Part shown: in pieces, positions 1 through 64,000 of the stretch
How the letters are laid out: the number at the start of each line of letters is the position of its first letter
Position numbering within the stretch: the stretch's first letter is position 1
Assembly (NCBI GenBank): GCA_903898675.1
Contig: CAIUGM010000031.1
Coordinates: 186,001-250,000 of the forward strand
Direction of reading: 5' to 3'
Origin: an uncultured Verrucomicrobiota bacterium
GTDB lineage: Bacteria; Verrucomicrobiota; Verrucomicrobiia; Opitutales; Opitutaceae
Length of the DNA: 64,000 nt
Program-made: the position numbers and the translations under genes
Notes under the pieces: model-generated
Database searches by the model: none
Told to the model about the DNA's origin: nothing
Seen by the model: the letters and a program-made list of their open reading frames with translations, nothing else

Positions 1-1
1 C

Positions 2-760
2 ATCATCCGCCGCGAAGGCATCGTCACGCTGCCGGACCGCGCCATGAACATGCGCCTGGCTTCGGAGGCCGAAAACGCCGTCCAACCGGCGCCGCACATG
101 CAGCCGCCGCGGCTCGTCGACAACAAGGGCGAGCGCGGGACCTTTGTCCTCACGACCGGCAATCCGCCCAAGGTCGGCGGCGCCACCCAGTTCTACGATG
201 ACTTCACCTTCAAGGCCAGCGCCTGGACGCTGACCGCGCACGAGGGTCGCCCCGGCCACGAGCTCCAGTTCTCCGCGATGGTCGAGCGCGGGGTGTCGCA
301 GGCCCGGACCATCTTCGCTTTCAACAGCGTCAACGTCGAGGGCTGGGCCCTGTACGCCGAGGCCGAGATGAAGCCCTTTGAACCGCTCGACGGCCAGCTC
401 ATCGCGCTCCAACACCGGCTCATGCGTGCCGCCCGCGCCTTCATCGACCCGATGCTCAACCTCGGGCTCATGACCCGCGAGCGGGCCCATGACATCCTCA
501 CGCAGGACGTCTGCATCTCCGAGCCGATGGCGAAGCAGGAAATCGACCGCTACACCTTCCGCATGCCCGGCCAGGCGACCGCCTATTTCTACGGCTACAT
601 CAAGCTGATGGAATTGCGCACCGCCACCGAGATTGCCCTCGGGCCCAAGTTCAACCGCCAGGCCTTTAATGACTTCATCATCGGTGAAGGCCTGCTGCCC
701 CCGGCCCTGCTCGCCAAGTCGGTGCAGGAACGGTTCATTCCCTCCCAGCGCGCGAAGTAA
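2..760 (+). CDS. DUF885-family protein, C-terminal part (cut by window edge)
   Basis: The reading frame is already open at base 2, so the N-terminus lies outside the window; 252 residues are visible. The key motif is HEGRPGH at about 239-259, which matches the HExxPGH signature of DUF885 proteins, a family that looks like zinc-dependent peptidases. Further downstream comes the typical helical region with 'EGWALYAE' and 'YFYGYIKLMELR'. The family is usually near 550-600 residues, so slightly less than half is present. Substrate and location cannot be told from this fragment. It lies 71 bp upstream of the HupE/UreJ gene on the same strand, with no sign of functional coupling. Confidence 0.85.
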   Translation: MIRREGIVTLPDRAMNMRLASEAENAVQPAPHMQPPRLVDNKGERGTFVLTTGNPPKVGGATQFYDDFTFKASAWTLTAHEGRPGHELQFSAMVERGVSQARTIFAFNSVNVEGWALYAEAEMKPFEPLDGQLIALQHRLMRAARAFIDPMLNLGLMTRERAHDILTQDVCISEPMAKQEIDRYTFRMPGQATAYFYGYIKLMELRTATEIALGPKFNRQAFNDFIIGEGLLPPALLAKSVQERFIPSQRAK

Positions 761-831
761 TCCGCCGGTTTGGCCGGATCCACTGCCACGATGAGATTGC
801 AGCTTGGCCTGCAAACTGCTCTTTTCGCGCC

Positions 832-1410
832 ATGAAACTGACCCGTTTTCTCGCCTTGGCCGCCTTCGCGCTGCCGGTGCTGGCCCAAGCCCACCCCGGC
901 CACGACGGACATGAACTCACCTGGGATTTCGCGACCGGCGCGGCCCACCCGCTTTCCGGCTGGGATCATCTGCTGGCCATGGTCGCGGTCGGCCTCTGGG
1001 CCGCGCAGCTCGGCGGCTGCAGTCGCTGGCTCGTGCCGGCGGCGTTTGTCGGGGTGATGACCCTCGGCGCCGTACTCGGGCACAATGGGGTGGCCCTGGC
1101 TGGCGTGGAACAGGGTATCGCCGCGTCGATTCTGATTTTGGGCCTGCTCATCGCGGCGGCGGTGCGGCTGCCCGCTCCCGCCAGCATGGCGATCGTGGGT
1201 CTTTTCGCCTTGTTTCACGGGGTGGCCCATGGCGCGGAAATGCCGGCCACGGCCGGCGGGCTTTCCTATGGCGCCGGCTTTGTTGCCGCCACGATTCTGC
1301 TTCACGCCGCCGGTCTTGGCCTGGGTTTACTGCTGCAGAAACAGCAGAATATCGCCCGCTTCGCTGGTGCGGCCGTGGCAGTCGCCGGCGCCGCCGCATT
1401 CGTCCTCTGA
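832..1410 (+). CDS. HupE/UreJ-family nickel permease
   Basis: A 192-residue membrane protein with an N-terminal signal peptide (about residues 1-21, ending AQA) followed by a histidine-rich mature start (HPGHDGHE). The HupE/UreJ signature HPLSGWDHLLAM and a second His motif (FHGVAHGAEMP) are present, with about six hydrophobic segments. Family members import or deliver nickel for hydrogenase or urease. It lies tail to tail with ureD, the last gene of the urease operon, on the opposite strand, so urease is the likely client; no hydrogenase gene is in the window. Transport specificity (Ni versus Co) is inferred from context. Confidence 0.88.
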   Translation: MKLTRFLALAAFALPVLAQAHPGHDGHELTWDFATGAAHPLSGWDHLLAMVAVGLWAAQLGGCSRWLVPAAFVGVMTLGAVLGHNGVALAGVEQGIAASILILGLLIAAAVRLPAPASMAIVGLFALFHGVAHGAEMPATAGGLSYGAGFVAATILLHAAGLGLGLLLQKQQNIARFAGAAVAVAGAAAFVL

Positions 1411-1417
1411 GCCCTTT

Positions 1418-1475
1418 GTAGCCGGGGTCGCTGACCCCGGTCAGGGCGAGAGTCGGGGTCAACGACCCCGGCTAC
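1418..1475. repeat. GTAGCC...GGCTAC palindrome between convergent genes
   Basis: Two 24-25 base arms form a near-perfect inverted repeat, and each arm is itself palindromic around CCGGGGTC/GACCCCGG, so it can fold as one long hairpin or as two small ones. It begins 8 bases after the permease stop and ends 16 bases from the ureD stop, so it could act as a bidirectional terminator. The same terminal hexamers bound the repeats at 31673-31750 and 41149-41225. Confidence 0.85.
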
Positions 1476-1491
1476 ATTTTGGAAAATCGCC

Positions 1492-2313
1492 CTAAAGCTT
1501 GCGCAGGTCGGCCCCCAGCTTGGGGAAGCTGGCCGCGAGAATCCGCCGCACCTCGCGAAGGCCCTGACGGAGCTTCACACTGTCCGGCGCCACCAGCCGC
1601 AGACTCCAGCCGCCCCGGCGGAGTGCACTGACCCCGAGCCACAGCCCGTCGCGATGCAGCTGTTTTAACTCGTCGCGCCAATTGCCGCCGGTTTCTTCGC
1701 TGATCAACACCGCGTTGGCAAAACACGCCGCCGGCCCCGAGCCGGCCAGGGCCGCCAGGGCCCGCAGTTCCTCGCCGGTCTGGTCAAGCCGCTCGCGCAA
1801 GATGATCTCGCCGGCGAGCCTCACCGTCAGGTCCAGGCAAAGCCGCTCCCACTGCCAGGCCTCGTCATGCCCCACCCGGCCGGGTTGCAACTGGTCGACG
1901 AAGAACAAGCCGCCCCCGGGGGCGATCTCCACGCTCGTCACCTGCCGGAAGCGCGAGCCCCGGTGCGGCACGAGCGGCTCGGGCGCCACCTCCAGCCAGC
2001 CACCGGCGGCCACGGTGAATTGCTGCCGGCTCTCGGCCGAGCGGCCGTCATCCATCTTGAAAATCCGGCTTGCACTGGGGGTCGTCACCAGGAGCGCCGC
2101 GCCGGATTCGACCGTGATGGCCGATTCCAACCGGTCGCCGGCCAGAATGCCCGCCGTCGGGTTGACCACCTGGACGATCAGGATGCCAGCGTCCGCGTCC
2201 CAGTAGGGCTTGCTCAGGTGGAACGGCGCGCGAAACGACTGCCCGGCCAGCACCGTGTGGCCGTCGGCCCGGCCCTCGGCACGCAAAAAAAGGTTACCGG
2301 AAAATTCGGCCAT
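1492..2313 (-). CDS. ureD: Urease accessory protein UreD
   Basis: 273 residues, normal for UreD/UreH, the scaffold that binds apo-urease and recruits UreF and UreG during nickel insertion. Family features are NPTAGILAGDRL near residue 50, TTPSASRIFKM near 77, and the 'LEVAPEPLVPHRGSRF' stretch that lines the proposed nickel path. It is the last gene of the urease operon, six bases after ureG, an unusual position because ureD often leads urease operons. The ATG at 2313 follows an AGG, one of the few purine-rich leaders in this window. Confidence 0.95.
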   Translation of the reverse strand: MAEFSGNLFLRAEGRADGHTVLAGQSFRAPFHLSKPYWDADAGILIVQVVNPTAGILAGDRLESAITVESGAALLVTTPSASRIFKMDDGRSAESRQQFTVAAGGWLEVAPEPLVPHRGSRFRQVTSVEIAPGGGLFFVDQLQPGRVGHDEAWQWERLCLDLTVRLAGEIILRERLDQTGEELRALAALAGSGPAACFANAVLISEETGGNWRDELKQLHRDGLWLGVSALRRGGWSLRLVAPDSVKLRQGLREVRRILAASFPKLGADLRKL

Positions 2314-2319
2314 CCTGAT

Positions 2320-2940
2320 TCAGGCCTTGGCCGGGCGGTCGAACAACACCTCGTGTTCGATCCACGCGACCACCTGGGCCAGGTTATGCTCGCGCTTGAG
2401 GTCGCAGAAAAGAAACGGCCGGGCGCCGCGCTGCACCTTGGCGTCACGCTCCATCACGCCCAGGTCGGCCCCGACCAGCGGGGCCAGGTCGATTTTGTTG
2501 ATGATGAGCAGATCGCTGAACCGGATCGCCGGGCCGCCCTTGCGCGGGATCTTGTCCCCCTCGGCCACGTCGATGACGTAGATAAACGCGTCGACCAGCT
2601 CGGGGGAAAACGTGGCCGTGAGGTTGTCGCCGCCGCTCTCGACCAGCAGCAACTGGAGGTCCGGGAACCTGGCCTCGAGGGCCCGGCAGGCCTGCTCGTT
2701 CATGGTCGTGTCGTCGCGGATGGCGGTATGCGGACAGCCGCCGGTCTCGACGCCGGCGATGCGCTCCGCCGCCAGCGCGCTGTGCTTGATCAGGAACTGG
2801 GCATCCTCGGAACAATAGATGTCGTTCGTGACGACCGCCATCGAGTAGCGGGCGCGCAACTGCTGGCAGAGTTTGAGGCAGAGCATTGTCTTGCCCGATC
2901 CGACCGGACCGCCGATGCCAATGCGAGGAGGACGTTTCAT
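2320..2940 (-). CDS. ureG: Urease accessory GTPase UreG
   Basis: A 206-residue SIMIBI-class GTPase that delivers nickel to urease in a GTP-dependent complex with UreD and UreF. The P-loop GPVGSGKT is at residues 11-18; [17 protein letters not shown], the [15 protein letters not shown] segment and the guanine motif NKID all match UreG. The ATG at 2940 is chosen because the longer frame runs into the palindromic repeat at 2954-3036. The start is preceded by TCTCTCCCT rather than a Shine-Dalgarno sequence. It follows ureF, separated by that repeat. Confidence 0.97.
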
Positions 2941-2953
2941 AGGGAGAGATTGA

Positions 2954-3036
2954 TTAACCACGAAGGACACGAAGAGCACGAAGTACGAACCAGAACGGCG
3001 ATTGGTCTTCGTGCTCTTCGTGTCCTTCGTGGTTTA
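2954..3036. repeat. Inverted repeat, 'NHEGHEEHE' class
   Basis: Arms of about 28 bases, essentially perfect, start TTAACCACGAAGGACACGAAG and enclose a 23-base loop. It fills the gap between ureF and ureG inside an operon, so it may be a processing or stability hairpin. Conceptual translation gives a phrase of the NHEGHEEHE type, seen in many spurious ORFs of verrucomicrobial genomes. Confidence 0.9.
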
Positions 3037-3042
3037 AATAAA

Positions 3043-3756
3043 TCATGAGATGAACATCCGCGAGTCCGCGGATTCGTGTCGGGCCGAAGCAATGTCGAGC
3101 CACGGGTTGAACCAGCCGATCTCCTCGAGCGGCACCTGCTCCGCCGCGGCGATGATCCCCGGCGCGGCGCCCAGGGCTTCCGTCAGCAGCGTCTGGGAGG
3201 CATTCTGCCCGAGCCGCAGGACCTTCATCGCCGCGGAAACCAGCGAGGCGGTGCTCGCATAATAAACCCCGGCCAGCACCGCCGTGCGCGGCGCACCCAG
3301 CACGCGGCCTTCCAGCGCCGAGGACACCGCGGCGGCGAACGGCCAGGCTTCGGCCGCCGCCCGGCGGAGATATTCCCCGGCCAGCGGATGCGCATGCAGC
3401 AACGCCGTGAACTCGGCGCGCTGCCGGCCGATGTTGGCCGAAGCCGCGCGGAGTTCCGCCGGGGCCTTGAGCGCGGCCGACAACCGGCAGAGTTCGCCGA
3501 TCCGTGTCCAGTCTTCCACCCCGAAAGCCTGCCAGGCCTGGGCGGCCAACGGCAGCTCGGCCTGCCGGAGCGAAGGCAGGACGGAACGAAAGAGAAACTC
3601 GCGGAGGGTCGCCCGGTCGCGGATCACGCCTTCATGGACCAAGCCCTCGAGACCGAACGAGTGCGCATAGCTCCCGGTCGGGTAAAAGGAATCGCCCGCC
3701 TGCAGCAGGCCGACCAGCCAGGCGGCATCAGTGTTTGTGACTGGGTCCGAGCTCAT
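3043..3756 (-). CDS. ureF: Urease accessory protein UreF
   Basis: 237 residues, all-helical GTPase-activating partner of UreG in the urease maturation complex. Diagnostic features are LLQAGDSFYPTGSYAHSFGLE near the N-terminus, the 'LLHAHPLAGEY' segment, and a C-terminal 'ADSRMFIS' that resembles the conserved UreF tail. The open frame extends upstream through ureE in another frame; the ATG at 3756 is chosen because homology begins there. It overlaps the end of ureE by 29 bases, consistent with translational coupling. Confidence 0.95.
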   Translation of the reverse strand: MSSDPVTNTDAAWLVGLLQAGDSFYPTGSYAHSFGLEGLVHEGVIRDRATLREFLFRSVLPSLRQAELPLAAQAWQAFGVEDWTRIGELCRLSAALKAPAELRAASANIGRQRAEFTALLHAHPLAGEYLRRAAAEAWPFAAAVSSALEGRVLGAPRTAVLAGVYYASTASLVSAAMKVLRLGQNASQTLLTEALGAAPGIIAAAEQVPLEEIGWFNPWLDIASARHESADSRMFIS

Positions 3757-4189
3757 GGGTGGGCAGGTTGCCCCGGGCGAATCGGCCCGGGCGGAAGATG
3801 GCGGTGACCGGCTTGAAGGGAACCTTGAGTCGCTCCAACAGTTGTCGCACCGCCGGTTCGTCGGGCGCCAACAGCCGGGCGGGCTCCGCCGCGAGTTCGA
3901 GGTGCAGGTTGCCGATGGCCCAGCCGATGCCGGCGGCGGCGGAGGGCGCCACCTCGAGCGAAATCTCAATCACCGCTTCGGGCTGTTGTTGCAGAACGTA
4001 ACGGGCCGCAGCGGACTGCCAGAAAGTGTCGCCATGCTTCAGGGGAGCGGAGAGCTCGAAGCCAAACTCCGTGCCGTCCTCGGCCGTGCCGCGCCAGAGC
4101 CGTTTCACCGCGGTGAATCGCTCCACCTTGAGGGCTACTTCAGGCAGCGCTGGGTCTGGTTGAGCAACCGCGGCTCCAATCAAATGCAT
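3728..4189 (-). CDS. ureE: Urease nickel metallochaperone UreE
   Basis: 153 residues. UreE carries nickel to the UreDFG-urease complex. The N-terminal peptide-binding domain is followed by the metal-binding domain with GNLHLELA and a C-terminal histidine tail (HELGPSHKH), shorter than the poly-His tail of Klebsiella UreE. A GTG start at 4207 would add six residues, but that codon lies inside the repeat at 4200-4270, so the ATG at 4189 is preferred. It overlaps ureF and is separated from ureC by 168 bases that hold the repeat. Confidence 0.9.
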   Translation of the reverse strand: MHLIGAAVAQPDPALPEVALKVERFTAVKRLWRGTAEDGTEFGFELSAPLKHGDTFWQSAAARYVLQQQPEAVIEISLEVAPSAAAGIGWAIGNLHLELAAEPARLLAPDEPAVRQLLERLKVPFKPVTAIFRPGRFARGNLPTHELGPSHKH

Positions 4190-4199
4190 GACAGAATAA

Positions 4200-4270
4200 T
4201 TAACCACCGAGACACAGAGGGCACGAAGAAAACCTCAATTCTTTGTGAGCTCGGTGTCTCTGTGGTTCAC
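4200..4270. repeat. Inverted repeat, 'NHRDTE' class
   Basis: Imperfect arms of about 29 bases (TTAACCACCGAGACACAGAGG... and its complement ending TCTGTGGTTCAC) lie in the 168-base gap between ureC and ureE. The same phrase begins again at 63979 at the right edge of the window. Confidence 0.85.
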
Positions 4271-4357
4271 ATCAGAACAGGAAATACCGCTGAGCCATCC
4301 GCCGTCGCTGGAGCTTTGGCGGGCAGGCCGGCAGAAAGCTCGAATGAATGGCTGTGT

Positions 4358-6127
4358 TCAAAAGAGAAAGTAACGTTGGGCCATCGGGAGCACCTTCGCC
4401 GGCTCACAGGTCAGGTGCACGCCGTCGGCCATGACCTTGTACGTCTCGGGATCGACCTCGATCCGCGGCATGGCGTCGTTGAGCACCATGTCCTGCTTGC
4501 CGATCTTCCGGCAGTTTTTCACCGGCTCCAGCCGGCGCTTCAGCCCGAGCTGCTTCGGGCCGGTCTTGCTCCGCAGCGAGGCGGCGCTGACGAAGGTGAT
4601 ATTCGTGGAGGCGAGCGCCCGGCCGGCGGCGCCAAACTGCGGGCGATAGAACGTCGGCTGCGGCGTGGGGATCGAGGCGTTCGGGTCGCCCATGTTGGCC
4701 CAGGCGATAAAGCCGCCCTTGAGCACCACCTCGGGTTTCACGCCAAAGAGCGCGGGCTTGAAGATGACCAGGTCGGCCAGCTTGCCGACCGCGATGGAAC
4801 CGACGATGTGCGAGATGCCGTGCGCAATGGCGGGGTTGATGGTGTATTTCGCGAGGTAGCGCAGCGCGCGGAAGTTGTCGGCCGCCGGGTGCACCTTGCC
4901 GCTGAGGCCGCCGAACTGCTGCTTCATCTTGTGCGCCGTCTGCCAGGTGCGGATGATCACCTCGCCGATGCGGCCCATCGCCTGCGAGTCGGATGACATC
5001 ATCGAGATGGCGCCCAAGTCGTGCAGCCGGTCCTCCGCCGCAATGGTCTCGGGCCGGATCCGGGACTCGGCGAAGGCGACGTCCTCCGGAATCTTGGCAT
5101 CGAGGTGGTGGCAGACCATCAGCATGTCGAGATGCTCGTCGATGGTGTTGACCGTGAAGGGACGCGTGGGATTGGTGGACGACGGGAGCACGTTGGCCTC
5201 GCCGCACACGCGGATGATGTCCGGGGCGTGGCCGCCGCCGGCGCCCTCGGAGTGGAAGGTGTGGATCGTGCGGCCCTTGAAGGCGCGGATCGTATCGTCC
5301 ACATAGCCGGACTCGTTGAGCGTGTCGGTGTGGATGGCGACCTGGACATCGAGTTCGTCCGCCACGCCGAGGCAGGTGTCGATGGCCGCGGGCGTGGTAC
5401 CCCAGTCCTCGTGCAGCTTCAGGCCGATGGCGCCGGCGAGCACCTGTTCGCGCAGCGGCGCGGCCGTGCCGCAGTTGCCCTTGCCGAGGAAACCGAGGTT
5501 CATCGGGTAGGACTCGGCGGCCTCGAGCATCCGGTGGAGGTTCCACGCGCCGGGCGTGCAGGTGGTCGCAAAGGTGCCGTGGGCCGGGCCGGTGCCGCCA
5601 CCGAGCATCGTGGTGATGCCGGCACTGATGGCCTCGTCGATCTGCTGCGGGCAGATGAAATGGATGTGGGTGTCGATCCCGCCGGCCGTGATGATGTTGC
5701 CCTCGCCCGCGATGACCTCGGTGGCGGCGCCGACAATCATGGGGTTTTTCTTCTTGGTGCGGGGATCGACGTAGATCGAACCCAGGCCGCTCTGGATCCC
5801 GGGATTGCCGCCGTGGCCGATGCCGACGATCAGGCCGTGCTTGATGCCGATGTCCGCCTTGATGACCCCGAGGAGGGGGTCGAGGATCAGGGCGTTGGTG
5901 ATGATCAGGTCCAGCGACTCGGCGTCGAGCGCGGTCGGCGACTGGCCCATGCCGTCGCGGATGACCTTGCCGCCGCCGAATTTGATCTCGTTGCCGTAGC
6001 CGCCGCCCTCGGCAATGAGGTCGCGCTCCACCTGGACAAAGAGCTCGGTGTCGGCGAGGCGCACGCGGTCACCCGTGGTCGGGCCGAACATCTCGGCGTA
6101 TTGGCGGCGGGAAAGCTTGAGCGGCAT
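4358..6127 (-). CDS. ureC: Urease subunit alpha (catalytic)
   Basis: 589 residues; hydrolyses urea to ammonia and carbamate at a dinickel centre in the cytoplasm. All active-site residues are visible: H154 and H156 (THIHF), the carbamylated lysine K237 in [10 protein letters not shown]239, H266, D380 and the flap residues C339 and H340 (VCHHLD). The protein is some 20 residues longer than typical UreC, in part because of a lysine-rich insertion around residues 117-129 ([12 protein letters not shown]), just before the conserved TEVIAGEG segment. It sits between ureB and ureE; the ATG follows TTCCTCCC. Confidence 0.98.
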
Positions 6128-6151
6128 GGGAGGAAGAATGGGTTGATGTGG

Positions 6152-6215
6152 AACTCAGGAAGTCAGGGAACAGAAAACTGCATCAGTACTCCTGCCTGAT
6201 TTCATGACTTCCGTC
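6152..6215. repeat. Short imperfect inverted repeat between ureC and ureB
   Basis: AACTCAGGAAGTCAGGGAAC pairs imperfectly with GCCTGATTTCATGACTTCC. The right arm covers the last codons and stop of ureB, so the repeat contributes to the UreB C-terminus. Confidence 0.55.
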
Positions 6216-6558
6216 TTTTGGGCTTGGCCGATTTCTTCTTGTCGAGCGGACCCTCGATCTTCGCGTTGAGGCCATAGACCTCGCGAAGACCGGCCAGGGC
6301 GACGAGTTCGACCCGCTTGGTGTCGCCGGCCTCGAAGCGCACCGCCGTGCCGGCGGGAATGTTCAGCCGGAAGCCGCGGGCGACCGCGCGGTCAAAACGC
6401 AACGCCTCGTTGGTTTCAAAGAAATGGTAGTGGGAGCCCACCTGGATCGGACGGTCGCCGGTGTTGGTGATGTCGAGCGTGGCGGTGGCCAGCTGGAGAT
6501 TGGCCGGCAGCCCCGCGTTGGCGGGATCGGGGGCGGTGATGATTTCGCCGGGGATCAT
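6202..6558 (-). CDS. ureB: Urease subunit beta
   Basis: 118 residues from the ATG at 6558. The beta subunit packs against UreC and helps hold the active-site flap. It begins MIPGEI as the family does and contains the conserved GSHYHFFE and the '[15 protein letters not shown]' segment. The C-terminus is extended by a lysine/arginine-rich tail ([12 protein letters not shown]) absent from short UreB proteins; its last codons are formed by the inverted repeat at 6152-6215. The open frame continues upstream into the repeat at 6569-6669, so the internal ATG is used. Confidence 0.96.
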
Positions 6559-6568
6559 GGAAGGAAAA

Positions 6569-6669
6569 GACCACGGGACCACGGACTATGGCCTACGGGA
6601 CTGGAGTGAGACATGGGATAAAGGTGATTGGGAGTCTGGTGTCCGGTAGTCGGTGGTCCCGTGGTCCTG
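6569..6669. repeat. Inverted repeat between ureA and ureB
   Basis: GACCACGGGACCACGGACTA pairs with TAGTCGGTGGTCCCGTGGTC around a long loop. It occupies the whole gap between ureB (start 6558) and ureA (end 6672). Confidence 0.85.
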
Positions 6670-6671
6670 CA

Positions 6672-6974
6672 TCAACGGATCGGGTGGTGCACCGTGACAA
6701 GCTTCGTGCCGTCCGGAAAGGTGGCCTCGACCTGCACGTCGTGGATCATGGAGGCCACGCCCTCCATGACATCGGCCGCCTTGAGGATGGTGGTGCCGAA
6801 GCTCATGAGCTCGGCGACCGACTTGCCGTCGCGCGCGCCTTCCATGATTTCGTACGTGATGATGGCGATGGACTCGGGATAATTCAGCCTGAGGCCGCGG
6901 GCCTGCCGGCGGCGCGCCAGGTCGGCGGCGGTGACCACCATGAGTTTTTCGCGTTCGCGCGGGGTGAGATGCAT
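6672..6974 (-). CDS. ureA: Urease subunit gamma
   Basis: 100 residues, exactly the family length. Starts [11 protein letters not shown] and carries [21 protein letters not shown] and a C-terminal 'VTVHHPIR', all hallmarks of UreA. First urease gene in the run, 96 bases after urtE with an inverted repeat in the gap, so it is probably transcribed with the urea transporter. UreA, UreB and UreC are separate polypeptides here. Confidence 0.98.
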
Positions 6975-6980
6975 GAGGAG

Positions 6981-7066
6981 AAACCGCTAATCTTCGCTAA
7001 TAGACGCTAATTAAGAAAAACGATCCGGTCCGTGATCAGCGAGGATGAGCGCAGATTAGCGGTTAA
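6981..7066. repeat. Inverted repeat, 'ACCGCTAATC' class
   Basis: Left arm begins AAACCGCTAATCTTCGCTAA and the right arm ends GATTAGCGGTTAA. It separates urtE from ureA. A second copy of this class, nearly identical in its left arm, is at 57382-57476, more than 50 kb away. Confidence 0.88.
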
Positions 7067-7070
7067 GAAA

Positions 7071-7907
7071 TCAGACCTGCAAATGCTTTTTCACGACCTC
7101 GTCGGTCAAGGTCGCAATCGGGCCGGAGATCGTGACGGCGCCGCGGTCCATGGCATAGAAACGGTCGGCGACTTCGCGGCAGAAATCAACGTATTGCTCG
7201 ACCAGCAAAATCGCGAGCGCCCCCTCGCGTTTCAGTTCCTGGACCGCGTTCATGATCTTCGCGGCATCTCCCCGGGACTCCGCGGTGGCCTCTTCCTCGG
7301 AAATATTGCTGATCTTGAGCTTTTTCAGGGTGTCGCCGATCTGGTCGATGATGGACGGCTGAATGCCCTCGGTCGGTTCGTCGAGGATCAGGAGCTTCGG
7401 GTTGGTGAGCAGCGCCCGGCCGATGGCCAGCTGCTGCTGCTGGCCGCCGGAAAGCACGCCGCCCTTGCGCGAAAGCATTTCCTTCAGCACCGGGAACAAC
7501 GCGTAGACGCGGTCCAGCATCCGGCGCGCCTCGGGACCGCGGCGGCCGTGCACCACCAGGCCGACATGGAGATTCTCCTCGATCGTCATGTGCGGGAAGA
7601 TGTCGCGGCCCTGCGGCACGTAGCCAATGCCGGCGCGGGCGCGCACATCGACCGGCAGCTGATCGATCCGCTGGCCGTTGAACAGGATCGAGCCCGTGCG
7701 CACGGGCAGCACGCCCGTGATGGATTTCAGCGTCGTGGTCTTGCCCACCCCGTTGCGGCCCATGAGGGCGACGACCTCGCCCGAGTTCACTTCGAGGGTG
7801 ACGCCCCGGAGAATGCGCGAACCGCCGATGTCCGTCTCGACGCCATTGAGGCGCAAAAGCGCCTCAGCACGCTCAACGTTCAAAGTACTGGAGGCAGCGG
7901 CGGTCAT
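7071..7907 (-). CDS. urtE: Urea ABC transporter ATP-binding protein UrtE
   Basis: 278-residue ABC ATPase that powers urea import with UrtD. Walker A is GRNGVGKT (near residue 51), the signature LSGGQQQQLAIGRALL, and Walker B LLILDEPTEGIQPSI, a phrase typical of UrtE and LivF relatives. Members are usually near 230 residues; this one has about 15 extra N-terminal residues and an acidic insertion of about 28 residues after Walker B (ISNISEEEATAESRGD...), just before ALAILLVEQY. The insertion is unusual and surface-exposed in related folds. Confidence 0.95.
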   Translation of the reverse strand: MTAAASSTLNVERAEALLRLNGVETDIGGSRILRGVTLEVNSGEVVALMGRNGVGKTTTLKSITGVLPVRTGSILFNGQRIDQLPVDVRARAGIGYVPQGRDIFPHMTIEENLHVGLVVHGRRGPEARRMLDRVYALFPVLKEMLSRKGGVLSGGQQQQLAIGRALLTNPKLLILDEPTEGIQPSIIDQIGDTLKKLKISNISEEEATAESRGDAAKIMNAVQELKREGALAILLVEQYVDFCREVADRFYAMDRGAVTISGPIATLTDEVVKKHLQV

Positions 7908-7939
7908 TGAGGGTTGGGAAAAGTTAAGCGTTAAACGTT

Positions 7940-8716
7940 TTAGCGGGTGCCATGCTTGCCGCGGCCGAGATACACTTCGCGGACCTTGGGATTGGCCTGG
8001 ACCTCCTCGAACTTCCCCTCGCAGAGGACATGGCCCTGGTGCAGGACGGTGACGGGATTATCGCGGGCGATCTGCTTCACGAAAGTCATGTCGTGCTCGA
8101 TGACGACGATGCTGTGCCGGCCGGCGAGGCTGATGAGCAGTTCGCCAGTCCGGTGCGTTTCCTCGTCGGACATGCCGGCGGCAGGCTCGTCCACCAGCAG
8201 CACCTTGGGATCCTGCGCCAGCAGCATGCCGATCTCGAGCCATTGCTTCTCGCCGTGCGCGAGAAGGCCGGCCTTCCAGTTGCTCTTGGCGTCGAGCCGG
8301 ATCAGCTTGAGGAGCTCGGCGATCCGGTCGCGGTCGGTGGAATTCTGGCGCTTGAACAGCGAGGCGAAAACCCCCCGCGGTCCCTTGAGCGAGAGCACCA
8401 GGTTGTCCCAGACGGTGTGCTCGACATACACGCTGGGCGTCTGGAACTTGCGGCCGATACCGAGGCGGTTGATCTCATACTCGCTGAGCGCGGTGAGGTC
8501 GTGGCCCGGGGCCGACGGCGGCCCGAATTCAATCCGGCCCTTGTCCGGCTTGGCGCGGCCGGTGATGAGGTCGAAGAAGGTCGATTTGCCCGCGCCGTTC
8601 GGACCAATGACGGTGCGCAGCTCCCCCTCGAACAGATAAAAGTTCAGGTCCGAAATGGCCTTGAAGCCATCATAGGTCTTGGAGACGTCCTCGACGGTCA
8701 GGATGGGATGGCTCAT
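7940..8716 (-). CDS. urtD: Urea ABC transporter ATP-binding protein UrtD
   Basis: 258 residues from an ATG that overlaps the urtC stop as ATGA (8713-8716), implying translational coupling. Walker [10 protein letters not shown], the divergent signature [14 protein letters not shown] and Walker [16 protein letters not shown] are characteristic of UrtD/LivG proteins. It forms the second ATPase of the urea transporter. The frame is open far upstream of the start, through urtC in another frame, but homology begins at [11 protein letters not shown]. Confidence 0.96.
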
Positions 8717-9867
8717 GCGCGGGTGGCGGCCGGTTCGGCGGGTTTGCCCTTGTGGCCCCGCAGGGCCTTGAGCTTGCCCGGCAGGCTGACGATGCCGCCC
8801 GGCAGGAAAAGAACCACCAGGAGAAAAATCAGTCCGAGGATAATCAGCCACGAGTCCGGATACGCCTGCGTGGCCCAGCTGCGGAGGGCATTGATGGTGA
8901 TCGCGCCGATGATCGGCCCGATGAGGGTGCCGCGCCCGCCGACGGCGACCCACACGACGGCCTCGATCGATTTGTCCGGGGTCATCTGGTCCGGGTTGAT
9001 GATGCCCGCCTGCGGCACAAAGAGCGCGCCACCCACGGCCGCGATGAACGCGGCCACGACAAAGACAAACAGCTTGAAGTTGGCCGTAGCGTAGCCGCTG
9101 AAGAGCACGCGGTTCTCGCCGTCGCGGATCGCCTGCCGGACGAGGCCAAACTTCGTGCCGTTCAGCCAGTGGCAGAACAGGCAGACGAGCAGCAAGGCCA
9201 GCGCGCTGGCCACAAACAGGCCGCGCATCGTGGCGGGGCCGGTGTCCGGCTCGACCAGGGAGTGACCCAAGATGAATTTGAAATCGGTGAAGCCGTTGTT
9301 GCCCCCCATCGTGAAGTCGTTCCGGAAAAACATCAGGGCCGCTCCGTAGGTCAGCGCCTGGGTCAGGATCGAGAAATAGACACCCTTGATCCGGGAGCGG
9401 AAAGCCAGGAACCCGAAGATGAGCGCCACCAGGCCGGGCACCAGAAACACCATCAGCGCCGCGAAACCGAAGGAATTGAACGGCCGCCAGAACAGCGGCA
9501 GAAAGGTGTGGCCGAGAAACACCATGAAGTCCGGCAGGCCGGCCGGATTCTGGCCGGCCTTGGCGTAGCTGCCCAGCATGCCGATCTGCAGCATGAGATA
9601 CATGCCGAACATGTAGCCGCCGAGGCTGAAGAACAGGGCCTGCCCGAGGCTCAGCAACCCCGTGTAGCCCCACAGCAGGTCCACGGAGATGGCCAGCAGG
9701 GCGTAGCAAAGGTATTTACCCCACAGGGTGATCGTGAAATCGCTGAGCAAGCCGTGGGCGTTGCAAAGCGGAAAGATCACCGTCAGCAGCACCAGGAGGA
9801 CGCCGACCACCGTGAATTCCAGGTGGCGGGTGCGGAGGAGGGAGCCGGTCGGGGCGGGTGCGCTCAT
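8713..9867 (-). CDS. urtC: Urea ABC transporter permease UrtC
   Basis: 384-residue integral membrane permease of the HAAT/branched-chain family. The conserved [21 protein letters not shown] motif and [13 protein letters not shown] near residue 300 identify it; eight or more hydrophobic segments are visible. The ATG at 9867 is chosen over an upstream TTG at 9903 that overlaps urtB. UrtC pairs with UrtB to form the membrane channel for urea. Confidence 0.95.
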
Positions 9868-9895
9868 GCGGTTGGGATGGGGCGGAGGGCAACGC

Positions 9896-11632
9896 TCAAT
9901 CAAGGCTGCGGCTGCGGGCCGCGAAAAGGCCGGTGGGCCGCCATTGCAGGAACAGGATGATCGCGAGCAGCACGAGAATCTTGCCCAGCACGGGATTGAG
10001 GAGAATCTGCTGCAGCGACTGGTCGGCCAGGCCGATGCCGAGCGCGCTCACCACGGTGCCGAAGATACTGCCGACGCCGCCCACGACCACCGTCATGAAA
10101 CTGTCGACGATGTACTCCTGCCCCATCGACGGGCCCACGGTGCCGAGCTGGGTGACGAACACGCCGGCCAGACCGGCCAGGCCGCTGCCGAGGCCGAAGG
10201 TGAGCATGTTCACGCGCTCCGTGCGCACGCCCATGCAGGACGCCATCATGCGGTTTTGCATGACGCAACGGATGAGCAAACCGAGTGGCGTCTTGGTCAG
10301 CGCCAGCCAGACGCCGAACACAATCACCGCAGCGAAACCGATCACGAAAACGCGGTTCCAGTCGAAGGTGACATCGAACACCGTCCAGTTGCTGCTCAGG
10401 TAGACCGGGCTGTCGACGTTCACGTTGTTGGAGCCGAACGTGAGCTTGAACAGCTGTTGCAAAATCAAAGACACACCGAAGGTCGCGAGCAGGCTCTCCA
10501 GCGGACGCCGGTAGAGGAAGCGAATGACACTGCGCTCGAGCGCGATGCCCACCAGCGCCGCACTCAGGAAACCGACGGGGATCGCCGCCACAAAATACAG
10601 CTGATAGGCCCAGCCCGTCAGGTGCAGGCCGGGCAGATGGATGGCCACCTTGATGAATGGCAGGGTGAAATGCATACCCTCACCGAACACATTTTGCGTG
10701 ATGTAGGTGGCATAGGCGCCGACGGTAATCATCTCGCCGTGGGCCATGTTGATTACGCCCATCAGGCCGAACGTGATCGCCAGGCCGAGCGCCACGACGA
10801 GCAGGACACTGCCCGCGCTGAGCCCGCGAAAAAGGGTGCCGAAAAATTTCACCACGGAGCGGTGATTCTCAATCGCCACGAGCGCTGCGTTCGCCGCCGC
10901 GACGACGGCCGGTTTGCCGCCAGTCTCGGCCTTGACCTTGAGGGCATTGATCAGGTCGTAACTGGACGAATTGTGCAGCTCCTGCAGCTCGGCGAGCGCC
11001 TTGATCTTAACACCGTCGTCGGAATCCGCCAAATGGATCAGGGCGATCGCTTCCTTCAGCTCCTTCTTGATCTCGGTGTCGGTCTCAAGCCCGGCCCGGG
11101 CCTCCAGCGCGGGGAGCTTGTCAGCTTTCTGCGCGAAGCCGATGGTCTGGACGGCCCGCAGGCGCTTGGCCGGAAGCGGTGAACCGAGATCGAGCAGATC
11201 GACGACATTCTTCATGGCGCGGCGCAGGCCGGCATCATGTTCCACCGCGGTGAGCTGCTTGGCAACCAGCCGGAGCGGCTGGCCGGCGGCGTCCTTGAGC
11301 GGTTCGCCCGTGTCCACCCGAACCGCGGCTTGGGTGCCGGCCGCGTCCTTGTCCCCGGTCAGTTCGACGGGCACCTTGGCGCCGCCAGGCGCCGAATAAA
11401 CATACAGGTTGTCCTGCCGCCACGCGGTGAAGACTTCCCGGATCGCCTCATCACCCTGGCCGATAAGGGAGTTGATGATCGCACGTTTTTGGGCGTCATC
11501 CGTCGTGAGAATCGCCCGGACGATGGTTGCCCGCGCGGTTTCCGGCGCCGCCATGGCGCGGACATTGGCAAGGAGGCCGACGCAAACACCAAGGGTGCAA
11601 AGGAGCAGGGGGCGAAATAATTTCCAAACCAT
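9896..11632 (-). CDS. urtB: Urea ABC transporter permease UrtB
   Basis: 578 residues: a signal-like segment (about 1-28), a soluble helical region of roughly 250 residues that is peculiar to UrtB, then the permease domain with [22 protein letters not shown]-type core (residues near 310-340) and [22 protein letters not shown]. The start at 11632 is taken because the longer frame passes through the terminator hairpin at 11734-11757. It follows urtA after 177 bases, and so may be transcribed by read-through. Confidence 0.95.
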
Positions 11633-11725
11633 GAGTGTGCGGCGTGTTTGTCCAACCCGGACAAAACCCAATAGCAGGTGGAGTGCCGATCCGCTTCCGG
11701 GAAGCGAACATCGGAACAATTTCCG

Positions 11726-11757
11726 AAAAAAAGGGGGCGGCCCCGTGGAGCCGCCCC
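11726..11757 (-). terminator. Rho-independent terminator or attenuator between urtA and urtB
   Basis: GGGGCGGC (11734-11741) pairs with GCCGCCCC (11750-11757); on the minus strand it is followed by seven T (complement of 11726-11732). Lying between the substrate-binding gene and the rest of the transporter, it would let urtA mRNA accumulate above urtBCDE. Confidence 0.85.
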
Positions 11758-11809
11758 TTGCGTAAGTGAACCGGAGCACCCGGTCAGGCCGGGTGCTCGG
11801 CTGGAATAA

Positions 11810-13075
11810 TTATTCCTTGGCCTTGAAGGTACCCTTCAGGTGGGGCTCGCCGTAGACGTCGGGGAAGGTCTTCAGGATCTTGAACTGACCGTCCGCCTTG
11901 GACTCGCCGATGTAGACCGTCTTGGTCAAGTGCATGTTCGGCTGGGTCGTGACCTTGCCGCCGGGGCCGACGAAGGAGACGCCGGACTTCCAGGCTGCGC
12001 GGACCTTGTCCACATCGAAGCTGCCGGCTTTCTCGACGCAGGCCTTCCACAGGTAGACGCCGTCGTAGCTGAGGACCATCGGGGAATCCACCACGCGGCC
12101 TTCCTTGACGACGCCGTCAGCGGTCGTGGTCTTGAGCCAGGCTTGGAAATCCGCGAGGAACTTGGTGTTCTCCGGGCTATCGATCGACTGGAAGTAGGTC
12201 CAGCAGCCGATCTGGCCGACCAGATCCTTGGCAGGCAGGCTGCGGAATTCATCCTCGGCGATCGAGTAGGAAACCACGGGGCAGGTGTCGGCGGTGAGGC
12301 CGGCGGCCGCGTATTCCTTGAAGAACGGCGGGTTGGTGTCGCCGTTGAGCGTGCTGATCACGCAGGCGTCGCCGCTGGAGGCGAAATCCTTGATTTCAGC
12401 AATGATCTGCTGGTAATCCTTGTGGCCGAACGGCGTGTACTTGCCGGCCGAGATGATCTTGCCGGAGCCGTCCTTCTTGTAGCCGCCGCCGATGTTCGCC
12501 AGGGGCACGCCCTTGCTGAGGAGGTACTCGAGGAGCACGAGATTGGTCGTCTGCGGATAGACGTAATCGGTGCCGATCAGGTAGAACTTCTTTTTGCCCT
12601 GTGCGATGAAGTAGTCGACCGCCGGGATGGCCTGCTGGTTGACCGCCTCGGCGGTGTAGCAGACGTTCTGGCTCTCTTCCTCGCCCTCATATTGCACGGG
12701 GTAGAAGAGCAGGCCGTTGTCCTTCTCGAACACGGGCAGCGCGGACTTGCGGCTCACCGAGGTCCAGCAGCCGAAGGTCACGGCCACCTTGTCGACCTCG
12801 AGCAGCTGCTTCGATTTTTCCGCGAAGATCGGCCAGACGGAGCCGGGATCGACGATCACCGGGACGATTTTCTTGCCGAGCACGCCGCCCTTGGCGTTGA
12901 TTTCGTCGAACGTGAACAGGAGGATGTCGCGCAGCGAGGTTTCGCTGATGGCCATCGTGCCCGAGAGATCGTGGAGGACGCCGACCTTGACCGTGTCGGC
13001 CGCGCGAGCGGCAGCGACCAAAGCGACCAGGGCGAGGGCCCCGACGCTGAGTAGTTTGGAGAATTTCGTAATCAT
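11810..13075 (-). CDS. urtA: Urea ABC transporter substrate-binding protein UrtA
   Basis: 421 residues from the ATG at 13075: a Sec-type signal peptide (about 1-25, ending ARA) then the mature periplasmic protein. Typical UrtA phrases are [21 protein letters not shown] at the start, [10 protein letters not shown] near residue 110, VQYEGEEES, and [12 protein letters not shown]. It captures urea (and possibly short amides; FmdD proteins are close relatives) for UrtBCDE. Urease downstream supports urea as the ligand. Confidence 0.96.
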
Positions 13076-13160
13076 GACTGGTGGGTTTTGAGACAAGACG
13101 GTGCCAACCGGGCAAGCAGCAGCCCGCGCTGAACCATCAAAGAGTTTGGGAGAAGTGAAG

Positions 13161-13192
13161 GCCGGCGACCGATCGGTTGATGGATCGCCGGC
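13161..13192 (-). terminator. Hairpin downstream of the porin gene
   Basis: GCCGGCGA pairs with TCGCCGGC around a 16-base loop, 31 bases past the porin stop. There is no strong T-run, so it may be a weak terminator or an mRNA 3' end between porin and urtA. Confidence 0.45.
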
Positions 13193-13223
13193 GCGAAACT
13201 TGGAAACCGCCGGGCGGTTCCGA

Positions 13224-14237
13224 TTAGAACTTCAGGATCGCCTGCACGCCGAAGAAGCTGGCGTCGGAGGAGGTGTAGTTGCTGTAGCTGTAGTAGGAAT
13301 ACTCGGCACGGATCGCGAGGTTGGCCGTCAGCGCGTAGGCCGGGGCCACCGTGTACTTGGTGAACTTCGGGCCGCCGTCAGACATTTCCTCGCCGCTGAT
13401 GCGGAAGGTGGAGGAGACCTTGTCCGAGAAGGTGTAATTGGCGAAGAGGATCCAGTCGGTACCCTTGGCGCCCGTGCCGCCGTCCTTGGAGACGAACTCG
13501 GCCGCGACGCGCAGGGCCTTCGTCGCCTGGTAGCTCGCCCAGAAGTCGAAGGTGAAGACCGAGTGCGGCTGAAAGCCGCCCTTGGTATCATACGCGAAGC
13601 CGGCCCACAGGGTCAGGTCGGTCACACCGGTGTAGGTGTAGTAGCCTTCGAGACCGGCATTGTGCTTCAGTTCGCCGTCACCGCGTGTGCCGCCGTAGGG
13701 CGAGTACACGGAGTCAACCACCGCGAGGCCGACGCCCTGGACCTTGTCGGCATAGTCGACCTTCACGCCGGAGTGATAACCGGGAATTGCACCCAGGAAA
13801 TCACCGTTGGCGTAGGAGATCTGATCCATGCTGGCGGGATAGAATGACTCGTAACCCAGGTAGCTGAGGAACTTGCCGCCCGTGACGGTCACGCCGTCGC
13901 CGGCGTCATACGTCGCATAGGCGTCGAGCAGCGTGAATTCATTGCTGCCGCCGACGTTCGGGAAGTAGTTGAAGCTGATCACGCCGGTGACCGGCTTGAA
14001 GTTCAACGTGAACTTGGTCAGCACGTCGTTCGAGTCACCACCGCCCGGGATGGGCTTCGAAGCGTCAAACAACGAGTCAACGCCCGTCGCGCTCGAGGCT
14101 TTGTAGTTCATGTATGCACCGACGGCGTAGCCGCTGAATGTGATGTTGTCATTCAACTTGATATCGGCCGAGGCCGTAGTGGCTAATGCGAGGAGGGCCG
14201 CGGCCCAGCCTGTCAGTTTGGATGAATACCTGGTCAT
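13224..14237 (-). CDS. Outer-membrane beta-barrel porin linked to urea uptake
   Basis: 337 residues: signal peptide (1-24, ending ASA) then alternating aromatic/glycine-rich strands ending in the terminal aromatic ILKF expected of a porin. The protein resembles the OmpL-like/BBP2 outer-membrane barrels often annotated as putative porins. It is 148 bases upstream of urtA on the same strand and heads the urea cluster, so it is probably the outer-membrane entry route for urea or short amides, as proposed for FmdC. Specificity is inference. A sigma-54-like element lies about 80 bases upstream of its start. Confidence 0.82.
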
Positions 14238-14317
14238 GAGTTCAGTGGGTTTGTTTTCTGAGTTAGTGTTAGGAAACCTGCCCCGGCGACCGGGTGCACA
14301 GTCTCCGCTGGCGAACT

Positions 14318-14335
14318 GAGCAGCTTATCTGCCAG
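14318..14335 (-). promoter_or_regulatory. Sigma-54-like -24/-12 promoter for the urea porin
   Basis: Minus-strand CTGGCAGATAAGCTGCTC has GG and GC separated by exactly 10 bases and matches TGGCA...TGCT of the sigma-54 consensus. Transcription would begin near 14308, about 70 bases before the porin ATG. Confidence 0.55.
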
Positions 14336-14414
14336 AAGCTGTCCGCATTGCTGTCATAAGAATCCGGGCCACTAATTCCGTGCAGGGCAGATGGGTGACT
14401 AATCTGAAGCCTGT

Positions 14415-14431
14415 TTGGCAGGACATCTGCT
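14415..14431 (+). promoter_or_regulatory. Sigma-54-like -24/-12 promoter for the TorF-like gene
   Basis: TTGGCAGGACATCTGCT has GG (14417-14418) and GC (14429-14430) separated by exactly 10 bases. Transcription would begin near 14442, about 60 bases before the ATG at 14501. Confidence 0.5.
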
Positions 14432-14500
14432 AATAGGGTTGCCGGGAGACCGGAGTGCCAGACCCGGCCCACCCTGCTTCACCACTACACCCAAAATCCC

Positions 14501-15301
14501 ATGAACAAAAAAACTACGTGCCTCCTCCTCTGCGCGCTGGGCCTCGGTGCCCTCTCCGCCCATGCCCAAACCCCGGCCGCGACCCCCGCCCCGGCTGAAC
14601 CGACGACCGGCTCCTGGGTCCTCACGCCGTCCTTCGCCTCGCAATACATGTTCCGCGGCGCCCGCCTGGGCGGGCCGTCCTTTGAGCCGTCACTGGAATA
14701 TGACTATGGCGCGTTCGCCGTGGGTGTCTGGAGCAACTTTCCCCTCGCCGACAAGGTCGTCGGCCAGTCCGATCCGGAGTTTGATTTCTACGGCTCCTAC
14801 TCGATGGACGTCGTCAAGGACGTCACCTTCGTGCCTGGCTTCACGGCCTACACCTACCCGAACGCCAAAAAGGCCAATGGATTCTACAAGGGCACCTTCG
14901 AGCCCAACGTCGCACTCAACTACACGATCGGCGACCTCAAGCTCACGCCGAAACTGTACTATGACTTCGTCCTCAAGGGGCCGACCTTGGAGCTGACGGC
15001 CGCGTACACCGTGCCCCTGAAGGATCTCGGCACCGAGCTCGATTTCACGGGCACCTATGGCACCTTCAAGTGGGATGAAGCCGCCGTCGATGCTTCGCCC
15101 TCCATCAAAAATTGGGGCGACTATTATCTGATCGGTGTCGCGGCGCCCTTCCAGGTGACCAAGAATTCCAAGTTCACGGCGGGCTTCGCCTACACCAAGG
15201 GCTCGAACAACTATTTCAAGCAGGGCACCGACCACAAGGCGGTCAACACGGCGGCGGTGGGGCGCGGCGTGATCACCCTGAGCTACGCCATCACGTTCTG
15301 A
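14501..15301 (+). CDS. TorF-family putative outer-membrane porin
   Basis: 266 residues with a clear signal peptide (1-22, SAHA|Q), a short Ala/Pro linker, then a beta-barrel that begins SWVLTPSFASQYMFRGARLGGPSFEPS, a motif of TorF/Gcw_chp outer-membrane proteins. The C-terminus is LSYAITF with the terminal phenylalanine expected for BAM recognition. Function in this family is poorly defined. Divergent from the urea porin with a sigma-54-like element on each side, so co-regulation with nitrogen supply is plausible. Followed by a strong terminator. Confidence 0.8.
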   Translation: MNKKTTCLLLCALGLGALSAHAQTPAATPAPAEPTTGSWVLTPSFASQYMFRGARLGGPSFEPSLEYDYGAFAVGVWSNFPLADKVVGQSDPEFDFYGSYSMDVVKDVTFVPGFTAYTYPNAKKANGFYKGTFEPNVALNYTIGDLKLTPKLYYDFVLKGPTLELTAAYTVPLKDLGTELDFTGTYGTFKWDEAAVDASPSIKNWGDYYLIGVAAPFQVTKNSKFTAGFAYTKGSNNYFKQGTDHKAVNTAAVGRGVITLSYAITF

Positions 15302-15328
15302 CCGGCAGTTCCGGTCCCTTCATTCCTG

Positions 15329-15356
15329 GCCCGGGCGGATTCGCCCGGGCTTTTTT
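15329..15356 (+). terminator. Rho-independent terminator after the TorF-like gene
   Basis: Perfect 9-bp stem GCCCGGGCG/CGCCCGGGC with a GATT loop, followed by six T. Confidence 0.93.
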
Positions 15357-15406
15357 CTGCCGGCGTATCCGGCGCGAGGTTAACCCGAACACCAGCGGGA
15401 ACTGCC

Positions 15407-15898
15407 TCACTCCGCCTTCGGCGGGCCGGACTTGGTCACGGCCTGCTTGAGCTCGGTGAAGTTACCCTCTTCGCACTGCCGCACAAAACCCTCGGTGACC
15501 GACTTCAGGTCCTCCCAGCGCCGGCGGATCGCCTTGGCTTCCGCCGGGGTGATCGTGTTGTCGGCGGCGGCGACCGCGATGACGCCCAGCATGTCGGCGA
15601 ACTCCTGGACGATGCTGTTGGTCGAGGGAATGAGCTGGTAGGGCTGCGCCTTGGCCTTGGGGTTGTTGATGAAAAAGCCGCCGGCGCGCTCGCAGACCCA
15701 TTGCGCGATGCGCTCGTCATGCGTGATTTTCAACAGCTGCTCGATGCGGTCCAGCGGGTTGTTCGCGCCACTGCCGGTTTCATCGACCGGCGGCTCGGCC
15801 CACTTGTAGATGAGGGAAAGCGACAGCCCCAGCTCGGCGGAAATCTGTTTCGCGCTGGTCTTCTTCAGGACTTCCTTGAGCAACTCGTGGGATTGCAT
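15407..15898 (-). CDS. Helix-turn-helix protein, phage-CII-like
   Basis: 163 residues from the ATG at 15898. The first 35 residues form a predicted DNA-binding helix-turn-helix (KKTSAKQISAELGLSLSLIYKWAEP); the middle (residues about 60-110) resembles the regulatory region of phage CII/CP76-type proteins (LLKITHDERIAQWVCERAGGFFINNP). No phage genes surround it, so it looks like a domesticated chromosomal regulator. It is divergent from sucC (207 bases apart). Target unknown. Confidence 0.7.
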   Translation of the reverse strand: MQSHELLKEVLKKTSAKQISAELGLSLSLIYKWAEPPVDETGSGANNPLDRIEQLLKITHDERIAQWVCERAGGFFINNPKAKAQPYQLIPSTNSIVQEFADMLGVIAVAAADNTITPAEAKAIRRRWEDLKSVTEGFVRQCEEGNFTELKQAVTKSGPPKAE

Positions 15899-16104
15899 AC
15901 GGGCTGCATGTTGCAGGCCGCCGGGATCAACGCAATCACCGACGGTTTCCGCCGGGGCCATCCGGGCCCGGCGCCGCCCCGTCATGGGTGGGCCCCGCAC
16001 CGGCCCGCGCCAGACAACCGATGCGGGGAAATAAACCATGGATGCGCTGTTTTTATCGTGTCATTCCGCCGGGCTTTCTGGCAAATCATCGTCCCCCCTT
16101 TCCC

Positions 16105-17286
16105 ATGAACATTCACGAGTATCAAGCCAAGGCCCTCTTCGAAAAGTATGGCGTGCCCGTCCCCAAGGGCGCGGTCGCCACCACCCCCGAGGAATTCATC
16201 AACGCCCTCGCCCAGCTCCCCGAGGGACCGACGATGGTCAAGTCGCAGATCCACGCGGGTGGCCGCGGCAAGGGCACCTTCACCGACGGCTACAAGGGCG
16301 GCGTGAAATTCTGCAAGACGAAGGCCGACGCCAAGGAAATCGCGGGCAAGATGCTCGGCAACACGCTGGTCACCGTCCAGACCGGCCCGGCCGGCCGCAA
16401 GGTCCAGACCATTTACTTCACCGTGGCGAGTGACATCAAAAAGGAATACTACCTCGCCATCCTCCTCGACCGGGCCAGCTCCAAGCCGGTCATCGTCGCC
16501 TCGACGGAAGGCGGCGTGGAGATCGAGAAGGTCGCCCATGAGACCCCGGAAAAACTTTTCAAGATCATCGTCGATCCCGCCTACGGCCTCGCCGATTTCC
16601 AGGTACGCGACCTGATCTTCAAGCTCGGCTTCGCCGGCGCGGAGGCCAAGAACGCCGCCAAGCTCATCCGCAACCTGTACAACGCGTTCTGGGACACGGA
16701 CGCCGCGATGATCGAGGTCAACCCGCTGATCACCACGCCGACCGGCGAGGTGCTGGCCCTCGACGCCAAGGTCTCGTTCGACTCGAACGCCCTTTACCGC
16801 CACCCGGAGATCGTCGCGCTGCGCGACCTCAACGAGGAGGATCCGAAGGAAATCGAGGCGTCCAAGCACTCCCTGAGCTACATCGCCCTCGACGGCAACA
16901 TTGCCTGCCTCGTTAACGGTGCCGGCCTCGCCATGAGCACCATGGACATCATCCAGCACTTCGGCGGCACCCCGGCCAACTTCCTCGATGTCGGCGGCGG
17001 CGCCTCCAAGGACCAGGTCATCGCCGCCTTCAAGATCATCCTCGGCGACAAGAACGTGAAGGGGATTCTCGTTAACATTTTCGGCGGTATCATGGATTGC
17101 AACGTCATCGCCACCGGCATCGTCGCCGCGGTCAAGGAGGTCGGCCTCAAGCTGCCCCTCGTCGTCCGCCTCGAGGGCAACAACGTCGCCGCCGGCAAGG
17201 CGACCCTCGCTGCCTCCGGCCTCGCGCTCGTCTCCGGCGACACCATGGCCGACGCCGCGCAGAAGATCGTCAAGCTCGTCGCCTAG
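16105..17286 (+). CDS. sucC: Succinyl-CoA synthetase (ADP-forming) subunit beta
   Basis: 393 residues with the ATP-grasp fold. Starts MNIHEYQAKALF, contains QIHAGGRGKGTF, GLADFQVRDL, IEVNPLI and C-terminal VNIFGGIMDCNVIATG and VRLEGNNV, all diagnostic of SucC. It forms the alpha2beta2 or alpha-beta enzyme of the TCA cycle with SucD. The open frame starts further upstream but homology begins at 16105, where the leader is GTCCCCCCTTTCCC. Unusually, a VOC gene separates it from sucD. Confidence 0.97.
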   Translation: MNIHEYQAKALFEKYGVPVPKGAVATTPEEFINALAQLPEGPTMVKSQIHAGGRGKGTFTDGYKGGVKFCKTKADAKEIAGKMLGNTLVTVQTGPAGRKVQTIYFTVASDIKKEYYLAILLDRASSKPVIVASTEGGVEIEKVAHETPEKLFKIIVDPAYGLADFQVRDLIFKLGFAGAEAKNAAKLIRNLYNAFWDTDAAMIEVNPLITTPTGEVLALDAKVSFDSNALYRHPEIVALRDLNEEDPKEIEASKHSLSYIALDGNIACLVNGAGLAMSTMDIIQHFGGTPANFLDVGGGASKDQVIAAFKIILGDKNVKGILVNIFGGIMDCNVIATGIVAAVKEVGLKLPLVVRLEGNNVAAGKATLAASGLALVSGDTMADAAQKIVKLVA

Positions 17287-17293
17287 CGACGAG

Positions 17294-17383
17294 CGGTTGA
17301 AAGGTGAAAGTAGAAGGTTGAAAGACCAGACGCCCAAACTTTCCGCCACTTATCTTTCAATTTTCACCCTTCAACTTTCAACC
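17294..17383. repeat. Inverted repeat, 'GGTTGAAAG' class
   Basis: GGTTGAAAGGTGAAAGTAGA... and ...CACCCTTCAACTTTCAACC form imperfect 30-base arms between sucC and the VOC gene. A phrase of the same style (TACTCGTTACCCATCAC) precedes sucD at about 17779-17795 without a partner. Confidence 0.85.
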
Positions 17384-17394
17384 ACCCCCTCCCC

Positions 17395-17763
17395 ATGAGC
17401 ATCCAGATCAAGGAATTCGCCTTTGTCTTCCATCCGGTCACCGATGTCGCTCGCGCCCGGAAATTCTACGAGGGTCTGCTTGGCCTCAAGGCCAACGTGG
17501 AGATCGAGTTTTCGCCCGGCCAGTGGTGGATCGAATACGACGTCGCCGGCCAGGCCCTGGCCCTGTCCAACGCCATGCCCGGCACGCCCAGCCCCAGCCT
17601 CACCTTGGAAGTGGTCGATCTCGATGCCGCCGTCGCCGAAGTGCGCGCCGCCGGTGCGAGCATCGTCTTCGAACCCATGGAATTTGCCCCGTGCCGTATG
17701 TTCGCGATCAAGGACCCGGACGGCAACCAGATCGGCCTCCACCAACGCAAAGCCAAGGCGTAA
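17395..17763 (+). CDS. VOC-family (glyoxalase/dioxygenase-fold) protein
   Basis: 122 residues with two beta-alpha-beta-beta-beta modules of the vicinal-oxygen-chelate fold: FVFHPVTDVARARKFYEGLLGL at the N-terminus and MFAIKDPDGNQIGLHQ at the C-terminus. H13 and the terminal-module residues E/H could bind a metal, but the full His/Glu set cannot be confirmed by eye. Substrate unknown. It lies between sucC and sucD, flanked by repeat sequence, so it may have been inserted into an ancestral sucCD operon. Confidence 0.85.
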   Translation: MSIQIKEFAFVFHPVTDVARARKFYEGLLGLKANVEIEFSPGQWWIEYDVAGQALALSNAMPGTPSPSLTLEVVDLDAAVAEVRAAGASIVFEPMEFAPCRMFAIKDPDGNQIGLHQRKAKA

Positions 17764-17805
17764 ATATTCCACCCACCCGCTACTCGTTACCCATCACTTT
17801 CAAAA

Positions 17806-18729
17806 ATGAGCATCCTCATCACTCCTGAAACGAAGATCATTGTCCAAGGCATCACCGGCGATTTCGGCGGCCGCCATGCCAAGCTCTCCCTCGACTACGG
17901 TACGCACGTCGTTGCCGGCGTCACGCCCGGCAAGGGCTGCCAGTTCTTCGAGCACGGCACCCACAAGGTGCCGATCTTCAATTCCGTCACCGACGCCGCC
18001 AAGGCGACCGGCGCCACCGTATCCGTGATCTTTGTGCCGCCGCCATTTGCCGCCGACGCCATTCTGGAATGCGTCGATGCCGGCCTCGACCTCGCGGTCG
18101 CCATCACCGAGGGCATTCCGATCAAGGACATGATCCGCGTGAAGCGCGCCATGCAGGGCGGCAAGACCCGCCTTCTCGGACCGAATTGTCCCGGCATCGT
18201 GACGCCTGGTACCGGCAAGGATTCTTTCGGCGGTTGCCGCATCGGGATCGCCCCGGGCTACATTCATAAGAAGGGCCACGTCGGCGTCGTCTCGCGCTCC
18301 GGCACGCTCACGTACGAGGCGGTCTTCCAGCTCACCTCGAAGAACATCGGCCAGACGACCTGCGTTGGCATTGGCGGCGACCCGGTCAACGGGACCAATC
18401 ATCTCGACATCATCAAGCTCTTCAATGCCGACCCAGAGACCCACGGCATCATCTTGATCGGTGAAATCGGCGGCAACGCCGAGGTCGAGGCCGCCCGCTG
18501 GATCAAGGCCAACTGCCAGAAGCCGGTCGCCGGCTTCATCGCCGGGGCCACCGCCCCCGCCGGCCGCCGCATGGGCCACGCCGGCGCGATCGTCGGCGGG
18601 ACCGAGGATACCGCGGCCGCCAAGATCGCCGTGTTCAAGGAGTGCGGCATCGAGGTTGCGGTGACCCCCTCCGACATGGCTGACGCCCTCCTCCGGGCCG
18701 CCAAGGCCAAGGGTGTGACCCTGACCTGA
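17806..18729 (+). CDS. sucD: Succinyl-CoA synthetase subunit alpha
   Basis: 307 residues with a CoA-binding Rossmann domain (VQGITGDFGGRHAKLSLDYGT, a variant of the usual TGxxGxxH loop) and a ligase domain carrying the phosphorylated histidine, about H258, in GHAGAI. LLGPNCPGIVTPG and SRSGTLTYEAVFQLT are also family signatures. It pairs with SucC. The glycine loop GDFGGRHAK departs slightly from the usual GxQGxFH pattern. Confidence 0.96.
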   Translation: MSILITPETKIIVQGITGDFGGRHAKLSLDYGTHVVAGVTPGKGCQFFEHGTHKVPIFNSVTDAAKATGATVSVIFVPPPFAADAILECVDAGLDLAVAITEGIPIKDMIRVKRAMQGGKTRLLGPNCPGIVTPGTGKDSFGGCRIGIAPGYIHKKGHVGVVSRSGTLTYEAVFQLTSKNIGQTTCVGIGGDPVNGTNHLDIIKLFNADPETHGIILIGEIGGNAEVEAARWIKANCQKPVAGFIAGATAPAGRRMGHAGAIVGGTEDTAAAKIAVFKECGIEVAVTPSDMADALLRAAKAKGVTLT

Positions 18730-18751
18730 GTCCCCCGTCCCGCTCTCACCG

Positions 18752-18785
18752 GCCCCGCCAAAAATTATTGCCCGGGGCTTTTTTC
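18752..18785 (+). terminator. Terminator after sucD
   Basis: GCCCCG (18752-18757) pairs with CGGGGC (18773-18778) followed by TTTTTTT. Short stem with a 15-base loop. Confidence 0.7.
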
Positions 18786-18789
18786 TGTA

Positions 18790-19069
18790 AATGGGCAAAA
18801 ACCAGCCGTTTGCCTGCATCGGGCGCTCCGCCGGTACCGGGGAATGAAAATTTGTCTGGCCTATGACGCGAAGCTTTGCACGCTGCGCATTGCATCAGGA
18901 AAGGATTGGCTGACAGCAGCCGGTTCTGCCAACCGGGTCTAGGAGTGATCACGGTGGTTTCGAGTGACGCAAGTCACCCGGATGTGAGAGGGGTCAAACC
19001 TTCTAACAAAAAAACTCCTCCTCAAAAAACGGAAAGCCGCCTGATGCCCTCAGGCGGCTTTCGTTTTTT
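18790..19069 (+). ncRNA. Candidate non-coding transcript ending in a strong terminator
   Basis: This gene-free stretch lies between the sucD terminator and another strong terminator, so something other than sucD is presumably transcribed here. It contains hairpin CCGGTT-CTGCC-AACCGG (18920-18936), GTGAC-GCAA-GTCAC with a GNRA loop (18964-18977) enclosed by GGTTT/AAACC (18956-19000), then the terminator. The only ORF spans the terminator and looks spurious. It does not match tmRNA, SRP RNA, RNase P RNA or a riboswitch I can recognise. Confidence 0.4.
19033..19069 (+). terminator. Strong Rho-independent terminator
   Basis: AAAGCCGCCTG pairs perfectly with CAGGCGGCTTT (loop ATGCCCT), followed by CGTTTTTT. 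No protein gene ends just upstream. Confidence 0.92.
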
Positions 19070-19121
19070 AGGAAAACCCTGATGCGCGAACGATTAATTA
19101 AAACTCAACCGCTCACGCATC

Positions 19122-19373
19122 ATGTCCAACCTCATCACCCTCGCCTCCCTTCGCATCAGCGAAGCGAATCCCAACCACCATCTCTGGAATAACAACGGGA
19201 CGTGGTTTCTTCACTACACGGTGTACCCGACCCCCTTCACCAAGGAGCGCATCCGCCGCTCCCTGGGCACGAAGGACGTCAAGGTCGCCCGCGAACGCCG
19301 GGACAACTTCTTCAACCAGCTCGCGAAGCAATCCGCCGCCCCCGTGGCCGCCGACCAGTTCGCCGTAGCCTGA
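19122..19373 (+). CDS. Small protein resembling a tyrosine-recombinase N-terminus
   Basis: 83 residues with no signal peptide. The middle (WFLHYTVYPTPFTKERIRRSLGTKDVKVARERRDNF) resembles the N-terminal arm-binding region of phage-type integrases, in which a basic SLGT-x(n)-A-x-RRD segment is common. No catalytic domain follows: the ORF stops and a terminator is 25 bases downstream. It may be a complete small DNA-binding protein or a remnant. It has its own unit between two terminators, which favours a real gene. Confidence 0.6.
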   Translation: MSNLITLASLRISEANPNHHLWNNNGTWFLHYTVYPTPFTKERIRRSLGTKDVKVARERRDNFFNQLAKQSAAPVAADQFAVA

Positions 19374-19398
19374 AACTTCAGCCATCGAAAATCACGAA

Positions 19399-19425
19399 GG
19401 GCACACCGCAAGGTGTGCCCTTTTT
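19399..19425 (+). terminator. Terminator after the small integrase-like ORF
   Basis: GGGCACACC-GCAA-GGTGTGCCC, a perfect 9-bp stem with a GNRA loop, followed by TTTTT. Confidence 0.93.
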
Positions 19426-19485
19426 ATTTGATAGCCGATCCCGTCTTCGCGCGTCAACCGGCGGGATCAGCGACCCGCCCTGCCC

Positions 19486-22400
19486 TCAGGGAATCTTGAG
19501 CTGCATGCCGACCCGGAGCGCACTGGAACCCTGCAGGATGTCGCGATTCGCCTGGAAGATTTCCTGCCAGCGGTTCGCCGTGCCGTAGTAGCGCATGCTG
19601 ATGCGCGAAAGCGAATCACCCTCGGCGACCGTGTGGTAGCGGACCTGGGCCGCGTTGGTGGAAACCACCGGCCCCGGGTTCGCCGGCGCCGGGCCGCCTG
19701 AGGCAATGACCGAAGCCGGCGTGCCCAGCCGGGCGGCGGCGGCAATCTGGTCGAGCGTGCCCTGGGCCTGGTTCAGGCGGGCCGCCAAGGCGCCGTTCTC
19801 CGTGCGCAACTGGGTGATGATGCCAACCCGGTCGCGCTCCTGGGCGGCACTGGCCTCCATCAGGCGCGATTGGGCCGCCCGGGCGCCGTCGAGTTCGCGG
19901 CGCAACTGGGCGAGCTGGGCGGTGACGGCATCGATATTCTGCTGGCCGCTGCGCTCCGCGTCCGTGCGCTGCTGCTCGGCAGCCCGCACGTTCTGGGTCA
20001 GGCGGGCGATATCGGCGCGGTAGGATTCCACCAACCGCCGCATATCCTCGCGCTCGAGCTCGAGCTTGCCGTTGGCCTGGGTCAGCTCGGCCACGGAATT
20101 GTTGTGGGCCTCGGCCGCCTTCTCGGCGTCGGTGGCGCGGGTCTGCACGGCCGCGAGATCCGCCTGCGCCTTGTCCGCCGCCTGGCGGCTGGCGGCCAGC
20201 TGGGCGGTGAGATCACCGCTGTTCTTTTGCGCCGCGTCCAGATCCTGCTGGGTCTTGACCAGTTGGGATCCGACGGCCTCGAGCCGTTCCTGCAAGGCTG
20301 CCTTCTCATCCGACAACCCGGGCAACATCGTCACCACCTTGCGGGCGTCCTCAAGCTGGGCCTTCATGGTGTCGCGCTCCGTCGCGGCCTTTTGCGCATC
20401 GGCCGTCAGGCGCTGATTCTGCCGGCGCAGTTCCTCCCCGGCCGCCGTCAGGTCCCGCACCTTGCCCTGCAGCTGGTCGAGGTCCTCGCGCGAGGCCGAC
20501 GTGTCGTTCTCCTTGGCCGAAAGCAGGGCGCGGTTGGCCTCGTTGAGCGAACGGTTGGTCTCGCGCGTGCGCTGCAGCTGCGCGGCCATGGTGGCAACCT
20601 CCTTGGCGGCGTTACCCCGCTCATCCTCGATCTGGCCCTCGAGTTCCTTCACGTGGGCCTGCAGCGTGCTGATCTCCATCTTGTACGCGTCGGGCTGCGC
20701 GGCGGACACGGCCTGGGATTGGGCGGCCAGCGCGGCCTCGGTGGATTTCTTGGCGTTATCCAGGTCCTTCTCGAGCTTGTCGTTGGTGCCGGTCAATTCC
20801 GCCACCGTGGCGTTCAGCTTCTCGATCGTCTGGTTCGCCTCGGTCAGGTCACCCTGGATTTTCTTCGCGTCGTCGCCCCCGCGCGTGCGGATGGTGCGGG
20901 CTTCCTCCAGTTGCTTGCCGAGCTCAACCACCCGGGCCTGGGCCTTGTCCAGGTCGGCGCGGTTGCTGGTCATGAAGGCGGTGAGCTGGTCGTTATCGCG
21001 GGTCAACTGTTCGTTCTTGGCGCGTAAAGCTGCCGCATCGTCCGTGGCCTGGCGAAGCTTGCTGTTTTCATCGCGGAGCGCCGCCAGACCGGCCGCGTCA
21101 CGGCGCGACCGGGTGAGTTCCTCGCGCAAGGCGCCCGTGTCGTCCTGCTTGGCGGCGGCCAGCGCCTTCCCCAGCCGGTCATTTTCCGCCGTCAGTTCAG
21201 CCACGGTTGCCCCGCTCTTTTCCAAAGCTTGATTGGCCTCGGCCAGCTGTTGCTTCACGTCGGCAAGTGCGGCGGTCGCGCCGGTTTTTTTCTGTTCGGA
21301 TTCCCGGCCGAGGCGCTCCAACTCGGCGACCCGGGCCTGGGCCTGACTGGAGGTTTCGTGCTCCGCCGCCAGTTTTCCGGCGAGCGCCTGGTTGTCCTGG
21401 GTGAGCTTGGCGGCCAGCTGCTGCCCATCGGCCAGTTGTTGCTGGAGGCGGTCGAGTCCGCTGGTATCGGCCGGCCGGGCAGATTTCTCCGCCAGCGCCT
21501 GCTCCGCCTTGCCGGCGCGGTCGGTCAAAACCCGGTTATCATCGGCCAGTTTCTGCTGGAGCTGCTGCTGGGCCGTCAGGGCGGCTCCCGCGTCGTCGAG
21601 CTGCTTTTGCACCAGGGTCAGTTTCTGGCGCAGTTCCGCCGTGCCCGCCTCGGTCTCACGGACGTGAGTGCTTTGCTCGGCCAGATTCTGTTCAAGCGCG
21701 TGGGCCCGTTTTTCGAGGTCCACCTTGTCAGCCTGCAATCCCTGCACCTGCTTTTGCATTCTGGCCATGGCCTGCTGGGCCTCCGCCAACTTGGGGCCGA
21801 GTGAAGGATCGACGACCGGCTTGGCCGATTTTTCCAGTGCGGCCACGCGGGTGGTCAGCCGGTTGTTTTCCGCCTGCATCCGGCCGGCCTCCTGGGTCGC
21901 CTGCTCCAGCCGGCTGGTCAGCTGGGCCAGCTGGTCGCTGGCTGCATCGGAGGACTGGCGCGTTGAGTTCAGGCGCTGGATCTCGGTGTTGAGTCGGGCA
22001 ATCTCGCCACGGGCGGCAACCAGCTGGCTCGAAAGATTTCCGGCGTCACCCACCGCGGCATCCCGCTCGGCCTGGAGGCGGCTGTTGTCGGTCGTCACCC
22101 GCTGGTTGTCCTGACCGGAATCCGGGCTGGCCGCGGCCGGGGTGCCGGCCTTGGGCGACTGGCTGCGCAGGTTGCGGACCTGCTGGTTGAGGGCGAGCAG
22201 CTCGCGGGTGGAACGCTTCACCTCGTCGTTCAGGCGGGCATTGTCGCGTTGCAGGCTGGTGATGATGGCGTCCTTGTCCGTGCCCAAAACGGGATACTTG
22301 CCGGTCTCGGCCGCCGGGGCCGGTTTGGCGGCGACGGTGTCCCTCTCCTGCTGGAGGCGGGCATTATTCTGCGTGAGTTGCTGGTTGGCCTGCTCGAGTG

Positions 22401-23816
22401 CGGTCCGGGCGCGCAGGGCCTCGTCGAGGCGGGCGGTCAAGGTCACGATCTGCTTCTGGAAATCGGTCACATCGACCGCGGGCGCGGATTTTTCGGGGCC
22501 GGCGGCCGCCGCCTTTTGGCGCGCCAGATCCTGCCGGGCATCCGTGACCTGGGCCTTGAGCACCACCGCGTCACGTTCCGCGGTCTCCTTGTCGGTGGTG
22601 AGCGACTGGACCTGCTCCGAGAGCCGGCGGCTTTGCTCACGCAATTGCTCGATGAGTTTGCCGGATTCGCTGCGTTGGGCGAGTTCCTGCTCAAGCCGGG
22701 CCTTCTCCAGCTCAAGGCGTTGGTTCACCTCGGAAAACTCGGTGTTGGCCTGCCGGGCCTTCTGCAGGGTATCGGTCAACTCCGCGATGCGCGCCGCCGC
22801 ATTGCTGGTGTCGGGGGACACGGGCGCAACCGCAGTCGGACCGGCGGGTGGCGTTGACGTTTCGGCCCGGGCCGGTGCGGCCGGCGCCGGCGGCATCTGA
22901 GTCGCGACACCGGGCTTCTTTTCCGCCAGTATGCGTTGGGCGTCGGTGAGCTGCGCCGCGGTCAAACCCTGGGCGACAAAGTCGCGCGCCGCCGGGCTCG
23001 AGCCATTCTGGGCGGCGAGGCTGAGCCAGACGAAGGCCTGCACCGGATCCTTGGCGAGGCCGCCGCGGCCCTCGGAGATCATCAGGCCGTAATTGTTCTG
23101 CGCGGCCGAGAAGCCCTGCTCGGCGGCGGCGCGGTAGAGCGCGGCGGCGGCCGTTTCGTTCTTGGGCATGCCGCGGCCATCCTCAAGGAGCAGGCCGAGG
23201 TTGTATTGCGCCCGGGCAAAGCCGCGATCGGCCGCCTGCTTGTACCAGCGGGCCGCCTGGATCTCATCCTTCTTCACGCCCCGGCCGGTTTCGTAGGCGA
23301 GGCCGAGATTGAACTGCGCCTCGGCGATGCCCTTCTCCGCCGCCTGCTTGTACCACAGGTTGGCCTCGAAGAGATCCTGGCCACGCCCCGGCCGGCCGAG
23401 TACATGTTGCCGACGTTGAACTGGGCGGGACCGAAGCCCTGTTCCGCCGCCATCAGGTAATACTTGAAGGCTTGCCGCTCGTCGGCGTCCACGCCGCGGC
23501 CCAATTCGTAAACCAGACCGAGATTGAACTGCGCCGGCCCATATCCTTTTTCCGCCGACAAGCGGTACCATTTCAGGGCGGTGGCATAATCCTGTTTTAC
23601 GCCCAACGCGTTGGTGTAGGCGTTGCCCAGTGAGTTCTGGGCATCCGGGTCGGACTGGTCAGCCCGGGCCCGGACCTGCGCCAGATCCGGCACTGCAACC
23701 GACTCACCCCGGACCAGCGGAAAAAGACCCAGCAGACCGGCCAATATGGCGCCGGAAATCGCCCGTGCAGCCCTCAGGGGGGAAAAAATTCGAGTTAACG
23801 CGGCGGAAATTCGCAC
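19486..23816 (-). CDS. Giant envelope protein: Sel1 repeats, coiled coil, LysM (frameshifted)
   Basis: Read as one gene of about 1,440 codons starting at GTG 23816. Signal peptide about residues 1-37, then about six Sel1-like TPR repeats (patterns such as AQFNLGLVYELGRGV), about 1,000 residues of heptad-rich coiled coil full of Ala/Gln/Glu, and a C-terminal LysM domain (YHTVAEGDSLSRISMRYYG ... GMQLKIP). The frame breaks near 23374-23380: one frame reads NMYSAGRGVAR, the other continues DLFEANLWYKQAAEKG. Restoring one base after GTGGCCAG re-joins the third Sel1 repeat. The downstream 3.9 kb has no stop, so this is a sequencing error, a fresh mutation or a true recoding site. LysM implies peptidoglycan binding. 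Confidence 0.82.
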
Positions 23817-23819
23817 GCC

Positions 23820-25241
23820 TCAACTTAAGGAGAAAACCCTACACGGGAGCAAGGCCGCATCCTGCATGCCATGGATAATTTTTTTGTCCGGCGGACAAAA
23901 AGTTGCCAGAGCGCCCGACAACTTCACCTGACCGCCCACCGCGAAATAATAGGGGCAAAGCCGCAGGCGCCCCGCCTTCGCCGAGACCACGGCGGGCAGC
24001 CCCGCCTCGGTCTTTTCGTAGAGCAGATGCGTCAGGCGTTTGGGTTTACGGTATTCCTGCAAAATATGCAGGTTCGTGGGCGCCAGCCGCAGCGCCTGCT
24101 CGATGCCCTGCTGCCACTCCTCGCGCGAACAATCGCTCCCGAGGACCACGCTGCGCGCACCCCAGGCGGTCTCGTGGAAGCCGCTGATCTTGATGATGAG
24201 GTCGCGCTCCTTCTGTGAAGCTGCGATCAGGTCGCGCCAGTCGACGAGCATGCGTCCGCCCACCCGCGGGCCGGCCAGCACGGCCCCCGGCGGCAGCGGT
24301 GCCGGATCCATGATCCAGGACTGGGGAATCAGCTTGCGCAGAAGTTCCAGGCTGTGCCGCCCGAGATGTTCCGCCCAGAATTCCGGGAGCAGGTGATGAT
24401 GGAAAAGCGCGAGGGCCAGCTTCTCCTCCTGAAAATGGCGCATCGGCGGGGCGATGCTCACCGCGCCGCTTTGCCAGGACTCCATGATCTCGGCCGCGAT
24501 GCGGAGGTTGGCCCAGTCAAAGAGCTCGAAGAAGCGGTAGATGATATCGATCTTTTCGGGCGTACCCTCGACGTCGAAGAACAGTTCGCCGCCGAGCGGG
24601 AAAAGCTGGTCCGGCCGCAGGCAGTAAACCCGGCGGCCCAGCCGCTGCAGTTGCTCCGCCAGCCACTGCATCTCGGGCCGGTACGTCGCCGCCTCGTCGC
24701 TCACGACAATCGCGATGAGCGGATTGCGCGTGCCCGGCCGCAGGGCGGCGAGTGATTGGTAGAAGTTCTCCACCATGGCGGCGCCATGACCCAGGATCGA
24801 CGGGTCGGTCTCACCGCCATAAAGCCGGTTCAGGAACGCCGTCAGCCCGATGCCCCCGGGCACCGAATCCAATTCCGTGAGCGCGAATCCCTCCTCGGTC
24901 AGCAGCAGGTCCGGCCGGAGCACGGTCGGGAAAACCCCACGGTTCTTCGGGTCGCGGGCGTGGCGCACGAGTTCGGCCGGTTTGCCCCGGTCAAGGTAAT
25001 CGGCCACCCACGGCGCGAGCAGCGGCTTGTTGCGCAGGAGATTTTTTCCCGCTGCCGACCGCAGGTAAAGGGTTTCAAGCGCCTGGTGGAATTCCAGGCA
25101 GGCGGCCCCGATCTGTTCCAGCTCCGTCACCTGCGCCGGCGTCAGCGGCCACGCCTGCGGGGAAAGCTGCCACGTCTTGTCCTCGAACAAGGCCTGGCTG
25201 CCGAAGGCCGTCTTGAGTTGTTCGTAGGTGAGGTCGGGCAT
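23820..25241 (-). CDS. ATP-grasp-like protein of unknown function
   Basis: 473 residues, cytoplasmic by appearance. Patterns recall circularly permuted ATP-grasp or glutathionylspermidine-synthase-like enzymes: VLRPDLLLTEEGFALTELDSVPGG near residue 110, a later DLIIKISGFHETAWGARSV (possible ATP-lysine) and EEWQQGIEQAL. The precise family and substrate cannot be stated. It lies three bases upstream of the Sel1/LysM gene, a likely two-gene operon, so a role in envelope or peptide modification is possible but only inferred from position. Confidence 0.6.
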   Translation of the reverse strand: MPDLTYEQLKTAFGSQALFEDKTWQLSPQAWPLTPAQVTELEQIGAACLEFHQALETLYLRSAAGKNLLRNKPLLAPWVADYLDRGKPAELVRHARDPKNRGVFPTVLRPDLLLTEEGFALTELDSVPGGIGLTAFLNRLYGGETDPSILGHGAAMVENFYQSLAALRPGTRNPLIAIVVSDEAATYRPEMQWLAEQLQRLGRRVYCLRPDQLFPLGGELFFDVEGTPEKIDIIYRFFELFDWANLRIAAEIMESWQSGAVSIAPPMRHFQEEKLALALFHHHLLPEFWAEHLGRHSLELLRKLIPQSWIMDPAPLPPGAVLAGPRVGGRMLVDWRDLIAASQKERDLIIKISGFHETAWGARSVVLGSDCSREEWQQGIEQALRLAPTNLHILQEYRKPKRLTHLLYEKTEAGLPAVVSAKAGRLRLCPYYFAVGGQVKLSGALATFCPPDKKIIHGMQDAALLPCRVFSLS

Positions 25242-25244
25242 TGG

Positions 25245-25355
25245 CGGAAGCAGAGGTCAGAGATCAGAGGTCAGAGCCAGAAAATCGCAAATCAAACGAC
25301 CATACAGTGCCTGTCCTGTTTGGCTGATTTCCAACTTCCGACCTCTGGCCTCCAT
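25245..25355. repeat. Inverted repeat, 'AGAGGTCAGAG' class
   Basis: GGAAGCAGAGGTCAGAGATCAGAGGTC and GGCTGATTTCCAACTTCCGACCTCTGGCCTCC form imperfect arms around a long loop. It fills the gap between prfB and the ATP-grasp-like gene. Confidence 0.75.
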
Positions 25356-25361
25356 CATGGG

Positions 25362-26505
25362 TCAGTCATCCATCTGGATGTCCTTGTTGCGGTGCCGCGG
25401 ACAGCCGGCGCGCAGCCAGCCGTAGATGAAGCGGTCGAGGTCGCCGTCGAGCACGCCCTGCGTGTCGCTGGTGCTGACGCCCGTGCGCAGGTCCTTCACC
25501 ATCTGGTAGGGCTGGAGCACGTAGCTCCGGATCTGGCTGCCGAAGCCGATCTCGCCCTTCTCCCCGTAGAATTTCTCCATCTCGCTGCGCTTGTCGTCCA
25601 GGCGTTTCTCGTAGAGGCGGGCCTTGAGGACGACCATGGCCGTCGCCTTGTTCTTGATCTGGGAGCGTTCGTTTTGGCAGACCACCACGATGCCGGAGGG
25701 AATGTGCGTGAGCCGGACCGCCGAGTCCGTGGTGTTGACGCCCTGGCCGCCCTTACCGGAGGAACGGTAGACGTCCGTCCGGATCTCGTCCTCGGGAATA
25801 TCAATCACGATCTCCTCCGTGATCTCGGCGACCACGTCCACGGCGCAGAACGAAGTGTGGCGGCGCTTGTTGGAGTCAAAGGGACTGATCCGCACCAGCC
25901 GGTGCACGCCGCGCTCGGCCTTGGCGTAGCCGTAGGCGTTCTCGCCCTTGATCAAAATGGTGGCCTTGGAAATGCCCGCCGTGTCGCCCGGCTGCACATC
26001 CATGAGCTCGGTCACGAAGCCGCGCCGCTCGGCCCAGCGGGAGTACATGCGGAAGAGAATGTCGGCCCAGTCGTTGGACTCGGTGCCACCCGCGCCCGCC
26101 TGGATGCTGAAAATGGCGTTATTGCGGTCAAACTGGCCGGTGAGGAACGAGGCGATCTCCAGCTTGTCGAGGTCCTCGACCATGACGGGCACCGAAGCGT
26201 TAAGTTCCTTGGCGTATTCCTCCTGCTCCGCGGGCGTCGAGGCCTCGATCAGCTCGACCATGACCGTGGCGTCATCCAGCCGCTTGTTGAAGGCGACCAG
26301 CCCGGCGATCAGTCGCTTCAGGCTGTTGAGCTTGGCGATGTGCTTCTGGGCCCGGTCGCTGTTTTCCCAGAAGTCCGGGGCGCCCATCTGCGCCTCCATC
26401 GCCTCTATTTCCCGCTGCTTTTGTTCGACGTCAAAGAAACCTCCATAAGTAGCCGGCACGCTTCTTTATGTTGTCAAGGTGGGAAAAGGTCTCGGGAGCA
26501 ATCAT
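25362..26505 (-). CDS. prfB: Peptide chain release factor 2, with programmed +1 frameshift
   Basis: RF2 reads UGA and UAA. The zero frame starts at ATG 26505, gives 24 residues ([16 protein letters not shown]...WRFL) and meets TGA at 26433-26431. The canonical shift site CTTTGAC (26436-26430) is preceded by GGAGG (26444-26440) three bases upstream, as in other prfB genes; a +1 shift joins to [11 protein letters not shown] and runs to 25362, 380 residues in all. The GGQ loop is [15 protein letters not shown], and the RF2 codon-recognition tripeptide SPF is visible in [13 protein letters not shown]. The gene autoregulates: low RF2 favours the shift. Confidence 0.97.
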
Positions 26506-26560
26506 TGAGCCCCCCACCCTTGGCAGCACGGCCGGCGCCGCAAGCGGAAAGTCGGCCCAT

Positions 26561-26588
26561 AAAAAAGCCGCCCGCGGGCGCGGGCGGC
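26561..26588 (-). terminator. Terminator after the DUF4870-like gene
   Basis: GCCGCCCGC (26567-26575) pairs with GCGGGCGGC (26580-26588); on the minus strand the stem is followed by six T (complement of 26561-26566). It ends the gene starting at 27008 and separates it from prfB. Confidence 0.92.
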
Positions 26589-26612
26589 GAAAGGGGCAGA
26601 ACTGCGCGGGAT

Positions 26613-27008
26613 TCAGACGAAAGCGCCGGCGAACCACTTCTGGTAGTACTCGCCAACCACCGGCATGGGCTTGAGCTGGCCGTTGACCGCTGAGATCAAG
26701 CCCATGATCCACAGCACGAAAAGACCGATGCCCACCAACGGCCACACCAGGATCATCAGCAGATTGACGACGGGAATCATCGAAATGATCAGGCACGGCA
26801 GCCAGATCACCAGACCGGTTACAAATAACCCCAAACCCTGGCGCAGATGGAACGAACCAAGCGCGGTCTTCTTGCTGCTGTGCATCACGATCGCGATGAT
26901 AAAGCCGATGATCGTGACATAGGTCAGGATGGCGACGGTGCGGTCCTCGGTGGCAACGGCGCCAATCGGGGCCGGTGGTGGTGGCGTGATCTCGGAGGGA
27001 TTGGACAT
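26613..27008 (-). CDS. DUF4870/Tic20-like small membrane protein
   Basis: 131 residues: a proline-rich cytoplasmic N-terminus (PPPPAP), then three hydrophobic segments (about 27-42, 62-82 and 85-108). The phrase KKTALGSFHLRQGLGLFV between the first two is typical of the DUF4870 family, and the end GEYYQKWFAGAFV is common in this group. No catalytic motif is present and the role is unknown. Single-gene unit with its own terminator; the start is preceded by ACCCTCCCTCCC. Confidence 0.75.
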   Translation of the reverse strand: MSNPSEITPPPPAPIGAVATEDRTVAILTYVTIIGFIIAIVMHSSKKTALGSFHLRQGLGLFVTGLVIWLPCLIISMIPVVNLLMILVWPLVGIGLFVLWIMGLISAVNGQLKPMPVVGEYYQKWFAGAFV

Positions 27009-27117
27009 GGGAGGGAGGGTTGTGTGTGGATGTGACTGACGTTTTCCATCATTGGAGCACGGCCAGACTAGTCAACGTCCGGCACACCATCCGGGCCATT
27101 CGGCCCCCCGCCGGCAC

Positions 27118-28053
27118 CTAGGCCCGCAGGTTACCCGCCGCTTTCTCCGCCAGGTAGCTGGCGTAGGTTTTCGCGATACCCTCGCGCAGACTGATGCGGG
27201 CCTTCCAGCCCAAGGCGGCCAACCGGGAGACATCCAGCAGCTTGCGGGGCGAGCCGTCCGGCTTGCTGGAGTCCCAGGTGATGCGTCCCTGGAAACCGGT
27301 CACCTCGGCGACGAGCTCGGTGAGCTCCTTGATGGTGACGTCCGTGCCCGTGCCGACGTTGATCAGGTCGGGCGGATTGGTCAGCTTCAGCAAAAAGGCG
27401 CACGCGTCGGCCAGTTCGTCCACGTAGAGAAATTCGCGCTTGGGTGAACCCGTGCCCCAGGCGAGCACTTCGTCGCGGCCGGCCTCCCTGGCTTCGTGGA
27501 ATTTCCGGATCAAGGCCGGCAGCACATGCGAATTCTGCAGGTGGTAATTGTCCCCCGGGCCGTAAAGGTTGGTCGGCATCGCCGAGTGATAGAGCACGCC
27601 GTATTGCTTGCGGTAGTATTCGCAGAGCTTCAGGCCGGCAATCTTGGCCACGGCGTAGGCCTCGTTCGTGGACTCCAACGGACCGGTCAGCAGGCTGCCT
27701 TCCGCCATGGGCTGCGGGGCGAGCTTCGGGTAAATGCAGGAGCTGCCGAGGAAGAGCAGCCGCTTCACGCCGGCCTGGTAGGCGCCCTGGATGCAATTGG
27801 CCGCCACCGCCAGGTTGTCGTAGATGAATTCGCCCGGATAGGTGTTGTTGGCGTGAATCCCGCCCACCTTGGCGGCCGCGATGATGGCGACGTCCGGTTT
27901 TTCCTGCGCAAAGAAACTCCTCACCTCCGCTTGGTTGGTGAGATTAAGCTCCGCCCGGGTCCGCTCGACCAGCGTGACATCGCTTTCGCGGGCCAACCGG
28001 CGCACGAGCGCCGAACCTACCATGCCTTTGGAACCCGCGACGAATATCTTCAT
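27118..28053 (-). CDS. fcl: GDP-L-fucose synthase
   Basis: 311-residue extended SDR. The NAD(P)-binding start [33 protein letters not shown], the catalytic SSCIYP and the YxxxK in AYAVAKIAG identify the epimerase-reductase that makes GDP-L-fucose from GDP-4-keto-6-deoxymannose. [26 protein letters not shown] matches Fcl. The frame extends upstream through repeat sequence, so the ATG at 28053 is used. The gmd partner is not in the window. The product would feed surface polysaccharide. Confidence 0.96.
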
Positions 28054-28151
28054 GCCGGGGCAACAAAGACCAAGTATTCGCCTTCCGCCAATCCGAATAT
28101 TTTCCCGGGCCTGTGGTGCGCCGTGCCTCTGAGGAGAGTGAGGACGGGTTT

Positions 28152-28182
28152 GACCACGGATTACACTGATGATCACGGATAT
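28152..28182. repeat. Single arm of a 'GACCACGGATTACAC' repeat
   Basis: TTGACCACGGATTACACTGA and GATCACGGATA match the left arm of the inverted repeat at 53001-53152 but no right arm follows, so this looks like a degraded copy. It lies in the gap between the fcl and FMN-reductase genes. Confidence 0.6.
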
Positions 28183-28242
28183 TTTGACCGCGGGGAAGAA
28201 TTCAAACGGAGGCCTGGCCACGGAAAACAGCCCGGCTCCGGA

Positions 28243-28809
28243 TCACCCCGTGAACCGCCCCGCCTCAGCCACGAGCGCCGCGACCATGGTCTTGACCCCC
28301 TTCAGCGACCGCGGCTCCTTCAGCGCGCCCGCCTCATCAAAAGCCTGGTTGGCGTGCGGCAGAAAGACCTGCCCCGGCACAACGTGACAGCCGAGCTTAA
28401 GCAATAAATTCTGCACCATAACGAGCGAGCGGACCGCCCCGAGCGCACCGGGCGACGCCGAAATCACCGCCGCCACCTTACCCTCAAACGGGTTGTCGTC
28501 CGCGCGAGTGCACCAGTCGATGGTGTTCTTCAGCAAAGGCGTGATCATCGAATTGTATTCCGGCGAGGCGATCAGCAGCGCCTGATGCGACGTGATGAGT
28601 TCAATGAGCTTGGTCGCATTAGCCGGCATTCCTTCAGCCTCCTCCAAGTCGCCGTGATACAGCGGGAGCACATAGTCGTTCAGGTCGAGCAGCGTCACCT
28701 CCCCGCCCGCCTCGCGCACCGCTTGCACGGTGACGGCGAGAAATTTGCGGTTGAGTGATTCCTTCCGGGCACTGCCGGAAAAAGCGAGGATGCGGGGGGA
28801 TGTGGCCAT
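28243..28809 (-). CDS. NADPH-dependent FMN reductase (flavodoxin fold)
   Basis: 188 residues. The flavodoxin-like fold is shown by ILAFSGSARKESLNRKF (phosphate loop), ALLIASPEYNSMITPLLKNTIDW with the conserved SPEYN, and VAAVISASPGALGAVRS. Relatives are NAD(P)H:FMN or quinone/azo reductases; the substrate is not evident. No clear operon partner. Confidence is high for the family, low for physiological role. Confidence 0.9.
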   Translation of the reverse strand: MATSPRILAFSGSARKESLNRKFLAVTVQAVREAGGEVTLLDLNDYVLPLYHGDLEEAEGMPANATKLIELITSHQALLIASPEYNSMITPLLKNTIDWCTRADDNPFEGKVAAVISASPGALGAVRSLVMVQNLLLKLGCHVVPGQVFLPHANQAFDEAGALKEPRSLKGVKTMVAALVAEAGRFTG

Positions 28810-28860
28810 GATTTACCCAGATTGGCTTATCCCGGCGCTTCCCGCAAGTAGGCGAAAGCC

Positions 28861-31584
28861 CTACTCGAGAGACTTCAGCAGCCGCTCAAGTTCGGCGCGC
28901 TTGGCTTTTTGATCGGCCAGTTGTTTCCGCGCTCCCTCCAGCACGGCCGGCGGGGCCTTGCTGACAAAGGCCTCGTTCGCCAGGCGGGCCTCGGTGCCGG
29001 CGATATGCTTCGAGAGCGTTTCAAGCTCCTTGGCCAGCCGGGTTTTTTCCGCGGCGACGTCGCCCTGCTTCACCTGACGGATCAGGCTCCACGAACCGTA
29101 GACCGTGACGAGGACCGGAGCCGACGAGGTGGCGGCCGCCCGCGTGATCTCAGCCGCACCAATCATCCGCTTGAGCTTGGCCAGGTTGGCCTCGAGCACC
29201 GCCCAGTGGGCATCGGCCACCTCGACGGTAAAGATGGAATCCTTCTTGGCCGCCTCGCCCTGCTCCGCCTTGAAGGCGCGCAGCTGCGAACTCATCGCCT
29301 TGAGGCGCTCCACCTCGGCGGCGGCGTTTGTGTCGATCACCAGCCCGCGGGCCGCGATCTGGGAGGAATTCTCCAGCCGCACGTCGCGCATCAGGAAGGC
29401 GTTCTCCGCGCCATAGCCCAACAGGTGCCAGAGCTCCTCCGTGATGAAGGGCGTGAAGGGATGGAGCAGCAGCAGCGTCTGGCGCAGGACGAGATCCTGG
29501 ATCGCGAGGCAGCTGGCCTTGGTGGACGGGTCCTGCAGCTTGGCCTTGGAGACCTCCACGTACCAGTCGCAGAAATCATTCCAGAAAAACCCGTAGAGCG
29601 CCTGCACCGCCGGGCTGAACTCGAACTCGGTGAAGCACCGGTCGACCTCCCGCGTCGTGGCGAGCAACCGGTCCAGGATGGCGTGGTCATCCCCGTCGAA
29701 CTTCGCCGGCTCGAGCCGGGTGACGATCGCCCCGAGGCTGGAGTTGTCGGCCATCTCGCCGCTCATCTGGCGGAAGCGCGAGGCGTTCCAGAGCTTGTTG
29801 CAGAAATTCTTGCCGCCCTCGATCCGCTCTTCCTGGAAGCGGATGTCCTGACCCTGCGGGGCGAGGGAAATAATGCCGAAGCGCAGGCCGTCGGCGCCGT
29901 ATTTCGCGATCAGGTCGAGCGGGTCGGGCGAATTGCCCAGGGACTTCGACATCTTGCGCCCCTGCTGGTCGCGGATGATGCCGGTGAAATAAACGTTCTT
30001 GAACGGGATGCGACGCTCCAGCGGTTCGCCCGGACGGACGAACTCCAGCCCGGCCATGATCATGCGGGCCACCCAGAAAAAAATGATGTCCGGCCCGGTG
30101 ACCAGCGTCGCCGTCGGGTAGAAATAGTCGAAGCCCGCCGTCTTCATCGCCGCCTCGTCCGGCCAGCCCATGGTGGCGAACGGCCAGAGCCATGAGCTGA
30201 ACCAGGTGTCGAGCACATCGTCCTCCTGCACCCAATCCGCGGGGTTGGCCGGACCGGTCAGCGATACCAGCACCTTCTCCGGGTCGCGCAAATCCGCCTC
30301 GGTGAGCTTTTCCCTGTCGAGTCCCTTGCGGTACCAGACGGGAATGCGGTGGCCCCACCACAGCTGGCGGCTGATGCACCAGTCCTGGATGTTCTCCAGC
30401 CAGTGCAGGTAAACCTTCGACCAGCGCTCGGGATAAAATTTGATATGGCCGTCGCGCACGGCCGCCTTGGCCTCCTCAATGTGCGGGTAGCGCAGCCACC
30501 ATTGCCAGGTCAGGCGCGGCTCGACCGGCACGTCGGCGCGCTCGGAATAGCCGACGTTGTTCTCGTACGGCTCCTCCTTCACGAGGGCGCCGGATTCCTT
30601 GAGCAGTTCCGCGGCCTTCTTGCGGCCGGCAAAGCGGTCCAGGCCGGCGAGTTCGGGGCCCGCCAGGGCGTTGAGCTTGCCGTCGGGCTCGAGCACGTCG
30701 ATCGGCGCAAGCTTGTGCCGCTGGCCGACCTCGAAATCCACCTTGTCGTGCGCCGGCGTGATCTTGAGGGCACCGGAGCCGAACTCCCGGTCGACCGCCG
30801 GATCGGCGATGATGGGAATCTGCGTCCGGTTGAGCGGCCGCCACACTTTCTTCCCGACCAGGGCGGTGTAGCGCGGGTCATCCGGGTGCACCGCGATGGC
30901 CACGTCGCCGGGGATCGTCTCGGGGCGGGTCGTCTTGACCTCGATGTAGGTGCCCGGCTGGTCCACCACCTCGTAGCGGACCTGATAGATGGTGCCCTTC
31001 ACGGGCTTCATGATCACTTCCTCGTCGGACAGCGCGGTGAGGCTGACCGGGCACCAGTTGACCATGCGCTTCCCGCGGTAGATCTGGCCCTGCTGGAAGA
31101 GGTCGACGAACACCTTGAGCACCGCCTGCGAGTAGTGCGGGTCCATCGTGAACTGGCTGCGGTCCCAGTCGCAGGAGGCCCCGAGGGCCTGCAACTGCTT
31201 GAGGATGATGCCGCCCTTTTCCTCGCGCCACTGCCAGACGTTCTCGATGAATTTTTCCCGGCCCAGGTCGTGGCGGGTTTTCTTCTGCTTGCGCAGCTCG
31301 CGCTCCACCACGGTCTGGGTGGCGATGCCGGCATGATCCATGCCGGGCAGCCACATGGCCTCCTTGCCCTCGAGCCGGGCGCGCCGGACCAAAATATCCT
31401 GCAGGGTGTTGTTGAGCACGTGGCCCATCGTCAGGACGCCCGTCACGTTGGGCGGCGGGATCACGATGCTGTAGGACTCACGGCCGGCGGCCGGCCGCCC
31501 CGCAAAGCAGCCATGCTCCAGCCACGCGGCATACCACTTCTTTTCGACGTCGTGCGGTTCGTAACTCTTGGTGATCGAGGCCAT
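28861..31584 (-). CDS. valS: Valine--tRNA ligase
   Basis: 907-residue class Ia synthetase. The HIGH-like motif appears as GHVLNNTLQD near residue 52 with PPPNVTG before it, the editing domain contains TTRPETIPGDVAIAVHPDD, and the KMSKS motif is in GRKMSKSLGNSPDP. The anticodon-binding domain is followed by a C-terminal coiled coil (from about residue 840) typical of ValRS. It is the only gene between the FMN reductase and the exopolysaccharide locus. Confidence 0.98.
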   Translation of the reverse strand: MASITKSYEPHDVEKKWYAAWLEHGCFAGRPAAGRESYSIVIPPPNVTGVLTMGHVLNNTLQDILVRRARLEGKEAMWLPGMDHAGIATQTVVERELRKQKKTRHDLGREKFIENVWQWREEKGGIILKQLQALGASCDWDRSQFTMDPHYSQAVLKVFVDLFQQGQIYRGKRMVNWCPVSLTALSDEEVIMKPVKGTIYQVRYEVVDQPGTYIEVKTTRPETIPGDVAIAVHPDDPRYTALVGKKVWRPLNRTQIPIIADPAVDREFGSGALKITPAHDKVDFEVGQRHKLAPIDVLEPDGKLNALAGPELAGLDRFAGRKKAAELLKESGALVKEEPYENNVGYSERADVPVEPRLTWQWWLRYPHIEEAKAAVRDGHIKFYPERWSKVYLHWLENIQDWCISRQLWWGHRIPVWYRKGLDREKLTEADLRDPEKVLVSLTGPANPADWVQEDDVLDTWFSSWLWPFATMGWPDEAAMKTAGFDYFYPTATLVTGPDIIFFWVARMIMAGLEFVRPGEPLERRIPFKNVYFTGIIRDQQGRKMSKSLGNSPDPLDLIAKYGADGLRFGIISLAPQGQDIRFQEERIEGGKNFCNKLWNASRFRQMSGEMADNSSLGAIVTRLEPAKFDGDDHAILDRLLATTREVDRCFTEFEFSPAVQALYGFFWNDFCDWYVEVSKAKLQDPSTKASCLAIQDLVLRQTLLLLHPFTPFITEELWHLLGYGAENAFLMRDVRLENSSQIAARGLVIDTNAAAEVERLKAMSSQLRAFKAEQGEAAKKDSIFTVEVADAHWAVLEANLAKLKRMIGAAEITRAAATSSAPVLVTVYGSWSLIRQVKQGDVAAEKTRLAKELETLSKHIAGTEARLANEAFVSKAPPAVLEGARKQLADQKAKRAELERLLKSLE

Positions 31585-31672
31585 GGTGCTGGGTGAGCCG
31601 GGCAGTCAAAGGCGCGATCTGTGCCCTGACAAGCCTGCTTCAAAGTGATCTCGGGATAGCAGTTGATCCGTG

Positions 31673-31750
31673 TGGCCGCGCTTGAGTCTGCGAAAGGGTG
31701 GTTCCGGCCGCACGGCCGACCACGTTGTCGTTGCGCTCCAACGCGGCTAC
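31673..31750. repeat. Dispersed GTRGCC...GGCTAC repeat, copy A
   Basis: 78 bases, strongly similar to copy B at 41149-41225 (shared blocks TTGAGTCTGCGAAA, GACCACGTTGTCG and CTCCAACGCGGCTAC). Ends are inverted (GTGGCCGCG / CGCGGCTAC). It finishes 16 bases from the stop codon of the Wzc-like gene. Confidence 0.88.
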
Positions 31751-31766
31751 CTGCCTTGAGACAGCC

Positions 31767-33926
31767 TCACCCCTTCCGCTTCGGCTTCTCTTCCAGGTCA
31801 AGCCGCTCGGGGCCCCGGCCGGAGCCAGCCTTGCCCGCCGGCTTCGCCGTCTCCGTCTCATGCGAGTAATAGGAGTAATTGTTCGTGTAGTAGCCGTAGT
31901 CCTCCCCCGTGCCGGTGGGCACCTGGTTCAGCACCACGCCGATGATCGGAACCTTGAGGCCCTCGATGATCTGGCGGGCCCGCTGCACCATGCTCTCGGG
32001 ATTGCGGCGGTGCTGGATGAGCAGCACGGTGCCGTCGGCGATGCTGGCCAGCACCGAGGCGTCGCTGACGCCGATGATCGGCGGCGAGTCGAAGAGGATC
32101 TTGTCGTAGCGCTGCTTGAACTCCGCCACCAGTTCGCGGAGCTTGCTGACGTACAGGAGACTGAGGGTGACATTGTTCGCCCCGGAGCCGGCGGGCAGGA
32201 AATCGAGCAGGCCGGACTTGTCGCGTTTGACGGCATCGGTCCAGGCCACCTTGTTGAGCACGATGTCGGTCAAACCGGGGTCGCGGGCCACTTCGGCGAG
32301 CTTGTGCTGCGTCGGGCGACGGACATCGGAATCGACCAGCAGGACTTTTTCCCCGGCGGCGGCCATGCACAGGGCCAGCTGGCGGAGCGTGGTGGATTTG
32401 CCCTCACCCGGACCGGAGGAGAGCACCACCAGCACGGACGGCTGGCCGGCGCGAAGGGCGAGGTTCAGGTTGGTCTGCAGGACCCGGTAGGGCTCGCCCT
32501 CGGGCGAGCTGGGGTCGTGCAGGGCCCCGGGCTCGCGCATGAAGGGAATGACGCCCAGCACGGGCAGGTTCAGTTTGCTCTCGACGTCGGCCACGTTGCG
32601 GAAGCTGGTGTCGAAATACTCCAGCAGCACGGCGGTGCCGATGCCGAGGATGGCCCCGAACACCACGGCAAAGAGGATGTTCAGGGCCCAGTTGGGCTTG
32701 CTGGCAAACTTGGCCGGCTCGGCGGTGTTCAGGATCTCGATGGTCTTCTTCGGCACCGTGAAATCGATTTCCCGCTGGCGGAGCGTCAGCTTGAGCGTGG
32801 TCAGCAGGCGCTGCTCGTCGTCAAGCTTCGTGGTCGCCTCCTCGAACGGGCGCATGCGCTCGCGGGCGGAGAGGATCTGGTCGACCTTGGCCTGGGCGAG
32901 CTGGCGCTCGAGCTCAGTCACGCGGGCGTCGGACTCCTTGTACGCCATCTCAAGCGAGCTTTCATAGCCGCGCAGCTGGTTGTCGAGTTGCTGCTGGATC
33001 TTGGCGCTGTTCTCGATCGCGGCGATGAGGTCGGGATGCGCCGAGCCGAGGCGGGCCATGAGCTTGGTCACATTCTGGTCAGAGATCAGGTAGGCCTGCA
33101 GGAGATTCTGGATGTTCGTGTCCTGGATCAGCTCGGAGTTGACGAGGTTGCGCCGGTCGGCGATCGGGATGCTGCGAAACCGCTCCCAGCGGGTCTTCCG
33201 GCCGATGGCATCCACCCGCAGGGCGATCAGCGAATTCTGCATCTGCCGGAGCGTCTCGATGTCCATGTCCGTGTAACGCTGGGTGAGGTCCACCCCGGAG
33301 ATGTCGAGTTCCTTGCGGAGTTTTTCCACGCGGTCGCGCTGGCTGACGACGGCCTGCTCCTGCTTGTCGAGTTCCTGGCGGAGCTTGGTCAGGCCCTCGC
33401 TTTGGCCGGACATGGCCAGGTTGATGCGATTCTCGGAGTACACCCGGGCGATGTCGTTGGCGATGGCCGCCGCCAGGGCGACGTCGCGGGCGTAGACGTT
33501 GAGCTCGATCAGCGAGGTGCTGCGGCGCGACTCGACGCGGAGCATGCTGTGCAGCAGGTACTGGTAGCTGTCACCGGACGACATTGTCCGGCCGTCATTC
33601 AGTTTGCTGAAGATCGCGTTGAGGCCGAGGTCCTCGATGACCGGGTAGATGATCTTCTCCGACTGGATGATCTCAAACTGATCCTGGATGAAGTAGGGAT
33701 CGTAGTAGGCGCTGTTCTGCGCCTGAAAGAGCTTCACCTCGCTCTCGGGTTTCTCGACGCGGATCTTGGCCGTGGAAAGGTACCACTTCGGCAGCAGCGC
33801 GGTCACCCCGAGCGTGGTCAGCACCACGATGCCGAGGACCAGGAAAACCAGCGCCTTGCGCAGGCGCAGGAGGCCGACGAAATCGCCAAGCGTCGCGCTG
33901 TCCTTGCTGACCGGGAGGGAAACCAT
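31767..33926 (-). CDS. Wzc-like polysaccharide co-polymerase with tyrosine autokinase
   Basis: 719 residues. An N-terminal Wzz-type region with a first membrane helix (about 27-48) and periplasmic coiled coils, a second helix near 410-435, then a BY-kinase domain: Walker A SSGPGEGKST (about residue 505), A' LLVDSDVRRP and Walker B ILFDSPP. The C-terminus has a tyrosine cluster (YGYYTNNYSYYS, about residues 675-690) for autophosphorylation. It controls chain length and export of exopolysaccharide, with the outer-membrane barrel and membrane protein upstream. Confidence 0.92.
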   Translation of the reverse strand: MVSLPVSKDSATLGDFVGLLRLRKALVFLVLGIVVLTTLGVTALLPKWYLSTAKIRVEKPESEVKLFQAQNSAYYDPYFIQDQFEIIQSEKIIYPVIEDLGLNAIFSKLNDGRTMSSGDSYQYLLHSMLRVESRRSTSLIELNVYARDVALAAAIANDIARVYSENRINLAMSGQSEGLTKLRQELDKQEQAVVSQRDRVEKLRKELDISGVDLTQRYTDMDIETLRQMQNSLIALRVDAIGRKTRWERFRSIPIADRRNLVNSELIQDTNIQNLLQAYLISDQNVTKLMARLGSAHPDLIAAIENSAKIQQQLDNQLRGYESSLEMAYKESDARVTELERQLAQAKVDQILSARERMRPFEEATTKLDDEQRLLTTLKLTLRQREIDFTVPKKTIEILNTAEPAKFASKPNWALNILFAVVFGAILGIGTAVLLEYFDTSFRNVADVESKLNLPVLGVIPFMREPGALHDPSSPEGEPYRVLQTNLNLALRAGQPSVLVVLSSGPGEGKSTTLRQLALCMAAAGEKVLLVDSDVRRPTQHKLAEVARDPGLTDIVLNKVAWTDAVKRDKSGLLDFLPAGSGANNVTLSLLYVSKLRELVAEFKQRYDKILFDSPPIIGVSDASVLASIADGTVLLIQHRRNPESMVQRARQIIEGLKVPIIGVVLNQVPTGTGEDYGYYTNNYSYYSHETETAKPAGKAGSGRGPERLDLEEKPKRKG

Positions 33927-33946
33927 GAACCTGCGCCGCGGCCGGC

Positions 33947-35134
33947 TTAGAACGTGTAGCGGACCGAGGCGCCGAAGCGTTCCCGCCGCTGGTCACGGAA
34001 GGCCAGGCCGGAGCTCACATCATCCAGGTCGAACGTGGCGGAGACCGTCCAGTTCTTCGTCGGCAGCCAGGACAGGCCGAGACCGAACCGGGTCGTGTCC
34101 TCGGAGACGTTCGCCTGCGCGCCGCGACCCTGCAGCTGGGAGGGCTCGTAGGTGATCGAGCCGGACGCGCTGAACGTGCCCGTGATCCGGTGCTGCAGGT
34201 TCACAAAAAAGCGGTTCACCTTCGTGTCGTTGAAGTTCACGGGATCCGAGGATTCCTCCAGGGTGTAATTGTAGCCGGCGGAGAGGAAGGAACCCTCGGC
34301 GTAGGTGTAACGCGAGCTCAGCTCGACGTACGGGGCGGTGATGCTGCCCTCGGAATCGCGCTTGCGGTCCTCGAAGCCGACGCGACCGGACATCAGCAGT
34401 TTCTCACCGGGGTTGTAGTCGACGCCACCCATCACGAAATTGGAGTTCTTGTCCTTGGTGGCCGAGCCGGAGCTGTAGCCGATCGTCTGGTAGCGATACT
34501 CACCGACAATCTTGGTCTCGGGCAGCAGCGCGTAGTTCAGCTCGAGTCCGGCCAGGTTCTCGCTGCGGTCCAGGGTCGCCTGCAGGGCGGCATTGTCGTA
34601 GCTGTAGTCCATGTAGCGGTACTTCACCACCACGCCGGTTTTCTGGCCGAGGGAGGTCGTGTATTTGCCATCGACCTGCGCGCGCTTGAAGGACTGGTCG
34701 GTGTTGAGCGGGATGCCGGCGAGCAGGGACTGCGGGTTCTTCGAGATGTTGTAGTTGCCGCTGACATCGATGTTGGACGCTTCGCTGAACTGGTGCGCCA
34801 GGCGCCCGTCAAAACTGTGGCTGGTGAGGTTCTTCGTGCCCGGGCGGTCAACCTGGTAGTCGTTGCTGATCTCGTAGCCGGCGGACAGGAAGGTCTGGGC
34901 GTCGATCGAGCCATTGTAGGAGATGGCGCCGGTCAGGTTGTAAACCATGCTGCTGATCTCGCCGGTGGCGGCGCCGAAGATATTGCTGTCGTGATAAACC
35001 GAGGCACCCAGCCGGTAGGTGAAGGCCTTGCCCTGTTCCTGTTCCGGGATCGGCGCATAAACCGCCAGGGCCAGTGTCGGCAAAACGGCAAAGGGCACGG
35101 CGAAGCGAAGGAGTGTTTTAATAGGGAAAGCCAA
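33947..35134 (-). CDS. Outer-membrane beta-barrel protein of the exopolysaccharide locus (BBP2_2-like)
   Basis: 395 residues: signal peptide (about 1-24), then many amphipathic strands ending GASVRYTF with terminal phenylalanine. The opening RLGASVYHDSNIFGAATGEISS is typical of BBP2_2/EpsL-like barrels that accompany Wzc-type kinases. It probably forms or assists an outer-membrane passage for polysaccharide; no Wza-like lipoprotein is in the window. It is 20 bases upstream of the kinase gene and follows the membrane protein by 46 bases. Confidence 0.8.
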   Translation of the reverse strand: MAFPIKTLLRFAVPFAVLPTLALAVYAPIPEQEQGKAFTYRLGASVYHDSNIFGAATGEISSMVYNLTGAISYNGSIDAQTFLSAGYEISNDYQVDRPGTKNLTSHSFDGRLAHQFSEASNIDVSGNYNISKNPQSLLAGIPLNTDQSFKRAQVDGKYTTSLGQKTGVVVKYRYMDYSYDNAALQATLDRSENLAGLELNYALLPETKIVGEYRYQTIGYSSGSATKDKNSNFVMGGVDYNPGEKLLMSGRVGFEDRKRDSEGSITAPYVELSSRYTYAEGSFLSAGYNYTLEESSDPVNFNDTKVNRFFVNLQHRITGTFSASGSITYEPSQLQGRGAQANVSEDTTRFGLGLSWLPTKNWTVSATFDLDDVSSGLAFRDQRRERFGASVRYTF

Positions 35135-35180
35135 GGCGTTTGTCGGGGGGACTTAGGCCAAATCGCCAGCCACTGGCAAT

Positions 35181-36946
35181 TCAATTTCCCCGCCGGAGAA
35201 CGGTTTCCGGGTTTACCAGCAAAACCATGTTCTCCGTCAGCTTTTGCGGCGGCAGGTTGAGCGGGAAACCCGGGGGCATCCGGCGCGTGACCAGCCCGGT
35301 GTAGACGCCGCCCCACCCGCCCGTGTCCTTGAGGCTGATCGTGTCGTCATTGCGGGCGGCCAGCTCGGTGAAAAACGGCCGGTCGAGCGTCACGGGGGTC
35401 AGCAGCAAGGCCCCGATGTTTTGCTCGACGATGATCTGGGAGAAATCCCGGAGCCGCTCCGGTTTGGCCCACACCCGCGTCTGGCCGTACCACGCGGTCC
35501 CGGCCGGGACGTCCGTGGACACCCCGGTGCCGGGCAGGAAGCGCCGGGCCATGTCGCGCTTCAACTCCATGAACAGATTCGGGTAGTAAGGCGGGTAGTA
35601 GAAGTGGATTTTGCGCGGCTCCAGCAGATCCCGCGACAGGGGCAGCCCCTGCAGCAGCAGCAGGCCCGCCACCACCCACTTCCAATGCAGCGTGAGCCTG
35701 GCCTGGCTGTCCACCAGGACGAAGAAAAAGCCCGCCCCAAAGACAATGACGAGCGGGGCCAGGTAATAGGCCGGCAGCCGCGGGCTTTCGCCCGAATTGA
35801 AATAGGGCTGGGCGGCCAGCAGCACGAGCAGCACCGCCCCGAAGCACCAGCGCACGCGGTTCACGGGACCATGCCGGAATTGGTAAAGCAGGCCGGCGAC
35901 AAAGAAACCGGTCAGCAGCAATCCCCCGCCCGACCAGATCCGCTCGCGCAGGTTGAGCTCCATGCCGGTGAGCCCCTTGTTGCCGAGCTTCTTCAGGTCG
36001 AACACGGGGGCCTCCGGGCTGGCGATCGTGCGCTGCGCGGCCGGTTCCGCCGTCGGATCGCCGGCCTTCAACGCAAGGTTCTGCCAGGCCAGCCCAAGCG
36101 GATGGCCGGCCACCACCGTGTTCCGGATCAGCCACGGGCTGACGAGCAGGATCATCGTGCCGGCAAACACCCCGAGCACCGGCCAGCGCGCGGGACCTCC
36201 CATGCGCAGCGCCAGGTACCCGCCCAGCACGACCGCGACCAGGCCGCCGGAATATTCCGTGAGAAAAAGGAGGGCGCCGAACAGGCCCAGCAGCGCCACG
36301 CGGCCGACGAGCAACCGGTCCAGATGCGGCGCGTGCCCGGTGTGTTCCTCCAGGGCCGCGAGCACATTAAAGACTGCCAGCAGCAGCACCATGAAGACGG
36401 GCAAACCGGTCAGCGCCACCGTCTGCTGCCAGAGCGTCACCGAAAGCGCCGTGGCGAGCACCGCCAGCCAGGCGGCGCGCTCATCGAAAAGTTTCTTCGC
36501 CAGCCGCCACACCAGCCAGATCGCGACCCAGAACAGGCTGACGTTGACCAGCAGCACGAGGTAGTCGGGCCGCCAGCCATCGGGCGGCACCGGGTTGTGC
36601 GCCCAGATCGACTCCGGCATGCACTTGAAAACCGCCGCGAGCGTCAGGGCGTAGAGCGGGGCGTTGTGCAGCTCGGGGTAAGCCTGGTTTTCCGCAAACG
36701 GCATGCCATGCTGCTTCATCACCGCGTAGGTCTGCGGATAGTTCACCTGCGTCGTGAAGCCCTGGCCGTGCGCCAGCTGGCGTCCGAGCACCGCCTGCTG
36801 CATCACAAACTCCGTCGGGATCCCGTGAAACTGCTTCCACGAGTAGACCGTCGTGAGCATCAGTGCCGCCAGCACCACGGCCGAGCGGCGCAGCCACACG
36901 GCGCCCCGGCCCTGCTCCAGCCAATGGATGAGTTCCTGGCCGGATT

Positions 36947-36950
<4 letters not shown>
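35181..36950 (-). CDS. Multi-pass membrane protein, GT39/ArnT-like glycosyltransferase candidate
   Basis: 589 residues with about a dozen hydrophobic segments. After the first helix come FVMQQAVLGRQLAHGQGFTTQVNYPQ and a short loop that resembles the periplasmic acidic-residue loop of GT-C mannosyl/arabinosyl transferases, though no textbook DD/DE motif is obvious. The C-terminal third is soluble. The ATG at 36950 overlaps the regulator's stop as ATGA, so the two are coupled. Function in exopolysaccharide assembly or modification is inferred from position. Confidence 0.7.
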
Positions 36951-38320
<1,370 letters not shown>

Positions 38321-38460
38321 GGGCCTATCTCACCGACCCATTCGCGCCCGGTCAACGGGAAATGAGACGAGGTGGCACAGCTCATCGCTTCCGCACACCC
38401 GGACATTGACCTAGGGCCGTCCTTTGGCCTTTTTGCCTGCAGCCTGCCCCCGGCTCCACC

Positions 38461-38865
38461 ATGAAACGTCTTTCCTTAGTCATGCTCGTTCTCGCCGTGC
38501 TCACTTCGGTTGCCCACGCATCCGAAAAGCCCAACACAGTGCTGATCCACCCGGGCGAGGTTCTTTATGCCCGGTTTGCAGAGCACGGGAAGAAACTCAA
38601 GCTGCTGGGTGTCTCCAAGGTAAAGGATGATCAGGCCCAGCTCATCCTGACTTTCGAGCAAAACACCAACAATGTCGGCATGACCTTGAAGCTGCATAAC
38701 CACTTTGCGAAGGATCTGCTTTATCAGGTGGAGATGCGGTCGCTGACCAAGAACCTGCGGTTGCCGACCACGGTTTACCCGGTGGTCACGGAAAAAATGT
38801 CCATCGACCCGGTCCTGCCCAAGACCGAGGAACTGGCGGTTTTCGGCTTTGAACTGATCCTCTGA
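38461..38865 (+). CDS. Exported protein of unknown function
   Basis: 134 residues with a signal peptide (about 1-20, AHA|SEK) and a small, mainly beta mature domain (NTVLIHPGEVLYARFAEHGKKLKLLG ...). No cysteines or catalytic motif and no family recognised. The mature protein is short enough to be a single beta-sandwich. It stands alone on the plus strand, opposite the regulator, and precedes another exported protein. Confidence 0.75.
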   Translation: MKRLSLVMLVLAVLTSVAHASEKPNTVLIHPGEVLYARFAEHGKKLKLLGVSKVKDDQAQLILTFEQNTNNVGMTLKLHNHFAKDLLYQVEMRSLTKNLRLPTTVYPVVTEKMSIDPVLPKTEELAVFGFELIL

Positions 38866-38957
38866 GGCACGGGGAGCGGCCGGCCCGGCTTTGCCCTCGA
38901 CTCAAATTCACTCCGGCAGATTATCCCGAAAACCTTTCTGACTCGACCCCGCCTCCC

Positions 38958-39524
38958 ATGAAAAAACTGCTGCTGCTTGCGCTTCTCGGCCTGCTGGCTG
39001 TCCCGGTCTTCGCTGAAAAAATCGACCTCGGCGGGGGCAAGGCCCTGCTCCTCACCCTGCCCGCCACCTGGACCAACCCCGGTCCGGTCGAGCCGCCCCC
39101 CGGGGTGCCCGCCCGGGGCGTCAATGCGCGCTACGTGACCAAGAACGGCAGCAACGACGCCGTCCTCATCACCATCATCACGGTACCGGATGACCGGCTC
39201 AGCGACCGCGACATCCTCAAGGAACTCGTGGCGCAAAGCACCGAGCAGTTCGTCCCGGGTTCCGTCGAGGGCAAGGCCGATCTCAAGGAATTCAAGATCG
39301 GCGGGGCGACCGGGTTCTGCGCCACCTTCACCGACTCCAACCTGGTGGGCAAACCCAGCGTGAAAGATGACTACAAGGCGATGACCAGCTGCTTCGTTTA
39401 CCTCGGCGGGCAGGTGATGCTCACCGCCACGGTCTTCACCGATGACCTGAACAGCCCCGCCTACGCCGAGGGGCTGCGCCTGTTGCGATCGATCGCGCTG
39501 CAGCAGCCGAAAAACACGCTGTGA
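38958..39524 (+). CDS. Exported protein of unknown function
   Basis: 188 residues with a signal peptide (about 1-20, VFA|EKI). The mature part resembles uncharacterised 'hypothetical periplasmic' proteins that contain a substrate-binding-like beta sandwich; the segment TVFTDDLNSPAYAEGLRLLRSI ends the fold. No motif assigns a function. It lies 92 bases after the 134-residue exported protein on the same strand and converges on gltD. Confidence 0.75.
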   Translation: MKKLLLLALLGLLAVPVFAEKIDLGGGKALLLTLPATWTNPGPVEPPPGVPARGVNARYVTKNGSNDAVLITIITVPDDRLSDRDILKELVAQSTEQFVPGSVEGKADLKEFKIGGATGFCATFTDSNLVGKPSVKDDYKAMTSCFVYLGGQVMLTATVFTDDLNSPAYAEGLRLLRSIALQQPKNTL

Positions 39525-39537
39525 GGGGCGGCGCCGG

Positions 39538-40989
39538 TCAGGTGGCGCCCGCGCCCGCCGCCGGGGCGGAAGATTTCCGGGCGCTGAGGAAGAGATGAAT
39601 GCCCTGCGCCGCCTTGCGCGCATCGCGCACCGCGTGCACGACCAGGCTCGGCCCGCGGACTGAGTCACCGCCGGCAAACACGCCCGGCAGGTTCGTCATC
39701 TGGTTACCGTCAACCTTGAAGCCGCCCCATTTGTCGGTCGCAACCTTCGCGAGGTCGCTTTCCGCCGGGAAAGGCACCGGGTCGAACCCGTAGGCCACCA
39801 GCACGAGGTCGGCGGCCACCTCGAACTCCGAACCCGCCACCGCCTTGGGCGAACGCCGGCCCGAGGCGTCGGGCGCCCCGAGCTCCATGCGCACGCAGCG
39901 GACCCCGGTGACCGCCCCGGCGGCGTTGCCGAGCAACGCGACCGGGTTGGTAAGAAACTTGAACTGCGCGCCCTCCTCGAGCGCGTTCGCGTACTCCTTG
40001 CGGCTGCCGGGCATGTTGGCGAGGTCCCGGCGGTAAAGGCACACCGCCTCCCGCGCCCCGCTGCGCAACGCGGTGCGCAGGCAGTCCATCGCGGTGTCAC
40101 CGCCGCCGAGCACGGCCACGCGTCGGTCCGTCACGTCGATCGGCTCGCCCCCGACAAGGGGAGAATCCACGTTTTTCTGCGTGAGAAAGGGCAGGGCTTC
40201 CGCGATGCCGCGCAATTCCGCGCCGGGGATGTCGAGCGGCTTCGGCTGCTGCGCGCCGACCCCGAGGAAGACGGCGTCGTACTTGTCCCGCAGGCCGGCC
40301 AGCGACACGTCCCAGCCCACGCGGACGCCCAGCCGGAACTCCACGCCGTGCCGCGCGAGCAGGTCGATCCGGCGCTCCACGATGTGCTTCTCCAGCTTGA
40401 ACGCCGGGATGCCGTTCACCAGCAGGCCGCCGGGAATGAGCTGGGACTCGAAGATGGTGACCCCGTAGCCGAGCTTCGCGAGCTCGTCGGCGCAGGCGAG
40501 CCCGCCCGGGCCGGAGCCGATGACCGCGACCTTGCGGTGGTTGGCGGGAGCCTGCACGACCTCGACGCCCCCATGGTGGAAGGCGTACTCGTTGATGAAG
40601 CGCTCGACCGCGCCGATCGCGACGGGATCGGTGCGGGCGTTGAGGATGCAGGCCCCCTCGCAAAGCTTGTCCTGCGGGCAGACGCGCGAGCAAATCTCCG
40701 GCATGTTGCTCGTGCTGCGGGACAGGGCCGCCGCTTCCAGGAACAAGCCCTGCGCGGTCAGCGCCATCCACTCGGGAATGCGGTTGGCCAGCGGACAGCC
40801 CGTCATGCAAAGCGGGTTAGGACACTGGATGCAACGCGCCGCCTGCGCCCGGACCGTGGCCTCGTCAAACTCGCTGTAGATCTCGCGGAAATCATGGACA
40901 CGTTCCCCGGCGGCACGCTTCGGCGGCGCCTCCCGTCCGATGAGGGACCAGGCGTATTTTGACTGTTGCTGGGCGGTGGAGGAAAACAT
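39538..40989 (-). CDS. gltD: Glutamate synthase small subunit (GltD-type)
   Basis: 483 residues. Two four-cysteine motifs for Fe-S clusters (CIQCPNPLCMTGC and CSRVCPQDKLCEGAC), an FAD-binding GSGPGGLACADELAKLGYGVTIFE, and a second nucleotide-binding GGGDTAMDC identify the NADPH-dependent reductase that passes electrons to the large glutamate synthase subunit. The large subunit is not in the window. It lies downstream of the NtrB-like kinase at 41244 on the same strand. Confidence 0.94.
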   Translation of the reverse strand: MFSSTAQQQSKYAWSLIGREAPPKRAAGERVHDFREIYSEFDEATVRAQAARCIQCPNPLCMTGCPLANRIPEWMALTAQGLFLEAAALSRSTSNMPEICSRVCPQDKLCEGACILNARTDPVAIGAVERFINEYAFHHGGVEVVQAPANHRKVAVIGSGPGGLACADELAKLGYGVTIFESQLIPGGLLVNGIPAFKLEKHIVERRIDLLARHGVEFRLGVRVGWDVSLAGLRDKYDAVFLGVGAQQPKPLDIPGAELRGIAEALPFLTQKNVDSPLVGGEPIDVTDRRVAVLGGGDTAMDCLRTALRSGAREAVCLYRRDLANMPGSRKEYANALEEGAQFKFLTNPVALLGNAAGAVTGVRCVRMELGAPDASGRRSPKAVAGSEFEVAADLVLVAYGFDPVPFPAESDLAKVATDKWGGFKVDGNQMTNLPGVFAGGDSVRGPSLVVHAVRDARKAAQGIHLFLSARKSSAPAAGAGAT

Positions 40990-41148
40990 GCGTAGAGGGT
41001 TACCTGCGCCATGGCCCATGAAGCGGGCCTGGCCCCACTGCTGCAGTATGCCATCAATGCGCCGAACCGACTCGGCAGTTCTTGCCTAACTTCACGCACC
41101 ACTTGCACCCCGCCGGGCGCCAACGTCTACCGCGATCTCTGTTTTTAC

Positions 41149-41225
41149 GTAGCCGCGTTTGAGTCTGCGAAAACGTGGTTCTGCAAGCGACGGACCACGT
41201 TGTCGCCAAGCTCCAACGCGGCTAC
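41149..41225. repeat. Dispersed GTAGCC...GGCTAC repeat, copy B
   Basis: 77 bases, partner of copy A at 31673-31750; both end CTCCAACGCGGCTAC and both stop 16-18 bases from the stop codon of a leftward gene. Placement in the 254-base gap before gltD is otherwise featureless. Confidence 0.88.
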
Positions 41226-41243
41226 ACCTCTGCTGAGACTGAC

Positions 41244-42416
41244 CTAGCTCTTGAGCATGCGCACGCGGCGGTGCTTCTGGGGGAACTGCAGCGTCACGAC
41301 CGTGCCGGTGCCTTCCTTGCTCTCGATGCCAACGTGGCCGCCATGGTCGCGCATGATGCGCTGGACAATCATCAGCCCGAGGCCGTGCCCGCCGGTCTTG
41401 GTCGTGTGGTACGGGGAGAAAAGCTTTGCGATGTCCTCCTGCTTGATCCCCGCCCCCGTGTCGGCGATCAGGACATAGACCGAGTCGTCGTCCGCCCGGA
41501 CGTGGATGCCGAGTTTGCCGCCGGGCTGCATCGCCTCCATGGCGTTCTTGATCAGGTTGAAAAACACCTGCTTGAGCTGGTTCCGGTCGGCCATGATCAC
41601 CGGCATGCTGGCGGGCAGCTCGCCCTCGACCTTCAGGCCGCGGTCCTCCAGTTCCTTCCCCTGGAAACGCAGGACGTCGTCGATGACCTCGACCACGTTC
41701 ACCTCGGCCAGGTCGGGCGGCCGCGGCCGGAGCGCCTCGAGGAAATTCCGGATGATGCCGTCGAGCCGCGTGACCTCGCCCTGGCAGATGCGGATGGACT
41801 CGCCCAGCGAGTCGGCCTCCTTCGAGCCGGACAGCTTCTTCAGTTTCCGCTCGATGAGCTGGAGATGAATCGTGAGCGAGTTGAGCGGGTTGCCCAGCTC
41901 GTGCGCCACGCCCGCGGCCAGCAGCAGCACGGAGGAAATCTTTTCATTCTCGATCAGCTCCTCCGTGGATTTCTTCTCGCTGGTGATGTCCGACAGGATG
42001 ATGGCGAACCGCTCGCCCTCGCCCTCGATCTGGTCGAACGGCACCATGTAGAGCCGCACCACGCGTGCCTGCGGGTAGGACAATTCGAACTCCCGGGTCA
42101 CGAGCGGCATGGTGCCGCGCATGCCGGCCCGGCCCTCTCCCTCGAGGGTGGCCCGGAGTCCCGGCACGAGCCGCCACAGGCTCGCGGCACCGCTCTCCTC
42201 CTTGAAGCCGATGATGCGGCGCGCGGCATCGTTGGAGTAGTCGATGTCACCGGCGCCCGTGATGACGAGCACCCCTTCCTGGAGCGTGTTGAAAACCCCG
42301 TCGAGCAACGCCCGTTCGCGCGCCAGCCGCTGCACGAGGGTGCGGAGGCCGGCCGCATCGAGCCGGTCGGCGCGGCCGAGCATCTTGTCGAGCGAGCTGG
42401 GTTTTTTCACGGACAT
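41244..42416 (-). CDS. PAS-domain sensor histidine kinase, NtrB-like
   Basis: 390 residues, no membrane segment. A short coiled N-terminus, a PAS domain (about 45-150), the phospho-acceptor His in GVAHELGNPLNSL, and an ATPase with NLIKNAMEAM, DTGAGI and GGHGLGL. Layout matches soluble NtrB-type kinases. No regulator is adjacent; the NtrC-type protein at 36947 is the nearest candidate. Position next to gltD suggests, but does not show, a nitrogen-sensing role. Confidence 0.9.
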   Translation of the reverse strand: MSVKKPSSLDKMLGRADRLDAAGLRTLVQRLARERALLDGVFNTLQEGVLVITGAGDIDYSNDAARRIIGFKEESGAASLWRLVPGLRATLEGEGRAGMRGTMPLVTREFELSYPQARVVRLYMVPFDQIEGEGERFAIILSDITSEKKSTEELIENEKISSVLLLAAGVAHELGNPLNSLTIHLQLIERKLKKLSGSKEADSLGESIRICQGEVTRLDGIIRNFLEALRPRPPDLAEVNVVEVIDDVLRFQGKELEDRGLKVEGELPASMPVIMADRNQLKQVFFNLIKNAMEAMQPGGKLGIHVRADDDSVYVLIADTGAGIKQEDIAKLFSPYHTTKTGGHGLGLMIVQRIMRDHGGHVGIESKEGTGTVVTLQFPQKHRRVRMLKS

Positions 42417-42480
42417 AGATTAAGGCACTACTCAGCACACGAGCGGTTCGATGGTCAATCACCGGACAACCGGCGGAATA

Positions 42481-43872
42481 TCAGGCCGGCATCGTCTCGC
42501 CACTCAGTGAGAATACCAACCGGCCTTGGACATCAAGCGTCGCGGTCAGCGTCCAACCCAGTGCCATGGCGAACGTCCTGGCCAGGGACAGCCCCAATCC
42601 CACATGCTGGCCTCCTGTGCGCGCCTCCTCCTTGCGCCAGAAAGGATCGAATAGCTTCGCTAGATCTGCTTTCTCCAAGGTGCAAGCGGAATTGGCCACG
42701 CTAAGCACGACGCGTGACCCGAGGTTTTGCAAAGTGAGGGAGATCTCCCCGGCATCAGGGGCATAGCTGACGGCGTTATCGAAAAGGTTGGCCAGAATGG
42801 AACGCAGCAGGGCTGGGTCGGTGGACACTCGCGCGGACGCGAGGGTGAATTGCACCTGCAGGCGGCGTGCTTCCGCCCGCGGAGCGAACGAGCGCCAGAT
42901 TTCGTGCAGCAATGGGGCCAAATCCACGGGCTCCGCCAAGCCGGCCAATTGCCCGAGCTGTCCGCGAGCCAGGGCCAGCATGCTCGCCGTGAGCGATTCC
43001 ATGTGCCGGGCGATCGCCAGCACTTCAGCATCGGTGGCCGCCTCGCGGGACTCGGGCCACTTGAGGGCGCATTCAGCGAGCGTGCGTAATTCGGCGATGG
43101 GGGTGCGCAACTCATGGGCGAGATCCGCACTGAAGCGACGCTCGCGTTCGAAGGACTGCTCCAACCGGGCCAGCAGGTGGTTCAGCCGGCGGGCAATGGG
43201 ACGGAGTTCTTCCGGCAGGTCATCGATCGGAAATCGCGCCGCCAGTGAGCCCGCGTCGATCCGTGCGGCCTGCTCGCCCAGCCGGTCAAGCGGCTCGAGT
43301 CCGCGCCGCAGTACCCGCGGGACCGCCCAGAACGTCGCCCCGAGCAGCAGCAGGCCGCACGCCGCCGCGAGGCCGGCCAGCTGTAGCAGCGTGTCATCGA
43401 GGTCGTCCCGATCTGATGCCACGACCAGTTCCAGATCCACATGCCGGGTGACCCCATGCACCGGCTTGCCCTTAAAGACGTAGCCGATGGCGCGACCCGG
43501 CCGGCCATTGGGCAGCGTCAGCAAAAAATACCGCGGCGCAGCAAAACTGCCGAGCAGGTGAGGCAATTGAGCACCCCCGAGTGACTCGGAGCGGGCCAGG
43601 ACGGTCCCGTCCGTCAGCCAAATCTGGAAATAATCACGCGGGTTGCGGTCCTCAAATCCCTGCAGAAAATGGTCGGTAAACTCTACCTGCACCGTGTCGG
43701 CCGTAACCCGGGCGACCGTGCTGATCACCAGTGCCTTGGTCCGGAGCGCGATGTCGAACTGGTGCACAACCGCGTAAGAGGCTACCGCCAGCAGAGCCGC
43801 GAGTCCGAGGGCCAGCAAACCCAGCGTCGTGGCCAGCAGGCGGCGCGTAAGCTGACGCCGGATGGAAATCAT
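42481..43872 (-). CDS. Membrane sensor histidine kinase
   Basis: 463 residues with two membrane helices (about 9-35 and 165-190), a HAMP-like linker, His in SADLAHELRTPIAEL, N-box LFDNAVSYA, and a degenerate G1 box (NSACTL in place of DxGxG) before LFDPFWR and GLGLSLA, as in some CusS/QseC relatives. It overlaps its regulator by four bases (43869-43872) and forms a pair. Part of the TonB-receptor operon, so it probably senses a metal or ligand at the periplasm. Confidence 0.92.
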   Translation of the reverse strand: MISIRRQLTRRLLATTLGLLALGLAALLAVASYAVVHQFDIALRTKALVISTVARVTADTVQVEFTDHFLQGFEDRNPRDYFQIWLTDGTVLARSESLGGAQLPHLLGSFAAPRYFLLTLPNGRPGRAIGYVFKGKPVHGVTRHVDLELVVASDRDDLDDTLLQLAGLAAACGLLLLGATFWAVPRVLRRGLEPLDRLGEQAARIDAGSLAARFPIDDLPEELRPIARRLNHLLARLEQSFERERRFSADLAHELRTPIAELRTLAECALKWPESREAATDAEVLAIARHMESLTASMLALARGQLGQLAGLAEPVDLAPLLHEIWRSFAPRAEARRLQVQFTLASARVSTDPALLRSILANLFDNAVSYAPDAGEISLTLQNLGSRVVLSVANSACTLEKADLAKLFDPFWRKEEARTGGQHVGLGLSLARTFAMALGWTLTATLDVQGRLVFSLSGETMPA

Positions 43873-44549
43873 GGGACCGGGGCGGGGACCGGCACCTCAT
43901 CCATCACGTAGCCAAGGCCGCGCCGGGTGTGGATCAAGGCCGGACCGAGCTTTTTGCGCAGACTGCAGATCGCGGAGTCCACCACATTGCTCATGGGGTC
44001 GACCTGCTCGTCATAGATATGCGCCTCGATCTCCGCGCGCGAAACCACCTGACCCCGCCGGCGGGCCAGGTATTCCAGCAGAAGATATTCCCGGGCCGTG
44101 AGGTCCATGGTTTGCTCGGCCCGGCGCGCTCGGCGGGCCAAGGTGTCCACCTCGAGATCGCCAATCTGCAGTCGCGATTGCTTGCTGCCATACGCCCGCC
44201 GGCCCAATGCCTGGACGCGGGCCAGCAGTTCCTCCAGCGCAAACGGCTTGACCAGGTAATCATCGGCGCCGGCCTGCAGTCCCCGCACCCGATCCAGCAC
44301 CGTGTCCCGCGCGGTCAGAAGCAACACGTGCACGGCCCGGCCTTGGCGCCGGAGTTCAGTCAACACGGATAGGCCGTCCCGCCTGGGGAGCATGATATCC
44401 AGAATGATCACGTCATAATCGTGTGACTCAGCCTGCCACAGACCCTCGTCGCCATCCCCCGCAACATCCACCACATAGCCGGTCTTTCGCAAGGCTAGGC
44501 CGACGGAGCGTTGCAGTCGCGGGGAATCTTCTACGAGCAGGATGCGCAC
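43869..44549 (-). CDS. OmpR-family response regulator
   Basis: 226 residues: receiver domain with D in DVIILDIMLPRRDG, conserved K in YLVKPFA, and a winged-helix DNA-binding domain (RLQIGDLEVDTLARRARRAEQ ... SAICSLRKKLGPALIHTRRGLGYV). ATGA overlap with the kinase shows coupling. It sits 34 bases after the YncE-like gene and is likely transcribed from the TonB-receptor promoter, allowing autoregulation. Confidence 0.94.
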   Translation of the reverse strand: MRILLVEDSPRLQRSVGLALRKTGYVVDVAGDGDEGLWQAESHDYDVIILDIMLPRRDGLSVLTELRRQGRAVHVLLLTARDTVLDRVRGLQAGADDYLVKPFALEELLARVQALGRRAYGSKQSRLQIGDLEVDTLARRARRAEQTMDLTAREYLLLEYLARRRGQVVSRAEIEAHIYDEQVDPMSNVVDSAICSLRKKLGPALIHTRRGLGYVMDEVPVPAPVP

Positions 44550-44583
44550 AGGTGGACGGGCGGAATAATCACAACCGCTTTGG

Positions 44584-45630
44584 TTAATTCATGCCATAGA
44601 CCAGCACCTTGAAAGTCCCGGGAATCATCTTGGGCCGCGGGCGGCCGCCGCCGGCGGGTGGGGGCGAAGCCGGTGCCTCGAACTGGGCCGAGGCGAGGTA
44701 GATTTTGTGGGTCGCCGGATCGAGCGTCATGGTGCGCGCACTGCGCTCCGTGGCCAGGGTCTGGACCACCGTGAATTTTTCCGGACTGTCCTCATGCGCG
44801 ATCGTCACCTTGCCTTCACCCGCGGAGGCAAACACCAGCTGCGTGCCGGGATCAAACGCCGTCGCGTCGATTCCCTGCCCGGCCTCGATGCTTGCGACCA
44901 CCCGGCCATCCGTGCTGTCCATGATGAGCATTTTCCCGTTGCTGCAGCCGAGGATGAGCCGGTGATGGGCCAGATCGATGGCCAGGCCGGTGGCCTCCTC
45001 GCCGGGTGCGATCGGCCAGTGGCTCACGATCGCATGCGTCTTGGTATCGATGACCAGCACCTCATTCTTGTCCTCCAGGTTGAAGTAGACCCGCCCCGCG
45101 GCCGAGTCGGCCTGCGCGAACTCCGGCTTGCCGCCGACCGGGATGGTGGCGACGACCTTGCCGGTGGCCGCCTCGAACACCGTGACCGACTGGCCGCGGC
45201 CGTCGAACGTGTACACCTCGTTGCGGCCCGCCTCGTAGAGGATCGCGTCCGGATTCTCCCCGGTGGCCACCTTGGCGACCGTCTGCAGCGTCTTCAGGTC
45301 GACGATGCTCGCCTTGTTCTCCCGGCCGTTGCTGGAAAAGCCGCGCCCCAGCTCCGGGGCCACCACGAAACCATGCACCCCGGGCGTGTCGGCGATTTCA
45401 CCGCTGACCTGATCGGTCCCGGTGTCGATCACGACGACCTTCGTGGCGTGGGTCACATAAAGCCGGTGGCTGGCTGAATCCACGGAGAGGTAATCCCAGC
45501 CGCCGTCGCCGCCGACGGCGATTTCCTTCAGGAGGTGATACGTGCCGTCCGCCCGGCAGAAAACGGTGGAGGCGACAGTGACAAGGCCGACGAGGAGAAG
45601 GCCGCTGAAACGATTGGTGATAGTCTTCAT
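44584..45630 (-). CDS. YncE-like beta-propeller, exported
   Basis: 347 residues with a signal peptide (about 1-27, CRA|D). Repeated blade patterns such as DVTxxV...VVDTxTxxV (RLYVTHATKVVVIDTGT, EVLVIDTKTHAIVS, KMLIMDSTDGRVVAS) define a seven-bladed YVTN/YncE-type propeller, perhaps with a metal or cofactor role at the periplasm. It is 87 bases downstream of the TonB receptor and upstream of the two-component pair. The C-terminus is short and proline-rich. Confidence 0.88.
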   Translation of the reverse strand: MKTITNRFSGLLLVGLVTVASTVFCRADGTYHLLKEIAVGGDGGWDYLSVDSASHRLYVTHATKVVVIDTGTDQVSGEIADTPGVHGFVVAPELGRGFSSNGRENKASIVDLKTLQTVAKVATGENPDAILYEAGRNEVYTFDGRGQSVTVFEAATGKVVATIPVGGKPEFAQADSAAGRVYFNLEDKNEVLVIDTKTHAIVSHWPIAPGEEATGLAIDLAHHRLILGCSNGKMLIMDSTDGRVVASIEAGQGIDATAFDPGTQLVFASAGEGKVTIAHEDSPEKFTVVQTLATERSARTMTLDPATHKIYLASAQFEAPASPPPAGGGRPRPKMIPGTFKVLVYGMN

Positions 45631-45717
45631 GGGTAAAATTGGGGACTGGACCGGAAACAGGAAACGCAAGCTAGCCCAAGGATCGCGAAAGATCCAGCGG
45701 CCAACGGTGGAACGCCT

Positions 45718-48183
45718 TCAAATCTGGTTGTCGAATTTCAGGGAATCATCCTTCGGTTTTTTGGCCGGCTTGCCGAAATTATAGATCAGGCCGAGGAAGA
45801 TGATGCGCGCACTGCGCCGGCGGGTGATCTCCTCCTTCAGCAATGGCGTGTCGAGCCGCGTCGAGTCCTTGAGTGAGTTGAACAAGTCGGAAACCGTCAG
45901 GACCAGGGCCAGCTTCTTCTGCCGGAACTCCTGCCGCAGGCCGTAGTTGGCCACGAACGTCGGCCGGCGGGAGCCCTGCGGGGTCAGCCGGGTGGACGTG
46001 TAGTTGGTGTTGAATTGCATCAGGGTATTCTTCGCGAGGTGCAGACTGGCACCGAGCTTCGCGCTCCAGGACACGTCGGATTTGGTGCCGGCAAAGCCCA
46101 GGTTCGAGGCGTCGATCGTGTTGAAGTAGGTGTTGGAACTGAAATTCAACGTCAGCCACTTGCCCACCTCCGTGGTCGCGGCCAGTTCGAGCCCGGTCGA
46201 CCGGTTGACCGCGAGATTTTCGTAGGTCGTGAGCAGGACGGAATTGCCGAGGTCGCGGGTGACCGTGGTGATCCCATGGTCGAGGTACCGCTGGTAGACC
46301 GTGGCGATCACCGTCGTCTGCTCAGCTTTGTACTGGTAACCCGCCTCGAAGGAATGGATGTCCTCGGGCTTCAGGTACGGGTTACCCGCCCGCAAGGTGA
46401 AGGGATCGTTGTACTCGGGAAACGGGTTGAGGTCGTCGGTATCCGGCCGGTGCACGCGCTGGCTGAAATTGAGCTGCAACTCCTGCGTGTCGGTCAGCCG
46501 GTAAGCCAAATGCAGGCTCGGATAAATCCGGAAATAATCGTTGGGGATCGCCTGCCCCGTGTTGACGAGCAGCGAGCGGGTGTAGGCCTGTTCAGGCCGC
46601 AATCCGGCCTGCACGCCGAAGCGGCCGAGCGTCACCGCATAGGTCGTATAAAAGGCGTGGATCGTCTGCTCGTGCTGGAAACGGTTCGATTGTGCCGGGT
46701 CATTTTCAAACAAACCCGTGGCGGGATTCAGGGCGGTGGCGGCAAAGTTCGCATCCAGCCGCTCGGCCGAGCGCGTGTAGCCGGCCTCGAGCTTGGAGTT
46801 TTCCGTGAGCGGGCAGGTGTACTGGACGATGGCCTCGGTCCCCTTGTCGTAGGAGCGGATCAGGGTGTTGTCGTACGTCGCGGCCTGCACCGGAAGCTGG
46901 AAAATATCCGCGTAGTGATTGTCCTCCTGTTCCTTCGTGGCGGAGGAATTCAACTCCAGGTTGAGCTCGTGGCCGGCCGCGGGAAACTGGTGCTGGTAGG
47001 TCGCGGCATAGTCCTGTTCCCGCAGCAACTCCGGATCCGCCCGCGTGCGGTCGTAGTCGCTGACGAGCCCGCCGCCGCTGTCCAACACCCGGTTGTGGTC
47101 GGTCGCGTGGCGCTCGAAGCTGCGGTAATAGTAGTTCGCCGCAGCCCCGAGCTTGTCGTGCTCGGTAAGATTGTAGTCGATGCCGCCATGGGCAAAGTGG
47201 CTGAAGGGCCGCGAGTGCTCGACCGAGGTTTTTTGCAGGGTCGTCACGGCGCCGGTGACCGGGTCGGTGATCGTGCGGAAGTCCGAGGCCCGCCGGGGCC
47301 GGTAGTCCTGCCGGAGGTTCAAACTGCCATAGATGTTATACCGGCCCGGGTTGTAGTTGGCGGACAGGCCGGAATTGTAGCGGCCGTCGTTGCCCACGCT
47401 GGCGGTGACAGTGCCGGTGACCCCGCTGTCGTGCTTCTTTTTCAGGACGATGTTGATGAGGCCGGCAGTGCCGTCCGGCTTGTATTTGGCGGAAGGGTTG
47501 GTGATCACCTCGATCCGATCGATGGATTCGGCGGGGATTTGCTGAAGAGCGTCGGCCTGGCTGCGACCCATCAGGGTGGACGTCCGGCCATCAATAAGGA
47601 TCTGGACATTGTCCGAGCCGCGCAGGCTGACGTTGCCATCAATGTCCACCTGGACAGACGGCAAATTCTGCAACAGGTCACTGGCCGATCCCGTGGCACC
47701 CTGGATTTCCTTGCCGACGCTGTAGATCTTGCGATCAATCGTATTTTCGAATTCCCGCTGGCGGCTGGAAACCACCACCTTGTCCAGCGTGAGGGCGGAG
47801 TCGTCGACCATCAGTCTGCCCAAGTCGAGCGGCCCAGCCTGAGCCGCGACAGAAAAGGACCGCGTCTCTTGGCTAACAGAGGCGGCAGCGCCGTAGCTGA
47901 CCTTGTAATCACCGGCGGGGACATTCTTAAAAATGAACCGACCCTCACTATCCGTGAAGGAGTTCTGCAAGACCGCATCATCATCGATTCTTCGCAGAAC
48001 CACGAGCGCTGGCCTGGTTGGATGGTTCGCCGTTTGGTCGACCACCACGCCGATGATGCTACCGGTCTTCTGATCTTGCGCAAGTAACCCAACTGGAAGC
48101 ATCAACATTCCCAAAAGCCAGCACCGGAGTTTCCCGGGCCAACCAAGGAAGCGCACAAATAAATAATCCGCGGGTTCACGCAT
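45718..48183 (-). CDS. TonB-dependent outer-membrane receptor (OMP_b-brl_3 type)
   Basis: 821 residues: signal peptide, an N-terminal carboxypeptidase-regulatory-like domain (about 38-110, GSIIGVVVD ... GRFIFKNVPAGDYKV), a plug with VSLRGSDNVQILIDGRTSTLMG, and a barrel of the outer-membrane beta-barrel family. There is no TonB box that I can place, and the last residues (KFDNQI) lack the usual terminal aromatic, so C-terminal processing or extension is odd. First gene of the TonB-YncE-RR-HK operon. Ligand unknown; siderophore or metal complex is likely. Confidence 0.9.
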   Translation of the reverse strand: MREPADYLFVRFLGWPGKLRCWLLGMLMLPVGLLAQDQKTGSIIGVVVDQTANHPTRPALVVLRRIDDDAVLQNSFTDSEGRFIFKNVPAGDYKVSYGAAASVSQETRSFSVAAQAGPLDLGRLMVDDSALTLDKVVVSSRQREFENTIDRKIYSVGKEIQGATGSASDLLQNLPSVQVDIDGNVSLRGSDNVQILIDGRTSTLMGRSQADALQQIPAESIDRIEVITNPSAKYKPDGTAGLINIVLKKKHDSGVTGTVTASVGNDGRYNSGLSANYNPGRYNIYGSLNLRQDYRPRRASDFRTITDPVTGAVTTLQKTSVEHSRPFSHFAHGGIDYNLTEHDKLGAAANYYYRSFERHATDHNRVLDSGGGLVSDYDRTRADPELLREQDYAATYQHQFPAAGHELNLELNSSATKEQEDNHYADIFQLPVQAATYDNTLIRSYDKGTEAIVQYTCPLTENSKLEAGYTRSAERLDANFAATALNPATGLFENDPAQSNRFQHEQTIHAFYTTYAVTLGRFGVQAGLRPEQAYTRSLLVNTGQAIPNDYFRIYPSLHLAYRLTDTQELQLNFSQRVHRPDTDDLNPFPEYNDPFTLRAGNPYLKPEDIHSFEAGYQYKAEQTTVIATVYQRYLDHGITTVTRDLGNSVLLTTYENLAVNRSTGLELAATTEVGKWLTLNFSSNTYFNTIDASNLGFAGTKSDVSWSAKLGASLHLAKNTLMQFNTNYTSTRLTPQGSRRPTFVANYGLRQEFRQKKLALVLTVSDLFNSLKDSTRLDTPLLKEEITRRRSARIIFLGLIYNFGKPAKKPKDDSLKFDNQI

Positions 48184-48261
48184 TGGGATGATCCTAGTTT
48201 ATGCCGCGTTACCGGAACATTATGCTCGGCAGTAAATCGGGAAAACGGTCTGTCGTTTGTC

Positions 48262-49020
48262 TCAATCGAACAGGATCATCTGTCCTTCGAGGTCACGGGG
48301 CTGGGCGAAGAGCTTGCGGAGGAAGCTGTCGCGGTGGGCGGGGCTGCGGCCGAGCCGCAGGATGGCCTCGCGATGCTCCTCCGTGCCATAGCCCTTGTGC
48401 TGGGCGAAGCCATAGCCGGGATGCACCTTGTCGAGGTCGTCCATCAACCGGTCGCGGGTCACCTTGGCGATGATCGAGGCCATCGCGATGCACAGCGAAC
48501 GGCCGTCGCCGCTCACGATGCCCTGGTGCGGGTACGGGAAATTCCGCAACGGCAGCCCGTCGATCAGGATCTGGCACGACACCGTCGGCTCGAACGCGGC
48601 CTTCTCCGCCTCGCTGGCAAAAAGGTCGGGCTCCACCTTTCGCTCGAAGGCCGTGGGCGGGTAGATGCCCTCCAGCGCCCGCCGCATGGCGAGCTTCGTG
48701 GCGCCGAGGATGTTGACGGTCTCGATCTCCGCGACGCTCGCGGTGCCGTAGTTCGCGTGAATCTGGCCCTGCGCCACCAGTTCCTCGAACTCCGTCCACA
48801 ATTCCGTGCGCTGGGCCGCGGTCAGCTGTTTCGAGTCGTTGACGCGGCCCGACTGGCCGACCGCCCAGCGGCCCTCGAGGAATTCCTGCGACACGAGCAC
48901 CGCCGCCGCGACCACCGGGCCGGCCAGGGCGCCGCGCCCGGCCTCGTCCACGCCAAGCAGGCTGCCGAAGCCAAAGATCTGCTTCAGGTCGAATCCGCGC
49001 AACTGGCGTCGCTTGGCCAT
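48262..49020 (-). CDS. rnhB: Ribonuclease HII
   Basis: 252 residues. The family motifs are LLGVDEAGRGALAGPVVAAAV (DEAGRG, with the acidic active site), DSKQL, and a conserved ILIDG. RNase HII removes ribonucleotides from DNA duplexes, including single ones. It is longer at the N-terminus than E. coli RnhB. It is 19 bases from rnhC, unusual pairing of two type-2 RNases H in one unit. Confidence 0.96.
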   Translation of the reverse strand: MAKRRQLRGFDLKQIFGFGSLLGVDEAGRGALAGPVVAAAVLVSQEFLEGRWAVGQSGRVNDSKQLTAAQRTELWTEFEELVAQGQIHANYGTASVAEIETVNILGATKLAMRRALEGIYPPTAFERKVEPDLFASEAEKAAFEPTVSCQILIDGLPLRNFPYPHQGIVSGDGRSLCIAMASIIAKVTRDRLMDDLDKVHPGYGFAQHKGYGTEEHREAILRLGRSPAHRDSFLRKLFAQPRDLEGQMILFD

Positions 49021-49039
49021 GCGTCGGGTCAGGCTTGGT

Positions 49040-50047
49040 TCACCGCTTCCACTCGGTTTTCTCCTTCGGCACGGGCAGCGGCAGTTCGTCGAGCTTGCCC
49101 ATGGCCGAGACCACCTCGTAGCAGGTGCGGAAATGCAGCTTGGCGAAATGACCGAGCGCCTTCGCCCCGAACTTCTCGATCAGCACGAAGGCCTGGGCCT
49201 TGGCCGGCGCGCCGGCGCCCTTCTGCAGCTTGTCGCCAAACTCGCGCGAGAGGGCATGCATGATGCGGACAAACTCGGCCCGGGCGACGATGGACGCCGC
49301 CGCGACCACCGGGTCTTCCTCCGCCTTGGTCCGCATCTGGAGGTCGAAGCGCTCCAGGCCCTTCTTCTTCATCTCGCGCTGCACCAGCGGCTCCTTGGAA
49401 AACTGGTCGAGCAGGCCCCGCGGCACCCATTTTTTCTTGAGCGCGGCGTCGAGCGCGTCGGCATGGTGCGAGGCCAGCAGCCGGTTAAGGCTCGCGTAGG
49501 GCCGTGCCATCACCCGGTTGTACTCCGCCATGTCCATGTAACGGCTCTCGACCACCACGCCGGGCGTGGCGCGGATCAGGTCGTCGAGCTTGAGAATCTG
49601 GGCGTCGACGATCGTCTTGCTGTCGCGCACGCCGGCCTTCTGCCAGGCCCGCACCGCTTCCTCGCCGGCAATCACCGTCGCCGCCACCACCGGGCCGAAC
49701 AGGTCGCCCTTGCCGCTCTCGTCCAGGCCGGCGTGGGCCTCAAACCAGTCGGGGTGCAGGACCTCGTCGTAGCCGAGTTTCGGTGCGCCCGTCACCTCGG
49801 CCTCGATCACGTTCTGGACAAAATCCTCGGTGTCCTTGCCCGCCACGACGACCTTGCCGCTGGTGTAGGCGGTCACGTTGACCTTCGGGCCCTTGAAGGC
49901 AAAGCGCGCGTACGGCACCTCGGCGGTCTCCCAGTGCTTGGCCGCGCAGGCGGCCTGCAGCTTCCCCATCTGGGCGTCATCGAGCTTGATGGTGTAACTG
50001 GTGATCGCCTTGGGTTTTTCCTCCGCGTCGTCGGACCGTTTGGGCAT
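49040..50047 (-). CDS. rnhC: Ribonuclease HIII
   Basis: 335 residues from the ATG at 50047 (the frame runs into repeat sequence beyond it). The N-terminal TBP-like domain characteristic of RNase HIII (about 20-90, KLDDAQMGKLQAACAAKHWE) precedes the catalytic GLDESGKGDLFGPVVAA, RDSKTI and DPVVAAASIVARAEFV. It degrades RNA in RNA:DNA hybrids. The leader ends CCTCCCC. It lies head to head with mutY, with an inverted repeat between. Confidence 0.95.
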   Translation of the reverse strand: MPKRSDDAEEKPKAITSYTIKLDDAQMGKLQAACAAKHWETAEVPYARFAFKGPKVNVTAYTSGKVVVAGKDTEDFVQNVIEAEVTGAPKLGYDEVLHPDWFEAHAGLDESGKGDLFGPVVAATVIAGEEAVRAWQKAGVRDSKTIVDAQILKLDDLIRATPGVVVESRYMDMAEYNRVMARPYASLNRLLASHHADALDAALKKKWVPRGLLDQFSKEPLVQREMKKKGLERFDLQMRTKAEEDPVVAAASIVARAEFVRIMHALSREFGDKLQKGAGAPAKAQAFVLIEKFGAKALGHFAKLHFRTCYEVVSAMGKLDELPLPVPKEKTEWKR

Positions 50048-50055
50048 GGGGAGGA

Positions 50056-50143
50056 TTAGCCACAAAAAACGCGAAAAAGCACGAAGAGAAAAGCCCTCTT
50101 CCCTCAGTCTTCTTTTTGTGTTTCTTGTGTTTCTTGTGGCCAA
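50056..50143. repeat. Inverted repeat, 'CACAAAAAACGCG' class, between rnhC and mutY
   Basis: TTAGCCACAAAAAACGCGAA pairs with the right arm ending TTTCTTGTGGCCAA. It sits between two divergent genes and sets where mutY translation can start. Confidence 0.8.
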
Positions 50144-51170
50144 TTCAGCCAAATTGATTTCCGAGCGGGCAAACTTTCAAAGGGCCCTGCATGGGTGGTA
50201 CCGCGTCCACCACCGCAAGCTCCCCTGGCGCGACGCCCCTTCGCTCTACAAGACGGTCGTGTCGGAGTTCATGCTCCAGCAGACCCAAGTAGCAACGGTC
50301 CTCCCCTACTTCGCCCGTTGGCTGACCGAGCTGCCCGATTTCCCCACGCTCGCCGCGGCTTCCGAGGCCAAGGTCACGAAACTCTGGGAAGGCCTCGGCT
50401 ACTACTCCCGCGCCCGCAACCTCCACCGGCTCGCGCAGGCGGTGGCGAAAATGCCGGTTCCGCCGCGCACACCGGCGGCATGGCGCGAGCTGCCCGGCAT
50501 CGGGCCCTACACTGCGGCGGCGATCACCAGCATCTCGTTCTCCGAGCCGGCGGCCGTCGTCGACGGCAACGTCGTTCGTATCCTCGCCCGGTTGACCGCC
50601 GAGGGCCGGTTGTTTCGCGACGGCACCGAGGCGGTAAAATTCTTCACCCCGCTCGCCGACGCCCTCGTCATCGGCAGCGACCCGGGCGAGCACAACCAGG
50701 CGATGATGGAACTTGGCGCGACAGTCTGCCTGCGCCAGACCCCCCTGTGCCTGGTCTGCCCGGTCGCGGAATTCTGCGCCGGACGGAAGAGCGGCGAGCC
50801 GGAGAGCTTCCCGCGGCTGAAACCCAAGCAGATTGAGCAAAGGAGCGTCACCCGCATTTGGTGCGAGCACGGCGGCAAACTTCTCCTCCGCCGCGGCCAC
50901 GCCAAGGCCCGGCGCCTGGCCGGTCTGCACGAACTCCCCGAGGCATCGGATCTCGGCCTGGAATCACCCGACAAGAAATCCCTGCTGGCCGTGAAGCGCC
51001 GGGCGATCACCCGCTTCCAAATCACCGAGTCGATTTACCGGGTGAAGCCCACCGTAGTACTGTTCAAGCGCATCGCAAAGAACTCCGCTTTGGAATGGGT
51101 GCCATTGAAACATCTCGACCAAGTCACCCTCTCCGGCCCGCACAAACGCTGGATCAGCGAGCTAAGGTAG
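50136..51170 (+). CDS. mutY: A/G-specific adenine DNA glycosylase MutY
   Basis: About 344 residues. LPWRD near the start, the helix-hairpin-helix LPGIGPYTAAAI, the catalytic aspartate region VVDGNVVRILARL, and an Fe-S cluster with C-x6-C-x2-C-x5-C (CLRQTPLCLVCPVAEFC). It removes A opposite 8-oxoguanine. The start is uncertain: the longest frame begins at 50001 and reads through the palindrome; GTG 50136 or TTG 50154 are likelier. The C-terminal NUDIX-like domain is present. Confidence 0.94.
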   Translation: MANSAKLISERANFQRALHGWYRVHHRKLPWRDAPSLYKTVVSEFMLQQTQVATVLPYFARWLTELPDFPTLAAASEAKVTKLWEGLGYYSRARNLHRLAQAVAKMPVPPRTPAAWRELPGIGPYTAAAITSISFSEPAAVVDGNVVRILARLTAEGRLFRDGTEAVKFFTPLADALVIGSDPGEHNQAMMELGATVCLRQTPLCLVCPVAEFCAGRKSGEPESFPRLKPKQIEQRSVTRIWCEHGGKLLLRRGHAKARRLAGLHELPEASDLGLESPDKKSLLAVKRRAITRFQITESIYRVKPTVVLFKRIAKNSALEWVPLKHLDQVTLSGPHKRWISELR

Positions 51171-51278
51171 GGGACGTCCTGGGCGCCGAAGGCTTGGCGA
51201 AGGTGGCTGCCCCTAACGGCCCTTGCTTCGCGGTGGACGCCAAACCGGCCGCACTTTATAAAGCGCTTACAAACCGGA

Positions 51279-51371
51279 TTGTCATCCTGAGCATAGCGAA
51301 GGATCCAGAGCCGCGAACGTGATATCATGACCGAACGCATCTGGATTCTTCACTTCGTTCAGAATGACAAA
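51279..51371. repeat. Inverted repeat of the GTCATCCTGAGC class
   Basis: TTGTCATCCTGAGCATAGCG and its mate (about 51341-51371, CTGGATTCTTCACTTCG ...) form arms around a loop of about 30 bases. This phrase is widely seen in bacterial genomes. The preceding 51171-51278 holds a second phrase with the style CGCCGAAGGCTTGGCGAAGG. Confidence 0.75.
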
Positions 51372-51404
51372 CCCGATAAAGCCACACCTTAGCTAAAACC
51401 CGCC

Positions 51405-51785
51405 ATGCCACCCCCACCCTCCCGCCCCACGACCGTCCCCGAATACATCAAGGCCGCCCCGAAGGCGGCGCAAAAGAAACTGCGGGAAATGCGCGCCTGC
51501 ATCCGGAAGGCCGCGCCCGGCGCAAAGGAAGAACTGAAGTGGAACATGCCGGCCTACTCCCTGCACCGGATCCTGGTCATCTTCGGTGGATTCAAACACC
51601 ACATCGGCTTCTTCCCCACCACCTCGGCAGTCAGGGCCTTCGCCAAGGATCTGAAGAAATTCAAACACGCCAAGGGCTCGGTGCAATTCCCGCTGGATCA
51701 GCCCCTGCCGGTTGGGCTGATTCGCCGGATGGTCGCCTTCCGCGTCAAGGAGAGCCTTAAGGCTGACAAGAAATGGCGGACGTAA
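51405..51785 (+). CDS. DUF1801 (YdhG/YjbR-type) protein
   Basis: 126 residues. Starts VPEYIKAAPKAAQKKLREMRACIRKAAPGAKEELKWNMPAYS and later HIGFFPTTSAVRAFAKDLKKFKHAKGSVQFPLDQPLP, both hallmarks of the DUF1801 fold (YdhG family, sometimes called 'iron chaperone'). Biochemical role not settled. It has no adjacent partner on its strand. The N-terminus is basic and proline-rich. Confidence 0.9.
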   Translation: MPPPPSRPTTVPEYIKAAPKAAQKKLREMRACIRKAAPGAKEELKWNMPAYSLHRILVIFGGFKHHIGFFPTTSAVRAFAKDLKKFKHAKGSVQFPLDQPLPVGLIRRMVAFRVKESLKADKKWRT

Positions 51786-51803
51786 TCAGAAATAACTCAT
51801 ACG

Positions 51804-51826
51804 AGTTTGACCACGGATAAAGGTCT
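51804..51826. repeat. Single arm of a 'GACCACGGAT' repeat
   Basis: TTTGACCACGGATAAAGG matches the left arm of the repeat at 53001-53152 but has no partner nearby, consistent with a truncated copy. Confidence 0.5.
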
Positions 51827-51884
51827 CTCACAGAAAACTTGGCGCCCTCGAGTCGCGAATATCCCTGCAGCGACCGAGAGCCGC

Positions 51885-52838
51885 TCAGGCCCCGAACCGC
51901 GCCTTGACCAGTTCCTCGACCCGCTGCTTCGAGGCCAGCACTTCCTCCGTCGTCAGCCGCGGGCTTAGCTCGATGACCAGCGTGTGTTCGGGCCGCCAGA
52001 AGCGGCTGACCATTTCGAAATCGATCTTGCCCGAGCCGATGGGCTGGTGGTCGCGGCCGTCGGCGCTGACGTCGTGCAGGTGGAAGCCGATGGCGTTGGG
52101 GGCGTTTTTCTCCAGGTGCTCGCGGTGGTTGAGGAGCCCCATGTCCTGCTTGATCTCGGCGTGGCCCGTGTCGTGCCAGTAGCCGCAGTCCAGCGGCCGG
52201 GCCATCGCGGCGATCAGCGCGGGATGGTCGGCGTCCAGCGGCAGCTCGTCGAACCGCTCCCGGTTCTCAAATCCCAGCCGCACGCCCTTCTGTGCCGCGT
52301 AGGGCAGCAGTTCCCGCAGGCCCTGCTGGGTGTTCTCCCAGTAAGGCGGCATGCGCTCCTTCAGCCGGACGAGGGATTTGGCCAGACGCTTTTGATAGCC
52401 CGGATCCTGCGCCAGATCCCGCCCGTCCCGGGCCTCGAGCAGGGCCTCCAGCTTGCGGGCGGGATTGAACCAGAAGAAATCCACCGCGCCAAGGTGCAGG
52501 ACCACCTTCCGCGCCTTCACCTGCTGGGCGAAGTCGATGGTGCGCTTGCTGTGCCGCAGCCATTGGTCGCGCTCCCGCGGGTCCGTGGTGGACGGCACAT
52601 ACAGGTTGGGCGCGGCGTGCATGACCCCGGTCGGCAGCGGGCAGAAATTGTGGCACGAGGAAATCCTGATGATGCCCTCCTCGACCGCCTTCAGGATTCC
52701 GGGCACGAGCGTGATCCGGATGCCGTGGCTCAGTTCGATCCAGCCGAACCCCAGGTCGGCCATCTCTCGCACCATGGCGTAGCCATCCTGGTGCCGGTGC
52801 GAGCACCAGCAGGATGAGAGGGCGACGGTCGGCTTCAT
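51885..52838 (-). CDS. TIM-barrel sugar isomerase/epimerase-like protein
   Basis: 317 residues of the xylose-isomerase-like TIM barrel (AP_endonuc_2 clan). Metal-ligand pattern: FENRER (Glu), DTGHAE (Asp and His), HLHDVSADGRDH (His/Asp) and a late IELSPR (Glu). It could be a sugar-phosphate isomerase/epimerase or endonuclease-IV relative; the substrate is unknown. No signal peptide. Single gene. Confidence 0.85.
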   Translation of the reverse strand: MKPTVALSSCWCSHRHQDGYAMVREMADLGFGWIELSHGIRITLVPGILKAVEEGIIRISSCHNFCPLPTGVMHAAPNLYVPSTTDPRERDQWLRHSKRTIDFAQQVKARKVVLHLGAVDFFWFNPARKLEALLEARDGRDLAQDPGYQKRLAKSLVRLKERMPPYWENTQQGLRELLPYAAQKGVRLGFENRERFDELPLDADHPALIAAMARPLDCGYWHDTGHAEIKQDMGLLNHREHLEKNAPNAIGFHLHDVSADGRDHQPIGSGKIDFEMVSRFWRPEHTLVIELSPRLTTEEVLASKQRVEELVKARFGA

Positions 52839-53000
52839 GGAATCAGGCCACTAGGACACGGGGCCGGGGTGAAATCAAGCCGGCGGGACCGAGGGAGCGC
52901 GGCGTGAGGCCGTTTTAATTCCGATTAACCAACGCAGGCAGCGGTGACGGAAGTTGGTGCGGTTGGCAGCATGACCATCCAGAGGAATTCTAACCAGAGT

Positions 53001-53152
53001 TTTGACCACGGATTACACGGATGAACACGGATAAAGGCATTAAGGCAAAACCCAGAAAAGACCGAACCACAGCCTAAGGCGAATGATCGGGTCTCTTCAG
53101 GTTGGTTTCGTCTCCGAACTATCCGTGTGAATCCGTGTGATCCGTGGTAAAA
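53001..53152. repeat. Inverted repeat, 'GACCACGGATTACACGGATG' class
   Basis: Left arm TTTGACCACGGATTACACGG, right arm ending TGTGATCCGTGGTAAA, with an 80-base loop. Single-arm relatives occur at 28152 and 51804. Confidence 0.85.
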
Positions 53153-53171
53153 AGCGCTTGGTTCCGGGCAT

Positions 53172-53209
53172 AAAAAAACCGGTCGTGTATCCGAGGACAC
53201 ACGACCGGT
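53172..53209 (-). terminator. Terminator of rpsU
   Basis: ACCGGTCGTGT (53178-53188) pairs with ACACGACCGGT (53199-53209); on the minus strand this is followed by seven T (complement of 53172-53178). Confidence 0.93.
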
Positions 53210-53232
53210 GAAGAAAAAACCTAGGCCAGAAA

Positions 53233-53430
53233 TTATTCAGCGTGGCGGCGGCGCAGCATGCAGGTGAAGGCCATGACCTTCTCCTTGCGGCGGCGGCGCT
53301 CCGAGGGCTTCTCGGCGTAGCGCTTGAAGCGGACGTCCTTGATGATGCTCTCGCGCTCGAGCTTCTTCTTCATGCGACGCAGCGCACGATCGATGGGCTC
53401 ATTCTTACGCATTTTGATCTCGATAGACAT
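53233..53430 (-). CDS. rpsU: 30S ribosomal protein S21
   Basis: 65 residues from the ATG at 53430: MSIEIKMRKNEPIDRALRRMKKKLERE, the typical basic helix, and an arginine/lysine-rich C-terminus (RRRRKEKVMAF). S21 is a late-assembling 30S protein implicated in initiation on structured or SD-poor messages. The start is preceded by TCCATTTCCC. Single gene with its own terminator. Confidence 0.96.
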   Translation of the reverse strand: MSIEIKMRKNEPIDRALRRMKKKLERESIIKDVRFKRYAEKPSERRRRKEKVMAFTCMLRRRHAE

Positions 53431-53504
53431 GGGAAATGGACAGGTTGGCGTTGGAGAAAAGGAGCAAGAAGCCATCCGCAAGCGCCACCGTCAACCCCTA
53501 TTTT

Positions 53505-53640
53505 TGGGTCTGGCCAGAGGGCCAAACCCAATCGCGCCGTAGGCTTAGCGAAGGCGATGAACCACCACCTTCCGGGGGGAATTCATCGCGCCGTAGCCTA
53601 GGCGAAGGCGGATTCGGCAAAACCACCCATCCGCGCTAAA
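53505..53640. repeat. Cluster of short repeats upstream of dnaE
   Basis: TTGGGTCTGGCCAGAGGGCC forms a local hairpin with following AAACCCAA. Then two related phrases occur: TCGCGCCGTAGGCTTAGCGA and CATCGCGCCGTAGCCTAGGC. They lie between rpsU and dnaE. No clear paired arm is seen for the second pair beyond a GATGAA/TTCATC match. Confidence 0.55.
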
Positions 53641-53699
53641 CGCCGATGGTGAATAACCTTACACTTTACTGCTTGATCGGTTTGGCGGGCAGGATTCCC

Positions 53700-56600
53700 A
53701 TGGCGGCTGTGGCGTCGCCTGACTCAAATTTCGTTCATCTCCATGTCCATAGCGACTACAGTCTGCTGGATGGCGCCTGCCGGATCGACCGGCTGATGGA
53801 CCGGGCCACGGAGCTGGGCATGAAGGCCCTGGCCCTCACCGACCACGGTAATCTTTACGGCACGATCGAGTTCTACAACCAGGCCAAGGCTAAGGGCATC
53901 AAGCCGCTCGTCGGCTGCGAGCTCTATCTGGCCGCCGGCTCCCGGCTGGAACGCCAGGGCCGGTCCGACGAGGGCAAGAGCATCTTCCACCTCGGGTTGC
54001 TGGCCCGCGACCTGACCGGTTACCAGAATCTCCTCAAGCTGGTCTCCGACGCGCACCTCAAGGGTTTTTACTACAAGCCGCGCACCGATCTTGAGACCCT
54101 CGCCAAGCATGCCAAGGGGCTCATCGGCTTCACCGGCTGCCTCGCGTCGCTGGTGCCGCAGCACCTCCTGAACAACCGCTTCGAGGAGGCGCGCCAGGCC
54201 TGCGGGCGGTTCGTGGAAATTTTCGGCCGCGAAAACTACTTCGTCGAGATCCAGGATCACGGCATCCCGGAACAGCGCCAGATCATCCCGGGCCTGCTCA
54301 AGCTGGGCGAGGAATTCGGCCTGAAGGTCATTTGCTCGAACGACGTCCACTACGTCAACCACACCGACGCCGGCCCGCACGACACCCTGCTTTGCATCCA
54401 GACCGGTTCCAAGGTGGCCGAGACCGACCGGATGAAATTCACCGGCACGCAGTTCTACCTGAAGTCGCGCGCCGAGATGGAGACGATCTTCGCCGAGGTG
54501 CCCGGCGCCGTGCTGAACACCCAGCTCGTGGCGGAGATGTGCGACCTCACCATCCCCTTCCCCAAGGGCTCCGAGCGCTACCCGAAATACCCGCTGCCCC
54601 CCGAGGTGAAGACCGACCGGCCTGGCTACCTCAAGGAACTCTGCATCGCCGGACTCCAGCACCGCTACGGCGTCGACTACCGGCAGCCGGAAAAAGCCCC
54701 CGACCTCGCGCTCGCGAAGACCCTGGTCGAGCGCCTCGATTTCGAACTCTCGATCATCAACAAGACCGGCTTCATCGACTACTTCCTGGTCGTCTGGGAT
54801 TTCATCGACTGGGCGAAAAAGCAGGGCATCCCCGTCGGCCCCGGCCGCGGCTCGGGCGCCGGCTGCATCGTGGCCTACGTGCTCGGCATCACCAACCTCG
54901 ACCCGCTGCGCTTCAAGCTGCTCTTCGAGCGCTTTCTCAACCCCGAGCGCGTGTCGCCGCCGGACTTCGACATCGACTTCTGCATGCGCCGCCGCGGCGA
55001 GGTGATCGACTACGTGCGCAAGAAATACGGCAACGACTGCGTCGCCAACATCATCACCTACGGCACCCTCGGCGCCAAGATGGTCATCCGCGACGTCTCG
55101 CGCGTCCACGACCTGCCCTACGCCGACGCCGACCGGCTGGCCAAGATGATCCCCGACGAGCTCAACATCGAGCTCAAGGTCGCGATCGAGAAATCCGCCG
55201 AACTCCGCAACGAGTTCACGACAAACCCGGTCGCGAAGAAAATCATCGACCAGGCGCTCGTGCTCGAGGGCATGGTGCGCAACACCGGCAAGCATGCCGC
55301 GGGCATCATCATCACCGACCGGCCGCTGGAGGAGTTTGTCCCGCTCACCCTGCAGGAAGGCGATGTCACGGTGCAGTACGACATGAACGCCGTCGGGAAG
55401 CTCGGCCTGCTGAAGATGGACTTCCTCGGCCTCAAGACGCTCACCGTCCTCGCCGACGCCGTCGACAACGTCCGCCGCACCGCCGACCCGAAGTTCGACC
55501 TCGAGACCGTGGGCTTCGAGGACGCCAAGACGTACGCCCTGCTCAACTCCGGCCGCACCACCGGCGTCTTCCAGCTGGAGTCCGGTGGCATGCAGAACCT
55601 TTGCCGCCAGATCGGCCTGTCCTCGATCGACGAGATCGTCGCGCTGATCGCGCTCTACCGGCCGGGTCCGATGGAGTGGATTCCCGACTACGTCCGCGGC
55701 AAGAAGGAGCCGAGCACCGTCAAGTTCCCGCACAAGCTCCTCGAGGAAGTCTGCCGCGAGACCTACGGCGTGATGGTTTACCAGGAGCAGGTCATGGAGG
55801 CGGCCAAGATCATCGCCGGCTACACGCTCGGCGGCGCCGACATGCTGCGGCGCGCCATGGGCAAGAAGGACGCCGACGCCATGGCCAAGGAGCGCGCCAA
55901 GTTCGTCGAGGGCGCCAAGCGGGTGAACAACATCGACGAGCGCACCGCCGACTCGATCTTCGACATCCTCAACAAATTCGCCGGCTACGGTTTCAACAAA
56001 TCCCACTCCGCCGCCTACGCGGTGCTGAGCTACCAGACCGGCTACCTCAAGGCGAACTACCCGGTCGAGTTCATGGCCGCCATGCTCAGTTCCGAACTGG
56101 GCAACTCGGAAAAGGTCGCCCACTTCGTCGCCGAGTGCGAGGCGATGGGCCTCAAGGTGCTGGGACCGGACGTGAATGAGTCGCGCGCGATGTTCACGCC
56201 GGTGGTGAAGAAAGCTGAGAGTTCAGAGCTGAGAGCTGGGAGCCAGACAAAGGCACGAGCTTCCGTACCCTCAACACTCAGCTCTCAACTCTCAACTGGT
56301 GCCGCCGGCACCATCCGCTTCGGCCTCGCCGGCATCAAGGGCGTCGGCGAACAGGCCGCCGAGAAGATCATCGAGGAGCGGGAGAAAAACGGGCCGTTCC
56401 AGGATTTCCAGGACTTCATCGCCCGCGTCGACGCCCGTGCCCTCAACAAGCGCGTGCTCGAACACCTCATCAAGACCGGGGCCTTCGATTTTGGCGGCGA
56501 GGCCCGTGGCGCGCTCTTCGCGCGCATCGACGAGGCGCTCGCCGCCTCCGCCGCGCGGGCGCGCGATGTCGCCGCCGGCCAGCACTCCTTCCTCGACGCC

Positions 56601-57368
56601 CTGAACGAGCCCGCTCCCGGCAAGAATGGAGCCGCCACGACCCCGTCGCGGAATGGGTCCGCCCGCCACGCCGACTTCACTGCCGCCGAAAAGCTCCAGT
56701 TCGAGAAGGAACTGCTCGGCTTCTACATCTCCGGCCACCCGATGAACGCCTATGCCGGACTCGCCGAGGCCCTGTCCACCCACACCGAGGAACAGGTCCT
56801 GGCCGAGGGCGACCGCATGGAGTTTCGGATGTGCGGCATCGTTTCCGGTATCACCAAGAAACTTTCGAAGAAGGACAATCGTCCATGGGCCTTCTTCAAC
56901 TTCGCCAGCAAGCGCGCCACGCTCTCGGTGAACATGTACGCCGAAGCCTACGAGAACTACGGCAAGAACCTCGTCGAGAACCAGCCGGTGGTCATCCTCG
57001 GCAACGTCATGCGCGGCGACGACGGCGCGCGGCTCAACGTCAAGGAGTGCTACCCGCTCGACAGCTACCTGCCGGGCATGGTGCGCAAGGTCACGTGGCT
57101 CCTGCAACCCGACCACGCCGAACTCCCCTCCTTTCTCCAGCAGCTGCGCACCACGATCAACGGCGCCGGCGGCGAGAGCCGTGTCGAGCTGGCCTTCCTC
57201 TTCGAAGGCCGCGCCGCCCCGATCGCCGAGGTCGCCTCGAGCCTGAACTGGCGCGTCAACCCCGACGCCTTCCACACCCTGCGCCAACATCCCGCCGTCG
57301 CCGGCACCGTCGTCGAGGCCCGTCGTCTCGAGATCAAGGAAACCCGCCGCTGGGCCAAGAAGGGTTAA
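53700..57368 (+). CDS. dnaE: DNA polymerase III subunit alpha
   Basis: 1222 residues. N-terminal PHP domain (LHVHSDYSLLDGACRI and DHGNLYG), polymerase palm with PDFDIDF near residue 422 and GPGRGSGAGCIVAYV, then helix-hairpin-helix and OB domains. It is the main replicative polymerase. The start is the ATG at 53700 (M1 AAVASPDSNF); the frame is longer upstream but unsupported. In the C-terminal third, residues encoded by 56211-56300 (about KAESSELRAGSQ ... LSSQLSTG) come from an inverted repeat inserted in frame before AGTIRFGLAGIKGVG. Confidence 0.97.
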   Translation: MAAVASPDSNFVHLHVHSDYSLLDGACRIDRLMDRATELGMKALALTDHGNLYGTIEFYNQAKAKGIKPLVGCELYLAAGSRLERQGRSDEGKSIFHLGLLARDLTGYQNLLKLVSDAHLKGFYYKPRTDLETLAKHAKGLIGFTGCLASLVPQHLLNNRFEEARQACGRFVEIFGRENYFVEIQDHGIPEQRQIIPGLLKLGEEFGLKVICSNDVHYVNHTDAGPHDTLLCIQTGSKVAETDRMKFTGTQFYLKSRAEMETIFAEVPGAVLNTQLVAEMCDLTIPFPKGSERYPKYPLPPEVKTDRPGYLKELCIAGLQHRYGVDYRQPEKAPDLALAKTLVERLDFELSIINKTGFIDYFLVVWDFIDWAKKQGIPVGPGRGSGAGCIVAYVLGITNLDPLRFKLLFERFLNPERVSPPDFDIDFCMRRRGEVIDYVRKKYGNDCVANIITYGTLGAKMVIRDVSRVHDLPYADADRLAKMIPDELNIELKVAIEKSAELRNEFTTNPVAKKIIDQALVLEGMVRNTGKHAAGIIITDRPLEEFVPLTLQEGDVTVQYDMNAVGKLGLLKMDFLGLKTLTVLADAVDNVRRTADPKFDLETVGFEDAKTYALLNSGRTTGVFQLESGGMQNLCRQIGLSSIDEIVALIALYRPGPMEWIPDYVRGKKEPSTVKFPHKLLEEVCRETYGVMVYQEQVMEAAKIIAGYTLGGADMLRRAMGKKDADAMAKERAKFVEGAKRVNNIDERTADSIFDILNKFAGYGFNKSHSAAYAVLSYQTGYLKANYPVEFMAAMLSSELGNSEKVAHFVAECEAMGLKVLGPDVNESRAMFTPVVKKAESSELRAGSQTKARASVPSTLSSQLSTGAAGTIRFGLAGIKGVGEQAAEKIIEEREKNGPFQDFQDFIARVDARALNKRVLEHLIKTGAFDFGGEARGALFARIDEALAASAARARDVAAGQHSFLDALNEPAPGKNGAATTPSRNGSARHADFTAAEKLQFEKELLGFYISGHPMNAYAGLAEALSTHTEEQVLAEGDRMEFRMCGIVSGITKKLSKKDNRPWAFFNFASKRATLSVNMYAEAYENYGKNLVENQPVVILGNVMRGDDGARLNVKECYPLDSYLPGMVRKVTWLLQPDHAELPSFLQQLRTTINGAGGESRVELAFLFEGRAAPIAEVASSLNWRVNPDAFHTLRQHPAVAGTVVEARRLEIKETRRWAKKG
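56211..56300. repeat. In-frame inverted repeat inside dnaE
   Basis: Arms GAGAGTTCAGAGCTGAGAGC (about 56216-56242) and the complement of TCAGCTCTCAACTCTCAACT (about 56270-56297) form an imperfect palindrome of 90 bases that keeps the dnaE frame. The 20 bases at 56278-56297 recur exactly at 59064-59083. Confidence 0.88.
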
Positions 57369-57518
57369 CCACGGAATTCTTAAACCGCTAATCTGCGCTA
57401 ATTGGACGCTAATGTTCCGAGCAGATGAATTTCCCCGATTCGAATTAGCGACCGATTGGCGAAGATCAGCGGTTAAATCCTCCCCCTTCCGTGTCATCTG
57501 TGTATTCCGTGGTTAAAT
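57364..57518. repeat. Nested inverted repeats between dnaE and the RsmB-like gene
   Basis: An outer pair (TTAACCACGGAATTC ... ATTCCGTGGTTAAAT) encloses an inner pair (57382-57476) of the ACCGCTAATC class also found at 6981-7066. The right outer arm ends in the leader of the next gene. Confidence 0.85.
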
Positions 57519-57519
57519 A

Positions 57520-58659
57520 ATGTCCGAATCCTCCATCCTCAACAACGCCGCCCGGATCCTGCAGCTCGTCGCCGCCGGCACGCCGGCCGACGTGGCGCTG
57601 CGTGAGTCACTCACGCAGGACCGCCACTTCACCGCGCCGCTCGAACGCCGCAGCATCAGCCGCGCCGTCTTCACGTATTATCGCTGGCGGCGCTGGCTGA
57701 AGGACAGCGACTCCGCCCAGAAGCAACTCGCCGCCGCCCTCGCCCTGCAGGAACGCTTCAACAAGGACGCCAACAGCATCAAGCCCGAGGCCCTCGCCGC
57801 CCGCGCCGTGCCCGACTGGTTAAAGGCGGAGATGGATGACGTTCCTGTTGCCTGGCTATCCCAGCTCCAGCGCGAGCCCGTCCTCTGGATCCGCACCAAA
57901 CAAGGCCTCGAATCAAAAGTCACCGCCGACCTCAAAACCTGTGTTCCGGCTGGATTGGCCGCCTACCGTCCACCGTCCACCGCCTACCGCTACACCGGCC
58001 TCACCGATCTCTACCGCACTCCCGGCTTCCAAGGCGGCGAATTCGAAATCCAGGACCTTGCCTCGCAGCTCGTCGGCCACGCCGCCAACCCGCAGCCCGG
58101 CGAAACCTGGTGGGACGCCTGCGCCGGCGAGGGCGGCAAGTCGATGCACCTCTCCGACCTGATGCAGAACAAGGGCCTGCTCTGGGTCAGCGACCGTTCG
58201 TTGCGCCGGCTCGCGAAGCTCAAGGAGCGTGCGGCCCGCGGCAAGGTTTTCAACTTCCGCGCCGCGCCGTGGGAAGGCGGCGTCAACCTGCCGACCAAGA
58301 CCAAGTTTGACGGCATCCTCCTCGACGCCCCCTGCAGCGGCATCGGCACCTGGCAGCGCAACCCGCACGCCCGCTGGACCGCCCAGCCCACGGATGTTCA
58401 CGAGCTCGCCGCGGTGCAGCTGAAGCTGCTCAACCACGTCGCCGGCTCCCTGAAACCCGGCGGCCGCCTGGTCTACGCCGTCTGCACCCTCAGCCGCGCC
58501 GAGACGACCGGGGTCGCCGACGCCTTCACCGCCGCGCATCCCGAACTCGAGCCTGCGCCTCTCTCATCGCTCAACTCCCTGCAATCTTCTCTCGTGCTCT
58601 GGCCCCAGGACCTCAACGCCAACGGCATGTTCATCGCGGCATGGAAACGGAAGCTTTAA
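57520..58659 (+). CDS. RsmB/NOP2-family RNA cytosine-5 methyltransferase
   Basis: 379 residues. An N-terminal helical domain (about 1-110) is followed by the SAM-binding core (WWDACAGEGGKSMHLS), catalytic-PC motif LLDAPCSGIGTWQRNP and the second catalytic Cys in YAVCTLSRAE. It probably methylates rRNA. Residues around 57960-57990 (YRPPSTAYRY) look repeat-derived (phrase ACCGTCCACCGTCCACC). The stop codon TAA (58657-58659) touches the next repeat. Confidence 0.9.
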   Translation: MSESSILNNAARILQLVAAGTPADVALRESLTQDRHFTAPLERRSISRAVFTYYRWRRWLKDSDSAQKQLAAALALQERFNKDANSIKPEALAARAVPDWLKAEMDDVPVAWLSQLQREPVLWIRTKQGLESKVTADLKTCVPAGLAAYRPPSTAYRYTGLTDLYRTPGFQGGEFEIQDLASQLVGHAANPQPGETWWDACAGEGGKSMHLSDLMQNKGLLWVSDRSLRRLAKLKERAARGKVFNFRAAPWEGGVNLPTKTKFDGILLDAPCSGIGTWQRNPHARWTAQPTDVHELAAVQLKLLNHVAGSLKPGGRLVYAVCTLSRAETTGVADAFTAAHPELEPAPLSSLNSLQSSLVLWPQDLNANGMFIAAWKRKL

Positions 58660-59501
58660 ACGCGGAGGGCGCGAAGGACGCGGAGAAAACCCTTTTGCCG
58701 GACTCCGCGCCCTCCGCGTCCTCCGCGTTGCATAAAATCACCGGCGAAACCGTCCGCGATGACTTCAACGCCATCAACACGGTGCTGCATTACACCCGGG
58801 CCGCGCATTTCATCGGCCTCTGGAAATCCGAACTAGCGCTGATCGAGCGCTATTTCCCGGAAAAGTCCGCGCGCCTGCTTGAGGCCGGCTGCGGCGCCGG
58901 CCGGGTGGCCGTCGGACTCTGGCACCAGGGTTATCGTGATATCACCGCCTTCGATTTCGCCTCCGAGCTGATCGAGCAGGCCGGGAGCCTTGCGCAGGAA
59001 CAAGGCATCACGGGAATCAATTTCCTCCAAGCGGACGCCACCCGGTTGTCCGACTCTCACCTCTCAGCTCTCAACTCTCAACTTAGCTTATTTGACGGCG
59101 CGCTCTTCATGTTCAACGGCCTGATGCAAATCCCCGGGCGCGAGCACCGCCGGACCGCGATGCGGGAACTGCACCGGGTCTGCCGGCCGGGGGCGCATTT
59201 CATTTTCACCACGCATGACCGCGAGGATCCCAAGGACCTGAAGGAATGGGCCAAGGAGGCGGAACGCTGGGCCAGGGGGGAACAGAATCCGCGCCTGCTG
59301 GAGTTCGGCGACCGTTATTTCAGCGACGAGACCGGCAATACCTTCATGCACCTGCCCGACCGGAAAGAGGTGCTTGAGGACCTGGCGGCGACCGGCTGGA
59401 CGCACGTCCATGACACGACGCGCAACGAACTCGCGAGTGAAACGCCGAAGGTCCGGAACTTCTCCGACAACTGCCGGTTCTGGGTGGCAAAAAAGAACTA
59501 G
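58641..59501 (+). CDS. Class I SAM-dependent methyltransferase with repeat-coded N-terminus
   Basis: 286 residues. The SAM-binding motif is LLEAGCGAGRVAVGLW; ELHRVCRPGAHFIFTTHDRED is a typical second region. The first 30 residues (METEALNAEGAKDAEK ...) are encoded by the palindrome at 58659-58729; a TTG at 58731 would start after it. Residues about 142-148 (HLSALNSQ) come from another repeat phrase (59064-59083). It overlaps the RsmB-like gene by 19 bases. Substrate unknown. Confidence 0.85.
   Translation: METEALNAEGAKDAEKTLLPDSAPSASSALHKITGETVRDDFNAINTVLHYTRAAHFIGLWKSELALIERYFPEKSARLLEAGCGAGRVAVGLWHQGYRDITAFDFASELIEQAGSLAQEQGITGINFLQADATRLSDSHLSALNSQLSLFDGALFMFNGLMQIPGREHRRTAMRELHRVCRPGAHFIFTTHDREDPKDLKEWAKEAERWARGEQNPRLLEFGDRYFSDETGNTFMHLPDRKEVLEDLAATGWTHVHDTTRNELASETPKVRNFSDNCRFWVAKKN
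58659..58729. repeat. Inverted repeat, 'NAEGAKDAE' class
   Basis: Left arm AACGCGGAGGGCGCGAAGGA (58659-58685), right arm ends GCGTCCTCCGCGTT (58703-58729). It spans the end of the RsmB-like gene and the N-terminal codons of the methyltransferase. Confidence 0.9.
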
Positions 59502-59533
59502 CCCAAACGCGGCGGGTGCGTAAGGTGCCGGGC

Positions 59534-60019
59534 ATGAAATTTCTACCCCTGCTGGCGGTCCTGGCCGCGACCGTGGCGCTGCGCGCCGAGCCCGAGTACC
59601 CGAAGATGGGCCCCGATATCTTCGACCCCAAGGCCCAGGGCTCCGCCCAGATCATCGCCGCCCTGACCCAGGCCAAGGCTGAGCAAAAGAATGTGCTGCT
59701 GATGTTCGGCGCCAACTGGTGTGTCTGGTGCCACCGCCTGAAGAACACGATGGATACCGACGCAACCGTGGCGCAGACCCTGAACAAGAACTACATTCTG
59801 GTCCTCATCGACGTGAACATGCGCCACGGCATCAAGCGCAACTCCGACGTCAACGACCGCTACGGCAATCCCATCCACGAGGGTCTGCCGGTGCTCGTGG
59901 TCCTCGACGGCAAGGGCCGGCAGCTGACGACGCAGGAAAGCGGCGCCCTCGAGGAAGGTGAAGGCCATTCGCCCGCGAAGGTGAATGCGTTCCTGCTGCA
60001 GTGGGCGCCGAAGGCTTGA
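59534..60019 (+). CDS. Exported thioredoxin-like protein (CVWC)
   Basis: 161 residues with a signal peptide (about 1-17, LRA|EPE), followed by a thioredoxin fold with ANWCVWCHRLKNTM: active-site CVWC instead of the usual CGPC. Similar 'thioredoxin_7/DUF255-like' proteins often act in periplasmic thiol chemistry. The end LPVLVVLDGKGRQL is typical. The real start at 59534 (after a weak upstream Met) is chosen. It converges on the acetyltransferase with a perfect palindrome between. Confidence 0.88.
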   Translation: MKFLPLLAVLAATVALRAEPEYPKMGPDIFDPKAQGSAQIIAALTQAKAEQKNVLLMFGANWCVWCHRLKNTMDTDATVAQTLNKNYILVLIDVNMRHGIKRNSDVNDRYGNPIHEGLPVLVVLDGKGRQLTTQESGALEEGEGHSPAKVNAFLLQWAPKA

Positions 60020-60040
60020 GGGAGGGCTCCATTGGCCCTG

Positions 60041-60099
60041 ATGTGGGAGCGAGCTTGCTCGCGACTGCCTGAATGTCGCGAGCAAGCTCGCTCCCACAT
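60041..60099. repeat. Perfect 25-bp palindrome, Pseudomonas-REP-like
   Basis: TGTGGGAGCGAGCTTGCTCG... and its exact complement are separated by a 9-base loop (60066-60074). It lies between two convergent genes and could end both transcripts. The phrase is well known as a REP in Pseudomonas. Confidence 0.93.
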
Positions 60100-60109
60100 C
60101 GATCACCCC

Positions 60110-60709
60110 TTACTTTAGCAGCCTCTCTTCCAGCCGCGCCTTCACCGCCGGCCACTCCGCGGTCGTGAGGCTGAACATCGCGGTGTTGCGCACGAAGCCG
60201 TGGCTGTACGTCTGGTAATTGCGCAGGATCCCCTCGAAGGTGCAGCCGAGCCGGGCGATCGCGGCCCGGGACCGGGCGTTGCGCTCGTCGGTCTTGAGCT
60301 GGACGCGCACCGCGCCGTGCTCGTCGAAGGCGTGCCGCAGCATCAGGTACTTGGCCTCGGTGTTGACGGCGGTGCGGTGAAACTCCGGGTCGATCCAGGT
60401 CCAGCCGATCTCAAGCGCGCGGTGCGCCCGGCGGATATCCAGGAACCGGGTCGTGCCGACCACGCGGCCGTCGCTTGAGCGGACGGTCGCAAACGCCACC
60501 TCATTGCCCGCCTGCTGGCCGAGCAGGGCGTCGTCGATCCATTTTTCCACGTCACGCACCTGCGCGAACTGTGCGATCGTCAGGTAAGTCCAGATGTCCG
60601 GATCCCGGCTGGCCGCAAACAGCCCCTCGGCATGCCGTCGCGCCAGCGGCTCCAGGCGCACGTGCCGGCCGTTGAGCTGCACGGGCTGGGGATCGAAATT
60701 CGGTTGCAC
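60110..60709 (-). CDS. GNAT-family N-acetyltransferase (RimJ-like)
   Basis: 199 residues. Starts with 'VQLNGRHVRLEPLARRHAEGL', carries the motif FLDIRRAHRALEIGWTWIDPEFHRTAVNTEAKYLML and VRVQLKTDERNARSRAAIARLGCTFEGI, all typical of RimJ/RimL-like acyltransferases that modify protein N-termini or small amines. The second strand GIGW/W gap is absent, but the arginine-rich pantothenate loop is present. Substrate unknown. Confidence 0.88.
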   Translation of the reverse strand: MQPNFDPQPVQLNGRHVRLEPLARRHAEGLFAASRDPDIWTYLTIAQFAQVRDVEKWIDDALLGQQAGNEVAFATVRSSDGRVVGTTRFLDIRRAHRALEIGWTWIDPEFHRTAVNTEAKYLMLRHAFDEHGAVRVQLKTDERNARSRAAIARLGCTFEGILRNYQTYSHGFVRNTAMFSLTTAEWPAVKARLEERLLK

Positions 60710-60836
60710 GACCCCAGTTTGCGGCGGCCCGGCCCCAGCCCAAGCCTGAATCAGTCGGACTAAGGCACAGTAGCAGGTTTAATTGAAACCAAGTTGTCAG
60801 CCTTGCCCCGGCGCCTTCCGGCAACAAGCTGACTCC

Positions 60837-61685
60837 ATGTCATCGTTGCTCACTGACCGCGCCCTGTTGTGGATCGGCGCCCTGCTCTACCTGGCGGGTT
60901 TCCTCACCGGCCTGATCGGCCTGACCCGGCGCCAGCCGTCCACCGGCCTCCGGACCCTGCTGAACGCCCTGCTCGTGGGCGGCTGGATTTTTCAATGGAT
61001 GGGGCTGTACCAGCGCGGCCTGGCCGGCCGGGGCTGCCCGCTGGGCAACGTGTTCGAGATCGTCCAATTCGTCGCCTGGTCCGCGATGCTCCTGTACTTC
61101 TTTGTCGGCACCGCGTTCCGCGTCAGCCTGCTCGGCCTTTTCACCGCCGGCTACGCGGCCAGCCTGGCGCTGGTTTCCCTTTTGATTCCGCAATGGGACC
61201 TGGTGCGCGGGCAGAAATTCTTCGGCGACAACCCCTGGATCGAGGTGCACGCCGCCCTCGCCGTCTTCAGTTACGGGGTGTTCGGCCTGCTGGCGCTCAC
61301 TTCGATCATGCAGCTGCTGCAAAACTGGAGCCTGAAAAACAAGCGGCTCAACGGCCTGTTCTGGTTCCTCCCGTCGGTGGTCCAGCTCGAGCAGATCAAC
61401 TACCGCCTGGTGCTGCTCGGCGTGGTGCTGCTGACGATCTCCCTCGGCGTGGGCGCCTCGTGGTGGGTGCGCAACACCGACACCGTGCACCTGCCGAAGC
61501 TCATGGTCACGGTCGGCGTGTGGCTGGCATACCTGACCGTGCTGGTCCTGCGCTGGCGCGGGCGGCTGGTCTCGGTGCGCTTTGCCTGGGTCTGCGTGGG
61601 CCTGTTCATCCTGGCGCTGCTTTCCCTGGGACCGGTCAACTCCAACCGGAACAGCTACCGCCCGGTCACCCTCACGCCGCGCTGA
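60837..61685 (+). CDS. Cytochrome-c-assembly/HemX-like membrane protein
   Basis: 282 residues with about eight hydrophobic segments and the CcsA/HemX core (GNVFEIVQFVAWSAMLLYFF, HAALAVFSYGVFGLLAL). The WxWxx tryptophan-rich motif of classic CcsA is replaced by MGLYQRG and SLGVGASWW. It is three bases from hemA, an arrangement seen in Bacillus where HemX tunes HemA level. Role inferred from that context. Confidence 0.85.
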   Translation: MSSLLTDRALLWIGALLYLAGFLTGLIGLTRRQPSTGLRTLLNALLVGGWIFQWMGLYQRGLAGRGCPLGNVFEIVQFVAWSAMLLYFFVGTAFRVSLLGLFTAGYAASLALVSLLIPQWDLVRGQKFFGDNPWIEVHAALAVFSYGVFGLLALTSIMQLLQNWSLKNKRLNGLFWFLPSVVQLEQINYRLVLLGVVLLTISLGVGASWWVRNTDTVHLPKLMVTVGVWLAYLTVLVLRWRGRLVSVRFAWVCVGLFILALLSLGPVNSNRNSYRPVTLTPR

Positions 61686-61688
61686 ACG

Positions 61689-62738
61689 ATGGAAACCCCA
61701 CCATCGATCCTCTTCCAACTCGGCGCCAGCCACCATACCGCCCCGCTGGCGGTGCGCGAGAAACTGGCCATCAGCCAGGACCGCGCCGATGACCTTGCCG
61801 CCCGCCTGCGCCTGATCACCGGCGTACGCGAGTTCGCCCTCGTGAACACCTGCAACCGCGTCGAGCTCTATGGCGTGGTGCAGCACCCGGCCATCTTCGC
61901 CTCGCTCCGGGAAGCCCTGTGCGCCGTCACCGGCTGCACCCCGGCCGAGCTGGATTCGGCCGTCTCCCTGCGCCAGAACCACGACGCCATCGCGCATCTT
62001 TTCGCCGTCGCCTCCGGCCTCGACTCCCAGATCGTCGGCGAGACGGAAATCCTCGGGCAGGTGAAAGAGGCCTACGACGGCGCGCTGGAGAAACGCTGGA
62101 CCGGGCCGGTCCTCAACCGCGTCTTCCAGAAAACCTTCCAGGCCGCCAAGCACATCCGCACCAACACCGCCATCGGCGCCGGGCAGGTCAGCATCGCGAC
62201 CGTCGCGGTCGACCTGGCCGGCCGGATCTTCGGCGAGCTGGCCGGCACCCGCATCCTCGTCGTCGGGGCCGGTGAGATCGGCCTGAAGACCGTGCAGGCC
62301 TTCCAGAGCCGGGGCGCCACCTCGATCACCGTCGCCAGCCGCACCCTCGCCCGGGCGGAGGAAGCGGCCTCCCTCGCCGGCGGCTGGGCCCTGAGCCTCG
62401 CGGAACTGCCCGAGGCCGTGGCCAACGCCGACATCATCGCCAGCTCGACCTCGTCGCCCGATTTTGTCCTGACCCGCGAGATGCTCGCCGCCGCCATCAA
62501 GCGCCGCCCCGCCCGGCCGCTCTTCCTGATGGACCTGGCGCTGCCGCGCGACGTCGACCCCGCCGCCGCCCAGCTGGCGAACGTCTTCCTCTACAACCTC
62601 GACGATCTCGCGGAAATCGCGGAGCAAAACATCGCCCACCGCGAAGCCGAGGTGGCCCGTTGCCACGCGATCCTCGCCGAGCGCACCGCCGCGTTGTGGC
62701 CGCAAGTGTCGCACTCGCTGAATCAGGGGAAACCCTGA
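61689..62738 (+). CDS. hemA: Glutamyl-tRNA reductase, short form
   Basis: 349 residues. The catalytic cysteine is in LVNTCNRVELYG (C58 by count near the end of strand 1), the substrate-binding SQIVGETEILGQVKEAY follows, then a Rossmann domain ILVVGAGEIGLKTVQAF. Most GluTRs are about 410-430 residues with a helical dimerisation domain; here that domain is cut to about 30 residues (HREAEVARCHAI ...), as in some chlamydiae. It makes glutamate-1-semialdehyde for haem. It ends inside a small GAAA hairpin. Confidence 0.93.
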   Translation: METPPSILFQLGASHHTAPLAVREKLAISQDRADDLAARLRLITGVREFALVNTCNRVELYGVVQHPAIFASLREALCAVTGCTPAELDSAVSLRQNHDAIAHLFAVASGLDSQIVGETEILGQVKEAYDGALEKRWTGPVLNRVFQKTFQAAKHIRTNTAIGAGQVSIATVAVDLAGRIFGELAGTRILVVGAGEIGLKTVQAFQSRGATSITVASRTLARAEEAASLAGGWALSLAELPEAVANADIIASSTSSPDFVLTREMLAAAIKRRPARPLFLMDLALPRDVDPAAAQLANVFLYNLDDLAEIAEQNIAHREAEVARCHAILAERTAALWPQVSHSLNQGKP

Positions 62739-62740
62739 TT
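62721..62740. promoter_or_regulatory. GNRA hairpin at the end of hemA
   Basis: AATCAGGG-GAAA-CCCTGATT, a perfect 8-bp stem, overlaps the last codons and TGA (62736-62738). No T-run follows, so it is not a normal terminator. Confidence 0.8.
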
Positions 62741-62754
62741 GGGCGTTTTCACCG

Positions 62755-62804
62755 GGAGGGACGGTCTCCTGACCGTCCGCGGCCCGTCGGGAGACGGGCC
62801 CTCC
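62755..62804. repeat. GGAGGG...CCCTCC double hairpin
   Basis: GGACGGTC-TCCT-GACCGTCC and GGCCCGTC-GGGA-GACGGGCC lie side by side inside a GGAGGG/CCCTCC outer stem. It lies between convergent hemA and lpxB and can serve both as terminator. The phrase is common in verrucomicrobial genomes (from memory). Confidence 0.85.
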
Positions 62805-62818
62805 ACCGACACCTCCAT

Positions 62819-63976
62819 TTACCCCAACTGACCCGCCAGCCAGTCCGCCGCCGTGCCCTGTGCAGGTTCGTGCAATAATTCCCACAGGCGCTTCGACTGC
62901 TGCTGCGTCTTCTCCCGCCGTGCCGGATCGTTGAGGCATTCACGCAACTGCGCGGCCAACGCTTCGGGCGTCGCCGCGCCCTGGATGAACTCGGGATACA
63001 TTGGCTCCTTGAGCAGCAGGTTCGCGATACCGATGTACTCCACCTTCACCAGCAACCGACCGAGAAAATAAGTCAGGGGATCCGTGCGGTAGGTTAGCGC
63101 CCCAGGAATCCCGGCGAGCGCGCAGTGCATCGACATCGTCCCACTCGCCGTCAGCACTGCCGACGCCGCGACCGGCCCATCCAATCCTGTGCGCCGCAAT
63201 GAAACGCCCGCCGGCGGATTCGCGGCCTGCAGCACGGAGAGAATCTCATCACCCGGATAAAGCACCACCGCCTCACGGCCCGGGTTGGCCAGTCGATAGG
63301 CTTCCAACAGGACAGGAAAAATCCGCGCCACCACCTGCTTCCGGCTGCCGGGCAGCAGGAGCACCGGCCCTGCCGGATCAAACGCCACCGGCGCCGCATA
63401 CTCAGGCGCCACGAACGGGTGTCCGACGAATTGCACGGACAGAGCCGTATCCGCATAACACGCGGCCTCGAAGGGAAAGATCGACGCGAGGCCATCAAGA
63501 TGCCGCGCCATTTCAAATCGACGCCCCGCGCGTGAGGCCCAGATCTGCGGGCTGATGTAGTATAAGGTTTTCGTTGGACCGCCGGCCTTGGCCGAGTAGC
63601 CCCGCTCAAACAGCCCGCTCGCAATCCGCAGATTCAGGCCGGAGGAATCGACAAAGCAGACCGCGCGCGGCCGGTACTCGCCCACCCAGCGGACGACCTC
63701 CGCAATCAGCCGGCGATAGAACGACAGCTTACTCAGCACCGCGAAGCCCATGCTGGATGAAGCCGTCAGGTCGACCAGGAGCTGCGCCCCCGCCGCCGCC
63801 AGCCGCGGCCCGCCGAGCGCGCAGACCTTCAACCCGGGATGCTGCGCGAGCAACTCGCGCAGCACCCGCGCCGCATGCTCATCGCCTGAATGCTCCCCGG
63901 CGACGATCAGCAGATCGACCGGGCCGGGCGAAGGTGCCGGCAGCACTGGCGATAGCGTCTTGGATTCAACCGTCAT
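62819..63976 (-). CDS. lpxB: Lipid-A-disaccharide synthase
   Basis: 385 residues of the GT-B fold. DLLIVAGEHSGDEHAARVLREL at the N-terminus, VDSSGLNLRIA, YYISPQIWASRAGR, LLLPGSRKQVVARIFPVLLEAY and ASGTMSMHCALAGIPGALTYRTDPL are LpxB signatures. It joins two UDP-diacylglucosamine derivatives to make the lipid A disaccharide at the inner membrane. This confirms a lipid-A outer membrane. Upstream (63979-64000) begins another NHRDTE-class repeat arm. Confidence 0.96.
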   Translation of the reverse strand: MTVESKTLSPVLPAPSPGPVDLLIVAGEHSGDEHAARVLRELLAQHPGLKVCALGGPRLAAAGAQLLVDLTASSSMGFAVLSKLSFYRRLIAEVVRWVGEYRPRAVCFVDSSGLNLRIASGLFERGYSAKAGGPTKTLYYISPQIWASRAGRRFEMARHLDGLASIFPFEAACYADTALSVQFVGHPFVAPEYAAPVAFDPAGPVLLLPGSRKQVVARIFPVLLEAYRLANPGREAVVLYPGDEILSVLQAANPPAGVSLRRTGLDGPVAASAVLTASGTMSMHCALAGIPGALTYRTDPLTYFLGRLLVKVEYIGIANLLLKEPMYPEFIQGAATPEALAAQLRECLNDPARREKTQQQSKRLWELLHEPAQGTAADWLAGQLG

Positions 63977-63978
63977 GA

Positions 63979-64000
63979 ATTAACCACAGAGACACGGAGG
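63979..64000. repeat. Left arm of an 'NHRDTE' repeat at the window edge
   Basis: TTAACCACAGAGACACGGAGG matches the arm at 4200 and is cut by the window end; its partner would lie outside. Confidence 0.7.

Follow-up and report, generated by a model that had tools for sequence, protein, structure and literature searches.

A REP doublet of an Opitutaceae bacterium with the core of a Pseudomonas REP class

A palindrome between two convergent genes of an uncultured Opitutaceae bacterium (Verrucomicrobiota) raises the question of how a REP known from Pseudomonas comes to stand, base for base, in another phylum. It was found in a stretch of 64,000 nucleotides (hereafter the window) on contig C31 (266,567 bp) of a 3.52 Mb genome that is assembled in 40 contigs and 99.95% complete. 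An earlier note, made from the letters alone, had described a perfect 25-bp palindrome at 60041-60099 between convergent genes. The setting was confirmed and the palindrome is real, but it proved slightly longer: its two arms (60040-60065 and 60075-60100) measure 26 nt each (Table 1). A tetranucleotide of the GTRG type stands at the foot of the palindrome, where GTGG is followed by GA, the stem-loop and GCGA, as in a REP. The 23-mer TGTGGGAGCGAGCTTGCTCGCGA is present at 60042-60064 (+) and 60076-60098 (-); no further match to it at ≤3 mismatches was detected in the 64-kb window beyond the two arms, and 100 dinucleotide shuffles of the window gave 0 matches at the same threshold. What stands at 60040-60100 is thus a true REPIN, a doublet of a mobile repeat, in a verrucomicrobial genome.

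Table 1. The doublet, its parts and the genes on either side (positions in the window)
Feature	Coordinates	Strand	Remarks
Left neighbour, thioredoxin-like protein, PF13899	59516/59534-60019	+	convergent with right neighbour
Whole REPIN	60040-60100	.	arms of 26 nt each, complementary at every position (100%), separated by 9 nt
REP unit 1, core GTGGGAGCGAGCTTGCTCGCGA	60043-60064	+	exact match; GTGG tetranucleotide, GA, stem-loop, GCGA end
Spacer CTGCCTGAATG, 11 nt between cores	60065-60075	.	9 nt (60066-60074) counting full 26-nt arms
REP unit 2, identical core inverted	60076-60097	-	exact match; GTGG end outwards
Right neighbour, GNAT acetyltransferase, PF13302	60110-60709	-	convergent with left neighbour

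The genome was then searched for more copies, as the note had proposed. At ≤3 mismatches 27 REP units were found on nine contigs, 13 of them with the exact 22-mer, and a reversed control pattern gave 0 matches at the same threshold, which rules out a chance match present as a single copy. Twenty of the 27 units form ten compact head-out doublets, 34-40 bp from start to start; in our own sorting the remainder are three collapsed 28-bp palindromes and four units that are partnerless at ≤3 mismatches. When 17 elements were compared with our own gene calls, 10 were extragenic and 7 intragenic, and translation of four of the seven gave in-frame peptides such as GSELARD and ASKLAPT. Two of the collapsed palindromes, at C5:19204 and C22:149260, read TGTGGGAGCGAGCAAGCTCGCTCCCACA, and the window doublet would take on exactly this form through a deletion between its pair of direct GCGAGC repeats; a similar short form is found at C14:135830. 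Phage was considered as a carrier and rejected, the compact REPIN pattern giving 0 matches in viral_contigs.

The repeat is not restricted to this genome. The 23-mer was detected at ≤2 mismatches in 44 of 150 genomes of the family and in 17 of 49 genera, and the exact 22-mer in 12 of the 21 genomes of the genus, the own genome being included in these counts. In five relatives (G040, G054, G074, G093 and G151) the exact REP adjoins a RAYT gene on both flanks. These RAYTs are verrucomicrobial and about 174 aa long; the gene of G040 is frameshifted and split over two frames. The RAYT of the congener G093 (P0001), for which a 100% identical protein is encoded on JACPPI010000031.1 of an Opitutia bacterium (genome_contigs), matches PF01797, and its sole PDB match at E≤0.01 is 4er8, TnpArep. 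Both HxH histidines and the tyrosine before NP are kept in seven aligned RAYTs. In G040, G074 and G093, which belong to two genera, the RAYT lies directly behind one and the same gene, presumably threonine synthase-like, suggesting that it was inherited vertically at one site. In G054 the threonine synthase-like gene and the RAYT are on different contigs.

The search for a RAYT that the note had also advised thus succeeded in relatives and not in the own genome. There, 0 matches to P0001 were obtained at E≤0.01 in a quick search that also missed a distant gene on C9; this gene (339 aa), the sole PF01797 gene of the genome, has no such REP adjoining. Since no cognate RAYT was detected, the copies of the own genome look orphaned. 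Among the loci examined, a REP-flanked RAYT was seen in 2 of the 12 genomes with the exact 22-mer (G093 and G151) and in none of the other ten. For these ten the inspection covered part of the RAYT-like matches, a number of the assemblies have gaps and RAYTs were in some cases cut off at the end of a contig, so their absence is not proven. One of the genomes in which no REP-flanked RAYT was seen among the loci examined, G037, has 48 exact copies of the 22-mer. In its stretches (L366-L370) 6 of 7 doublets share a 14-nt spacer, as variants of CATCGCCCAATAAG with one copy reversed. Such a common spacer with few differences points to recent copying and suggests, from sequence comparison, that REPINs may have been copied recently in a genome without a detected cognate RAYT.

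In the literature REPINs figure as non-autonomous elements whose duplication is due to RAYTs (PMC8049555), and E. coli TnpAREP as processing single-stranded REP in vitro (PMC8266576). The latter protein (PDB 4ER8) is the one PDB match of P0001, itself a PF01797 protein. The repeats differ, in that the palindromes of E. coli REPs are imperfect and contain a bulge whereas those of the window type are short and perfect, as are the REPs of RAYT group 3 by the description in PMC8266576. The window doublet, in which one REP is present twice, inverted and with the heads outwards, is a non-autonomous single-stranded DNA element of the kind that a RAYT (a Y1 HUH transposase) would process on recognising the GTRG end and the folded hairpin. 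The verrucomicrobial RAYTs of the relatives may serve this REP. The 27 units of the own genome would then be the probable remnant of an earlier activity, mobilised by a RAYT that this lineage may since have lost, and now either immobile or served in trans.

The note had recognised in the palindrome the phrase of a common Pseudomonas REP, and rightly so. The core GTGGGAGCGAGCTTGCTCGCGA is identical, at 22 of 22 positions, to the first 22 of the 23 bases of class PF8 of P. fluorescens Q8r1-96 (GTGGGAGCGAGCTTGCTCGCGAT; PMC3686654, Table 1). As described there, PF8 (orthogroup IV) is like the window REP present in multiple copies and in inverted doublets, with up to 749 copies per genome as against the 13 exact ones counted here. 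We scanned genome_contigs with seven RAYT queries, which gave at least 526 relatives in at least 591 stretches, and kept the best 80. Fifteen of these best 80 are from Verrucomicrobiota, followed by Gamma- and Betaproteobacteria at 41% identity or less. In the genomes of 48 of the 80 loci, the exact 22-mer was detected in 11, of which six have ten or more copies, namely three Pseudomonas (739 in P. crudilactis, 290 and 57) and three Verrucomicrobiota (71, 26 and 10); the other five have 1 copy each. Within these 48 genomes the 22-mer is therefore plentiful in some Pseudomonas and missing from most of those sampled.

A tree was built from 91 RAYTs, made up of the 80 scan loci and 11 further RAYTs; P0004, P0006, P0010 and P0016 were left out (P0006 corresponds to L237, P0004 apparently to L238, and P0001 to L234), and the RAYT of PF8 itself is absent from it. 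A branch with 100/98 support (1 change) divides the 24 verrucomicrobial RAYTs from the 67 proteobacterial ones, the bootstrap being not fully settled; no verrucomicrobial RAYT falls within the Pseudomonas clade in this tree. A single clade made of the three Opitutaceae RAYTs that bear this REP (L234, P0002 and P0003) and the Pseudomonas RAYT P0008 was rejected by the AU test (lnL 123.2 lower, p-AU 6e-90), the group having been picked after the tree was seen and without L246. P0008 has this REP upstream only, on one side. Our scan detected no REP-like hairpin within 180 bp in 33 of the 91 rows of the tree. P0001 is 51 and 49% identical to the Opitutaceae RAYTs P0005 and P0006, which have REPs of the GTAGGAGCCTGC type, 45% identical to P0007 of the same family (GTAGGTCGGG REP) and 32% identical to P0008. 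More distant Opitutaceae RAYTs are 35-40% identical to P0001, and the best proteobacterial matches listed reach 41%, so the separation of the phyla rests on the tree and not on identity. A nearer proteobacterial RAYT could lie beyond the best 80 of the at least 526 relatives.

What the two sides of the tree have in common is a scaffold, GTRGGAGC-stem-GCGA, that recurs next to RAYTs of both phyla. At RAYT flanks we counted 6 distinct scaffold REPs in Verrucomicrobiota and 30 in Proteobacteria, some being cut at 22 nt and those of P0002, P0003, L314 and P0008 having been added by hand. Two 22-mers at these flanks are letter-identical across the phyla, GTGGGAGCGAGCTTGCTCGCGA and GTAGGAGCTTGCTTGCAAGCGA, the latter shared by the verrucomicrobial L237 and L243 and by L306 of Alcanivorax. 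The GC..GC centre of the present core is found in 5 of the 6 verrucomicrobial and 8 of the 30 proteobacterial scaffold REPs. In this form the free positions are, besides two loop bases, two base pairs and one purine, and with so few of them coincidences would be unsurprising; that only 8 of the 30 proteobacterial REPs have this centre indicates that the sequence space is wider than the centre suggests. Pseudomonas REPs (GTAG-1) are described as having two unpaired bases that separate GTAG from the stem and, on the opposite side, a conserved motif of 3 bp, and some GTAG families as occurring in distant organisms (PMC3733652).

We consider it probable that the window REPIN comes from a RAYT-type system of Verrucomicrobiota and that the identical Pseudomonas core is the parallel outcome of two old, homologous REP/RAYT systems. 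Both systems would have kept GTRGGAGC-stem-GCGA and arrived independently at identical letters in the few positions left free. The match between the phyla thus most likely stems from a narrow recognition code and not from a recent transfer. It is unlikely, though not to be dismissed lightly, that the exact core goes back to the common ancestor of the two RAYT clades, or to a very old transfer, and was kept in both lines. Such retention would be in keeping with the presence of GTRGGAGC..GCGA beside RAYTs on both sides of the tree, with a second scaffold, GTAGGTCGG..CCGAC, that is likewise found in both phyla and on both sides, and with a root that is not fixed by parsimony. Against it, most of the listed scaffold REPs on both sides carry other stems, and a minimum of 3 changes on the tree is required for the exact core if L246, which has a single copy of this REP on just one flank, is counted as a bearer (the scaffold counts were confined to the 42 rows labelled A, B or C, L243 and L300 being set to A and L246 to none by hand). 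Moreover, exact retention for so long is unlikely because, according to PMC3686654, the REPs beside syntenic RAYTs differ between related Pseudomonas strains.

Parallel origin was further weighed against a recent horizontal transfer from Pseudomonas into this lineage, either of a REP/RAYT pair or of REPINs alone. The note had offered transfer of the element as one of its two explanations, and the agreement of all 22 core bases with PF8 (PMC3686654), the patchy spread in the family at ≤2 mismatches and the matches with 100% identity to the core on plasmids of Pseudomonas asturiensis, P. putida and Erwinia persicina would all agree with it. The periphery of the repeats does not. In Opitutaceae the core is followed by C in 58 of 62 units at ≤1 mismatch, whereas at the same threshold the next base is A in 87 of 87 units of the P. 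crudilactis and P. viridiflava chromosomes, and of the 13 units on two Pseudomonas plasmid stretches 12 have A and one has T; in PF8 the 3' base is T (PMC3686654). Head-out spacers measure 9-30 nt in 21 Opitutaceae pairs, 18 of them at most 17 nt, as against 43-44 nt in 25 of 25 chromosomal and 46 nt in 5 of 5 plasmid pairs of Pseudomonas (tail-to-tail neighbours of Pseudomonas, 18-46 nt apart, were left out of these counts). As a rule, then, the Opitutaceae units depart from the Pseudomonas type in both the next base and the spacer. Since these traits differ, the RAYT clades are separate in the tree and by the AU test, and P0001 is closer to three family RAYTs with other REPs than to P0008, recent transfer from Pseudomonas is not supported and appears quite improbable.

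The other explanation of the note was convergent evolution of a terminator-like palindrome. Of this, convergence stands in a different form, that of REP cores within a scaffold common to the RAYTs of both phyla, and the terminator does not. A bidirectional rho-independent terminator that is only REP-like would suit the convergent position, and REPs are reported to raise mRNA stability and to cause termination (PMC6006769). Inverted repeats, taken without regard to class, also favour convergent slots in stretches of 11 genomes (occupied are 33 of 118 convergent slots and 52 of 548 others, Fisher p 9e-7). However, no T-run follows the stem of the window doublet as it would in an intrinsic terminator, 0 terminator-like sites were found in 59900-60300, the same repeat is dispersed through the genome and also present within open reading frames, and in relatives it adjoins RAYT genes. 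We regard a terminator as very improbable, and the REPIN of a verrucomicrobial system as the better description of the locus.

In G071, G156, G160 and G161, where the two neighbours are still adjacent, the slot lacks this REP and other inverted repeats were seen by eye. The refilling of slots by new REP classes was considered and dropped, as orthologous slots were both occupied no more often than chance allows. The test took in 118 convergent, 411 co-directional and 137 divergent slots of 25-600 nt from stretches of 11 genomes; the orthologous pairs with both slots occupied were 1/15, 5/99 and 2/36 respectively, for permutation means of 1.0, 3.0 and 1.1 (p 1.0, 0.15 and 0.22); the detector missed the hairpin of G161, and G156 and G160 were unlinked to the group of the window slot.

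Pseudomonas DNA in the assembly, which the note had named as a refuter and which could be imagined from the 739 exact copies of the core in the P. crudilactis genome, is excluded for practical purposes because the flanking genes have orthologues in congeners at about 69-83% DNA identity, on a 266-kb contig whose host is thereby, as the note had supposed, not a Pseudomonas; the 27 units are spread over nine contigs and the base following the core is mostly C, not A.

Repeats of the GTAG type have already been published for Opitutus terrae (PMC3733652), and what is modestly new here is the exact match across phyla and the orphan populations. By the description in that paper, the O. terrae repeats come from the same phylum, fall into several classes and have GTGG variants, many intragenic copies and close dimers; the comparison with its families GTAG-17, -19 and -20 is one by description. 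In titles and abstract starts, our literature search returned no REP/RAYT-evolution paper on the convergent evolution of repetitive extragenic palindromes and nothing linking Opitutaceae with REPIN. We tentatively propose that REP 'words' may be re-invented again and again, letter for letter, in unrelated phyla on a scaffold with few free bases, and that REPINs may persist in the genus without a recognised RAYT. If so, a RAYT from one phylum might in principle act on REPs from another, and the persistence of REPINs without a recognised cognate RAYT would suggest mobilisation in trans or maintenance by selection; genomes with such REPINs and no detected cognate RAYT are on offer. The same 22-nt hairpin beside RAYTs that are about 32% identical (P0001 and P0008) in two phyla makes a natural test of RAYT specificity, in which recognition of the core can be separated from that of the flanking base and the spacer. 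An exact REP match across species is in any case no proof of transfer.

The window contains other inverted repeats. A second REPIN-like doublet, TGTAGCCGGGGTCGCTGACCCCG, is present at 1417-1476, and its class, GTAGCCGGGGTCGCTGACCCCGG, also flanks RAYT-like genes in G074 (L162) and G157 (L319). At 58659-58729 the inverted repeat AACGCGGAGGGCGCGAAGG stands at the start of the open reading frame 58641-59501, and at 56213-56297 the inverted repeat AGCTGAGAGTTCAGAGCTGAGAGCTG lies within the open reading frame 53646-57368, which we take to be DNA polymerase III alpha-like, and is read as SSELRAGSQ...TLSSQLST. A perfect 28-nt inverted pair at 2956-3034, AACCACGAAGGACACGAAGAGCACGAAG, is without a GTAG end; pairs of the CACGAA type similar to it were observed elsewhere on contig C31.
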